33,066 nt of DNA, taken from positions 1-33,066 of the forward strand of contig CALVJL010000012.1 of the NCBI GenBank assembly GCA_944332075.1. The letters are read 5' to 3'. Shown one piece after another: positions 1 to 33,066 of the stretch. Position 1 is the stretch's first letter. Every line of letters starts with the position of its first letter. This DNA is from an uncultured Bacilli bacterium (lineage in GTDB: Bacteria > Bacillota_I > Bacilli_A > RFN20 > CAG-449). The position numbers and the translations under genes are program-made. The notes beneath the pieces are model-generated. The model made no database searches and was not told the origin of the DNA. It was given only the letters and a program-made list of their open reading frames with translations.

Positions 1-1327
1 TGTAGTTATCGTTAACAACTAAGATTGCTTCATCATAATTACTAGGCCAACGCGAACCATATTCCTCACCGATTAAACGAATTAAATCAGTAAAAACTGT
101 CATCGGTTCAAGCTGTGTTCCATCTTGAGAGTAGATATCGATATTGAGGTTATAAGCATATTGAATAATGAATTCTTGGAAAGAAGGGTCGTTATCAATA
201 TAGCTCTTAAGATTTTTTAAGTTGTTGACTGAAGATGAGGACATAACTGAATCAAAGATACTAGACATGATTTCATTTGCCCCGATTGAAGAATCATTAC
301 CTTCAATTTCAGAAGAAGGTGGATTCATGATAGCTTCTAAAGCAGAGGTATAGTTTAATGACTCAGTTGTGATAGTTAACGGATAGGTCGATAGGGTATC
401 TTGCTGGACGGTGTCGATATAATTTTGGAATCCTGAAGATAAAGATAAGATTAAGGCGATACCGATAATGCCGATTGATCCGGCGAAAGATACTAAAGCA
501 GTTCTTCCTTTCTTAGTTAAAAGGTTTTTGCCTGAAAGAGATAATGCTGTCCAAAAGGACATAGAAGTCTTTTTCTCTTTAGTTGTTTTAGGTTTCTCTT
601 CAACTAAACTGGTTTTAGGAGCATCTTTAACATTAAATTCGCTAGAATCATTCATAATTCTTCCATCGAGTAATTCGACGATTCTAGTTGAATATCTTTT
701 AGCTAATTCCGGATTATGGGTGACCATGATGATGAGCTTTTCTTTAGAAATCTCTTTTAATAGTTCCATAACCTGAATTGAGGTTTTAGTATCGAGAGCA
801 CCTGTTGGTTCATCAGCGAGGATGATGTCTGGATTATTAACAATCGCTCTAGCGATAGCTACTCTCTGCATCTGTCCTCCGGATAACTGCGTAGGTTTAG
901 CGTTAATTTTATCGCCCAAGCCAACTTTCTCTAAAGCTTCTTTAGCCCGAGTTTTTCTTTCTTCTTTATTAACACCTGATAAGGTTAAGGCTAATTCAAC
1001 GTTTTCTAAAACTGTTTGATGAGGAATTAAATTATAGCTTTGGAAGACAAAGCCGATTTTATGATTACGGTAGTTATCCCAATCGCTATCTTTATAATCT
1101 TTAGTAGAAATATTATTGATGATTAAATCGCCATCAGTATAGTGGTCAAGCCCTCCAATAATGTTTAACAAAGTAGTTTTTCCGCAGCCGGATGGTCCGA
1201 GAATAGAGACAAATTCAGTATCGCGGAATTGAATTGATACACCTTTTAAAGCTTCGACGCATTGATAATTGCTGTCACCTGGTTTTCCTAAGGTGTAAGT
1301 TTTAATAATATTCTTTAATTCAAGCAT
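1..1327 (-). CDS. ABC transporter, ATPase fused to permease (partial, C-terminus outside window)
   Basis: Reading leftward from an ATG at 1327 (GGAG ribosome site just upstream), 442 codons stay open to the window edge. The first ~230 residues are a complete MacB/LolD-type ATPase: Walker [10 protein letters not shown] at 44-52, Q-loop Q96, signature LSGGQMQR at 148-155, Walker B ILADEP at 169-174, then the THNPEL H-loop. A charged linker leads to a first membrane segment (about residues 275-300) and the start of a large extracellular domain. ATPase-first fusion is typical of the big Firmicutes FtsX/MacB-type exporters of about 1000 residues. Such proteins export peptides, lipids or antibiotics, or act on the envelope; the substrate cannot be told here. 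It is the last of three leftward genes and follows the membrane protein by 38 bp, so cotranscription is possible. Confidence 0.9.
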
Positions 1328-1365
1328 ATAAACTCCACTTCTTTTCTAATAACTTAAATAAATTA

Positions 1366-2295
1366 TCAGTCATTTATTAACTTATTATTAACTTTTTGTT
1401 GTTCTAATAAATTTTTTGTTAATTCGTAATCCGGCAAGAGGTTTTTATAGAAGCGAATTAAACCTAATGGAGCGCATACGAATAAGGCAGAAAAAATTAA
1501 TTTACGGAATCCAACCCAGCCGTTTCCAAAGAAGAAATCAAGAGGTGATTGATAGTCTTTAATCATTGATGGAACAGCTATAGATAAGAATACTATGAAA
1601 GTAACAAATGATATTGAAAGGAAAATCCAAGGCAAGACTTTATTAACATCAGGTCTAGATAAGAATAAAGTTGCTGCCATAAATAATGGAACAAAGACGC
1701 CTAAGAAGGTGATGTAATCGTTCATGAAGACCATGGTGAGAATTGATGGAACTATTCCGATTAAGGCTCCTAATATAGCTAAGCAAATCGATAAGATAAA
1801 ACGCTTCTTTCTCGTCTCAATATGCTTATTATACTTTTCCATAAATTTATCATAATAACTTTGGAAACAGTTTTTGTGCATAGGAATATATTCTTCACCT
1901 AAAGCAGTATATTCAGTGCATTCTTGTTTACAGAAGAAACAAGTATGATTACCTTCATAGCCATCGTTAATTAATAAGGCGGTTACCCGGTCAAGTATTT
2001 CATCACAGATAGCTTTAAAATCTGGACTATTTCTCTTTTCAATTGGCAAGGTGACGATTAAAGTGTCTTTTTCTGAAATCCCGTGAAGCGCGCAGGCATT
2101 TTTCTTCGCGGCCACTTCTAATCTTTTTCTTTCGACTTCGGTAATCTCTTTATTAGTGACAATATAAAAAGATGGAATCGCGTAGATGGTGTATTTCCAC
2201 TTTCTTAAATAGATAACGAAACCGCGTTCGCGTTTATAATAAATTCCGTTATCTTCTTGAAAATCTAATTTAGCTGCATATTCTTGTAGTTCCAT
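1366..2295 (-). CDS. Zinc-ribbon-containing membrane protein of unknown function
   Basis: 309 residues; the ATG is preceded by a GAGG ribosome site. The soluble N-terminal half (about 1-115) has no motif I recognise. A CFFCKQEC...MHKNC cluster (about 119-144) looks like a treble-clef or zinc-ribbon site. The C-terminal half has four hydrophobic segments (about 166-190, 195-215, 222-245 and 268-290) with a basic, positive-inside stretch (KRF) before the first. There is no signal peptide. It lies 13 bp downstream of the AlkD-like gene and 38 bp upstream of the ABC exporter, so it may be an accessory of that exporter. The zinc site is visible in the sequence; the function is not known. Confidence 0.8.
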   Translation of the reverse strand: MELQEYAAKLDFQEDNGIYYKRERGFVIYLRKWKYTIYAIPSFYIVTNKEITEVERKRLEVAAKKNACALHGISEKDTLIVTLPIEKRNSPDFKAICDEILDRVTALLINDGYEGNHTCFFCKQECTEYTALGEEYIPMHKNCFQSYYDKFMEKYNKHIETRKKRFILSICLAILGALIGIVPSILTMVFMNDYITFLGVFVPLFMAATLFLSRPDVNKVLPWIFLSISFVTFIVFLSIAVPSMIKDYQSPLDFFFGNGWVGFRKLIFSALFVCAPLGLIRFYKNLLPDYELTKNLLEQQKVNNKLIND

Positions 2296-2308
2296 ATCTT
2301 TGACCTCA

Positions 2309-2953
2309 TTATTTTTTTATTATATCGTTTCTTTTTAAGTTTTTAATCAGAAGTTTATTTTCTTCAGTGATTCTAAATGAATCACGTATCTTACCTTTAG
2401 TCTTCGATAGTAAATCTTTTGAAATACTGCCTGTTAACAAAAATTGATAGACTTTAGAAAAATATTTGATTGCTAAGGTAGCTAATAACCAAGCTTGAGC
2501 CATCGCAACATAATATTCCGAATCATGATGGTCGTTGATTGTTTTTATTAAAATATCGACGTCGTTTTCATCGATATTATGATTAAAAATAAAAATGACA
2601 TAAGCCATTCTCCGTAAAAAGAGATTTTTTTCTTTAAGTAAACGTTCAGCAAAAGAAAACATGTTAGAAAAATTGTCATAAATTAAATATTTTGTCAGTT
2701 CGTCGACATCATACCAGTTCTTAAAATATCTTTTATTGGATAAAATTAACTTTTTTTGTTCAGCAAAAGATTTAGCTTTCTGAAATAGAGACAAAAAATA
2801 AAAGGAAGATAAAACATGTGATGGATTGTTCTTCCAACTACTTAAATCTATACTTTGTTTTTTGATTTCTTTTAATAGCGATGTCTTTTCTGGGATAGTA
2901 ATTGAATAATTTAGTAAATATTGTTCAAGTTCTTTAACGTTTAACTCTTGCAT
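2309..2953 (-). CDS. DNA alkylation repair protein, AlkD-like HEAT-repeat glycosylase
   Basis: 214 residues, the usual size for the AlkD/DNA_alkylation family. These all-helical proteins excise 3- and 7-alkylated purines from DNA. Family-like stretches visible are WYDVDELTKYL (about 81-91), the RRMAYVIFIF helix, the YYVAMAQAWLLATLA helix with the conserved Trp region, and the C-terminal KIRDSFRITEENK segment that matches the family's closing helix. The start ATG has a GAGG site at good spacing. It is the first of the three leftward genes and is divergent from adhE across a 187-bp gap. AlkD proteins are recognised by fold more than by strict motif, so the exact substrate is open. Confidence 0.8.
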   Translation of the reverse strand: MQELNVKELEQYLLNYSITIPEKTSLLKEIKKQSIDLSSWKNNPSHVLSSFYFLSLFQKAKSFAEQKKLILSNKRYFKNWYDVDELTKYLIYDNFSNMFSFAERLLKEKNLFLRRMAYVIFIFNHNIDENDVDILIKTINDHHDSEYYVAMAQAWLLATLAIKYFSKVYQFLLTGSISKDLLSKTKGKIRDSFRITEENKLLIKNLKRNDIIKK

Positions 2954-2973
2954 TTCACTGATTCCTCTTTCTT

Positions 2974-2990
2974 ATTATATAAGAAAAAGA
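2974..2990 (-). promoter_or_regulatory. Probable -10 region for the AlkD-like gene, set in a palindrome
   Basis: On the minus strand a consensus TATAAT (2974-2979 on +) lies about 20 bp before the AlkD-like start. It is embedded in a short palindrome, TTCTTAT-TAT-ATAAGAA. No good -35 is visible at 17 bp. The palindrome could be an operator or just AT-rich chance. Confidence 0.35.
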
Positions 2991-3033
2991 AAATCTTCTT
3001 CCTATAAAATTTTAAAATAATAAAAAAAGTGGA

Positions 3034-3047
3034 TGTAACCGTTTTCA
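3034..3047 (+). promoter_or_regulatory. CcpA cre site upstream of adhE
   Basis: TGTAACCGTTTTCA matches the CcpA operator consensus TGWAANCGNTNWCA at every defined position. It lies about 95 bp upstream of the adhE start and upstream of the candidate -35 (3071-3076). That position can fit activation or upstream repression; the direction cannot be read from the sequence. It implies carbon-catabolite control of ethanol formation. The site also sits about 80 bp from the divergent AlkD-like start. Confidence 0.65.
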
Positions 3048-3070
3048 CTAGAAATTTAGAAAAAACTTCT

Positions 3071-3099
3071 TTTAATTGATATTTATTTATCGATATACT
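3071..3099 (+). promoter_or_regulatory. Candidate adhE promoter
   Basis: TATACT at 3094-3099 is a good -10. The hexamer 17 bp upstream (TTTAAT, 3071-3076) is a weak -35. Transcription would then begin near 3105, which leaves a short leader before the ATG at 3141 and argues against the in-frame TTG at 3108 as a start. Confidence 0.35.
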
Positions 3100-3140
3100 T
3101 TTATCGGTTGAAGAAATGTTCAACAGTTAAGGAGTCCCAA

Positions 3141-5771
3141 ATGGAAGAAAAAGTAATTACCCCACAAGAAGAAGTTGATTCATTAGTTAAAAAGGCTCTT
3201 AAGTGCCTTGATGAATATGCTTCATTTACTCAAGAGCAAATCGATTATATCGTTGCTAAAGCTTCAGTTGCTGCACTTGATCATCACGGCAGTTTAGCTA
3301 AATTAGCTATTGAAGAAACCAAAAGAGGCGTTTTTGAAGATAAAGCAACTAAAAACTTATTTGCATGTGAATACGTCGTTAATAATATGAGACATTTAAA
3401 AACTGTCGGTATTATTGAGGATGATGAAGTTACAGGAATTGTTAAAGTCGCTGAACCAGTCGGTGTTGTCGCCGCTTTAACCCCGGTTACTAATCCAACC
3501 TCAACAGCAATTTTTAAATCTCTTATCTGCTTAAAAACTAGAAACCCAATCATTTTCTCTTTCCACCCAAATGCTAAACAATCATCAATTGCTGCCGCGA
3601 AAGTCGTCTATGAAGCAGCGGTTGCAGCAGGAGCACCAAAAAACTGCATACAATGGATTGAAAATATCTCAATGGAAGCAACTAATTGCTTAATGAACCA
3701 CCCAGGAGTCGCAACAATTTTAGCTACTGGCGGTAATGCGATGGTTAAAGCTGCTTATTCTTGCGGTAAACCAGCATTAGGCGTTGGTGCAGGTAATGTT
3801 CCTGCTTATATGGAAAAAACTTGTAATGTTAAACAAGCAGTAAATGATATCGTTTTATCTAAATCATTTGATAACGGTATGGTTTGCGCTTCTGAACAAG
3901 CTGTTATTATCGATAATGATATTTATGATGCAGCATTAAAAGAATTTGAATCTTTCGGTTGCTATCTCTGCAATGAAAAAGAAAAGAAGATGCTCGAAAA
4001 ATTTATGTTCGGTGTCGCAAGTAAAGAAGATTGCCCAAAAGCTAAATTATATGCTCCATTAGTTGGTCAATCAGCAAAATGGATTGCACAGCAAGCTGGA
4101 TTTGAAGTTCCAGATAAAACAGTTATCTTACTTGTTAAATGCTCACAAGTCGGTGTCAACGAACCTCTCACAAGAGAAAAATTATCACCGGTCTTAGCTG
4201 TTCTTAAATCAAAAGATAGCGAAGAAGGAATTAAGCTTGCTAAGCAGATGGTTGAATTCAACGGCTTAGGTCACTCAGCAGCTATCCATACTACTAATAA
4301 AGAATTAGTTGAACATTTCGGCGATGTCATTCCGGCAATTAGAATTATTTGGAATTCTCCATCAACATTTGGCGGAATCGGTAATGTTTATAACTCATTC
4401 TTACCTAGCTTAACCTTAGGATGCGGTTCATACGGCCATAACTCAATTGGCGATAATGTTTCCGCGGTTAATTTACTCAATATTAAAAAGATCGGACGGA
4501 GAAGAAACAATATGCAATGGTTCAAGATTCCTAGCAAAATCTATTTTGAAAGAGATGCCATTGAGTATCTCCATCAGATGAAAGAAATGAAGAAAGTAAT
4601 GATCGTTACCGATAGAAGCATGGTTGATTTAGGCTATGTTGATAGAGTTACCGATCAACTTAAACAAAGAAGAGAAGAAGTTCAATATCAATTATTCTGC
4701 GATGTTGAACCAGATCCATCAATTCAAACTGTTTTAAGCGGTGTTAAGTTAATGCGTTCATTTGAACCGGACACCATCATCGCTTTAGGTGGTGGCTCAG
4801 CAATGGATGCCGCGAAAGGTATGTGGCTCTATTATGAACACCCAGAAGTCAACTTCAATGACTTAAAGCAAAAATTCATGGATATTAGAAAGAGAGCTTT
4901 CCGTTATCCAGAATTAGGTAAAAAAGCTAAATTAGTCTGTATTCCTACAACTTCCGGAACCGGTTCAGAAGTTACTCCGTTTGCAGTTATTACCGATAAA
5001 ACTGAAAATAAGAAATATCCATTAACCGACTATTCATTAACTCCAACAATTGCGATTATTGATCCTTCTTTAACTTTATCCCTTCCAAAGAAGATTACCG
5101 CAGATACCGGAATGGATGTATTAACTCATGCTACCGAAGCTTTCGTTTCAACTTTAGCTAACGATTTCACCGATGGATTAGCTATCCAAGCGGTTAAAAT
5201 GGTCTTTAAATATCTTGAAAGATCATATAATAACGGCGCTAATGACCCAGAAGCTAGAGAAAAAATGCACAACGCTTCAACATTAGCAGGTATGGCATTT
5301 GCTAACGCTTTCTTAGGAATGAACCACTCAATGGCTCATAAAATCGGTGGTGAATTCCACGTTCCACACGGCAGAGCTAACGCTATCTTATTACCGTTTA
5401 CTATCCGCTATAACGGAACAAAACCACAAAAATTATCAACTTGGCCAAAATATAATTTCTATAAAGCTGATGAACGCTACGCTGAATTAGCTGCAGCAAT
5501 CGGCTTAAAATTCAATACTGTCGCTGAAGGTGTTGAAGCTTACGCTAAAGCCGTCGGTGAACTCGGTATGAGATTAGGAATCAAGATGAATTTCCAATCA
5601 CAAGGAATTGATAGAGAAGCTTGGATGAATGCAATGGACAAATTAGCTTATCTCGCTTATGAAGATCAATGCTCACCAGCTAACCCACGCGTACCGATGG
5701 TTGAAGACATGAAGAAAATCATGATCGCAGCTTACGATTCTCAAGAATTCATCGCTCCTGAAAATAAATAA
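3141..5771 (+). CDS. adhE: Bifunctional acetaldehyde-CoA/alcohol dehydrogenase AdhE
   Basis: 876 residues, the standard AdhE length. The enzyme reduces acetyl-CoA to acetaldehyde and then ethanol with two NADH, and assembles into spirosomes in the cytosol. The N-terminal aldehyde dehydrogenase half (about 1-440) carries the catalytic Cys249 in NGMVCASEQ. A short linker around RRRNNMQWF (about 455) leads to the iron-dependent alcohol dehydrogenase half, with the GGGSAMDAAK nucleotide loop from residue 550 and iron-ligand motifs of the type MDVLTHATEAF and NHSMAHKIGGEFHVPHG. The start is the ATG at 3141 because AAGGAG lies 6 bp before it; an in-frame TTG at 3108 has no ribosome site. The gene stands alone with its own terminator. 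The cre site upstream suggests CcpA control. It gives this fermenter a route to reoxidise NADH. Confidence 0.97.
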   Translation: MEEKVITPQEEVDSLVKKALKCLDEYASFTQEQIDYIVAKASVAALDHHGSLAKLAIEETKRGVFEDKATKNLFACEYVVNNMRHLKTVGIIEDDEVTGIVKVAEPVGVVAALTPVTNPTSTAIFKSLICLKTRNPIIFSFHPNAKQSSIAAAKVVYEAAVAAGAPKNCIQWIENISMEATNCLMNHPGVATILATGGNAMVKAAYSCGKPALGVGAGNVPAYMEKTCNVKQAVNDIVLSKSFDNGMVCASEQAVIIDNDIYDAALKEFESFGCYLCNEKEKKMLEKFMFGVASKEDCPKAKLYAPLVGQSAKWIAQQAGFEVPDKTVILLVKCSQVGVNEPLTREKLSPVLAVLKSKDSEEGIKLAKQMVEFNGLGHSAAIHTTNKELVEHFGDVIPAIRIIWNSPSTFGGIGNVYNSFLPSLTLGCGSYGHNSIGDNVSAVNLLNIKKIGRRRNNMQWFKIPSKIYFERDAIEYLHQMKEMKKVMIVTDRSMVDLGYVDRVTDQLKQRREEVQYQLFCDVEPDPSIQTVLSGVKLMRSFEPDTIIALGGGSAMDAAKGMWLYYEHPEVNFNDLKQKFMDIRKRAFRYPELGKKAKLVCIPTTSGTGSEVTPFAVITDKTENKKYPLTDYSLTPTIAIIDPSLTLSLPKKITADTGMDVLTHATEAFVSTLANDFTDGLAIQAVKMVFKYLERSYNNGANDPEAREKMHNASTLAGMAFANAFLGMNHSMAHKIGGEFHVPHGRANAILLPFTIRYNGTKPQKLSTWPKYNFYKADERYAELAAAIGLKFNTVAEGVEAYAKAVGELGMRLGIKMNFQSQGIDREAWMNAMDKLAYLAYEDQCSPANPRVPMVEDMKKIMIAAYDSQEFIAPENK

Positions 5772-5784
5772 TCATAATTAATTG

Positions 5785-5814
5785 AGACCAACTATAATGG
5801 TTGGTCTTTTTTTC
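5785..5814 (+). terminator. Intrinsic terminator of adhE
   Basis: An 8-bp perfect stem (AGACCAAC / GTTGGTCT) with a 7-nt loop is followed directly by a T-run. It begins 13 bp after the adhE stop. Confidence 0.9.
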
Positions 5815-5897
5815 ATTTAAAATTAAAAATATTCTATTTTTGCTAGATAAAATTAATAAAAATTAAGCAACATATGTATTTATTTTTTGATATTTTG

Positions 5898-5906
5898 TGA
5901 TAAAAT
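5898..5906 (+). promoter_or_regulatory. Extended -10 promoter of the small zinc-ribbon gene
   Basis: TGATAAAAT is an extended -10 (TGn plus TAAAAT). No strong -35 is present, which is tolerated by extended -10 promoters. Transcription from about 5913 would give a leader of roughly 75 nt before the ATG at 5990. Confidence 0.45.
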
Positions 5907-5989
5907 GAAATCGTGTTAATAGTATCCTTTATCTGTTTAATCAAAAATTAAAGTACTTACTGGAGCGATTAATACAGAAAGGATAACCT

Positions 5990-6163
5990 ATGGAAGACAA
6001 GAAAATTATCTGCAAGGACTGCGGAAAAGAATTCATCTTCACAGTCGGCGAACAAAAATTCTTTGCTGAAAAAGGATTTACCAATGATCCTGTCAGATGC
6101 CCTGAATGCCGTAAAAAACGTCGGGAAGCTCGCGCAAAGCAAGAAGCTGAACAAGCAAAGTAA
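5990..6163 (+). CDS. Small zinc-ribbon protein (zf-trcl type)
   Basis: 57 residues. Two CxxC knuckles, C8-x2-C11 and C37-x2-C40, frame a segment with GKEFIFTVGEQ and FFAEKGF, and the tail is rich in Lys, Arg, Ala and Glu. This is the layout of the probable zinc-binding zf-trcl family, common as stand-alone small proteins in Firmicutes. Its role is not established; nucleic-acid or ribosome binding is a guess from the basic tail. The ATG is preceded by AAAGGATAACCT, a reasonable ribosome site. It has its own promoter and terminator, so it is monocistronic. Confidence 0.85.
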   Translation: MEDKKIICKDCGKEFIFTVGEQKFFAEKGFTNDPVRCPECRKKRREARAKQEAEQAK

Positions 6164-6170
6164 TTATTAA

Positions 6171-6197
6171 GGTAAGGTGAAAACCTTGCCTTTTTTT
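6171..6197 (+). terminator. Intrinsic terminator of the zinc-ribbon gene
   Basis: GGTAAGG pairs with CCTTGCC (one G-U) across a 6-nt loop and is followed by seven T. It lies 8 bp after the stop. Confidence 0.85.
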
Positions 6198-6236
6198 ATG
6201 ATATATTTTATAATCTTATCGCTTGGGAGAATTCAT

Positions 6237-6833
6237 ATGTTTTTAAAAAAATTGATTTTAGTTGTCTCTCCTCCTGCTTGCGGGAAGACTTTTGTTTCTA
6301 AAAAATTAGCAAGCGCTTTAACGCACGTCGTCTATCTTGATAAGGATACATTAATCCCTCTTTCAAAGAAGATTTTCGAAGTCGCTGGTGAAGAATATAA
6401 TCGCTCATCAGATTTCTTTAACAAAAACATTCGCGATTTAGAATACGTAGTTACTCTTGATTTAGCTTTTGAAGCATTGCAATATGAAGATTTAGTTTTG
6501 GTTAACGCTCCATTCACAAGAGAAATTAGAGATATTGATTTTGTTAGTAAATTATCTAAGAGATTGAAAGATGAACTCAATGCTGAATTAGTCTTTATTT
6601 GGGTCAATGCTTCACCAGAAACTTGCCATAGAAGAATGGTGGAAAGAAACTCTACCCGCGATACTTGGAAATTAGAAAATTGGGATGAATATATCAAAGG
6701 CGTTGATTTCTCTATTCCAACTCCGCTTTCTTCCAAAGAATCCGGTGCTAAACTCATCGTTTTTGATAACGATCACGATGATACATTCGAAAGCGAACTT
6801 AAGAAAACTGTCAATCTTTTAGAAAAAGAATAA
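6237..6833 (+). CDS. P-loop nucleotide kinase / AAA_33-type ATPase
   Basis: 198 residues. The P-loop is SPPACGKT at 11-18, with the first Gly of the usual GxxxxGKT replaced by Ser. A YLDKDTLIP stretch soon after resembles the D-x-D region of small-molecule kinases, and FIWVNASPETCHRRMVERN (about 120-140) resembles the lid arginine region of the zeta-toxin/AAA_33/shikimate-kinase-like group. The substrate is unknown. The ATG at 6237 is chosen because GGGAG lies 7 bp upstream; extending to 6177 would run back into the preceding terminator. It is flanked by terminators on both sides and so is transcribed alone. Confidence 0.75.
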   Translation: MFLKKLILVVSPPACGKTFVSKKLASALTHVVYLDKDTLIPLSKKIFEVAGEEYNRSSDFFNKNIRDLEYVVTLDLAFEALQYEDLVLVNAPFTREIRDIDFVSKLSKRLKDELNAELVFIWVNASPETCHRRMVERNSTRDTWKLENWDEYIKGVDFSIPTPLSSKESGAKLIVFDNDHDDTFESELKKTVNLLEKE

Positions 6834-6841
6834 TCTTAAAT

Positions 6842-6867
6842 ATCTGGCTTATGCCAGATTTTTTTTG
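6842..6867 (+). terminator. Intrinsic terminator of the P-loop kinase gene
   Basis: Perfect 7-bp stem ATCTGGC / GCCAGAT with a TTAT loop and an eight-T tail, 8 bp after the stop. Confidence 0.92.
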
Positions 6868-7004
6868 TTGCATAAAAAACATATATCTCACGCTTTGGCA
6901 ATAATTATATATAATTATTTTTCAATTTGCCCCATTTTGTTATAGATTATCATTTTGTCTCATTGTAAAATATAGCCGTAATAAAACAGAAGGGATTTTT
7001 TATT

Positions 7005-7577
7005 ATGGAAGAATTTATTATCGAAACAAGTGCTAGACATGTTCATGTCACACAAGAAACCTTAGAAGTCCTCTTCGGCAAGGGAGCGGAGTTAACTGTC
7101 AAAAAGATGCTTTCGCAACCTGGTCAATTCGCTTCTGAACAAAAGGTCGAGGTCATCGGACCTAAAGGAACACTTAAGTGCTCAATTCTCGGACCTTGCA
7201 GAAACGTCAATCAAGTTGAACTCTCTCTCACCGATGCGAGAACTTTAGGTATCGCAGTTCCTGTTAGAGAATCAGGAGATGTTAAGGGATCAACAGCGAT
7301 TACTATCAAAGGACCTTGCGGCGAAGTTGCTTTAACAGAAGGTGCTATCGCTGCTAAACGCCATATTCACATGACTCCAGCAGATGCTGAAAGATTCAAT
7401 GTCAAAAATGGCGATATCGTTAATGTTAAAGTCGTTAACGAGACTGGTAGAGGCTTGATCTTTGGTGATACAGTCATCAGAGTCAGCGATAAATATGCTT
7501 TAGCAATGCATATCGATACCGACGAAGCTAATGCAGGTGCATTATCTGGCTTAGTCAAAGGTATCATTGTTAAATAA
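7005..7577 (+). CDS. pduL: Phosphate acyltransferase PduL
   Basis: 190 residues. PduL interconverts acyl-CoA plus phosphate with acyl phosphate plus CoA and is unrelated to Pta. The two zinc-binding histidine pairs are visible: H12-V-H14 in SARHVHVT and H120-I-H122 in KRHIHMTP. The FASEQKVEV, GPCRNVNQVELS and DEANAGAL stretches are family hallmarks. There is no N-terminal microcompartment-targeting helix and no shell gene nearby, so this is the free metabolic form, likely acting on acetyl-CoA. It starts 11 bp before rnfC and appears to be the first gene of the rnf operon, which suggests joint control of substrate-level ATP formation (through acetate kinase, not in the window) and Rnf. Confidence 0.93.
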   Translation: MEEFIIETSARHVHVTQETLEVLFGKGAELTVKKMLSQPGQFASEQKVEVIGPKGTLKCSILGPCRNVNQVELSLTDARTLGIAVPVRESGDVKGSTAITIKGPCGEVALTEGAIAAKRHIHMTPADAERFNVKNGDIVNVKVVNETGRGLIFGDTVIRVSDKYALAMHIDTDEANAGALSGLVKGIIVK

Positions 7578-7588
7578 GAGGAGAAGAT

Positions 7589-8962
7589 ATGTCATTATTT
7601 AAATCAGAAGGATGCAAGCATCTGACTGGAATCAATGACACCAAACATTTAACCTCAGAAAAAGAGATTTTGACTCTCCCTGATGAATACAGCAAGGAAG
7701 TCTATGTACCTCTTGTCGATCCAGGTAAAGGATTACCAATTAACGTTGAAGCTAAAGTTGGCGATCACGTTAAAGTTGGTACCTTAATCGGAACGAGAAA
7801 TATGTTTGGTAACTTGATTCCAATCTATTCACCGGTTTCCGGTGTCATCAAAGGTGAAGAAAATATTCTTCACGGCGGACTTGGCAGAATGGCCAAGCAT
7901 TACGTTATCGAAAACGATTTCAAGTATGAAAATGTCAAAGTTTGCGAACCATTTTCATTAGAATCTGATTCCGATACAATTATCGATGCTATGCAGAAAC
8001 TTGGATTAGTCGGTCTCGGCGGAGCTGGTTTCCCAACATTCATCAAATATAAAGGTGTTAAAGATATCGATACTATTATTATCAATGGTGTCGAATGCGA
8101 ACCATTCTTAACTACCGACTACAACGCAATGATTAAAGAAAGCGAAGAATTATTCCTCGGTGCCTCTTTAATGATGAAAGCTGCACATGCTCAAAGAGCT
8201 TTAATTTGCTTTAAGCAAAACAAAGTTAGAGTCTATGAGGCTTTGAAAGATAAAGTTCATGAACATCCAGGCCTTGAACTTAAATTAGTTCCAGATGTCT
8301 ATCCGATGGGCTGGGAAAAACTTCTCTGCAAGACAGTTACTGGTAGAACTTATGAAAAATTACCAGCAGAAGCTCACGTAATTATCAATAACGCTCAAAC
8401 AGCAATTGAATTAGCTAAGTCGTCTAAGACTGGCTTTATTACAAGAAGCAAAATGCTCACAGTTACCGGTGAAGGCCTTAAAGAAAACGCTAATGTAATA
8501 GTGCCAATCGGAACTAAGGTTAGTGAAATTGTTCGTTTCATGGGTGGTTATACCATCGATGAAGGTGTCGTTTTATTAGGTGGACCAATGTGTTCAAGAG
8601 GCTTAATGAACGATAACTGCGCAATTCTTCCTCAAAACGATGCTATCACCGTTTTAAGAAAGTTAAAGAGAAGAACTCAACAATGCTTAAGATGCGGTGC
8701 TTGTACAGATCACTGCCCAACTAACTTACAGCCAGTTGAGATTAAAATCGCATATGAACACAAAGACATGGATAGAATGATGGCTTTGAAACCAACAGTC
8801 TGTATCGGCTGCGGATTATGTTCTTATGTCTGCCCAAGCCAAATTGAAGTCAATGATTTCGTTAAGAAGGCTAAGGCTTTAGTTATGATGGAACAAACAA
8901 AACGCAAAGCCGCTGAAGCTAAAAAGGCTGAAGCAGCAAAACCTCAAGGAGGAAAACAATAA
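7589..8962 (+). CDS. rnfC: Rnf complex subunit RnfC (NADH-binding, iron-sulfur)
   Basis: 457 residues, typical of Firmicutes RnfC. This peripheral subunit binds FMN and NAD(H) and carries two [4Fe-4S] clusters. The N-terminal barrel-like region is followed by the glycine-rich VGLGGAGFPTFIK motif (about 141-153) and the INGVECEPFLTTDY FMN/NADH-site signature. The cluster motifs CLRCGACTDHC and CIGCGLCSYVC begin at C366 and C405, each with a following CP. The C-terminal ~25 residues are Lys/Ala-rich. The start has a GAGGAG ribosome site. Its stop overlaps the rnfD start by one base, indicating translational coupling. Confidence 0.97.
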   Translation: MSLFKSEGCKHLTGINDTKHLTSEKEILTLPDEYSKEVYVPLVDPGKGLPINVEAKVGDHVKVGTLIGTRNMFGNLIPIYSPVSGVIKGEENILHGGLGRMAKHYVIENDFKYENVKVCEPFSLESDSDTIIDAMQKLGLVGLGGAGFPTFIKYKGVKDIDTIIINGVECEPFLTTDYNAMIKESEELFLGASLMMKAAHAQRALICFKQNKVRVYEALKDKVHEHPGLELKLVPDVYPMGWEKLLCKTVTGRTYEKLPAEAHVIINNAQTAIELAKSSKTGFITRSKMLTVTGEGLKENANVIVPIGTKVSEIVRFMGGYTIDEGVVLLGGPMCSRGLMNDNCAILPQNDAITVLRKLKRRTQQCLRCGACTDHCPTNLQPVEIKIAYEHKDMDRMMALKPTVCIGCGLCSYVCPSQIEVNDFVKKAKALVMMEQTKRKAAEAKKAEAAKPQGGKQ

Positions 8963-10905
8963 TGAAATTCGGAATGAATCCGGGTCCATATTATCGTTCA
9001 AACAGATCAACTACCCACATTATGATGGAGTTGATGATCGGTTTGGCTGTAATTTGGCTCAGCGCGATCGTCTTCTACTTCATGCAAAGCAACGCTAACG
9101 GTGTCTTAGCTATCGTTAATCCGATAATTGCTATGGTTACCGCTATCGTTGTCGAAGCTCTCTTCATGCTTCCAAAGACGATTAAAGAAAAGAGAAGCTT
9201 CAAAGATTTACTCGATGATGTATTTCATTCCTATGGCTATGTCAGCGGAATGATCTTAGCTTTAATTTTACCGGTTGCAACTTCTTGGTATGCAATCGTC
9301 ATTTCTACAATTATCGGTGTTGGCGTCGCTAAGATGCTCTTCGGCGGATTTGGTCACAACATCTTTAACCCAGCAATCGTTGGAAGAATCATTTGCCAAA
9401 CTTGCTTCTTAGACAAGATGGCTTATGACGCTGAAATCACAACCGGTGCAACTATTACTACCGCTATGGGCAGCAATGGTTGGTCTCTTGATTTACTCAA
9501 TACCGGTCACGTTTCCTTTATCGATCTCTTATTTGGTAACTACCGCGGTGCTTTAGGTGAAACCTTTACTATTATCTTATTAATAGTCGGTATCGTTTTA
9601 GTTATTAGAAAAGTTATCGACTGGAGAGCTCCAGTATTCTACTTAGCAACCATTTATGTCGCAACCTTCATCATGGGCCTTTGCGGCGGATATGGTATCG
9701 ATAGCTTTGAATATGCTTTAGTCCAAATTGCTTTAGGCGGCGTTATGTTCGGCGCAGTCTTCTGCTTAACTGACCCAGTTACTTCACCTACTTCAAGAGC
9801 TGGCCGCGTTTTCTTCGGTATGGGTGCTGCTTTAATTACTATGTTAATTAGATACTGCGCTTCTGCTCCTGAAGGCGTTGCTTATTCAATTCTCTTTATG
9901 AATCTCTTCACACCGCTTATTGATTTAGCAGTTAAGGGATTAAGTAAAGAACATACTAGAAGAAATATCATCACAACATCCGTTATGGGTGCAGTCGCTA
10001 TTGTCGGCGGACTTTACTTAGGCTTCAGCAAGATTGATAAGATGGGATTCTTCAACTATGAATACTCATTTGCTGATAAGACTGGTGAATTCACTGCAAC
10101 TATCAACTATGCTGGTGCAAAAGACGGCATTGAAAGCTATGACGTCTCTGTTACCGGTTATGTCGCAACCAACACTGAACATAATTTCGGTGATGTTAGA
10201 ACAGTTTTCGCAGGTGCTCTTGATAAATACGAAAACGGAACTGAATATCCAAATTATCAATTCGTCGTCAATGATAACGGTACATCCCTTGATTTAACTT
10301 ATGAAAAGGATGATGCTGAACAAACTATCGAAGGTGTTCTCAAATTAAAAACTGATAACACTAACGATACTTATACTATTGTTGATTCAGTTTCTGGATA
10401 TTATCTCCCAACTGATGTTTCCACAGAAGAAGCTGTTTATTCATTAGAAATTGCAGATGATTATTCTATCATCCTTACTATGGCTGATGGACATACTTCA
10501 CAAGATAACAATTCCATGTCTTATGCTTCTATGAGCTTCACCATTGATATTGATTATGAAAATAAAGTCGTAGTTGCAACACACTTAAAATCTACTGGTG
10601 CTGGCGGCGGATACGGCGATGCAATGCTTGATTTTGAAAATACTCCATATGCTCCTTATTTAAGCGATGAGGCAGCGATGAAGTTATTGAATTTCTATGC
10701 TACATACGTCAATATCTCTACTCCTGTCCCATTCTCAACTTATGAAAAATACAACACTCAGACTGCATTGATTGATACAGTTAATAGCGATTTACATGTC
10801 GGTGCAACTTATACTGCTAACGGCTTTATGTATATGATGAACCGCGTTATTGAATACGCTCAATATTATCATCAATCATTATCAGCCGGAAAGGTGGTCA
10901 GATAA
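8962..10905 (+). CDS. rnfD: Rnf complex subunit RnfD with a large extra C-terminal domain
   Basis: 647 residues, against about 300-350 for ordinary RnfD. Residues 1-355 form the multi-span membrane core. TTGAT at 160-164 matches the S/T-G-A-T flavinylation motif, with Thr164 the expected covalent FMN site. DPVTSPTSRAGR (about 271) is a conserved NqrB/RnfD stretch. After the last core span (about 335-355) comes an extra ~290-residue soluble domain, probably extracellular because it continues from the side where FMN is attached. It ends in D610-L-H-V-G-A-T616-Y-T, which lines up with the FMN_bind/ApbE target pattern D-x-x-S-G-A-T-x-T except for Val in place of Ser. The region around 590-635 otherwise reads like the closing part of an FMN_bind domain. 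A fused RnfG-like domain is inferred from this. Confidence 0.93.
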   Translation: MKFGMNPGPYYRSNRSTTHIMMELMIGLAVIWLSAIVFYFMQSNANGVLAIVNPIIAMVTAIVVEALFMLPKTIKEKRSFKDLLDDVFHSYGYVSGMILALILPVATSWYAIVISTIIGVGVAKMLFGGFGHNIFNPAIVGRIICQTCFLDKMAYDAEITTGATITTAMGSNGWSLDLLNTGHVSFIDLLFGNYRGALGETFTIILLIVGIVLVIRKVIDWRAPVFYLATIYVATFIMGLCGGYGIDSFEYALVQIALGGVMFGAVFCLTDPVTSPTSRAGRVFFGMGAALITMLIRYCASAPEGVAYSILFMNLFTPLIDLAVKGLSKEHTRRNIITTSVMGAVAIVGGLYLGFSKIDKMGFFNYEYSFADKTGEFTATINYAGAKDGIESYDVSVTGYVATNTEHNFGDVRTVFAGALDKYENGTEYPNYQFVVNDNGTSLDLTYEKDDAEQTIEGVLKLKTDNTNDTYTIVDSVSGYYLPTDVSTEEAVYSLEIADDYSIILTMADGHTSQDNNSMSYASMSFTIDIDYENKVVVATHLKSTGAGGGYGDAMLDFENTPYAPYLSDEAAMKLLNFYATYVNISTPVPFSTYEKYNTQTALIDTVNSDLHVGATYTANGFMYMMNRVIEYAQYYHQSLSAGKVVR

Positions 10906-10907
10906 TT

Positions 10908-11858
10908 ATGAATAAATTAGTAAAGATGCCTTTATTCTTAGGTGTTACCTGCCTCGTCTGCGGCGGATTACTCGCAGGTATCGTCGCTTTGACTGATCCG
11001 GTTATTGAAAAGAATGAGCAAGAACGCTTATCAGCAGCATTCAGAACTATGTATGATGATGAAAGCGCACTTGTTACTAAAACCATCGTTATCAATGAAG
11101 AAGGTAATCCAATTTCTGAAATTAACGATGTCACTCATACTGGAGGAGAATCAGCTGTCTATAAAGTTACTTCTTCTTCCTCTTATGAAAGAATGACTTT
11201 CTACGTCGGTATCTCTAGAGAGAATAATACTGTTGATGCTTATTATTCATTGTCAACATCTACTTCTTCTCTTGGATATGGCAACTTCCAAAACTCTGCT
11301 AATATTTCAAATCTCTATCAAGGATATGATGGAAACGGAACAATTATCATTGCCGGAACATCGGTTACTTCAAGAGCGGTTAAAGTCGCTGTTGATGCTT
11401 GCCTTGATGATTATGCGGTTAGATATTTAGGCGAAGGCGGAAGCCAAGATGAGACATTAGCTTTCTACCAAGAAATGTATGGTGAAAGCGCCGTCCTCAA
11501 GGCTGAAGCAGCTATCAATGAAGGTGGAGTTTTAAATGGCTATCTCGTCGAATACGAAGATGCAACTCATTATATCTATGAATTAACAATCACTGTTGAT
11601 GGAACAACAACTACTTACTATGTCGGTATGGATAATGCTGGTCGCGGTGAAGTTTATAAGTATATTAGCTGCACTGATATCAATACTTGGTCATTCTTCT
11701 ATCTCCACAACAATGAAAAGATGACAGAAGGTATCAAAGGAAAATTCCATGGTACATTCGAAATTGCTCCAGAAAGCGAAGAAGTAAATACAGCTTTCAA
11801 TGAAGTCTATACTTTCGCTTTGCAAGATCTTGCTGTGCGCGACTGGGAGGTAAAGTAA
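10908..11858 (+). CDS. rnfG: RnfG-like FMN-binding subunit with a degenerate flavinylation motif
   Basis: 316 residues, longer than the usual ~190-210. An N-terminal membrane anchor (about 9-29) is followed by an extracellular domain. TDPVIEKNEQERLSAAF after the anchor and the SLGYGNFQN region are RnfG-like. The expected acceptor motif S-G-A-T-x-T-S appears as A149-G-T-S152-V-T-S, and the Asp three residues before the S/A position is Ile. If flavin is bound covalently, Ser152 would be the acceptor; otherwise flavinylation is lost. Residues ~165-316 look like a second, motif-free copy of the same kind of domain. The gene's place between rnfD and rnfE fixes its identity. The ribosome site GGTGG overlaps the end of rnfD. 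Confidence 0.85.
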   Translation: MNKLVKMPLFLGVTCLVCGGLLAGIVALTDPVIEKNEQERLSAAFRTMYDDESALVTKTIVINEEGNPISEINDVTHTGGESAVYKVTSSSSYERMTFYVGISRENNTVDAYYSLSTSTSSLGYGNFQNSANISNLYQGYDGNGTIIIAGTSVTSRAVKVAVDACLDDYAVRYLGEGGSQDETLAFYQEMYGESAVLKAEAAINEGGVLNGYLVEYEDATHYIYELTITVDGTTTTYYVGMDNAGRGEVYKYISCTDINTWSFFYLHNNEKMTEGIKGKFHGTFEIAPESEEVNTAFNEVYTFALQDLAVRDWEVK

Positions 11859-11859
11859 A

Positions 11860-12534
11860 ATGAAAGAAACAAAAACAAGTTTACGCCAAGCCTTCACTAA
11901 TCCGATTTTTAAAGAAAATCCGATTCTCGTGACATTATTAGGCCTTTGCCCGGTTTTAATCGTTACTGATACATTTGATAAATCTTGGGGTATGGGAATT
12001 GCTGTCTTATTAGTTCTTATTTTCACTAATATCTTCATTTCTCTTATTCGTAAGATTGTTCCTAATGAAGTTAGAATTCCAGTATTCATCGTTATCATCG
12101 CTTGCTTTGTTACTATTGTCGAACGTTTGATGAACGCTTATACTCCAACTTTATATTCTTCCTTAGGTGTTATTATTTCAATGATCACCGTTAACTGTAT
12201 CGTCCTCGGACGCGGCGAAGCTTTCGCTAGTAAAAACGGTGTTCTTCCTTCTCTTCTCGATGCTATCGGTACTGGAATTGGCTTCTTCTTAGCTGTTTCC
12301 GTTATCGGTTTAGTTAGAGAATTCTTAGGCAAAGGTGGATTGACTATTTCTAATCCTTTCACCGGAGTCGCTATTTTCTCAGCTTATCCATTAGAAGACT
12401 ATGCTATTTCCTTCCTCTGCGATAAGGGCGGAGCATTCTTAATGCTTGGCTTAGCAGTCGGTATCTATTCTTATGTCAGAATCAAACTCGACGAAAGAAA
12501 AGAAAAGGAAGCTGCTCAAGTGGAGGTTAAATAA
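11860..12534 (+). CDS. rnfE: Rnf complex membrane subunit RnfE
   Basis: 224 residues with six predicted membrane spans. Family signatures are LGLCPVLIVTDTFDKSWGMG near residue 22 and NCIVLGRGEAFASKNG near 110. RnfE and RnfA are homologous, oppositely oriented subunits that form the membrane core and hold an iron-sulfur cluster between them through conserved cysteines, here in LGLCP and VNCIV. It starts 1 bp after rnfG with GGGAGG as ribosome site, and is 2 bp from rnfA. Length and motifs are normal. Confidence 0.96.
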   Translation: MKETKTSLRQAFTNPIFKENPILVTLLGLCPVLIVTDTFDKSWGMGIAVLLVLIFTNIFISLIRKIVPNEVRIPVFIVIIACFVTIVERLMNAYTPTLYSSLGVIISMITVNCIVLGRGEAFASKNGVLPSLLDAIGTGIGFFLAVSVIGLVREFLGKGGLTISNPFTGVAIFSAYPLEDYAISFLCDKGGAFLMLGLAVGIYSYVRIKLDERKEKEAAQVEVK

Positions 12535-12536
12535 TT

Positions 12537-13169
12537 ATGGAAGTTATTACCAGTTTATTAGTGGTTTTCATCACTGCGATGATTACCAATAACATCGTCC
12601 TTACCACCGGATATGGTATCTGTTCCTATATCGGTGTTTCCAAAAACAGAAAATCGGCATTCGGCATGGGTGTCGCTTTAGTCTTCGTCGTCTTCATGGC
12701 GAGCTTAGTCTCTTATTTCTTAGAGATGCTCTTAGTAGCTTTGAATATTGAATTTATGCAGACCATCTGCTTTATCTTAGTCATCGCTTCTTTAGTTCAA
12801 CTCGTCGAAATGATCGTTAAGAAATTCTTACCTTCACTTTATAAGAGCTTAGGTATCTACTTACCATTGATTACTACTAACTGCGTTGTCTTATATGTCA
12901 CAAAACAAATTTGCGATGTCGAGACTATTCTCACCGGATTAGGTTTATCTGGCAGCTTAGCAAACAATGGCTTCTTCAATTTCCTCTTCGCGATGGTTTA
13001 TGCCTTAGGCACAGGCTTAGGATATTTCGTCTGTATCGTCTTATTCTCAACCATCAGAACTAAAATCGATTATTCACCGGTTAAGAGAGGTTTCTATGGT
13101 GCCGGTATCGCTTTAGTTACAACTGCTTTAATGGCTCTTACTATCACAGGCTTAGCAGGAATTTTCTAG
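12537..13169 (+). CDS. rnfA: Rnf complex membrane subunit RnfA
   Basis: 210 residues with six spans, slightly longer than the usual ~190. Signatures are ITAMITNNIVLTTGYGICSYIGVS at the N-terminus and LPLITTNCVVLYV near residue 117, each with one of the cluster cysteines. The TTGYGIC stretch differs from the FLGICPF form seen in many relatives. RnfA pairs with RnfE in the ion-translocating core. The GTGGAGG ribosome site lies in the end of rnfE, and the stop is 1 bp before the next small gene. Confidence 0.95.
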   Translation: MEVITSLLVVFITAMITNNIVLTTGYGICSYIGVSKNRKSAFGMGVALVFVVFMASLVSYFLEMLLVALNIEFMQTICFILVIASLVQLVEMIVKKFLPSLYKSLGIYLPLITTNCVVLYVTKQICDVETILTGLGLSGSLANNGFFNFLFAMVYALGTGLGYFVCIVLFSTIRTKIDYSPVKRGFYGAGIALVTTALMALTITGLAGIF

Positions 13170-13170
13170 A

Positions 13171-13356
13171 ATGCGATATCTCTACATTCTGTTAGTGCTC
13201 ATCGTCTTCGTCGGGGTTTTCTGCTTAATTTGGTATCTTAATTCTCGGACTAAGAAACCAGATGATTGCGGAGAACTGCCAGAAGAATGTAAGCACTGCA
13301 GTGTTACTATCTGTAAGAATCATCCTAAAGATCAGAAAACGGAGGAAAAGAAATGA
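13171..13356 (+). CDS. Small cysteine-rich membrane protein between rnfA and rnfB
   Basis: 61 residues. One membrane span (about 4-22) is followed by a short soluble tail with C33-x6-C40-x2-C43-x4-C48 and a Lys/Glu-rich end. Four tail cysteines could hold zinc or an iron-sulfur cluster; neither is proven. The gene lies 1 bp after rnfA and overlaps the rnfB start by 4 bp (ATGA), so its product should be made with Rnf. I know of no named family. Because RnfB here lacks its usual ferredoxin domains, this protein is a candidate extra electron carrier or assembly factor. The ribosome site (AGGA) is weak, fitting coupling to rnfA. Confidence 0.75.
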   Translation: MRYLYILLVLIVFVGVFCLIWYLNSRTKKPDDCGELPEECKHCSVTICKNHPKDQKTEEKK

Positions 13357-13637
13357 TTTACGTTTACGCTTGTATCGTTGTCGTTGTCGCCGGAATTATC
13401 TTAGGTTTAGCCTTAGGCTTAGCCGATAAATATTTAAAGATTGAAGAAGATCCACGTAAAGACGACATTACAGCATTGCTTCCAGGTGCTAACTGCGGAG
13501 CATGTGGTTATCCTGGCTGCTCAGGTTTAGCAGAAGCTATGGTCGAGGGAAAATCTACTAAAGCTAGCGACTGCAAAGTCATCAAAGGTGACAAGCAAAA
13601 AGCTTTACAAGATTATCTCGACAATATGAAGAAATAA
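13353..13637 (+). CDS. rnfB: Minimal RnfB: membrane anchor plus one 4Fe-4S domain, no ferredoxin domains
   Basis: 94 residues. An N-terminal span (about 2-22) is followed by ITALLPGANCGACGYPGC, with cluster ligands C48, C51, C56 and C74, the PF04060-type Fer4 domain at the base of every RnfB. Ordinary RnfB continues for 90-200 residues with two or more CxxCxxCxxxCP ferredoxin motifs that accept electrons from soluble ferredoxin. Here the frame ends cleanly at 13637, and the TSCPD gene starts 2 bp later, so there is no leftover coding sequence. A GGAGG ribosome site precedes the ATG. This is either a lineage-specific short form or a loss compensated by another protein. Confidence 0.9.
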   Translation: MIYVYACIVVVVAGIILGLALGLADKYLKIEEDPRKDDITALLPGANCGACGYPGCSGLAEAMVEGKSTKASDCKVIKGDKQKALQDYLDNMKK

Positions 13638-13639
13638 TT

Positions 13640-13882
13640 ATGGTGTTAGAATATACACCTAAGGGTACTTGCTCAAGAAAATTTATTATTGAGCACGATG
13701 GGCAAAAAGTACTCTCTTTGCAAGTTATCGGGGGCTGCAATGGCAATTTAAAAGGTATTGCTGCTCTCGTTAAGGGCATGGATATTAAAGAAGTCATCAG
13801 CCGTTTAGACGGCATTAAATGCGGCTTTAAAGATACATCATGTCCTGACCAACTCGCCCAAGCATTAAAAAACTTACTATAG
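13640..13882 (+). CDS. TSCPD domain protein (TIGR03905-like)
   Basis: 80 residues. The sequence carries CSRKFIIE, the glycine-rich VIGGCNGNLKGI and the terminal TSCPDQLA that names the domain, together with GIKCG. The layout matches the stand-alone TIGR03905 family. The TSCPD domain is also found at the C-terminus of some ribonucleotide reductases, where its conserved cysteines probably bind metal; the function of the free form is unknown. It lies between rnfB (2 bp gap) and metK (14 bp gap), so it is cotranscribed with both. The ribosome site is weak, suggesting coupling to rnfB. Confidence 0.88.
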   Translation: MVLEYTPKGTCSRKFIIEHDGQKVLSLQVIGGCNGNLKGIAALVKGMDIKEVISRLDGIKCGFKDTSCPDQLAQALKNLL

Positions 13883-13896
13883 AAAGGTATCTGTTC

Positions 13897-15069
13897 ATGG
13901 AAGAAAGAATCTTATTTACTTCCGAGTCGGTATCTGAAGGCCATCCTGATAAGGTTTGCGACCAAATTTCCGATGCCATTCTCGATGAAGTATTAGCGTT
14001 AGACCCTTTAGCGCATGTCGCATGCGAATGTTTTATCACACACGATTTCTTATTAATCGGCGGGGAAATTACCACGTCTTGTAAAGTTGATTATGAAAAA
14101 ATCGCTCGCGATGTTTTAATCAAAATTGGCTATGTAAGCGATGAAATCGGTATTGACGGGTATAACTGTAAGATTCTTAATCTGATCAATACCCAATCAA
14201 GCGATATCGCCCAAGGAGTTAATAGAGGCAAAATTGAAGACCAAGGAGCTGGTGACCAAGGAATTATGTTTGGTTATGCTTCTGATGATTCGGAAAACTA
14301 TATGCCTTTACCAATCGTTATGGCTCATAAGTTAGTCCGTGTCGCTTCTTCATTAAGACATGAGGGTAAATTTAAGCACGCTCGTCCTGATATGAAGAGC
14401 CAAGTGACTATTGACTACACCGATGCCACTCCGCGGGTGAAGACCGTTTTAATGAGCGTTCAACACGATGAAGATGTCGATATGGAAAACTTTAAAAAGT
14501 ATATCCATGACGAAATCATGGTCCCGGTTGTCGCTTCATTTCACTTAAATACTGATTTTGAATATTTAATTAATCCGACTGGAAGATTCGTTATCGGAGG
14601 ACCAAAAGGTGATACGGGTTTAACCGGTAGAAAGATTATAGTTGATTCCTATGGTGGCTCAGCAAGAGCTGGCGGAGGTTGTTTTTCTGGTAAAGATCCA
14701 TCAAAGGTTGACCGTTCTGCAACTTATGCCGCGCGTTATGTCGCGAAGAACTTAGTCGCTGCTGGTGTGGCTAAGAAAATTGAAGTACAGTTAAGCTACG
14801 CAATTGGAGTTAGCAAACCAATTTCTATCGCTGTTGATACTTTCAACACCGAAACTCTTGATAAAAAGAAAATTTTAAAAATTATCGATGAGGTCTTTGA
14901 CTTACGTCCAGGAATTATCATCCGTGATTTTTCTTTAACCAAACCGAGCTTTAAATATCAAGATTTAGCAACATATGGACACTTTGGACGTCCGGATTTA
15001 AATTGTCCGTGGGAGAGATTAGACAAAGTTGATTTAATCAAATCTCTCATGGCAAAAGAAAACTCCTAA
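13897..15069 (+). CDS. metK: S-adenosylmethionine synthetase MetK
   Basis: 390 residues, normal length. MetK makes SAM from methionine and ATP. Hallmarks are SVSEGHPDKVCDQISDAILD at the N-terminus (His15 of GHPDK), GAGDQGIMFGYA and the P-loop-like GGGCFSGKDPSKVDRSA. GPKGDTGLTGRK and KNLVAAGVAKKIEVQLSYAIG are also canonical. It has an AGAAAGG ribosome site and follows the TSCPD gene by 14 bp. No SAM or T-box riboswitch fits in that gap, so it is driven from the rnf operon or an internal promoter. Its stop codon lies inside the loop of an intrinsic terminator. Confidence 0.97.
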   Translation: MEERILFTSESVSEGHPDKVCDQISDAILDEVLALDPLAHVACECFITHDFLLIGGEITTSCKVDYEKIARDVLIKIGYVSDEIGIDGYNCKILNLINTQSSDIAQGVNRGKIEDQGAGDQGIMFGYASDDSENYMPLPIVMAHKLVRVASSLRHEGKFKHARPDMKSQVTIDYTDATPRVKTVLMSVQHDEDVDMENFKKYIHDEIMVPVVASFHLNTDFEYLINPTGRFVIGGPKGDTGLTGRKIIVDSYGGSARAGGGCFSGKDPSKVDRSATYAARYVAKNLVAAGVAKKIEVQLSYAIGVSKPISIAVDTFNTETLDKKKILKIIDEVFDLRPGIIIRDFSLTKPSFKYQDLATYGHFGRPDLNCPWERLDKVDLIKSLMAKENS

Positions 15070-15082
15070 ATGGAGTTTTTTT
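15059..15082 (+). terminator. Intrinsic terminator overlapping the metK stop codon
   Basis: AAAACTCC pairs with GGAGTTTT across a 5-nt loop that begins with the metK TAA stop, followed by more T. Only 12 bp separate it from the next ATG, so translating ribosomes may weaken it and permit read-through. Confidence 0.75.
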
Positions 15083-15094
15083 ACGGAGGAAAAT

Positions 15095-16516
15095 ATGACA
15101 AATTACGATGTGATTATTGTGGGGGCCGGTCCGGCTGGATATTTCTGCGCTTATGAATTAATGGAAAAGAATCCGTCTTTGAAGGTTTTATTACTGGAAA
15201 AAGGCTATGATATTTATTCCCGTAAGTGCCCAGTTCTGGAACACAAACTTGAAAAATGTCCAATTAATAAAGAAAAAGTCTCAGGATGCTATCCAGCTTG
15301 CGCGATGACTAATGGCTTTGGCGGAGCCGGGGCTTATTCCGATGGAAAGTTCAATATCACCACTGAATTCGGTGGCTGGTTAAGCGACTATATCGATGAA
15401 GATGAACTCTTATCATTAATTAAATATGTCGATGAAGTTAATTTAAAATATGGTGCGACTTCAGTAATTACCAATCCATATACTAGCGAAGTTAGAGATA
15501 TTGAAAAAAGAGCTATCGCGGTTGGCTTAAAACTCTTAAGAGCAAATGTTAGACATATCGGTACTGAAGATAACTTAGAAATTCTTAAAAGAATCTTTGA
15601 AGATTTAAAGAAGAAAATCGAAATGAAGTTTATGACTAGCGTTGAAGATATTATCGTCGAAGATAACAAAGTCATCGGTGTCAAAACTAAAAAAGAAGAT
15701 TATTTTGGTAAATATGTCTTCGTCGCTGTCGGCAGAGAAGGCAGCCATTGGTTAGAATCAATGCTTGATAAGCACCACGTCAAAATGACTAATAACCAAG
15801 TCGATGTCGGCGTTAGAGTTGAAACTAATGATATCGTTATGGAAGAAATTAATGATGCGTTGTACGAAGGCAAATTTATCTATAACACTTCAGTCGGAAC
15901 TCAGGTTAGAACATTCTGCTCTAACCCATCTGGTCAAGTCGTTGTCGAAAATGAAGCAGGAACGATTTTAGCTAATGGCCATGCCTATAAAGATAAACGC
16001 TTAGGCTCGCATAATACTAATTTTGCTTTACTTGTCTCTCATAAATTTGATGAACCATTTGATCGTCCTAATGATTATGCTCACGCAGTCGCTAGATTAG
16101 CTAATCAGCTTTCTTGCGGCTCGGTTATCGTTCAAAAATATGGTGATGTTCTCTTAGGCAGAAGAACAACAAAGAAGAGATTAGCTGATGGCTTTGTCAG
16201 ACCGACATTAAAAGAAGCTGTACCAGGCGATTTAGGTCTCTGCTTACCATATAACACGATGAAATCGATTATTGAAATGATTGAAGCTCTCGATCACGTT
16301 ACTCCAGGTATCGCTAATGAGCATACCTTATTATACGGGGTTGAGGCGAAATTCTATTCCTCACGTCCAGTAGTTGAAAATACCTTGGAAGTTAAAGGAA
16401 TTAAAAATCTCTATGTTGGCGGCGACGGGGCTGGCTTGACTAGAGGCTTAGCGCAAGCCGGTGCTTCCGGAGTTTATGTCGCTAGAGAAATTGCAAAAAT
16501 AGAAGAAGGAAAATAA
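15095..16516 (+). CDS. FAD-dependent dehydrogenase, COG2509 type
   Basis: 473 residues. The N-terminal Rossmann motif is VIIVGAGPAGYFCAYEL (about 6-22). A cysteine-rich stretch CPVLEH...CPIN...GCYPAC leads to GFGGAGAYSDGKFN, the pattern of the uncharacterised FAD-dependent dehydrogenases of COG2509. The second FAD-contact motif near the C-terminus is GGDGAGLTRGLAQAGASG. Substrate is unknown; the CP-x-C cluster might bind iron-sulfur or metal. It has an ACGGAGG ribosome site and starts 12 bp after the metK terminator. purA follows 1 bp after its stop, so it forms an operon with purA and purB. Confidence 0.88.
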   Translation: MTNYDVIIVGAGPAGYFCAYELMEKNPSLKVLLLEKGYDIYSRKCPVLEHKLEKCPINKEKVSGCYPACAMTNGFGGAGAYSDGKFNITTEFGGWLSDYIDEDELLSLIKYVDEVNLKYGATSVITNPYTSEVRDIEKRAIAVGLKLLRANVRHIGTEDNLEILKRIFEDLKKKIEMKFMTSVEDIIVEDNKVIGVKTKKEDYFGKYVFVAVGREGSHWLESMLDKHHVKMTNNQVDVGVRVETNDIVMEEINDALYEGKFIYNTSVGTQVRTFCSNPSGQVVVENEAGTILANGHAYKDKRLGSHNTNFALLVSHKFDEPFDRPNDYAHAVARLANQLSCGSVIVQKYGDVLLGRRTTKKRLADGFVRPTLKEAVPGDLGLCLPYNTMKSIIEMIEALDHVTPGIANEHTLLYGVEAKFYSSRPVVENTLEVKGIKNLYVGGDGAGLTRGLAQAGASGVYVAREIAKIEEGK

Positions 16517-16517
16517 G

Positions 16518-17795
16518 ATGCCAAGATTAGTTTTGGAAGGTGCCCAATGGGGCGATGAAGGTAAGGGTAAAGTAACCGATTACCTAGCTCAGAAAGCAGA
16601 TGTCGTTGTCCGTTTCCAAGGCGGAAATAACGCTGGTCATACAATTGTCTTTAACGGACATAAGTATGCTTTAAAGTTAATCCCTTCAGGAATTTTTTCT
16701 CCGCATATTAAAAATGTTCTCGCTAACGGAATGGTTATCAATGTCGAAGCTCTTCTTAGCGAATTAGCAACTTTAGAGAGCCAAGGAGTTAAATCTTATC
16801 AGCTCTTTATCTCCAACCGGGCACAAGTGTTAATGCCTTATCATATCGATTTAGACGGCGCTAGCGAAAGCGTCTTAGGCGACCATAAAATCGGTACCAC
16901 TAAAAAAGGTATTGGACCATGCTATCAAGATAAGTATGCCCGCCTTGGTCTCCGCATTGGCGATTTACTCGATGAAGAAGCTTTAAAAGATCGCTTAGAA
17001 ACCGTTTTGCCGTTAAAAAATAAAGAATTAGCGTCTTATGGTTTAAAGACCTATACATATGATGAATTGTTCTCTCTTTGCCGTAGCTGGGGTGAAAAGA
17101 TTAGAAAATTTGTCACCGATACTTCTATTTTATTAAACGAAGAAATCGAAAAGGATAGCAAGATGCTTTTCGAAGGCGCTCAAGGTGTGATGCTCTGCAT
17201 TGAACACGGCACTTATCCTTACGTTACTTCTTCTTCACCAACAGCTTCATCAGTTGCCTTAAACTGCGGAATTGCTCCTTTCTATGTCGATAATGTTTTA
17301 GGTATTATTAAAGCTTATACCACTAGAGTTGGGGAAGGACCTTTCCCAAGTGAACAACTTAACGATATTGGAAATTTAATTAGAGAAAAAGGCCATGAAT
17401 ACGGCACAGTTACTAAACGCCCAAGAAGAATTGGCTATCTTGATACTGTGGTTATCAATCACGCTAAACGCGTTTCAGGCATTCGCCATTTATCAGTGAT
17501 GTTACTCGATGTTTTGACTTCTGTTCCTCTAAAAATTTGCTACGCTTATGAATTAGACGGCAAGGTTATTAATTATATCCCTTCGACCTTAGCTGAATAT
17601 AAGCGCGTTAAACCTCTCTATGTGGAAATGGAGAGCTGGACAGAAGATATCTCCAACGTCAAATCATTTGATGAATTACCGGAAAACTGCAAGAAATATC
17701 TTAAGAAAATTGAAGAGTTAACTTCTTTACCAATTGCTATGTTCTCAGTTGGCGCGGACAGAAATAAGACAATCGTCTTAGAGGATCTTCTTTAA
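16518..17795 (+). CDS. purA: Adenylosuccinate synthetase PurA
   Basis: 425 residues. PurA joins IMP and aspartate with GTP to give adenylosuccinate. Diagnostic motifs are QWGDEGKGK near residue 10, GGNNAGHT near 35, the IGTTKKGIGPCYQDK signature near 125, and GEGPFPSE plus TKRPRRIGYLD. Length is normal. GAAGGAAAAT just before the ATG is the ribosome site. Its stop and the purB start share one base (TAATG), so the pair is translationally coupled and covers IMP to AMP. Confidence 0.97.
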   Translation: MPRLVLEGAQWGDEGKGKVTDYLAQKADVVVRFQGGNNAGHTIVFNGHKYALKLIPSGIFSPHIKNVLANGMVINVEALLSELATLESQGVKSYQLFISNRAQVLMPYHIDLDGASESVLGDHKIGTTKKGIGPCYQDKYARLGLRIGDLLDEEALKDRLETVLPLKNKELASYGLKTYTYDELFSLCRSWGEKIRKFVTDTSILLNEEIEKDSKMLFEGAQGVMLCIEHGTYPYVTSSSPTASSVALNCGIAPFYVDNVLGIIKAYTTRVGEGPFPSEQLNDIGNLIREKGHEYGTVTKRPRRIGYLDTVVINHAKRVSGIRHLSVMLLDVLTSVPLKICYAYELDGKVINYIPSTLAEYKRVKPLYVEMESWTEDISNVKSFDELPENCKKYLKKIEELTSLPIAMFSVGADRNKTIVLEDLL

Positions 17796-19090
17796 TGATT
17801 GACCGTTACACACGTCCAGAGATGAAAGAAATCTTCTCGCTCGGACATAAGTTTGATACCTATTTAAAAATTGAATTAGCGGTTAGCAAAGTCTTAGCGG
17901 AGCATAAAGTTATCCCTCAGGAAGATTATGAAAAAATTGCTAAAAACGCAAAAGTTAATCTTCCAGAGATTTTAGAGTTAGAAAAAGAAACTAAGCATGA
18001 CGTAATCGCCTTTACCCGCAGCGTTTCTAATTCCTTAGGAGAAGAGAGAAAATGGGTTCACTATCTTCTTACTTCCACCGATGTTGTTGATTCATCTTTA
18101 GCTTATATTTATAAAGAGGCTGATGAAATTCTTTATCAAGATTTATTAAAACTAAAAGAAACTTTAAAAAATCTCGCTTTGAAATATAAATTTACTCCGC
18201 AGATTGGTCGGACACATGGAATTCACGCCGATATTACTTCTTTTGGCTTAAAATGGGCTTTATATTATGATGAACTAAACCGCGATATCCGTCGTTTCTT
18301 AGAAGCTAAAAAAGATTTAGAAACGATTAAAATTTCTGGAGCGGTTGGTAACTTTGCAAATATTCCTCCATATGTTCAAGATGAAGTAGCGGAAAGTTTA
18401 AAACTCAATTCAGCCTTAATTTCAACTCAGGTTTTATCAAGAGATAACCACGCCTATTACTTCTCAGTTTTAATGATTATCTCTTCCCTTTGCGAAAAAA
18501 TCGCCTTTGAAATCCGCTTATTGCAGCAAACCGAAATTCATGAAGTTGATGAATATTTCTCCAAAGGACAAAAAGGATCTTCAGCAATGCCTCACAAAAA
18601 GAATCCAATTTCTAGTGAAAACATCTGCGGATTATCTCGTTTAATGAGAGGATACTTATTACCGATTCTCGAAGATAACGCCTTATGGCATGAAAGAGAT
18701 ATCTCGCATTCATCAGTTGAAAGAGTAGCTTTACCTGACGGCATCACTTTACTTGATTATCAACTCAATCGGTTAAATAATGTTTTATCTAAGTTAATCG
18801 TTTATGAAGATAAGATGAAAGAAGATATCTATCTCACCCACGGAGTTATTTTCTCTCAAAGAGTGATGACGGAATTAATCGACAAAGGCTTATCAAGAGA
18901 ATACGCCTACGATCTAGTGCAAGCTCTCGCCTTAAAATCCTATAATGAACATCTCGATTTCCATGCTTTGCTCGTTGGTAATGACGATATAAAAAAACAT
19001 CTTTCCGAAAAAGAAATCGATAGCTGTTTCACCTTAGATTACTATTTTAAAAATGTTGACTTTATTTATAAGAAAGTAGGCATAGAGTAA
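17795..19090 (+). CDS. purB: Adenylosuccinate lyase PurB
   Basis: 431 residues. PurB cleaves adenylosuccinate to AMP and fumarate, and SAICAR to AICAR. The fumarase-superfamily signature GSSAMPHKKNPISSENICGL (about 260) is intact. TSTDVVDSS (about 88) and the RTHGIHAD segment carry the conserved substrate-site residues, including the catalytic His of GRTHG. It starts in a one-base overlap with purA and ends just before a strong terminator. Confidence 0.97.
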   Translation: MIDRYTRPEMKEIFSLGHKFDTYLKIELAVSKVLAEHKVIPQEDYEKIAKNAKVNLPEILELEKETKHDVIAFTRSVSNSLGEERKWVHYLLTSTDVVDSSLAYIYKEADEILYQDLLKLKETLKNLALKYKFTPQIGRTHGIHADITSFGLKWALYYDELNRDIRRFLEAKKDLETIKISGAVGNFANIPPYVQDEVAESLKLNSALISTQVLSRDNHAYYFSVLMIISSLCEKIAFEIRLLQQTEIHEVDEYFSKGQKGSSAMPHKKNPISSENICGLSRLMRGYLLPILEDNALWHERDISHSSVERVALPDGITLLDYQLNRLNNVLSKLIVYEDKMKEDIYLTHGVIFSQRVMTELIDKGLSREYAYDLVQALALKSYNEHLDFHALLVGNDDIKKHLSEKEIDSCFTLDYYFKNVDFIYKKVGIE

Positions 19091-19097
19091 AATTAAG

Positions 19098-19144
19098 AAA
19101 GTTAAGATATATCAGAAATATTGATAGCATCTTAACTTTTTTTG
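19098..19144 (+). terminator. Intrinsic terminator of the purA-purB operon
   Basis: An 11-bp perfect stem (AAAGTTAAGAT / ATCTTAACTTT) with a ~20-nt loop, followed by T-rich sequence, starts 8 bp after the purB stop. Confidence 0.88.
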
Positions 19145-19160
19145 ATTTGTGATATATAAT
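19132..19160 (+). promoter_or_regulatory. Promoter of hpf, overlapping the purB terminator
   Basis: TTAACT (19132-19137), 17 bp, then consensus TATAAT (19155-19160). The -35 lies in the 3' arm of the preceding terminator. Transcription would start near 19167, about 35 nt before the ATG, with AGGAGG in between. Confidence 0.6.
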
Positions 19161-19202
19161 AAAGGTACAAGATACCAATAGGTCATAATAGGAGGCACAA
19201 AT

Positions 19203-19757
19203 ATGAAATGTCAGATTACTGGTAAGAATATTACCGTCACCGATGCGATGAGAGATGTCATCACTCAAAAGTTACATCGGATGGACAAATATTTTGTCAC
19301 AGATGAAGAAGTTGAAGCCAAAGTTTTGACAAGAACTTATAAAGATGCTCAAAAAGTGGAAATAACAATCTTCACCAAAATGATGGATTTCCGGGTTGAA
19401 GTCAAAGATAAAGATCTCTATGCCGCGGTCGATTTAGCTATCGATAAACTTGAAGGGCAGATGAGAAAATTAAAAACTAAACTTTCTAAACGTCACAAAG
19501 AAAATCTCGGTCGAGCAATCGCTTTTGAAAATTTCCAAAGCGATGAAGAAGAAGCTCAAAATGATGAAGTCGTCAGAGTTAAGGAATTAGCCCTTGCTCC
19601 GATGGAACTTGAAGAAGCTATCACCAAGATGGAAGCTCTCGATCATAATTTCTTCGTCTATCTCGATTCTGAAGATGAAAAATTATCCATTGTCTATAAA
19701 CGTGATGAAGGTGGTTACGGCGTTTTGGAAGTCGTTTCACCAGAAGTTAAAAAGTAA
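19203..19757 (+). CDS. hpf: Ribosome hibernation promoting factor HPF, long form
   Basis: 184 residues, the long form that dimerises 70S ribosomes into 100S particles in resting cells. The N-terminal S30AE fold starts MKCQITGKNITVTDAMRDVI and has the basic RKLKTKLSKRH helix near residue 90. A linker leads to the C-terminal dimerisation domain (about 128-182) with KELALAPMELEEAI and the FFVYLDSED ... LSIVYKRDEGGYGVLE pattern. TAGGAGG is the ribosome site. Single gene between its own promoter and terminator. Confidence 0.95.
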   Translation: MKCQITGKNITVTDAMRDVITQKLHRMDKYFVTDEEVEAKVLTRTYKDAQKVEITIFTKMMDFRVEVKDKDLYAAVDLAIDKLEGQMRKLKTKLSKRHKENLGRAIAFENFQSDEEEAQNDEVVRVKELALAPMELEEAITKMEALDHNFFVYLDSEDEKLSIVYKRDEGGYGVLEVVSPEVKK

Positions 19758-19767
19758 TTTTCCAATT

Positions 19768-19801
19768 AAGGATTACCTAAAAGAAAGGTAATCCTTTTTT
19801 A
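19768..19801 (+). terminator. Intrinsic terminator of hpf
   Basis: Perfect 10-bp stem AAGGATTACC / GGTAATCCTT with a 9-nt loop and a T-tail, 10 bp after the stop. Confidence 0.93.
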
Positions 19802-19858
19802 ATGCGCTTTTCTTTGCATTTATTTAAATTTTTTAATAATATTTTAAAAGGTGAGAAT

Positions 19859-21598
19859 ATGAAAAAATTTAAATTATCTTTTTTATTAGTCGCATTAGGA
19901 ACCTTGTCGGCATGTCAGGGCAATAATCCGTTTAATCCAAGCAATAATGAATCCTGGTATTCTAATACTATTCAAACGCAGATTATCGGTATGTCGGGCG
20001 ATCCAGTTCAACCTTTTGATAAAGAAACTAACAGCATGCTTAATCAATTAGACGCGGTCATTTCGCCTTTTGATACGACTATTTCCGTTACTCGTTATCA
20101 AAATAATCAAAATTTCTCGGATATTACTTCCTTAGTTAGAAATAATTTTAGTGAATTACATGCTTATTTTGATTCGCATTACGATTATAAAATTAATGGA
20201 AATTTAATTAATAATCTTAAAACGATTAATGATCATTATGGCGATGGAGAATTTATTGAAGTTAACGATGATTTGTATTCAATTTTACAGACTGCAGTTA
20301 GAGTTACTGAAGTAGCAGATGGCTATTATAACATCGGTATCGGCGCGCTTTCTGATCTTTGGAAAGAATATATTAACTATAATAAGGGCAATACTTCTTC
20401 AGCTCGTCCGATTTACCGTAAGCTTTATACAAGCGCCTTTATGATGGAAACATTATTTAATTACGATATTACCTATGCTGAGGAAGCAAAGGGAATTTAT
20501 GAAGCAATTCTTTTATTAGTTACTGATAAAGGTACTTTTGAAGACAGCCAAAACCTAGCATATCATTTGAAATTTATTAACGGTGAAGAAGAAGCTGATT
20601 TCCTTTTAGGATTTAATAACCAATTAAAAATTAATGCTTATACTTTATTAAACGGGGATGAGCTTACTTCTTTAGCAAATTTAAAAGAAAATGCAGTAAG
20701 CAGCCAAATTAAGAATTTTACTAAAGGTAGTAATTTAACAATTTTTGGTGACAGCAACCTTGATTCTAGATTCACTCAATTACTTGAAAATGTAGTTACT
20801 GATGCCTCAGCGCGTCTAGAAAAGACGAAAAAAGGTATGGTACCAACTGCTAGTGAAGTAGCGGCTGCTAAATCGGCTGTTCCATCCGGAGAAGAAATTG
20901 CTTCAGTTGTCGAATTTAAAGAAGAAAATAATAAAAAGTACGTTAGATTAAATAAATTACAAGGTGCAGAGCAAGATGTGAGATTATCGCTTGGTTCTAT
21001 CGGTAAAGGTTATGCTGTTAAGAAAATGCAGGAAAAACTTGATCCAAACGGAATCGCTTATGTTAATGGCGGTGATTCATCAGTTTCGACAATTAATGAT
21101 AATATGTTCGGTGCTTGGAAATTAGCAATTACCAATCCTTTATATGGTGAAGCAGTAAATCAAGGCGATAATGCGACTGCTCAGAAATATAATTCGGCAG
21201 AAATGCGTTTAAGCCGTCAGGGAAGTTTCTCTTTCTCGACATCTGGCGATTATGTTAACTGCTATTTTGATAGTGAAGGTCAACGTTATCATCACATTAT
21301 TAACCCAGTTACCGGTTACCCTTCAAATACTTTCAGGACAGTTTCAGTCGTCTGCTCAGATTCGACTTTTGCTGACGCTATTACTACCGGATTAATGGCG
21401 ATGACCATGGATGAAGGTAAAGAATTTATTAAGAATTTACGTTCTCAGTACTCTTTAACTATTTATCCGATTTGGACAGTTCAAGATGGTGCTAGCTTAA
21501 AAGTTTATGCGGATAAAACCCTTGAAGGACAATTAAAAGTTGATCGCGGACAGGAAACACAGAATATTGTTACCAGTTTAGAATTTATTGAGATATAA
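19859..21598 (+). CDS. apbE: FAD:protein FMN transferase ApbE, lipoprotein with a large insertion
   Basis: 579 residues, against about 330-350 for most ApbE. ApbE attaches FMN to Thr/Ser of RnfD, RnfG and similar extracytoplasmic proteins. A lipoprotein signal ends in the lipobox LSAC with Cys19. Residues ~60-160 include SPFDTTISVTRY and the GYYNIGIGALSDLWK stretch of the ApbE N-terminus. About 200 residues then separate this from the active-site part: LGSIGKGYAV (G382-K-G), YVNGGDSS, HHIINPVTGYPSNT (from H478) and the magnesium-ligand stretch ADAITTG (D506, T509/T510). The start at 19859 has AAAGGTGAG upstream and gives a proper signal peptide; the upstream in-frame ATG at 19802 sits at the hpf terminator. 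The insertion (about 165-370) resembles nothing I recognise. It probably serves the Rnf proteins encoded 6 kb away. Confidence 0.92.
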   Translation: MKKFKLSFLLVALGTLSACQGNNPFNPSNNESWYSNTIQTQIIGMSGDPVQPFDKETNSMLNQLDAVISPFDTTISVTRYQNNQNFSDITSLVRNNFSELHAYFDSHYDYKINGNLINNLKTINDHYGDGEFIEVNDDLYSILQTAVRVTEVADGYYNIGIGALSDLWKEYINYNKGNTSSARPIYRKLYTSAFMMETLFNYDITYAEEAKGIYEAILLLVTDKGTFEDSQNLAYHLKFINGEEEADFLLGFNNQLKINAYTLLNGDELTSLANLKENAVSSQIKNFTKGSNLTIFGDSNLDSRFTQLLENVVTDASARLEKTKKGMVPTASEVAAAKSAVPSGEEIASVVEFKEENNKKYVRLNKLQGAEQDVRLSLGSIGKGYAVKKMQEKLDPNGIAYVNGGDSSVSTINDNMFGAWKLAITNPLYGEAVNQGDNATAQKYNSAEMRLSRQGSFSFSTSGDYVNCYFDSEGQRYHHIINPVTGYPSNTFRTVSVVCSDSTFADAITTGLMAMTMDEGKEFIKNLRSQYSLTIYPIWTVQDGASLKVYADKTLEGQLKVDRGQETQNIVTSLEFIEI

Positions 21599-21603
21599 TT
21601 TTA

Positions 21604-21633
21604 TTAACTGTTTATAAATAAAACAGTTATAAT
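21604..21633 (+). promoter_or_regulatory. Promoter of the HAD phosphatase gene with an inverted repeat in the spacer
   Basis: TTAACT (21604-21609) and TATAAT (21628-21633) are 18 bp apart. An 8-bp inverted repeat AACTGTTT / AAACAGTT (21606-21613 and 21621-21628) covers the spacer and touches both hexamers. There is no T-tail, so it is more like an operator than a terminator. Confidence 0.45.
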
Positions 21634-21662
21634 ATTTATAGGCAGAGAAGAAAGAATTTTTT

Positions 21663-22505
21663 ATGATTAAATTACTAGCGACTGATCTCGATGGAACGCT
21701 TTTCTATCCAAAGAAAAAGATTAAAGTTTTGTCAGAAAAGAATAAAGCGTTTCTTAGAGAAGTCATCAAGGCAAATAAAGAAGTTGTTTTAGTCTCCGGA
21801 CGAAACTTTTATGTTGCGGATATAATCGGTAAAAAGTTACATCACCATGTCGACATGATCGCCTGCAACGGAGCGTGCGTCTATGTCGATAATAAGTTAA
21901 TTGATGAAACTCCGATAGAGAAGAAGATAGTGAAAGATATCTTTGAAAAAAGCCGTAAAGATAAGAGAATTGTCGCTTGGACTTTTATGTCAAATAATCA
22001 TAAAATGGTTATCGTACCAACGCATTTAAACTTCTTTATTCGCTTCCTTTTAAGGATTGGACTCTTCTTACAATTTAATATGCAAGAGCCTTATAACATG
22101 GGGAAAAAATATCTAAAAAGGCTTTTAGAAGATGATTCAGCGCATATTTATAAAGTAATGGCGATTATGGGATTAGGCGAGAAAAAAGAAAAATTAGCGC
22201 AGGCGATGACCGATGAATACCTTAATATCGTCAATGGATATTTAGAAGCTACTTGGTCAGGTGAAGCTATTGAATTTATGAAAAAAGGCGTTAGTAAAGC
22301 TAATGCTTTAAAAAAATTGATAGATGTGTTAAAGTTAGAAAGAAACGAAATAGCTGTCATCGGCGATTCGGGCAATGATGTTTCTATGTTTAAAGAATTT
22401 GAACATAGCTTCGTTATGTCTCATGCCCCTGAAGAGATTAAGAAATTCGCTTCGACCGTCGTAGACAATGTCTATGATTTAAAAAATTACATTATGAAGG
22501 AGTAA
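21663..22505 (+). CDS. Cof-type HAD-family phosphatase
   Basis: 280 residues. HAD motif I is ATDLDGTLF with nucleophile Asp8 and Asp10. Motif II is LVSGRNF near residue 40. Motif IV is IGDSGNDVSMF near the C-terminus, preceded by the conserved GVSKANALKKLID lysine helix. The C2-type cap lies between. Family members dephosphorylate sugar phosphates, nucleotides or flavin and pyridoxal cofactors; the substrate cannot be assigned. The ribosome site (AGAGAAGAAAG) is only fair. It is followed 11 bp later by an unknown gene whose ribosome site lies at the end of this one. Confidence 0.92.
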   Translation: MIKLLATDLDGTLFYPKKKIKVLSEKNKAFLREVIKANKEVVLVSGRNFYVADIIGKKLHHHVDMIACNGACVYVDNKLIDETPIEKKIVKDIFEKSRKDKRIVAWTFMSNNHKMVIVPTHLNFFIRFLLRIGLFLQFNMQEPYNMGKKYLKRLLEDDSAHIYKVMAIMGLGEKKEKLAQAMTDEYLNIVNGYLEATWSGEAIEFMKKGVSKANALKKLIDVLKLERNEIAVIGDSGNDVSMFKEFEHSFVMSHAPEEIKKFASTVVDNVYDLKNYIMKE

Positions 22506-22516
22506 AAAAACACAAC

Positions 22517-23437
22517 ATGAACGCAACCACAAGATATGTTATCGACATTTATCAAGTAAGTGTCATCATTAGAGACACTCTTGAATATCTCGTTCCGAGA
22601 AAAGACGGATATAAAGTCGAGGTTTATAATCAAAGAAAGAACATTATCAAAATCGCTCTTTCGAAAAACCATGCTCTCGATCGCTTCTTGACCGAAAATA
22701 AAGAAACCGGTGAAAAGATTAGAAATAATATTCAAGATTTCTATGACATGGTATATGGCGATGAATCACGCGCTGTCTTTGTCGAAAACGATAAAGTAGT
22801 CGTCGATAATGGCTATAGCACTCAAGTTCTCGACTATGTCATCGGACTTCACGAAACTTTATTTGATATTTGCAATGGATTCATCAAGCACGCTAAAGAA
22901 ACCAATAATTACGAAGAAGAATTAGGCCTTCTCGTCGAAAGAGAAAATCATCTTTATCGCTGTGTTTCTTCAATGGTTATCACTGATCAAATTCACCGTT
23001 TATTCGTTGAATTCAACAAAGCTATGAGAGAAAGCAAAGGACAAGCTACTCCACAAAGCAACTTCATCTCTAATGAATTAAGAAAGAATGTCGGTTTCTT
23101 CCGCTTCGTCCAAGATCATGCTCACTATGAAGATGATATCTATAAATTAGCAGTTGATAAGAGTAAATACGTTCTCGATTTAATGTCCGGTAAAGAAAAA
23201 CTTGATGAAACCGGAGAAGGAATCAGAAAAGAAATTCTCAATCTCCATACCTTATGGGCAAGAGCTGTCGTTTTAACCGAAGCTGAATGGAGAGGTATTT
23301 ATCAAAAGGTCGTTAACGATTTAATCGCTTACGATAAAGAAATGCTCGCTAAGAGACAAGCTGCTCAGGCCGCTGCTCCTGCTACAGAAGAAACAAAAGA
23401 AGAAAAAGCAGAAGAAAAAGTAGAGGAGATAAAGTAA
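22517..23437 (+). CDS. Helical cytosolic protein of unknown function
   Basis: 306 residues with no signal peptide or membrane span and no motif I recognise. Most of it is predicted helical, with many Glu, Lys and Arg residues and aromatic clusters such as NVGFFRFVQDHAHYEDDIY (about 193-211). The last ~25 residues form an Ala/Glu/Lys-rich low-complexity tail. The only ribosome site (AAGGAG at the end of the HAD gene) is about 14 bp from the ATG, longer than usual. A membrane protein gene starts 3 bp after its stop, so the two probably work together. Codon use matches its neighbours, so it looks native. Confidence 0.8.
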   Translation: MNATTRYVIDIYQVSVIIRDTLEYLVPRKDGYKVEVYNQRKNIIKIALSKNHALDRFLTENKETGEKIRNNIQDFYDMVYGDESRAVFVENDKVVVDNGYSTQVLDYVIGLHETLFDICNGFIKHAKETNNYEEELGLLVERENHLYRCVSSMVITDQIHRLFVEFNKAMRESKGQATPQSNFISNELRKNVGFFRFVQDHAHYEDDIYKLAVDKSKYVLDLMSGKEKLDETGEGIRKEILNLHTLWARAVVLTEAEWRGIYQKVVNDLIAYDKEMLAKRQAAQAAAPATEETKEEKAEEKVEEIK

Positions 23438-23440
23438 TTA

Positions 23441-23866
23441 ATGGCAAGACAAAAGAAAGTCTTATCATCACAAGAAAAAGCTAAAAGAGATTTAAAGATT
23501 GCTGAAAGCGTCTACTATACCATCGGAGGATTTTTCCTTCTCGTCGGTTTTGTGTTTTCTATTCTCGGAGTGATTTTACTTAATCCTCCACAGGAAAATT
23601 TCGCTTCTTCGCCGCTTTACTTAGCCGAACAAGCTTTCTTTAAAGCTATTAACTGGAATACGACTTTCCTCAATGCTGGAGCCTTATTAATGGTCTTAAG
23701 CATTATCTACTTCATGATTGTGTTTTATATCTTCTCAAGAAAAGGCGATGACCTCGCTAAGAGAGAACATTTAAAATCACATCGTCAAAGAGAAATCGTT
23801 TTCCCTCAGCAAGCTGCAATGGAAACTACTGCTGAGCAAGTTGATGATAATAAAGTAAATGAGTAA
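23441..23866 (+). CDS. Two-span membrane protein of unknown function
   Basis: 141 residues. A basic N-terminus (RQKKVLSSQEKAKRD) precedes a first span (about 22-45) and a second (about 77-98), followed by a cytosolic basic and then acidic tail, so both ends are probably inside. No family recognised. GAGGAG lies in the end of the upstream gene, 3 bp away. The pair ends at a strong bidirectional terminator. It may anchor the upstream helical protein to the membrane, but this is inferred from adjacency only. Confidence 0.8.
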   Translation: MARQKKVLSSQEKAKRDLKIAESVYYTIGGFFLLVGFVFSILGVILLNPPQENFASSPLYLAEQAFFKAINWNTTFLNAGALLMVLSIIYFMIVFYIFSRKGDDLAKREHLKSHRQREIVFPQQAAMETTAEQVDDNKVNE

Positions 23867-23870
23867 AATA

Positions 23871-23900
23871 AAAGGTTACCGATAAGAGGTAACCTTTTTT
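23871..23900. terminator. Bidirectional intrinsic terminator between convergent genes
   Basis: Perfect 10-bp stem AAAGGTTACC / GGTAACCTTT with a 7-nt loop. T-rich on the + side and A-rich before it (T-rich on the minus strand), so it can serve both the rightward membrane protein gene and the leftward phosphomutase gene. Confidence 0.92.
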
Positions 23901-23909
23901 AATGCTTAA

Positions 23910-25622
23910 TTATTGCTCGATTTTTAATGTATCAAGAACGCTTTGATGGACGCGTTTGATTTCATCGATAGCTTCTTGTTTGCTTATTTTAGAAACTGCA
24001 CCATAATAGAATTTGCATTTCGGTTCAGTTCCCGATGGACGAATCGCGATTGATGTACCATCTTCAAGATAATATTTTACAGCATCGGTTGATGGAAGAT
24101 TTTCAATGAATTCTTCTTGATCGCCGCTGATTCTTGATAAGTAGAGATAGTCTTCGACTGTTATTACTTTCTTTCCAGCGATTTCAGTTAATGGAGATTC
24201 ATGGAGATGAGCCATAATTTCCTTCATGGTCTCTTGTCCTTGTTGACCTTTGAAGAAGATAGAATATTGAATATCAGCGTGATAACCATAAATCTTAGAT
24301 AATTCATCAAGAACTTGATCAAGTCTCTTTCCTTGGAGACGATAATAATTAACCATTTCGCTAATCATAACCATAGCTTGTAAAGAGTCTTTATCTCTAA
24401 CGAAGGAAGAAATTAAATAGCCATAAGATTCTTCGTATCCGAATTCAAAGGTCTTTTCTTTTGTCTTTGAATAATAATGGATTCTTGAACCAATATATTT
24501 AAAGCCGGTTAAGAGAGATTCAACGGAAACCCCATAAGATCTAGCAATTTTAGCACCTAAATCACCGGTGACAATGGTATTGAAGAGAACTCCGTTAGAA
24601 GAAAGAGTTCCATTAGCTTTTCTTTGGGAGAAGATATAGTTAATCAATAACGCGCCAGTTTCATTTCCGGTGGATAATTGATAATTACCGTGTGAATCAA
24701 GATAAGCTATACCGATTCTATCCCCGTCTGGGTCAGTACATAAGACTAAGTCCGCTTCGTTTTCTTTTGCGTAAATTAAAGCGAGTTCATAGGCTTCTGG
24801 GTTTTCTGGATTTGGCGATTTAGTATTTGAAAAATATGGATCAGGTGAACATTGTTCTTTAACAGGGATAACATTGTACTTTAAATGTTTAAGTAAATGC
24901 ATTCCGTTTTCATAAGCGGTACCATGCTGCGGAGTAAAAACAATCTTAAAATCGGTTTTGTCGAGATTTTTATTAATTTGAATCTTTCTGACGTTCATCC
25001 GGTAATTTTCATCGATATATTCGTCGAGAATGAGAATTTGTCCAGGGTTTGGATCTTTACCGCGTTTAACGTTTAATTCAAAGCCGAGGTTATTGATGAT
25101 ATCGACTAATCCGACAATATCATTTGGTAGTAGCTGGCAGCCGTTTTTATCATAGACTTTATAGCCGTTATATTCTTTAGGGTTATGAGATGCGGTGATC
25201 ATAACTCCTCCGACAGCTTTCATCTTTCTAACCGCATATGATAATTCCGGTGTTGGACGTAAAGCATCAAAAAGATAAGCTTTAATGCCGTAAGAAGATA
25301 AGGTTCTGGCTGTTTCAACAGCAAATTCACGGGAGAATAAACGGTTATCATGGGAGATAACAACTCCGTTTTGCTTAGCGCGCGAACCAAATTTGGCAAG
25401 TAAAAACTTAGCAAAGCCAACAGTAGCTTTTCTAATAACATATATATTAAGACGGTTGCTGCCCGGACCTAATAATCCTCTCATGCCGGCAGTACCGAAC
25501 TCTAACTCTTTATAAAAACAATCATTAATTTCTTCGTCGGACATATTGAGCAGTTGCTCGCGGAATTCATCTGACAAACTCGGTTCAGATAAATAGCGAT
25601 TATACTTTTCTAAGATTGTCAT
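23910..25622 (-). CDS. Phosphoglucomutase/phosphomannomutase (alpha-D-phosphohexomutase)
   Basis: 570 residues, the size of Firmicutes PgcA-type mutases. It moves phosphate between C1 and C6 of glucose or mannose, linking glycolysis to cell-surface sugars. The phosphoserine loop is ITASHNPKEYNG (Ser145), the metal loop DPDGDRIGIA, the sugar loop FGYEESYGYL and the phosphate loop IRPSGTEPK. The start ATG at 25622 overlaps the end of the upstream repeat-protein gene by 23 bp in another frame; the ribosome site (GGAGAAAG) lies in that gene. It ends the leftward cluster that begins with the pseudouridine synthase gene. Confidence 0.95.
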   Translation of the reverse strand: MTILEKYNRYLSEPSLSDEFREQLLNMSDEEINDCFYKELEFGTAGMRGLLGPGSNRLNIYVIRKATVGFAKFLLAKFGSRAKQNGVVISHDNRLFSREFAVETARTLSSYGIKAYLFDALRPTPELSYAVRKMKAVGGVMITASHNPKEYNGYKVYDKNGCQLLPNDIVGLVDIINNLGFELNVKRGKDPNPGQILILDEYIDENYRMNVRKIQINKNLDKTDFKIVFTPQHGTAYENGMHLLKHLKYNVIPVKEQCSPDPYFSNTKSPNPENPEAYELALIYAKENEADLVLCTDPDGDRIGIAYLDSHGNYQLSTGNETGALLINYIFSQRKANGTLSSNGVLFNTIVTGDLGAKIARSYGVSVESLLTGFKYIGSRIHYYSKTKEKTFEFGYEESYGYLISSFVRDKDSLQAMVMISEMVNYYRLQGKRLDQVLDELSKIYGYHADIQYSIFFKGQQGQETMKEIMAHLHESPLTEIAGKKVITVEDYLYLSRISGDQEEFIENLPSTDAVKYYLEDGTSIAIRPSGTEPKCKFYYGAVSKISKQEAIDEIKRVHQSVLDTLKIEQ

Positions 25623-26316
25623 TCTCTTTCTCCTTTTGTTCGATTAAATGAACCATGGTTTCAAATAGAGAGATCTCCTGATCGTAATGGAGATATTCCA
25701 AATATGCGAAGATATACTGGCTTTTAACCATTGAAGAAGCAAAATCGATAATATTCACTCCTTCTTTCGCGTGAGATAAGAATTCCTGAGGAGAAGAAAA
25801 TTTCTTACCGTGATAGAAGATCTGCCCGCTTCCTTCTAGGAGGAAACCGAGCTTAAAATACGCTCTATTTTCGTTAATAAGAAACTCTTCTTCTAATTTT
25901 TTTACTTCTTGATATAGTTTAGGCTCTTTAAAATCATACTTCGTCTTTTCCATGTAAAAAGTTAGAAGATGATATTTTAGAAAGTCTTTTAAATAGATAT
26001 CAATACTAGGAGCGAAAGATAGAATCTTTTTTCCCAAGGCTTGGAAACTGTTGAAACGATATCCGTGATAGGAAATAACCATCAAAGGATTTAACAGATA
26101 TTGAGCCTTGAAAACCAAAGCATCTTGCTGAAAAGGAGTTCTTAATAACTCAGCAATAGTATTATACAAATTCTGATTTATTTTGTATAAGATTTTCAGA
26201 AATTTTTGCGATTTTAGAATTGTAAACGCTTCATCGGTATAGAGGTACATATTCCTTGCAAAATCTTCTAATGAATAGTAGATTTGACCATGAAATTTAA
26301 TTGTTATTTCATTCAT
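25600..26316 (-). CDS. Uncharacterised protein with three imperfect ~35-residue repeats
   Basis: 238 residues. The ATG at 26316 has AGGAGG upstream and shares one base with the stop of the previous gene (TAATG); a longer frame back to 26418 has no such site. Three imperfect repeats begin FHGQIYYSLEDF (about 8), YHGYRFNSFQAL (about 85) and YHGKKFSSPQEF (about 178). Each has the plan [FY]HG-x2-[FY]-x-S-x3-[FL], then ~12 residues to a helix with a conserved acidic-Phe or Leu pair and a final xxxL. The central part is Lys/Glu-rich. No transmembrane span. Function unknown. It is translationally coupled to a membrane protein on one side and overlaps the phosphomutase on the other. Confidence 0.8.
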   Translation of the reverse strand: MNEITIKFHGQIYYSLEDFARNMYLYTDEAFTILKSQKFLKILYKINQNLYNTIAELLRTPFQQDALVFKAQYLLNPLMVISYHGYRFNSFQALGKKILSFAPSIDIYLKDFLKYHLLTFYMEKTKYDFKEPKLYQEVKKLEEEFLINENRAYFKLGFLLEGSGQIFYHGKKFSSPQEFLSHAKEGVNIIDFASSMVKSQYIFAYLEYLHYDQEISLFETMVHLIEQKEKENDNLRKV

Positions 26317-27368
26317 TATAAATGACCTCCTAAAAAGAGCATGATAACTAAAAAGAAAGCTAGAAGCGCTAAATAGAAAATCGCGCAGACGACATAGAAG
26401 AAATGCGGTACTTTCCATTTTTCTTGGAGATATGGAAGCTTATCTTTTATTTCAATTAAATAGAGAAGATTTTTCATTTCAACATCAATTAAAGATACTT
26501 TCTTTAACGGGATATTTAATGGTTTTATTTCATCAATATGACGGAGAAGCAGAGAATAAAAAGCCTCTGATTTATTGTTAATTTTAACCATGATGCTTTT
26601 TTCAGAACGCAGAGAATTATAAGCTCTGATAAAGATTCTAAATTTATTTAAATAGACGTTATAAAAGAAAATGGATACGAGGTCGAGTAAAAATAAAATA
26701 ACGATTAAAACATAGAAAGTAACCATTACAACCTCTGAATCAATGGTTCCAGAATATATATTTCTTAAAGTTGTAACTGGAAAAAGCGGTAAGATAATGA
26801 TAATAATATTAGCTAAAATAACCGAAGATAATAACGCGGTAATCGTTGATTTTTCTTTAATATTTTCATCAATTACGTCTTCTTTTCTTAAAAACTCGAC
26901 AAAAGGTGAGATTAATAACGTTTTGACTTCTTTACGATAATTAAGATAAATTTCTTTTACTTGATTGATTTTATAAGTTTTGGTGTAACGTTCATCAAGT
27001 AACATATCATTAAAGGTGATGTCGCGTCCATCAAAAGGAATCATTACTTCACCAAGTGTCATCTTTTCTTCGCTTAAAAGAGGGTTAATCATTTTTTCTT
27101 TTTGACATTCTAAGGCGATATCAAGAATTTCAGCATAGGTCTTTTCAAAATCTAAAAAGGTTTTTATCTTGCTAAAATCAATTACTTCAAAACGTCTAAT
27201 AATTTCGATGTTCCTAAAATAATCATGTTTTCTCAATTTAATAATCTGCGCGCAGACTTGAAGATAGATTTTACTGGTTCTTAACTCTTCAATATAACGG
27301 TCAAGATAAGCAGTGACGTCGACTTTGAGAAGGTCACAGAGCAATAATACTTTATCTTCTTCTCTCAT
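26316..27368 (-). CDS. Multi-span membrane protein of unknown function
   Basis: 350 residues. The N-terminal ~170 residues are soluble and charged, with ISPFVEFLRKEDVID just before the membrane part. Spans lie at about 178-200, 214-238 and 318-345, with a cytosolic loop between the second and third. No recognised motif. Its start overlaps the stop of the preceding gene by 4 bp (ATGA), and its stop shares one base with the repeat-protein start, so three proteins are coupled in translation. The adjacency suggests a small membrane complex with the 170-residue protein and the repeat protein. Confidence 0.8.
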   Translation of the reverse strand: MREEDKVLLLCDLLKVDVTAYLDRYIEELRTSKIYLQVCAQIIKLRKHDYFRNIEIIRRFEVIDFSKIKTFLDFEKTYAEILDIALECQKEKMINPLLSEEKMTLGEVMIPFDGRDITFNDMLLDERYTKTYKINQVKEIYLNYRKEVKTLLISPFVEFLRKEDVIDENIKEKSTITALLSSVILANIIIIILPLFPVTTLRNIYSGTIDSEVVMVTFYVLIVILFLLDLVSIFFYNVYLNKFRIFIRAYNSLRSEKSIMVKINNKSEAFYSLLLRHIDEIKPLNIPLKKVSLIDVEMKNLLYLIEIKDKLPYLQEKWKVPHFFYVVCAIFYLALLAFFLVIMLFLGGHL

Positions 27369-27877
27369 ATCGATAATAATCCTTCCTCAATTAATTCCAT
27401 AACCGGAGAGATAAATCCTCTTTCGACATGGTAAACATTGTTTAAAACGGTTAAAAAGACCATTACTAAAGCTAAAGTTAATAAAATGTTAACAAACATC
27501 AAGGAAATCTTTCCAAAAATATAGGACGCATCTTTTTTAACTAAGTAATTATATTTTGGAATGACGATATTAAAAAAGATTTCACCTAATACAAAGGTTA
27601 ACGAATAAATGCAAACTAAAATAAAGGAAAAAGCAAATGACATTTGTTGCTGCTCTGGGAAGTGATAGATTTGCTGAGCGAATAAAGTGACTATTTGCTG
27701 CTGTAAAAATGAAAAATCAATAATGGATAGGTTTTTTAAGACGCCAAAAACGATACTGACGATTACTCCGGTAAGAATGGAGAGAAGAAGGCAGAGATTT
27801 TGTCTTCTTTGTGAGGTCAGCATATAGATGATAATCAATGAAGCAACAAATAGAAATATCACTCCGCAGTTAAACAT
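27365..27877 (-). CDS. Four-span membrane protein, possibly CvpA-like
   Basis: 170 residues with four hydrophobic segments (about 2-22, 28-48, 82-104 and 122-147) and an amphipathic end. The layout of four spans in ~170 residues, with LSILTGVIVSIVFG in the second, recalls CvpA/YqxC-type proteins, but no motif settles it. It lies 4 bp after the pseudouridine synthase gene and overlaps the next gene by 4 bp. The start has an AGGAGT-like site in the end of the synthase gene. Confidence 0.72.
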   Translation of the reverse strand: MFNCGVIFLFVASLIIIYMLTSQRRQNLCLLLSILTGVIVSIVFGVLKNLSIIDFSFLQQQIVTLFAQQIYHFPEQQQMSFAFSFILVCIYSLTFVLGEIFFNIVIPKYNYLVKKDASYIFGKISLMFVNILLTLALVMVFLTVLNNVYHVERGFISPVMELIEEGLLSI

Positions 27878-27881
27878 ATTC

Positions 27882-28841
27882 TTACTCCAGTGCTTTTAAT
27901 ATCGCACATTCTTTTTCTGGAAGGCTAGCGTTAAAGGTTTTTCCTGATAAATAATCTAAAGGTGCAGGAATATTTAAGAATTTAATAGTTTTAGCATGGA
28001 GAAATTGAGTTTGATAATTAAAGCGTTTATCAAAAACTTTATTCATCGCAAAATCACCATATTTTTGATCGCCGATTAAAGGATGATGAATATAAGATAA
28101 ATGCACGCGAATTTGATGGGTTCTGCCTGTGACAATTTTGACAGATAGAAGAGTATAGTCACGATAGTTTTTTTCCACATGATAATAAGTTAAAGCACTC
28201 TTACCTCCATGTTCTAAGCTTCTGACATATACCATTTTTTTCTTCTCATCTTTATAAAGTGGAACATTAATTTCTCCGTCTTTAGTAAGCGTCCCGCAGA
28301 CTAGAGCTAAGTAAGTTTTTTCTACTTCTGTTTTATCTTTAAATAAGCGTTCTAATAAATCTAATGATTCAAAATTTTTTGCATAAATAATTATGCCTGA
28401 TGTATTTCTATCTAAGCGGTGACATGGGCTTGGGGTGAAAACATCATTATCAGAATATTCACCTTTGCTCATTAAATAGTTGAGAACAAAGTTATTTAAG
28501 GTGATTCTTTTTTCGTTTTCATCACCGTGAACCAATAATCCTGAGGGCTTATTAATAATTAAAACATTATTATCTTCGTAAACGATATCGAGTTTAACAT
28601 TTAATTTTGCTAAAGAATCTTTTTTTGTAAAGTCTTCAAGCTGCTGATCGGTAACATAGATTTTAACTATATCGCCTTCAGAAAGAACGTAATCGGATTT
28701 AACCCGTTTATCGTTGACCTTGACATCTTTCACTCTAAATAATTTATAAATAAAATTCAAAGGTGCATCAGATAAATATTTTCTGACAAACTTATCTATT
28801 CTCTGCCCATGACTTTGTTTAGTGACTGTTACTTCTTTCAT
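27882..28841 (-). CDS. RluC/RluD-family 23S rRNA pseudouridine synthase
   Basis: 319 residues. An N-terminal S4 RNA-binding domain (about 12-65) precedes the catalytic domain with HRLDRNTSGIIIYAKN (nucleophile Asp144), the KPSGLLVHG motif and GRTHQIRVHLSYIHHPLIGDQKYG. It isomerises uridines in large-subunit rRNA. Motifs fit RluC and RluD about equally, so the exact position is open. The ribosome site GAAAGG is 5 bp before the ATG. A consensus TATAAT on the minus strand (28859-28864) suggests the operon's promoter, back to back with the tRNA promoter. Confidence 0.94.
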   Translation of the reverse strand: MKEVTVTKQSHGQRIDKFVRKYLSDAPLNFIYKLFRVKDVKVNDKRVKSDYVLSEGDIVKIYVTDQQLEDFTKKDSLAKLNVKLDIVYEDNNVLIINKPSGLLVHGDENEKRITLNNFVLNYLMSKGEYSDNDVFTPSPCHRLDRNTSGIIIYAKNFESLDLLERLFKDKTEVEKTYLALVCGTLTKDGEINVPLYKDEKKKMVYVRSLEHGGKSALTYYHVEKNYRDYTLLSVKIVTGRTHQIRVHLSYIHHPLIGDQKYGDFAMNKVFDKRFNYQTQFLHAKTIKFLNIPAPLDYLSGKTFNASLPEKECAILKALE

Positions 28842-28874
28842 AAATACCTTTCAAAAAAATTATAATATTTTTTA

Positions 28875-28903
28875 ATGACAAAATTAACTATTTGTTGTAA
28901 AAT
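28875..28903 (+). promoter_or_regulatory. Promoter of tRNA-Ser
   Basis: ATGACA (28875-28880), 17-bp spacer, TAAAAT (28898-28903). Transcription would begin near 28910, a few bases before the tRNA 5' end at 28916. It overlaps the divergent promoter region of the pseudouridine synthase operon. Confidence 0.6.
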
Positions 28904-28915
28904 AAGTATCGCTGT

Positions 28916-29006
28916 GGAGGAATACCCAAGTGGCTGAAGGGGCGGGCTTGGAAAGCTCGTAGGCTTGTAACAGGGCGCCAGGGTTCAAATCCCTGTTCCT
29001 CCGCCA
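28916..29006 (+). tRNA. tRNA-Ser (anticodon GGA), class II, CCA encoded
   Basis: The acceptor arm GGAGGAA pairs with TTCCTCC, followed by G and an encoded CCA. The anticodon stem CGGGC / GCTCG encloses loop TTGGAAA, giving anticodon GGA (Ser, UCC/UCU). A long variable arm follows, as expected for class II tRNA-Ser, and the T arm has GGTTCAAAT. The 91-nt length fits. It is the border between native chromosome and the accessory tail to its right. Confidence 0.96.
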
Positions 29007-29021
29007 TATTAGATGAAACTT

Positions 29022-29067
29022 CCCCCATTTCTTTGCCCATTAGGGTATGATAGAAATGGGGGTTTTT
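29022..29067 (+). terminator. Strong hairpin with T-tail after tRNA-Ser
   Basis: An 11-bp perfect stem CCCCCATTTCT / AGAAATGGGGG encloses a 19-nt loop with its own CCC/GGG helix, followed by TTTTT. It begins 16 bp after the tRNA and ends 3 bp before the transposase-like ATG. It can terminate the tRNA transcript, or protect a transposase gene from outside transcription as such hairpins often do at element ends. Confidence 0.8.
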
Positions 29068-29069
29068 AC

Positions 29070-29321
29070 ATGAAGTACACATTAAAAGAAAAGCTTCGCT
29101 TTGTGAAGCTTCACATCGAAGAGAACGTACCAATTTATGAAATCGAAAGAAAATATGGTTTTCGCGCGGATGCATTGAAATATTTTTGTCGATTATATAA
29201 AGTACATGGAGAAAAAGCTTTTCAAAAAGAAGAAAATACACGGCAACCCTTATTTTGCGCACCCTTGCACACCTCTAACAACGGCAACTGCACACCCTAT
29301 CCTTTTAATAATATTGATTGA
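29070..29321 (+). pseudogene. Truncated transposase, N-terminal helix-turn-helix part
   Basis: The first ~52 of 83 residues read as a transposase OrfA-type helix-turn-helix: KYTLKEKLRFVKLHIEEN, then PIYEIERKYGF, then LKYFCRLYKVHGEKAF, a pattern common to IS3-like and related elements. After that the frame turns into low-likelihood sequence rich in Thr, Pro, Asn and Cys, which coincides with the repeated segment at 29265-29302. Known OrfA proteins are about 90-170 residues and are followed by a catalytic ORF, absent here. No ribosome site precedes the ATG beyond the GGGGG of the hairpin. Most likely non-functional, though a DNA-binding fragment could be expressed. Confidence 0.7.
29265..29302 (-). 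repeat. IS-tail repeat, copy A
   Basis: Read on the minus strand, this begins GGATAGGGTGTGCAG and ends AGAGGTGTGCAA around a TTGCCGTTGTT core. It matches 32073-32104 on the plus strand with a few indels. On the + strand it also contains two direct copies of TGCACACC 23 bp apart (29266 and 29289). Confidence 0.75.
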
Positions 29322-29356
29322 CCACTTGGTTCTTATGTGCCGGGTGGTCTTTTTTG
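29320..29356 (+). terminator. Terminator hairpin at the end of the IS remnant
   Basis: GACCACTTGG pairs with CCGGGTGGTC (10 bp, two G-T pairs) across a 10-nt loop, followed by TTTTTT. Confidence 0.8.
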
Positions 29357-29418
29357 TTACGCGAGAAATATTTTTTTCAATTGAATATTCTAGCGCTTCG
29401 GAGCCATCAGTTTAGGTC

Positions 29419-29432
29419 TTGAGAGCCATACC
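29419..29432 (+). repeat. Inverted repeat, left arm
   Basis: TTGAGAGCCATACC is the exact reverse complement of 29806-29819, 373 bp away. It is followed by a small palindrome, TTAAATT-AC-AATTTAA, and another related TTGAGAG motif. Confidence 0.8.
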
Positions 29433-29805
29433 CATTTTAAATTACAATTTAAATCTTGAGAGTTACCTATATTTTTAAATAAATTCATAAAATAAATCGT
29501 TAAAATTCTCTTTCTATAATTTGTCAATTAATTGAGAAATTTTTTTATATTTCATATTACTAATGTTTATTTATTCAATATCTTGTTTAAAATCGTATAT
29601 ATTTTCATTAAATCATACTATAAATAATGTTTTTATTTATGAATTTAAAGTTTTAAAAATAGAACGATTATTTGTATCAATAAATATCATAGATAAAATT
29701 TTTAATTAATTATAATTAAAATTAGTCAATGAAAATTCATACAAAAATATTTTATGAGATAGAATTTACAGATAGCTCCCAAGTTCAAAATTATTAATTA
29801 AATAA

Positions 29806-29819
29806 GGTATGGCTCTCAA
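29806..29819 (-). repeat. Inverted repeat, right arm
   Basis: GGTATGGCTCTCAA on the + strand, a perfect 14-bp inverted copy of 29419-29432. No target-site duplication is obvious outside the two arms. Confidence 0.8.
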
Positions 29820-29874
29820 ACTCTAGAATATTCATTAATGAGAAAATGTAAAAATAATAATTTTAGTAAAAATC

Positions 29875-29907
29875 GGAGTTGAACTCCAAATAATACTAAA
29901 ATATAAT
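29875..29907 (+). promoter_or_regulatory. Promoter of the AAA/DUF4143 gene with a palindrome over the -35
   Basis: TTGAAC (29879-29884), 17-bp spacer, TATAAT (29902-29907). The -35 sits exactly in the middle of a 13-bp palindrome GGAGTT-G-AACTCC (29875-29887), a shape expected for a repressor operator. Transcription would start near 29914, leaving almost no leader before the ATG at 29925, although GAGG lies at 29916. Confidence 0.6.
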
Positions 29908-29924
29908 AAAGCTATGAGGTAGAT

Positions 29925-31157
29925 ATGATGATAAAAAGAACAATATTTAAAGAAATAGAAAAATCAGTTAAAAGCAGGCCTATTACTTTAATTACAGGTG
30001 CAAGGCAGGTAGGAAAGTCAACAATCGCTTCACTTTTTATAGAAAAAGGATTTTCATATATTTCTTTAGATAATAGCAGAAATAGAGAACTTGCACAAAG
30101 AGATCCCTCTTTATTTTTGGAATTAAATAAGTGGCCTTTAATTATTGATGAGGTTCAAAAAGCTCCTGAACTTTTTGATGCAATCGAAGCAAAGGTGAAT
30201 GAAGAAAAACTAAAAAATATAAATAATTATGGAATGTATATTTTAACTGGCTCACAAATGTTTAGACTCATGAAAAATGTTTCGGAATCAATGGCTGGAA
30301 GAGTTTCTATAATTCATATGTTACCGTTATCAAGAAGTGAAATTTTAAATCGAGATGAAATTCTATTTAATTTTGATATTAATAAAATCGAAGAAAGAGC
30401 AAGAGAAAATCCTTTCAATATCAATGATGTCTTTAAAGATATTGTTAATGGTTATTTTCCGGAAATTTATAGTAATCAAAGTTTAAATTCAGAAAGATTC
30501 TTTAGCGATTATGTAGAAACTTATATTGAAAGAGACATTAATGAAATTATTAATATTAAAGATAAATTTCTTTTTAGAAAGTTTATGGAATTACTAGCTT
30601 CTTTAACTGGGGAAGAACTTATCTATGATAATTTATCAAAAATAATTGGTGTTGATTTAAAAACTATTAAATCTTGGATTTCTGTTTTATTAGCGCAAGA
30701 TATTATCTATTTACTTGAACCATATAATGAATTTTCAATAACAAAAAGAATTGTGAAAAGACCAAAAATATATTTTAACGATACTGGCTTAGCTTGTTTT
30801 TTAGCAAAAGTTAATTATCCTAATGTTTTATCAAGTAGTTTTCTTAGCGGAAGATTTATGGAAACTTTCATTATTAATGAATTAAGGAAATCATATATTA
30901 ATAATGGAAAAAATCCTAATTTCTATTATTATCGTGATAATAATATGAATGAAATCGATTTAATTATTATAAATGCAGGCAAGATTCATCTTATCGAATG
31001 CAAATCAGGAATGAGTTATAATTTGAAGGCAATTAAATCATTTAAGCAATTAGATAATACAAATTATCAAAAATCAACTTCGGGAATTATATGTAATACC
31101 GATTCTGTTTATCCATTGGATAAAGATGTTTATGTCATTCCTCTTAGCGGTATTTAG
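29925..31157 (+). CDS. AAA_14/DUF4143-family ATPase
   Basis: 410 residues. Walker A is GARQVGKST at 25-33 and Walker B PLIIDEVQ at 71-78, then sensor-like YILTGSQ (about 105-111) and SMAGRVSI, the standard AAA_14 order. The C-terminal DUF4143 domain ends with NEIDLIII...HLIECKSG, which has the D...E-x-K arrangement of PD-(D/E)XK nucleases. These proteins are common in gut bacteria, often solitary and near mobile DNA; their role is not settled (defence or toxin-like roles have been suggested). The start could be 29925 or the adjacent ATG at 29928. The gene is very AT-rich and nearly free of CGC or GGC codons, unlike the chromosomal genes to the left, suggesting transfer. It has its own promoter. 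Confidence 0.9.
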   Translation: MMIKRTIFKEIEKSVKSRPITLITGARQVGKSTIASLFIEKGFSYISLDNSRNRELAQRDPSLFLELNKWPLIIDEVQKAPELFDAIEAKVNEEKLKNINNYGMYILTGSQMFRLMKNVSESMAGRVSIIHMLPLSRSEILNRDEILFNFDINKIEERARENPFNINDVFKDIVNGYFPEIYSNQSLNSERFFSDYVETYIERDINEIINIKDKFLFRKFMELLASLTGEELIYDNLSKIIGVDLKTIKSWISVLLAQDIIYLLEPYNEFSITKRIVKRPKIYFNDTGLACFLAKVNYPNVLSSSFLSGRFMETFIINELRKSYINNGKNPNFYYYRDNNMNEIDLIIINAGKIHLIECKSGMSYNLKAIKSFKQLDNTNYQKSTSGIICNTDSVYPLDKDVYVIPLSGI

Positions 31158-31480
31158 TATTTTATGATATGGAATTTTATTGCTTATAGATTATCGTATT
31201 TTATTAATAGCATGACACATTATGTATAGAAATTTTTTAAAATTCTTGTAGTTAATTAAAAAAGTAACTTCAAAAAATAAGATTTTATAAACATCCAAAA
31301 TTATTGTTTTGTTTTCAAATAATATGTGTCGAATTTTCTTAAGATATATCGCTTTGTATCAAGTCTCATTTAAAGCTGATCCTTGTTCAACTCAAACCAT
31401 GACACCTACATAAATTTACAATTTAGTTTTTTACGTTAGAATAAATTGGGTAAAATACATAGTTAAGTGAGGAAAACAAA
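31158..31480. other. AT-rich intergenic stretch
   Basis: No gene is visible. It contains a loose inverted pair GACACATTAT (31214) / ATAATATGTGTC (31319-31330) and two direct copies of CATGACAC (31212 and 31398). TAAAAT at 31451-31456 may be the -10 of the next gene, though no good -35 is visible. No convincing terminator follows the ATPase gene. Confidence 0.5.
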
Positions 31481-32045
31481 ATGAATTTTAAGAAGTTAAT
31501 AGAAGATCTTTTTTGAAACTACTAAAAAGAATAAAAAAGAGATTTATAACGAAATTTCATTGCAGTTGGAATTAGGTATATTTTTAAGAACAAGGGGCGA
31601 ACGTAGTGGTTACACAATTCAATTTGAAAGAAACGTATCCTTTTTTAGTATCACTGGTACTATAAAACATGAAATCGACATAGTAATTTTTAACCTTGAT
31701 AAAACAGAGAAGTTTGCTATCGAGCTGAAATTTCCTAAAAATGGCCAATATCCAGAGCAAATGTATTCCTTTATAAAAGATATTGTTTTTATGGAGCAAC
31801 TAAAAAAATATTGTTTCACTGAAACATACACTTTAACACTTGTTGATGATCCATTGTTTTATGAAAGTGGAAGGAAAAAAAGTGGAATTTATAAATATTT
31901 TAGAGGTGAAATTGTTCCCATCAAAGGGAAAATAAGTAAACCTACTAGTAGCAGTGGCCCCTCTTCATTGTCAGCAATAAACTCTTATTCTATCAATTGG
32001 AAGTCTTGTTATTTAGGAAAGTATTACATTATTGAAATAAAATAG
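31481..32045 (+). pseudogene. PD-(D/E)XK nuclease-like gene broken by a one-base frameshift
   Basis: An ATG at 31481 with a good GAGGA site opens MNFKKLIEDLF and stops at 31514-31516. Removing one T from the six-T run at 31509-31514 joins it to the downstream frame, giving ~187 residues that continue ETTKKNKKEIYNE and so on. The downstream part has HEIDIVIF, then FAIELKFP, the D...E-x-K core of PD-(D/E)XK nucleases, and MYSFIKDIVFMEQLK after it. The gene is either dead, rescued by slippage on the T-run, or a sequencing error; base-level data are needed to choose. The family is not recognised beyond the nuclease core. A TTG start at 31560 could give a shorter product but has no ribosome site. 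Confidence 0.75.
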
Positions 32046-32173
32046 TAAATGCAAAATGCCATAGTTGATATTGATAGGGGTGTTGCCGTTGTAAAGGTGT
32101 GCAATGTATCAAAAGCGTAGTATGTAGGCATTAAAATTAAACGTCATGAACTAATCATGATGAAAGATATAAG
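32046..32173. other. Non-coding stretch between the nuclease-like gene and the IS110 element
   Basis: No gene visible. It holds IS-tail repeat copy B and two copies of the palindrome TCATGA 11 bp apart (about 32144 and 32155). It leads into a short terminator. Confidence 0.5.
32073..32104 (+). repeat. IS-tail repeat, copy B (inverted relative to copy A)
   Basis: GATAGGGGTG, then TTGCCGTTGTAA, then AGGTGTGCAA. It aligns with the reverse complement of 29265-29302 with one 4-5 base gap and a few changes. The two copies face each other across the ATPase and nuclease genes. Confidence 0.75.
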
Positions 32174-32193
32174 TGCTCATTAAGAGCATTTTT
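32174..32193 (+). terminator. Short intrinsic terminator
   Basis: TGCTC / GAGCA stem, 5-nt loop, five T. It may end transcription from the nuclease-like gene, or mark the edge of the IS110 element. Confidence 0.6.
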
Positions 32194-32235
32194 CTTATTA
32201 TTAGATCAGGATATCTTATTAACTCTTCTAAGTAA

Positions 32236-32410
32236 TGAATGCCATGGGGCATTCAAGCAAAAAATTCTATAAAATAGAATTAATTGCAAGGAGGAGATAA
32301 AAGGTCTCCTGATTTTCTTTATAGGCATATAAAGAAGAATCCGGGAATGAATGAGAGGGCATTTTTAGGTCTTAGAATCTGCAATTAAAAAATTCATCAT
32401 TCCCTTATTT
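32236..32410 (+). ncRNA. Candidate IS110 bridge RNA
   Basis: A run of hairpins fills the leader upstream of the transposase: TGAATGCC/GGCATTCA (32236-32255, 4-nt loop); AATTCTAT/ATAGAATT (32263-32281); AGGAGA/TCTCCT (32292-32310); TTCTTTATA/TATAAAGAA with GGCA loop (32315-32336); and a long arm GGGAATGA-A-TGA (from 32343) with TCATCATTCCC (to 32404) around a ~39-nt open loop, followed by TTATTTTT. IS110-family elements carry a bridge RNA at this place whose internal loops pair with donor and target DNA. The hairpins are seen; the bridge-RNA role is inferred from element family and position. Exact ends are uncertain. Confidence 0.6.
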
Positions 32411-32529
32411 TTGTGTAAACCTGTTTATACCAAATTGAGGCTTTGACTTCGTATCACGTTCAAGAAAAAAGGATTACAAAAATAATAGGAACCCGACTAG
32501 CAAGATATCTAATGGACAAGGAGGTTACT

Positions 32530-33066
32530 ATGGATGGTCCAATAATAAGTTTTGATGTATCTAAGAATTCATCACACATGAGAGGCTTTATCGATGTTAA
32601 CAAGCCTATAGGTAAAGCCATTAAGATCAATCATGATTTAGATGGTTTTAATTCTATTAAAGAATTAGCAAAGTTAATTGAAGAGAGAACAAATTTAAAA
32701 CCTGCTGTAGTTTATGAATTTACAGGTGTTTATGCTTTGCCGTTATTAACTTTTCTTATTGAGGAAGGCTATAAGATTTATCAAATATCACCTTTAGAAT
32801 CAGCAAAAATGAGAAAGGCAGAACTAAGACCTGTTAAGAATGATTCTCTAGATACTAATACAATAGCTAAAGTCTATTACACTAAAGAATTAAGAGAGTT
32901 TAGTAAACAAGATAAAGTATATGAAGACTTAAAAGAAATGTCTCGTCATTATCAATTTCTTATTTACCAATCTAATGTTGAAAAGAACCGATATCATCGC
33001 TGTTTAGATGCTATTTGGCCTATGTTTGATGAAGTAATTGAGTATGATTCAGAAATAGCTTTAGCA
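32530..33066 (+). CDS. IS110-family DEDD transposase (partial, C-terminus outside window)
   Basis: 179 codons are open to the window edge. The RuvC-like DEDD residues are visible: Asp9 in SFDVSK, Glu63 in YEFTGVY, and Asp105 and Asp108 in KNDSLDTNTIAK, the standard IS110 pattern ahead of the coiled helices. AAGGAGG lies 5 bp before the ATG at 32530; another in-frame ATG at 32512 has no ribosome site. This recombinase works with the element's bridge RNA to move a circular form into target DNA. The C-terminal Tnp_IS116/IS902 domain with the catalytic Ser is outside the window, so intactness is unknown. Confidence 0.93.
   Translation, partial: MDGPIISFDVSKNSSHMRGFIDVNKPIGKAIKINHDLDGFNSIKELAKLIEERTNLKPAVVYEFTGVYALPLLTFLIEEGYKIYQISPLESAKMRKAELRPVKNDSLDTNTIAKVYYTKELREFSKQDKVYEDLKEMSRHYQFLIYQSNVEKNRYHRCLDAIWPMFDEVIEYDSEIALA

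Follow-up and report, generated by a model that had tools for sequence, protein, structure and literature searches.

A predicted RnfG-type flavin domain at the C-terminus of RnfD in the Rnf complex of Bacilli

Introduction

The Rnf complex is a main energy-conserving enzyme of anaerobes, and recent structures place a single FMN on RnfG and both an FMN and a riboflavin on RnfD. RnfD usually comprises about 320-360 residues. The known electron path runs from ferredoxin via RnfB and the [2Fe-2S] cluster of RnfA/E to the FMN of RnfG, and further through the FMN of RnfD, riboflavin, and RnfC to NAD (PMC11889175, PMC12174285). The RnfD of A. woodii comprises ten helices, with N- and C-terminal loops that bind to RnfC in the cytosol (PMC11889175). 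The published motif of the flavin transferase ApbE is D-x-x-[S/T]-G-A-[S/T], in which changes of the Asp have a minor effect, whereas changes of the Gly or Ala approximately halve flavinylation (PMC12052999).

The standard members of the RnfD/NqrB family (PF03116, TIGR01946) end in a short cytosolic tail after ten helices. In members of the RnfG/NqrC family (PF04205), one membrane helix precedes the extracytoplasmic FMN_bind domain, whose acceptor is of the [S/T]GAT type. Extra FMN_bind domains within the Rnf complex have been described for the multi-flavinylated RnfG, for which a second extracytosolic path has been proposed (Meheust et al., 2021; PMC8238504). The NQR/RNF-like complexes combine an RnfD/NqrB-type membrane domain with an extracytosolic FMN_bind domain; they have two subunits and a cytosolic NAD-binding PF00175 domain, lack the flavinylation threonine, and were proposed to export electrons one way (PMC8238504, PMC11334425).

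Here, we analyzed a 33,066-nucleotide stretch of DNA from an uncultured Bacilli bacterium, hereafter the window, which encodes an RnfD with a long C-terminal extension. This RnfD shares with the RnfD/NqrB family the core, the T164 flavin site, and the position in the rnfCDGEAB operon but differs by an eleventh helix and a predicted extracytoplasmic flavin domain. The order of one membrane helix, an extracytoplasmic FMN_bind domain, and a GAT-type acceptor is predicted to be the same as in RnfG/NqrC, except that the module sits at the C-terminal end of RnfD and rnfG persists as a gene of its own. Unlike in the multi-flavinylated RnfG, the extra domain resides on RnfD; the RnfG of the window matches FMN_bind once, below the threshold, with a weak second region that lacks the motif, and is therefore not of that type. 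In contrast to the NQR/RNF-like complexes, the window encodes the full Rnf set with T164 but no PF00175 domain: rnfCDGEAB is complete, and neither P0001 nor P0002 matches PF00175 in Pfam.

Results

The rnf locus and its ApbE

The genes rnfC-rnfD-rnfG-rnfE-rnfA-rnfB form an operon in the window, all on the + strand, and the source genome of 1.47 Mb is 98.75% complete. The rnfC gene (7589-8962; TIGR01945, 288 bits, above the cut-off) is followed by rnfD (8962-10905), which by direct translation is a single open frame of 647 residues. A separate rnfG (10908-11858, 316 residues) carries the non-canonical flavin site IIIAGTS and matches FMN_bind with 15.8 bits, below the cut-off, and TIGR01947 weakly, with the motif in register. 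The rnfE gene (11860-12534; PRK12405, 228.6 bits) keeps Cys30 and Cys113, and rnfA (12537-13169; TIGR01943, 180.9 bits) keeps Cys29 and Cys116. Since these cysteines and T164 of RnfD are kept, the known Rnf path looks intact. The last gene encodes a mini RnfB of 94 residues (13353-13637; PF04060, E-value of 1.8e-13).

The window also encodes an ApbE flavin transferase (19802-21598, + strand; PF02424, 147.9 bits), which a genome search identified as the sole one in the source genome. Thus, the enzyme for loading FMN on the predicted second acceptor of RnfD (T616, see below) is present in the window. The ApbE profile aligns to two separate stretches of this 598-residue protein, indicating a large insertion compared with the usual ApbE.

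The RnfD core and its extension

The core of RnfD (residues 1-330, 8962-9951) was delineated by PF03116, TIGR01946, and Foldseek. Residues 6-324 match PF03116 with an E-value of 2e-72, confirming the normal core recognized in the first-pass annotation, and the TIGR01946 score of 184.9 bits is somewhat below the cut-off of 207. The full-length model (AF2, mean pLDDT of 71) matches the RnfD structures of A. vinelandii, A. woodii, and C. tetanomorphum in Foldseek with E-values of 1e-14 to 2e-12, over the core only. The first flavinylation motif, E158-I-T-T-G-A-T164 (9433-9453), is read directly from the sequence. T164 is at least 90% conserved among 50 relatives and is a conserved core flavin site with a predicted modification.

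Beyond the core, an extra, eleventh transmembrane helix (residues 332-356, 9955-10029), with a hydropathy peak at 336-354 and an AF2 helix at 332-356, is preceded by the basic stretch KGLSKEHTRRN. Because the C-terminus of RnfD in A. woodii binds the cytosolic RnfC, this additional helix would place the tail outside, as in RnfG, and the tail is accordingly predicted by topology to be extracytoplasmic. A β-rich segment with low-confidence strands follows (residues 357-491, 10030-10434), which among the relatives read is found only in the window genus. We rejected it as a second FMN_bind domain, as it scored 3.2 bits with the tail HMM described below. The C-terminal part comprises the candidate flavin domain (residues ~505-640, 10474-10881), delineated by the tail HMM and the alignments A1 and A3, and contains the second motif, D610-L-H-V-G-A-T616 (10789-10809), with T616 as the predicted FMN acceptor. 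The first-pass annotation had assigned all ~290 extra residues to a flavin domain; this assignment holds for the last ~140 residues, but not for the membrane helix and the segment 357-491. Its coordinates were exact, with residue 356 beginning at 10027 and the motif reading D610-LHVGAT616-YT.

The long frame is also found in two other species, with 98% and 67% identity. Between the window and G001, residues 501-647 show a dN/dS of ~0.015 (1 nonsynonymous versus 18 synonymous differences), and the tail is, judged from these substitutions, under strong purifying selection. The long frame is therefore not a frameshift or an assembly artefact.

Homology of the tail to FMN_bind

Residues 356-647 match no family in Pfam or NCBIfam, so that the profile search proposed in the first-pass annotation failed with FMN_bind itself. 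The homology to FMN_bind emerged from a chain of relatives. The RnfD tail finds same-family tails by tblastn with E-values of 1e-10 to 1e-18, one of which, L048 from the window's own family, scores above the Pfam FMN_bind cut-off (28.6 bits versus 22). We also built an independent HMM from 17 RnfD tails of other families, without any same-family sequence. Residues 492-647 scored 20.5 bits with this HMM, whereas the best of 1000 composition-matched shuffles reached 9.5 bits. With same-family rows included, the window scored 36.9 and 48.5 bits, and its GAT was aligned in register. FMN_bind is matched by 22 of the 29 RnfD tails, and both PF03116 and PF04205 are above the cut-off in L048, L055, L096, L099, L100, L108, and L113.

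The hhalign comparison between the same-family tails (A3) and RnfGs of other families (A4) was not significant, with a probability of 0.6%; a short piece aligned in register, and the negative control RnfA gave 0.1%. An earlier hhalign comparison of 14 RnfD tails with RnfGs, a set that included genera with clearer domains, gave 94.5%. The A3 profile did not find an FMN_bind entry among PDB sequences. The AF2 model of the tail alone had a mean pLDDT of 52, with ~60-90 for the domain part, which is modelled with modest confidence as two strands and helices, the last of which starts from T616. A fold search with this low-confidence tail model (Foldseek, VIA) returned only unrelated low-scoring chains. 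Taken from the sequence comparisons, residues ~505-640 almost certainly constitute a divergent FMN_bind domain fused to RnfD, as the first-pass annotation had suspected.

The second flavinylation motif

D610, G614, A615, and T616 match the ApbE motif, and position 613 (-3) is V instead of S/T. The same position is T in G002, a sister species with a 57% identical tail and the full consensus DLKTGAT; other genera of the family have V or C. In shuffles of residues 356-647 with the composition kept, the loose motif [DN]xx[STV]GA[ST] occurred in 1.2% and GATYT in 0.14%; the GAT motif by itself is thus only moderately surprising, and the argument rests on conservation and homology. The first-pass annotation had named motif residues not conserved in orthologues as a possible refutation: G-A-T-Y-T does not vary among the seven same-family domains aligned in A3, at an intergenus identity of only ~30%. 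The conservation of GAT across the 29 RnfD tails is at least 90%, and the last domain of complete long RnfDs carries [GS]A[ST] in 33 of 45 cases, or in 41 when the pattern is relaxed. T616 probably binds FMN covalently.

Distribution and history of the fusion

An RnfD match was found in 36 of the 58 genomes searched from the same family and order. An RnfD frame of at least 500 residues is present in ~30 of the 108 PF03116-bearing genomes of the order and in many more of the class-wide sample. In many families of the class, a separate rnfG is accompanied by an RnfD whose C-terminus carries one to three FMN_bind domains; there are two in L096 and three in L099, with the motif D-T-[SA]-T-G-A-T. 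The fused RnfD is a class-wide architecture and no peculiarity of the window protein. Long repeat forms were also seen at other loci: a 996-residue RnfD with three FMN_bind-like regions (L054, 4474-7464), a 1114-residue RnfG with about six (L072, 5832-9176), and a 515-residue RnfG with several repeats (L077, 5559-7106).

The eleventh helix is present in every class relative read, fused or unfused, whereas the Lachnospiraceae outgroup RnfDs read have a short basic tail without it. Unfused RnfDs (L051 from G005, L056, L065, L070, L072-L074, L076-L078, and L095) end soon after this helix. These ends resemble stumps of a lost flavin domain. On the RnfD-core tree, the label "fused" changes 7 times versus 18 times expected by shuffling, in a sample enriched for fused forms. 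Together with the eleventh helix in all class relatives read, this fits an early gain of the helix and FMN_bind close to the root of the class, followed by repeated losses. G005 lacks the RnfD flavin domain, which its sister species keep; this is a recent loss, and the flavin domain is dispensable there.

RnfG sites and the mini RnfB

Instead of DxxSGAT, RnfG reads IIIAGTS at the flavin site in the window; G001 has GTT and G002 has GTS there. The residues replacing SGAT read AGTS (window, 10908-11858), TGTT (L046, 5847-6797), and SGTS (L047, 2119-3684). The C-terminal second half of the window-genus RnfG shows a faint FMN_bind signal without the motif. The G002 RnfG (L047, 2119-3684) comprises 521 residues with a near-exact internal duplication, which is either a recent event or an assembly error. 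We considered a strict complementarity between the flavin sites of RnfG and RnfD and rejected it, as altered and perfect RnfG sites do not track the RnfD domain.

The mini RnfB is likewise found throughout the class: 55 class loci have an RnfB-like frame of 89-126 residues, consisting of an N-terminal membrane helix and a single FeS domain. Lachnospiraceae loci with a complete gene encode an RnfB of 307-315 residues that contains three additional cluster motifs. In the RnfBs studied by structure, two to seven clusters in addition to a mobile one receive electrons from ferredoxin (PMC12174285). A second RnfB was not found in the source genome, where the other PF04060 match is a hydrogenase-like, sensor-type iron-sulfur protein. 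Across the class, RnfB is a "mini" protein that lacks the polyferredoxin part on which ferredoxin docks.

Discussion

RnfD, RnfG, FMN_bind, ApbE, and the multi-flavinylated RnfG are already known, and an RnfD bearing FMN_bind is, provisionally, undescribed. Neither the RnfD-FMN_bind fusion nor the truncated RnfB is described in the open-access papers searched.

In the window genus, RnfD joins a ten-helix core with its own T164 FMN site, predicted to be covalent, to an eleventh helix that would carry the chain out of the cell and to an RnfG-type FMN_bind domain, predicted to lie outside. The single ApbE of the genome would very probably attach FMN to T616, adding one covalent flavin to the standard set of RnfD FMN and RnfG FMN. 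The tethered domain would most likely exchange electrons with the flavins that RnfD and RnfG hold on the extracytoplasmic side and could serve as a side outlet (or inlet) toward extracytoplasmic acceptors, with direction and acceptor presumed, while the ordinary U-shaped path RnfB-RnfA/E-RnfG-RnfD-RnfC would stay. The first-pass annotation had expected an extra covalent flavin to change the accepted electron path; any such change is, like the covalent FMN itself, presumed. Tandem RnfD domains beside an intact rnfG (L096, L099) suggest that flavins were added rather than RnfG replaced. Of the roles considered, we regard that of a flavin outlet or relay outside the membrane, next to the U-shaped path, as the most likely, at about even chances.

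In line with such an outlet, as is the second extracytosolic path proposed for the multi-flavinylated RnfG (PMC8238504), the source genome encodes two probable lipoproteins in which FMN_bind-like domains are repeated (L081, 8810-11590; L080, 7700-9157), the former with these domains joined to BspA-type leucine-rich repeats; both are possible multi-flavin surface proteins. NapH-like, DsbD, ferric-reductase/MsrQ, and PepSY membrane conduits were not found in the source genome at the Pfam level. Only some members of the window genus were found to have the multi-FMN_bind lipoproteins, and in most same-family genomes with the fused RnfD, FMN_bind matches lie only within the rnf locus. Since the lipoproteins are missing from most of these genomes, they cannot be the general acceptor.

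Alternatively, the tethered domain could lie in the main path, taking over or sharing the RnfG shuttle from the [2Fe-2S] cluster of RnfA/E to the RnfD FMN while the RnfG site is degraded. The altered window-genus RnfG sites next to an RnfD tail that retains GATYT are in line with this arrangement, and the FMN threonine of the A. woodii RnfG is essential (PMC11889175). However, L058, L064, L066, and L067 have an altered RnfG site (GVT, GTT, GQT) without an RnfD domain, and L096-L101 carry one to three RnfD domains despite a perfect RnfG site. The acceptor of RnfG is still S or T and may still be flavinylated, and G005 has lost the RnfD domain, so that we regard a place in the main path as unlikely. 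A flavin-free relic with a structural or docking role, stabilizing the extracytoplasmic side of the complex, would explain the repeated losses, the V at -3 in the window species, and the motifs degenerated in several relatives, e.g., L075, L084, and L057. Against such a relic stand the invariant GATYT of the seven same-family domains, the remainder of which is so divergent between genera, the very low dN/dS, and the retention of the single ApbE, making it improbable.

The empty searches of Pfam and NCBIfam with residues 356-647 and of the fold databases with the tail model, as well as the non-significant comparison of A3 with A4, would also be expected of an unrelated extracytoplasmic domain with a GAT motif by chance. 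This explanation is strongly disfavoured by the independent tail HMM, in which the tail far outscored all of its shuffles, by the homology chain with the motif conserved and in register, and by unmistakable FMN_bind domains in the same architecture elsewhere in the class; we consider it very improbable.

The mini RnfB and the outward extension of RnfD led us to consider that the Rnf of the class has been rebuilt as an electron exporter, in which a single-cluster stub RnfB is combined with an RnfD whose one to three covalently flavinylated domains would pass electrons from NADH or ferredoxin to acceptors outside the cell, coupled to ion transport. We put this forward only tentatively and deem it rather doubtful.

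If true, a class-wide RnfD bearing one to three additional extracytoplasmic flavin domains alongside a minimal RnfB would imply a differently wired Rnf in a large group of Bacilli. The fusion offers a simple route by which such bacteria could send electrons outside, and it would be a natural construct for studying the RnfG shuttle.

Follow-up and report, generated by a model that had tools for sequence, protein, structure and literature searches.

The window analysed here, a stretch of 33,066 nucleotides from an uncultured Bacilli bacterium, probably encodes a complete Rnf complex of a distinct subfamily, in which RnfB consists of a membrane anchor plus one mobile FeS domain, ferredoxin is the direct electron donor, and a 61-residue Cys-rich membrane protein (p61) is an accessory component. 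The rnfB gene, its conservation among relatives and the ligands kept on the downstream electron path are observed directly. All six Rnf subunits are encoded together at 7589-13637, rnfG being assigned by a weak match and position only, and the gene order is rnfC, rnfD, rnfG, rnfE, rnfA, the 61-residue gene, rnfB, a TSCPD gene and metK. The features are as follows.

7589..8962, + strand: rnfC, NAD-side subunit with two 4Fe-4S motifs (457 aa; TIGR01945, 288 bits, over the cut-off)
8962..10905, + strand: rnfD, conserved core with an extra C-terminal helix and a long extension (647 aa; PF03116, 244.5 bits, residues 6-324)
10908..11858, + strand: rnfG, divergent FMN-binding subunit (316 aa; operon position; TIGR01947, 20.6 bits, below the cut-off)
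11860..12534, + strand: rnfE (224 aa; PF02508, 195 bits)
12537..13169, + strand: rnfA (210 aa; TIGR01943, 180.9 bits, the best of the models)
13171..13356, + strand: p61, 61-aa Cys-rich membrane protein (homologues beside 89/98 RnfBs without Fer4 domains and 0/50 with them)
13353..13637, + strand: rnfB, single-cluster form (94 aa; PF04060 FeS domain, 50.4 bits, without Fer4; pLDDT 94.8)

The predicted RnfB has a mass of 9.96 kDa, a helix at residues 2-27 and, in the translated open reading frame, cysteines at positions 7, 48, 51, 56 and 74, of which C48, C51, C56 and C74 form the cluster set; it is an anchor joined to a single FeS domain of four cysteines, after which the protein ends. The Pfam FeS domain (PF04060) spans residues 43-75, and the same Pfam search detected no Fer4 domain in the 94 residues, against at least two in a polyferredoxin-type RnfB. 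The description given in the initial annotation, a 94-residue protein with the anchor and the first cluster only, is thus borne out. TIGR01944 (rnfB) aligns with residues 4-75 at 58.8 bits, under its 68.7-bit cut-off, as is to be expected because the protein holds only the first part of that model. The ATG of rnfB overlaps the stop codon of the 61-residue gene by 4 bp and has GGAGG just upstream, the in-frame opening on its 5' side is only eight codons long, and the TSCPD-domain gene begins 2 bp after the rnfB stop codon, followed by metK. The AlphaFold model is confident and matches the N-terminal part of the RnfB structures 9eri_B, 8ahx_B and 7zc6_B; the FeS domain also matches RnfB of A. 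woodii structurally. The N-terminal [4Fe-4S] domain of CFeSP shares the FeS fold and the four-cysteine motif with RnfB (Z 9.4, rmsd 1.4 over 55 residues), but CFeSP is a soluble methyl-transfer protein of an unrelated pathway and has no membrane anchor.

The RnfBs of model organisms are usually longer, which would suit a truncated or mis-assembled gene, but the relatives leave practically no room for this reading. The length comparison proposed in the initial annotation revealed no full-length RnfB in close relatives: 16 of the 18 genomes of the family match RnfB, in open frames of 102-131 aa from stop to stop in every case, and two genomes of the same genus carry the short form, one of them with an identical protein. 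Within the order, RnfB matches were found in 77 of 147 genomes; two of these were left out, their sole match being a protein of about 570 aa, and all of the remaining 75 have a short RnfB (102-158 aa from stop to stop). The class sample agrees with the order, apart from one family in which a few frames are longer. In the phylum sample, considered for near-complete genomes, every match falls within the same class as the window, and 88 of the 90 with a recognisable RnfB carry the short form (two of 92 were dropped as weak hits to long proteins). The two exceptions are G174, with a 183-aa frame comprising two tandem FeS domains, and G217, with a full-length RnfB of 268 aa in an operon of the Clostridia type. 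The short frame thus recurs at the scale of the family (16/16 matched genomes), the order (75/75 with RnfB) and the phylum sample, which rules out truncation or mis-assembly in the window, and the genes after rnfB come without any Fer4 remnant. The view that the gene is not a recent truncation therefore holds.

The comparison of operons covered 80 of the class together with 80 named loci obtained by scanning public genomes. RnfB is no longer than 150 aa in 94 of them (median 105), and the named relatives in the short-RnfB branch include Erysipelotrichaceae, Acholeplasma, Candidatus Izemoplasma, Holdemanella biformis and Candidatus Stoquefichus; judging by these names, the class is probably the Bacilli of GTDB. 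RnfBs with Fer4 domains occur in 50 operons, nearly all of other lineages (Clostridia, Bacteroidota, Spirochaetota, Pseudomonadota and others). Four loci from one family of the class (L083, L084, L085 and L086) have RnfBs with two tandem FeS (CxxCx4C...C) domains and not Fer4, which is a different way to add a cluster.

In a FastTree analysis of RnfA, RnfE, RnfC and RnfD jointly (95 rows, 1117 columns), from which RnfB was left out and which had no outside root, complexes with and without Fer4 domains in RnfB occupy the two sides of one branch with a support of 100; the short-RnfB trait therefore belongs to the lineage of the complex. The description of RnfB as "stripped" of its ferredoxin domains implies a loss, but this unrooted tree shows one change of state, which may be a loss or a gain of the Fer4 part. 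Independent contrasts between short RnfB and the companion protein were set aside, since a single trait change on the tree gives them no power. The operon of G217 (L082), with the only full-length RnfB of the class, groups with Oscillospiraceae, has no 61-residue gene and is a probable case of horizontal transfer. A metagenome-assembled genome labelled Defluviitaleaceae (L136) has a short RnfB with the companion and forms a long branch inside the short-RnfB group; this is either a transfer or a mislabelled bin.

Downstream of RnfB, the expected ligands of the [2Fe-2S] cluster, C29 and C116 of RnfA and C30 and C113 of RnfE, are invariant (100% in both the short- and the Fer4-RnfB groups), and the eight cluster cysteines of RnfC are kept in 99% of the short-RnfB operons. 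RnfG of the window scores 15.8 bits with FMN_bind, below the cut-off, and because it is so divergent its flavin loading can only be presumed. It has AGTSVTS in place of the SGAT-type flavin site of the others (10908-11858), and a same-genus RnfG in L023 (521 aa) bears this site twice. A 598-aa protein of the ApbE family (a flavin transferase family) is encoded 6 kb downstream at 19802-21598; its N-terminal 300 residues lie mostly outside the best Pfam stretch.

RnfD also distinguishes the two groups: an extra C-terminal membrane helix is present in 90 of 93 short-RnfB operons versus none of 48 Fer4-RnfB operons, and in the short-RnfB group a further domain often follows this helix. In the window the helix and about 300 more residues are encoded at 9928-10905, and no Pfam match was obtained for this extension. 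In the structure from C. tetanomorphum, the cytoplasmic C-terminus of RnfD rests against RnfC (PMC9588780), so that this end of RnfD must be differently arranged in the short-RnfB group.

The layout of p61 is an N-terminal helix, basic residues and then, usually, C-x(5-10)-C-x2-C-x(3-6)-C. The CxxCx(3-6)C portion is present in 90 of 90 members and the additional first cysteine in 78; the window protein has CxxCx4C. In profile searches a homologue adjoins RnfB at the frequencies listed above, a difference for which the Fisher test gives p of about 1e-30, although the loci are related and the events not independent, and the absence of p61 outside the class rests on 50 Fer4-type operons. At the genome level within the order, p61 was found in 72 of the 75 genomes with RnfB versus two of the 72 without it, a contrast to which many separate cases of Rnf being present or absent contribute. 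The three genomes lacking a match have a shorter, eroded copy in the same place (L050, L207 and L208). L077, L091-L093 and L151 hold no trace of the protein, so p61 cannot be an absolute requirement. A clear homologue at L206:9151-9387 has no rnf gene in the surrounding 18 kb, in a genome without an RnfB match, and in L056 (G031) the homologue lies on the opposite strand, about 2.7 kb from rnfB.

Only the helix at residues 2-26 is confident in the model of p61, the cysteine tail is not, and a cluster geometry therefore cannot be read from it. By the positive-inside rule, the basic residues after the helix would place the cysteines in the cytoplasm, on the same side as the RnfB cluster. The predicted pI of p61 is 8.3 (basic) and that of the 63-aa ferredoxin of this genome 4.1 (acidic), a contrast of charge that would suit docking and proves nothing. 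The nearest Pfam family is PF12669, the FeoB-associated Cys-rich membrane proteins, which are likewise small, with one N-terminal helix and a Cys-rich tail; it matches 15 of 26 companion members weakly (best 2e-4) and the window protein at 18.9 bits, under the 27-bit cut-off, and the genomic partner of p61 is rnf. Searches of NCBIfam and of solved structures (PDB) gave no credible match to p61. RseC, which in C. ljungdahlii is a small membrane protein linked to rnf, was also considered; this genome contains no match to it that exceeds the cut-off. In the description of Peloplasma the list of rnf genes skips one number before the last gene (PMC11122141); judging from the place expected for it, we infer that the skipped gene is the companion.

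Matches to Fer4 profiles elsewhere in the genome are RnfC, pyruvate:ferredoxin oxidoreductase, hydrogenase proteins of the Hyd type and a single mono-cluster ferredoxin of 63 aa, which is present in 18 of 18 genomes of the family. The suggestion that a separate polyferredoxin supplies the missing relay found no support, as no free-standing polyferredoxin was detected with the profiles Fer4_7, Fer4 and Fer4_13. One locus, L120:4432-7273, encodes a protein that resembles hydrogenases and has FeS and PAS-like regions, beside a SpoIIE-type phosphatase and upstream of HydB- and HydA-like genes, and looks like a sensory hydrogenase.

Structures of other Rnf complexes show the small FeS domain of RnfB as a mobile element on a tether that serves as the final carrier ahead of the [2Fe-2S] cluster lying between RnfA and RnfE; the C-terminal part of RnfB, with two to seven clusters, takes electrons from ferredoxin (PMC12174285, PMC11889175). 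The FeS domain of the window RnfB would correspond to this mobile membrane-proximal domain (FdI in C. tetanomorphum, B8 in A. woodii); the short RnfB keeps the last carrier and lacks the ferredoxin-receiving part, and the polyferredoxin arm of larger RnfBs would be an antenna with which the short-RnfB subfamily dispenses. In the path we propose, pyruvate:ferredoxin oxidoreductase would reduce a small soluble ferredoxin with one cluster, and this ferredoxin would pass its electron straight to the cluster of RnfB. The tethered domain would swing over to the [2Fe-2S] cluster located between RnfA and RnfE, and electrons would then travel via RnfG, RnfD and RnfC to NAD+. RnfB of T. maritima has a mass of 10.56 kDa and one predicted cluster (Kuhns et al. 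2020, PMC7414866), and the purified T. maritima Rnf carries out ferredoxin:NAD+ oxidoreduction coupled to Na+ transport, with Clostridium pasteurianum ferredoxin as donor (PMC7414866). The existence of an active complex with a one-cluster RnfB makes it the best explanation that ferredoxin reduces the single cluster directly.

The initial annotation rightly framed the question as one between ferredoxin docking directly on RnfB and a relay supplied by another protein. Near-perfect association with a cysteine-bearing membrane protein suggests that RnfB may not work alone in this subfamily, and p61 could be a relay, a docking or holding subunit, or a maturation factor. As a relay, a membrane-anchored protein with an Fe-S cluster or another metal, it would pass electrons from ferredoxin to the RnfB cluster in place of the polyferredoxin arm. 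Such a role is suggested by its three invariant cysteines and usual fourth, by its position next to RnfBs without Fer4 domains and never beside those with them (50 operons), by its distribution in the order, where the only gaps are eroded copies, and by its absence from the sole Fer4-type operon of the class (L082). But 12 of 90 members lack the fourth cysteine and some lineages lack the whole protein, the tail is not confidently modelled, the nearest family, itself below the cut-off, is not a known electron carrier, and the operons with p61 all belong to one clade, so that at this level the association is one evolutionary event. We therefore regard the relay as doubtful, ranking it second after a non-obligatory accessory role; p61 would then most likely be a small accessory subunit at RnfB that docks, holds or matures the FeS domain and is not an obligatory carrier. 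The related and wider proposal, that p61 is a seventh, metal-cluster-bearing Rnf subunit replacing the polyferredoxin arm across most of the class and forming, with the added helix and domain of RnfD, a second architecture of electron entry, is only tentatively put forward. The TSCPD gene was rejected as a relay, since apart from the window only three near relatives have it immediately next to rnfB.

A donor other than ferredoxin, such as flavodoxin or a docked enzyme (for example, a hydrogenase), would make the classic ferredoxin site unnecessary, in keeping with the loss of the known ferredoxin-receiving part of RnfB and with the hydrogenase proteins with several Fer4 domains encoded in this genome. 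This is unlikely, because T. maritima, whose RnfB is of the same size, uses ferredoxin (PMC7414866), and ferredoxin and pyruvate:ferredoxin oxidoreductase are both encoded here, the former throughout the family. We accordingly prefer ferredoxin as the direct donor to RnfB.

The single-cluster RnfB itself is already known from T. maritima (PMC7414866), a precedent that the initial annotation missed in an interpretation otherwise right about the structure of the protein and its not being a truncation. In the openly licensed literature we found neither the companion nor the RnfD helix described, nor any account of how widely the short RnfB occurs in this class, and the openly licensed work on Rnf in Erysipelotrichia and Izemoplasma gives no account of RnfB length or of a companion; p61, which the initial annotation names only as a co-folding partner, proves to be the more novel element. 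The single-cluster RnfB is no oddity of T. maritima: a large branch of gut and environmental bacteria, comprising Erysipelotrichaceae, Acholeplasmataceae, Izemoplasma and many uncultured lineages, has it as the norm, and a widespread Rnf thus dispenses with the polyferredoxin arm. Together, the companion and the added helix of RnfD mark out a subfamily that can be tested, and the cultured Holdemanella biformis offers a way to find out how ferredoxin reaches the mobile domain of RnfB, a point poorly resolved in present structures.

The Rnf complexes of C. tetanomorphum (7zc6) and A. woodii (9eri) share with that of the window six homologous subunits, the anchor and first FeS domain of RnfB, and the cysteine ligands of RnfA, RnfE and RnfC. 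Unlike the window protein, their RnfBs continue into a polyferredoxin part that adds five or seven clusters, and operons of this clostridial or acetogen type (Fer4) have no 61-residue companion and an RnfD without the extra helix. The T. maritima complex likewise has an RnfB of about 10 kDa with a single predicted 4Fe-4S cluster, and its gene order, rnfCDGEAB, is that of the window apart from the 61-residue gene; its genome also yields a match to a mono-cluster ferredoxin. T. maritima belongs to a different phylum, and its description does not mention a Cys-rich companion (PMC7414866). With a transmembrane anchor, one FeS domain and about 10 kDa, encoded within an rnf operon, the window RnfB resembles the T. 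maritima single-cluster type, a form thus known and functional elsewhere, and the window complex is a predicted ion-pumping ferredoxin:NAD+ oxidoreductase.
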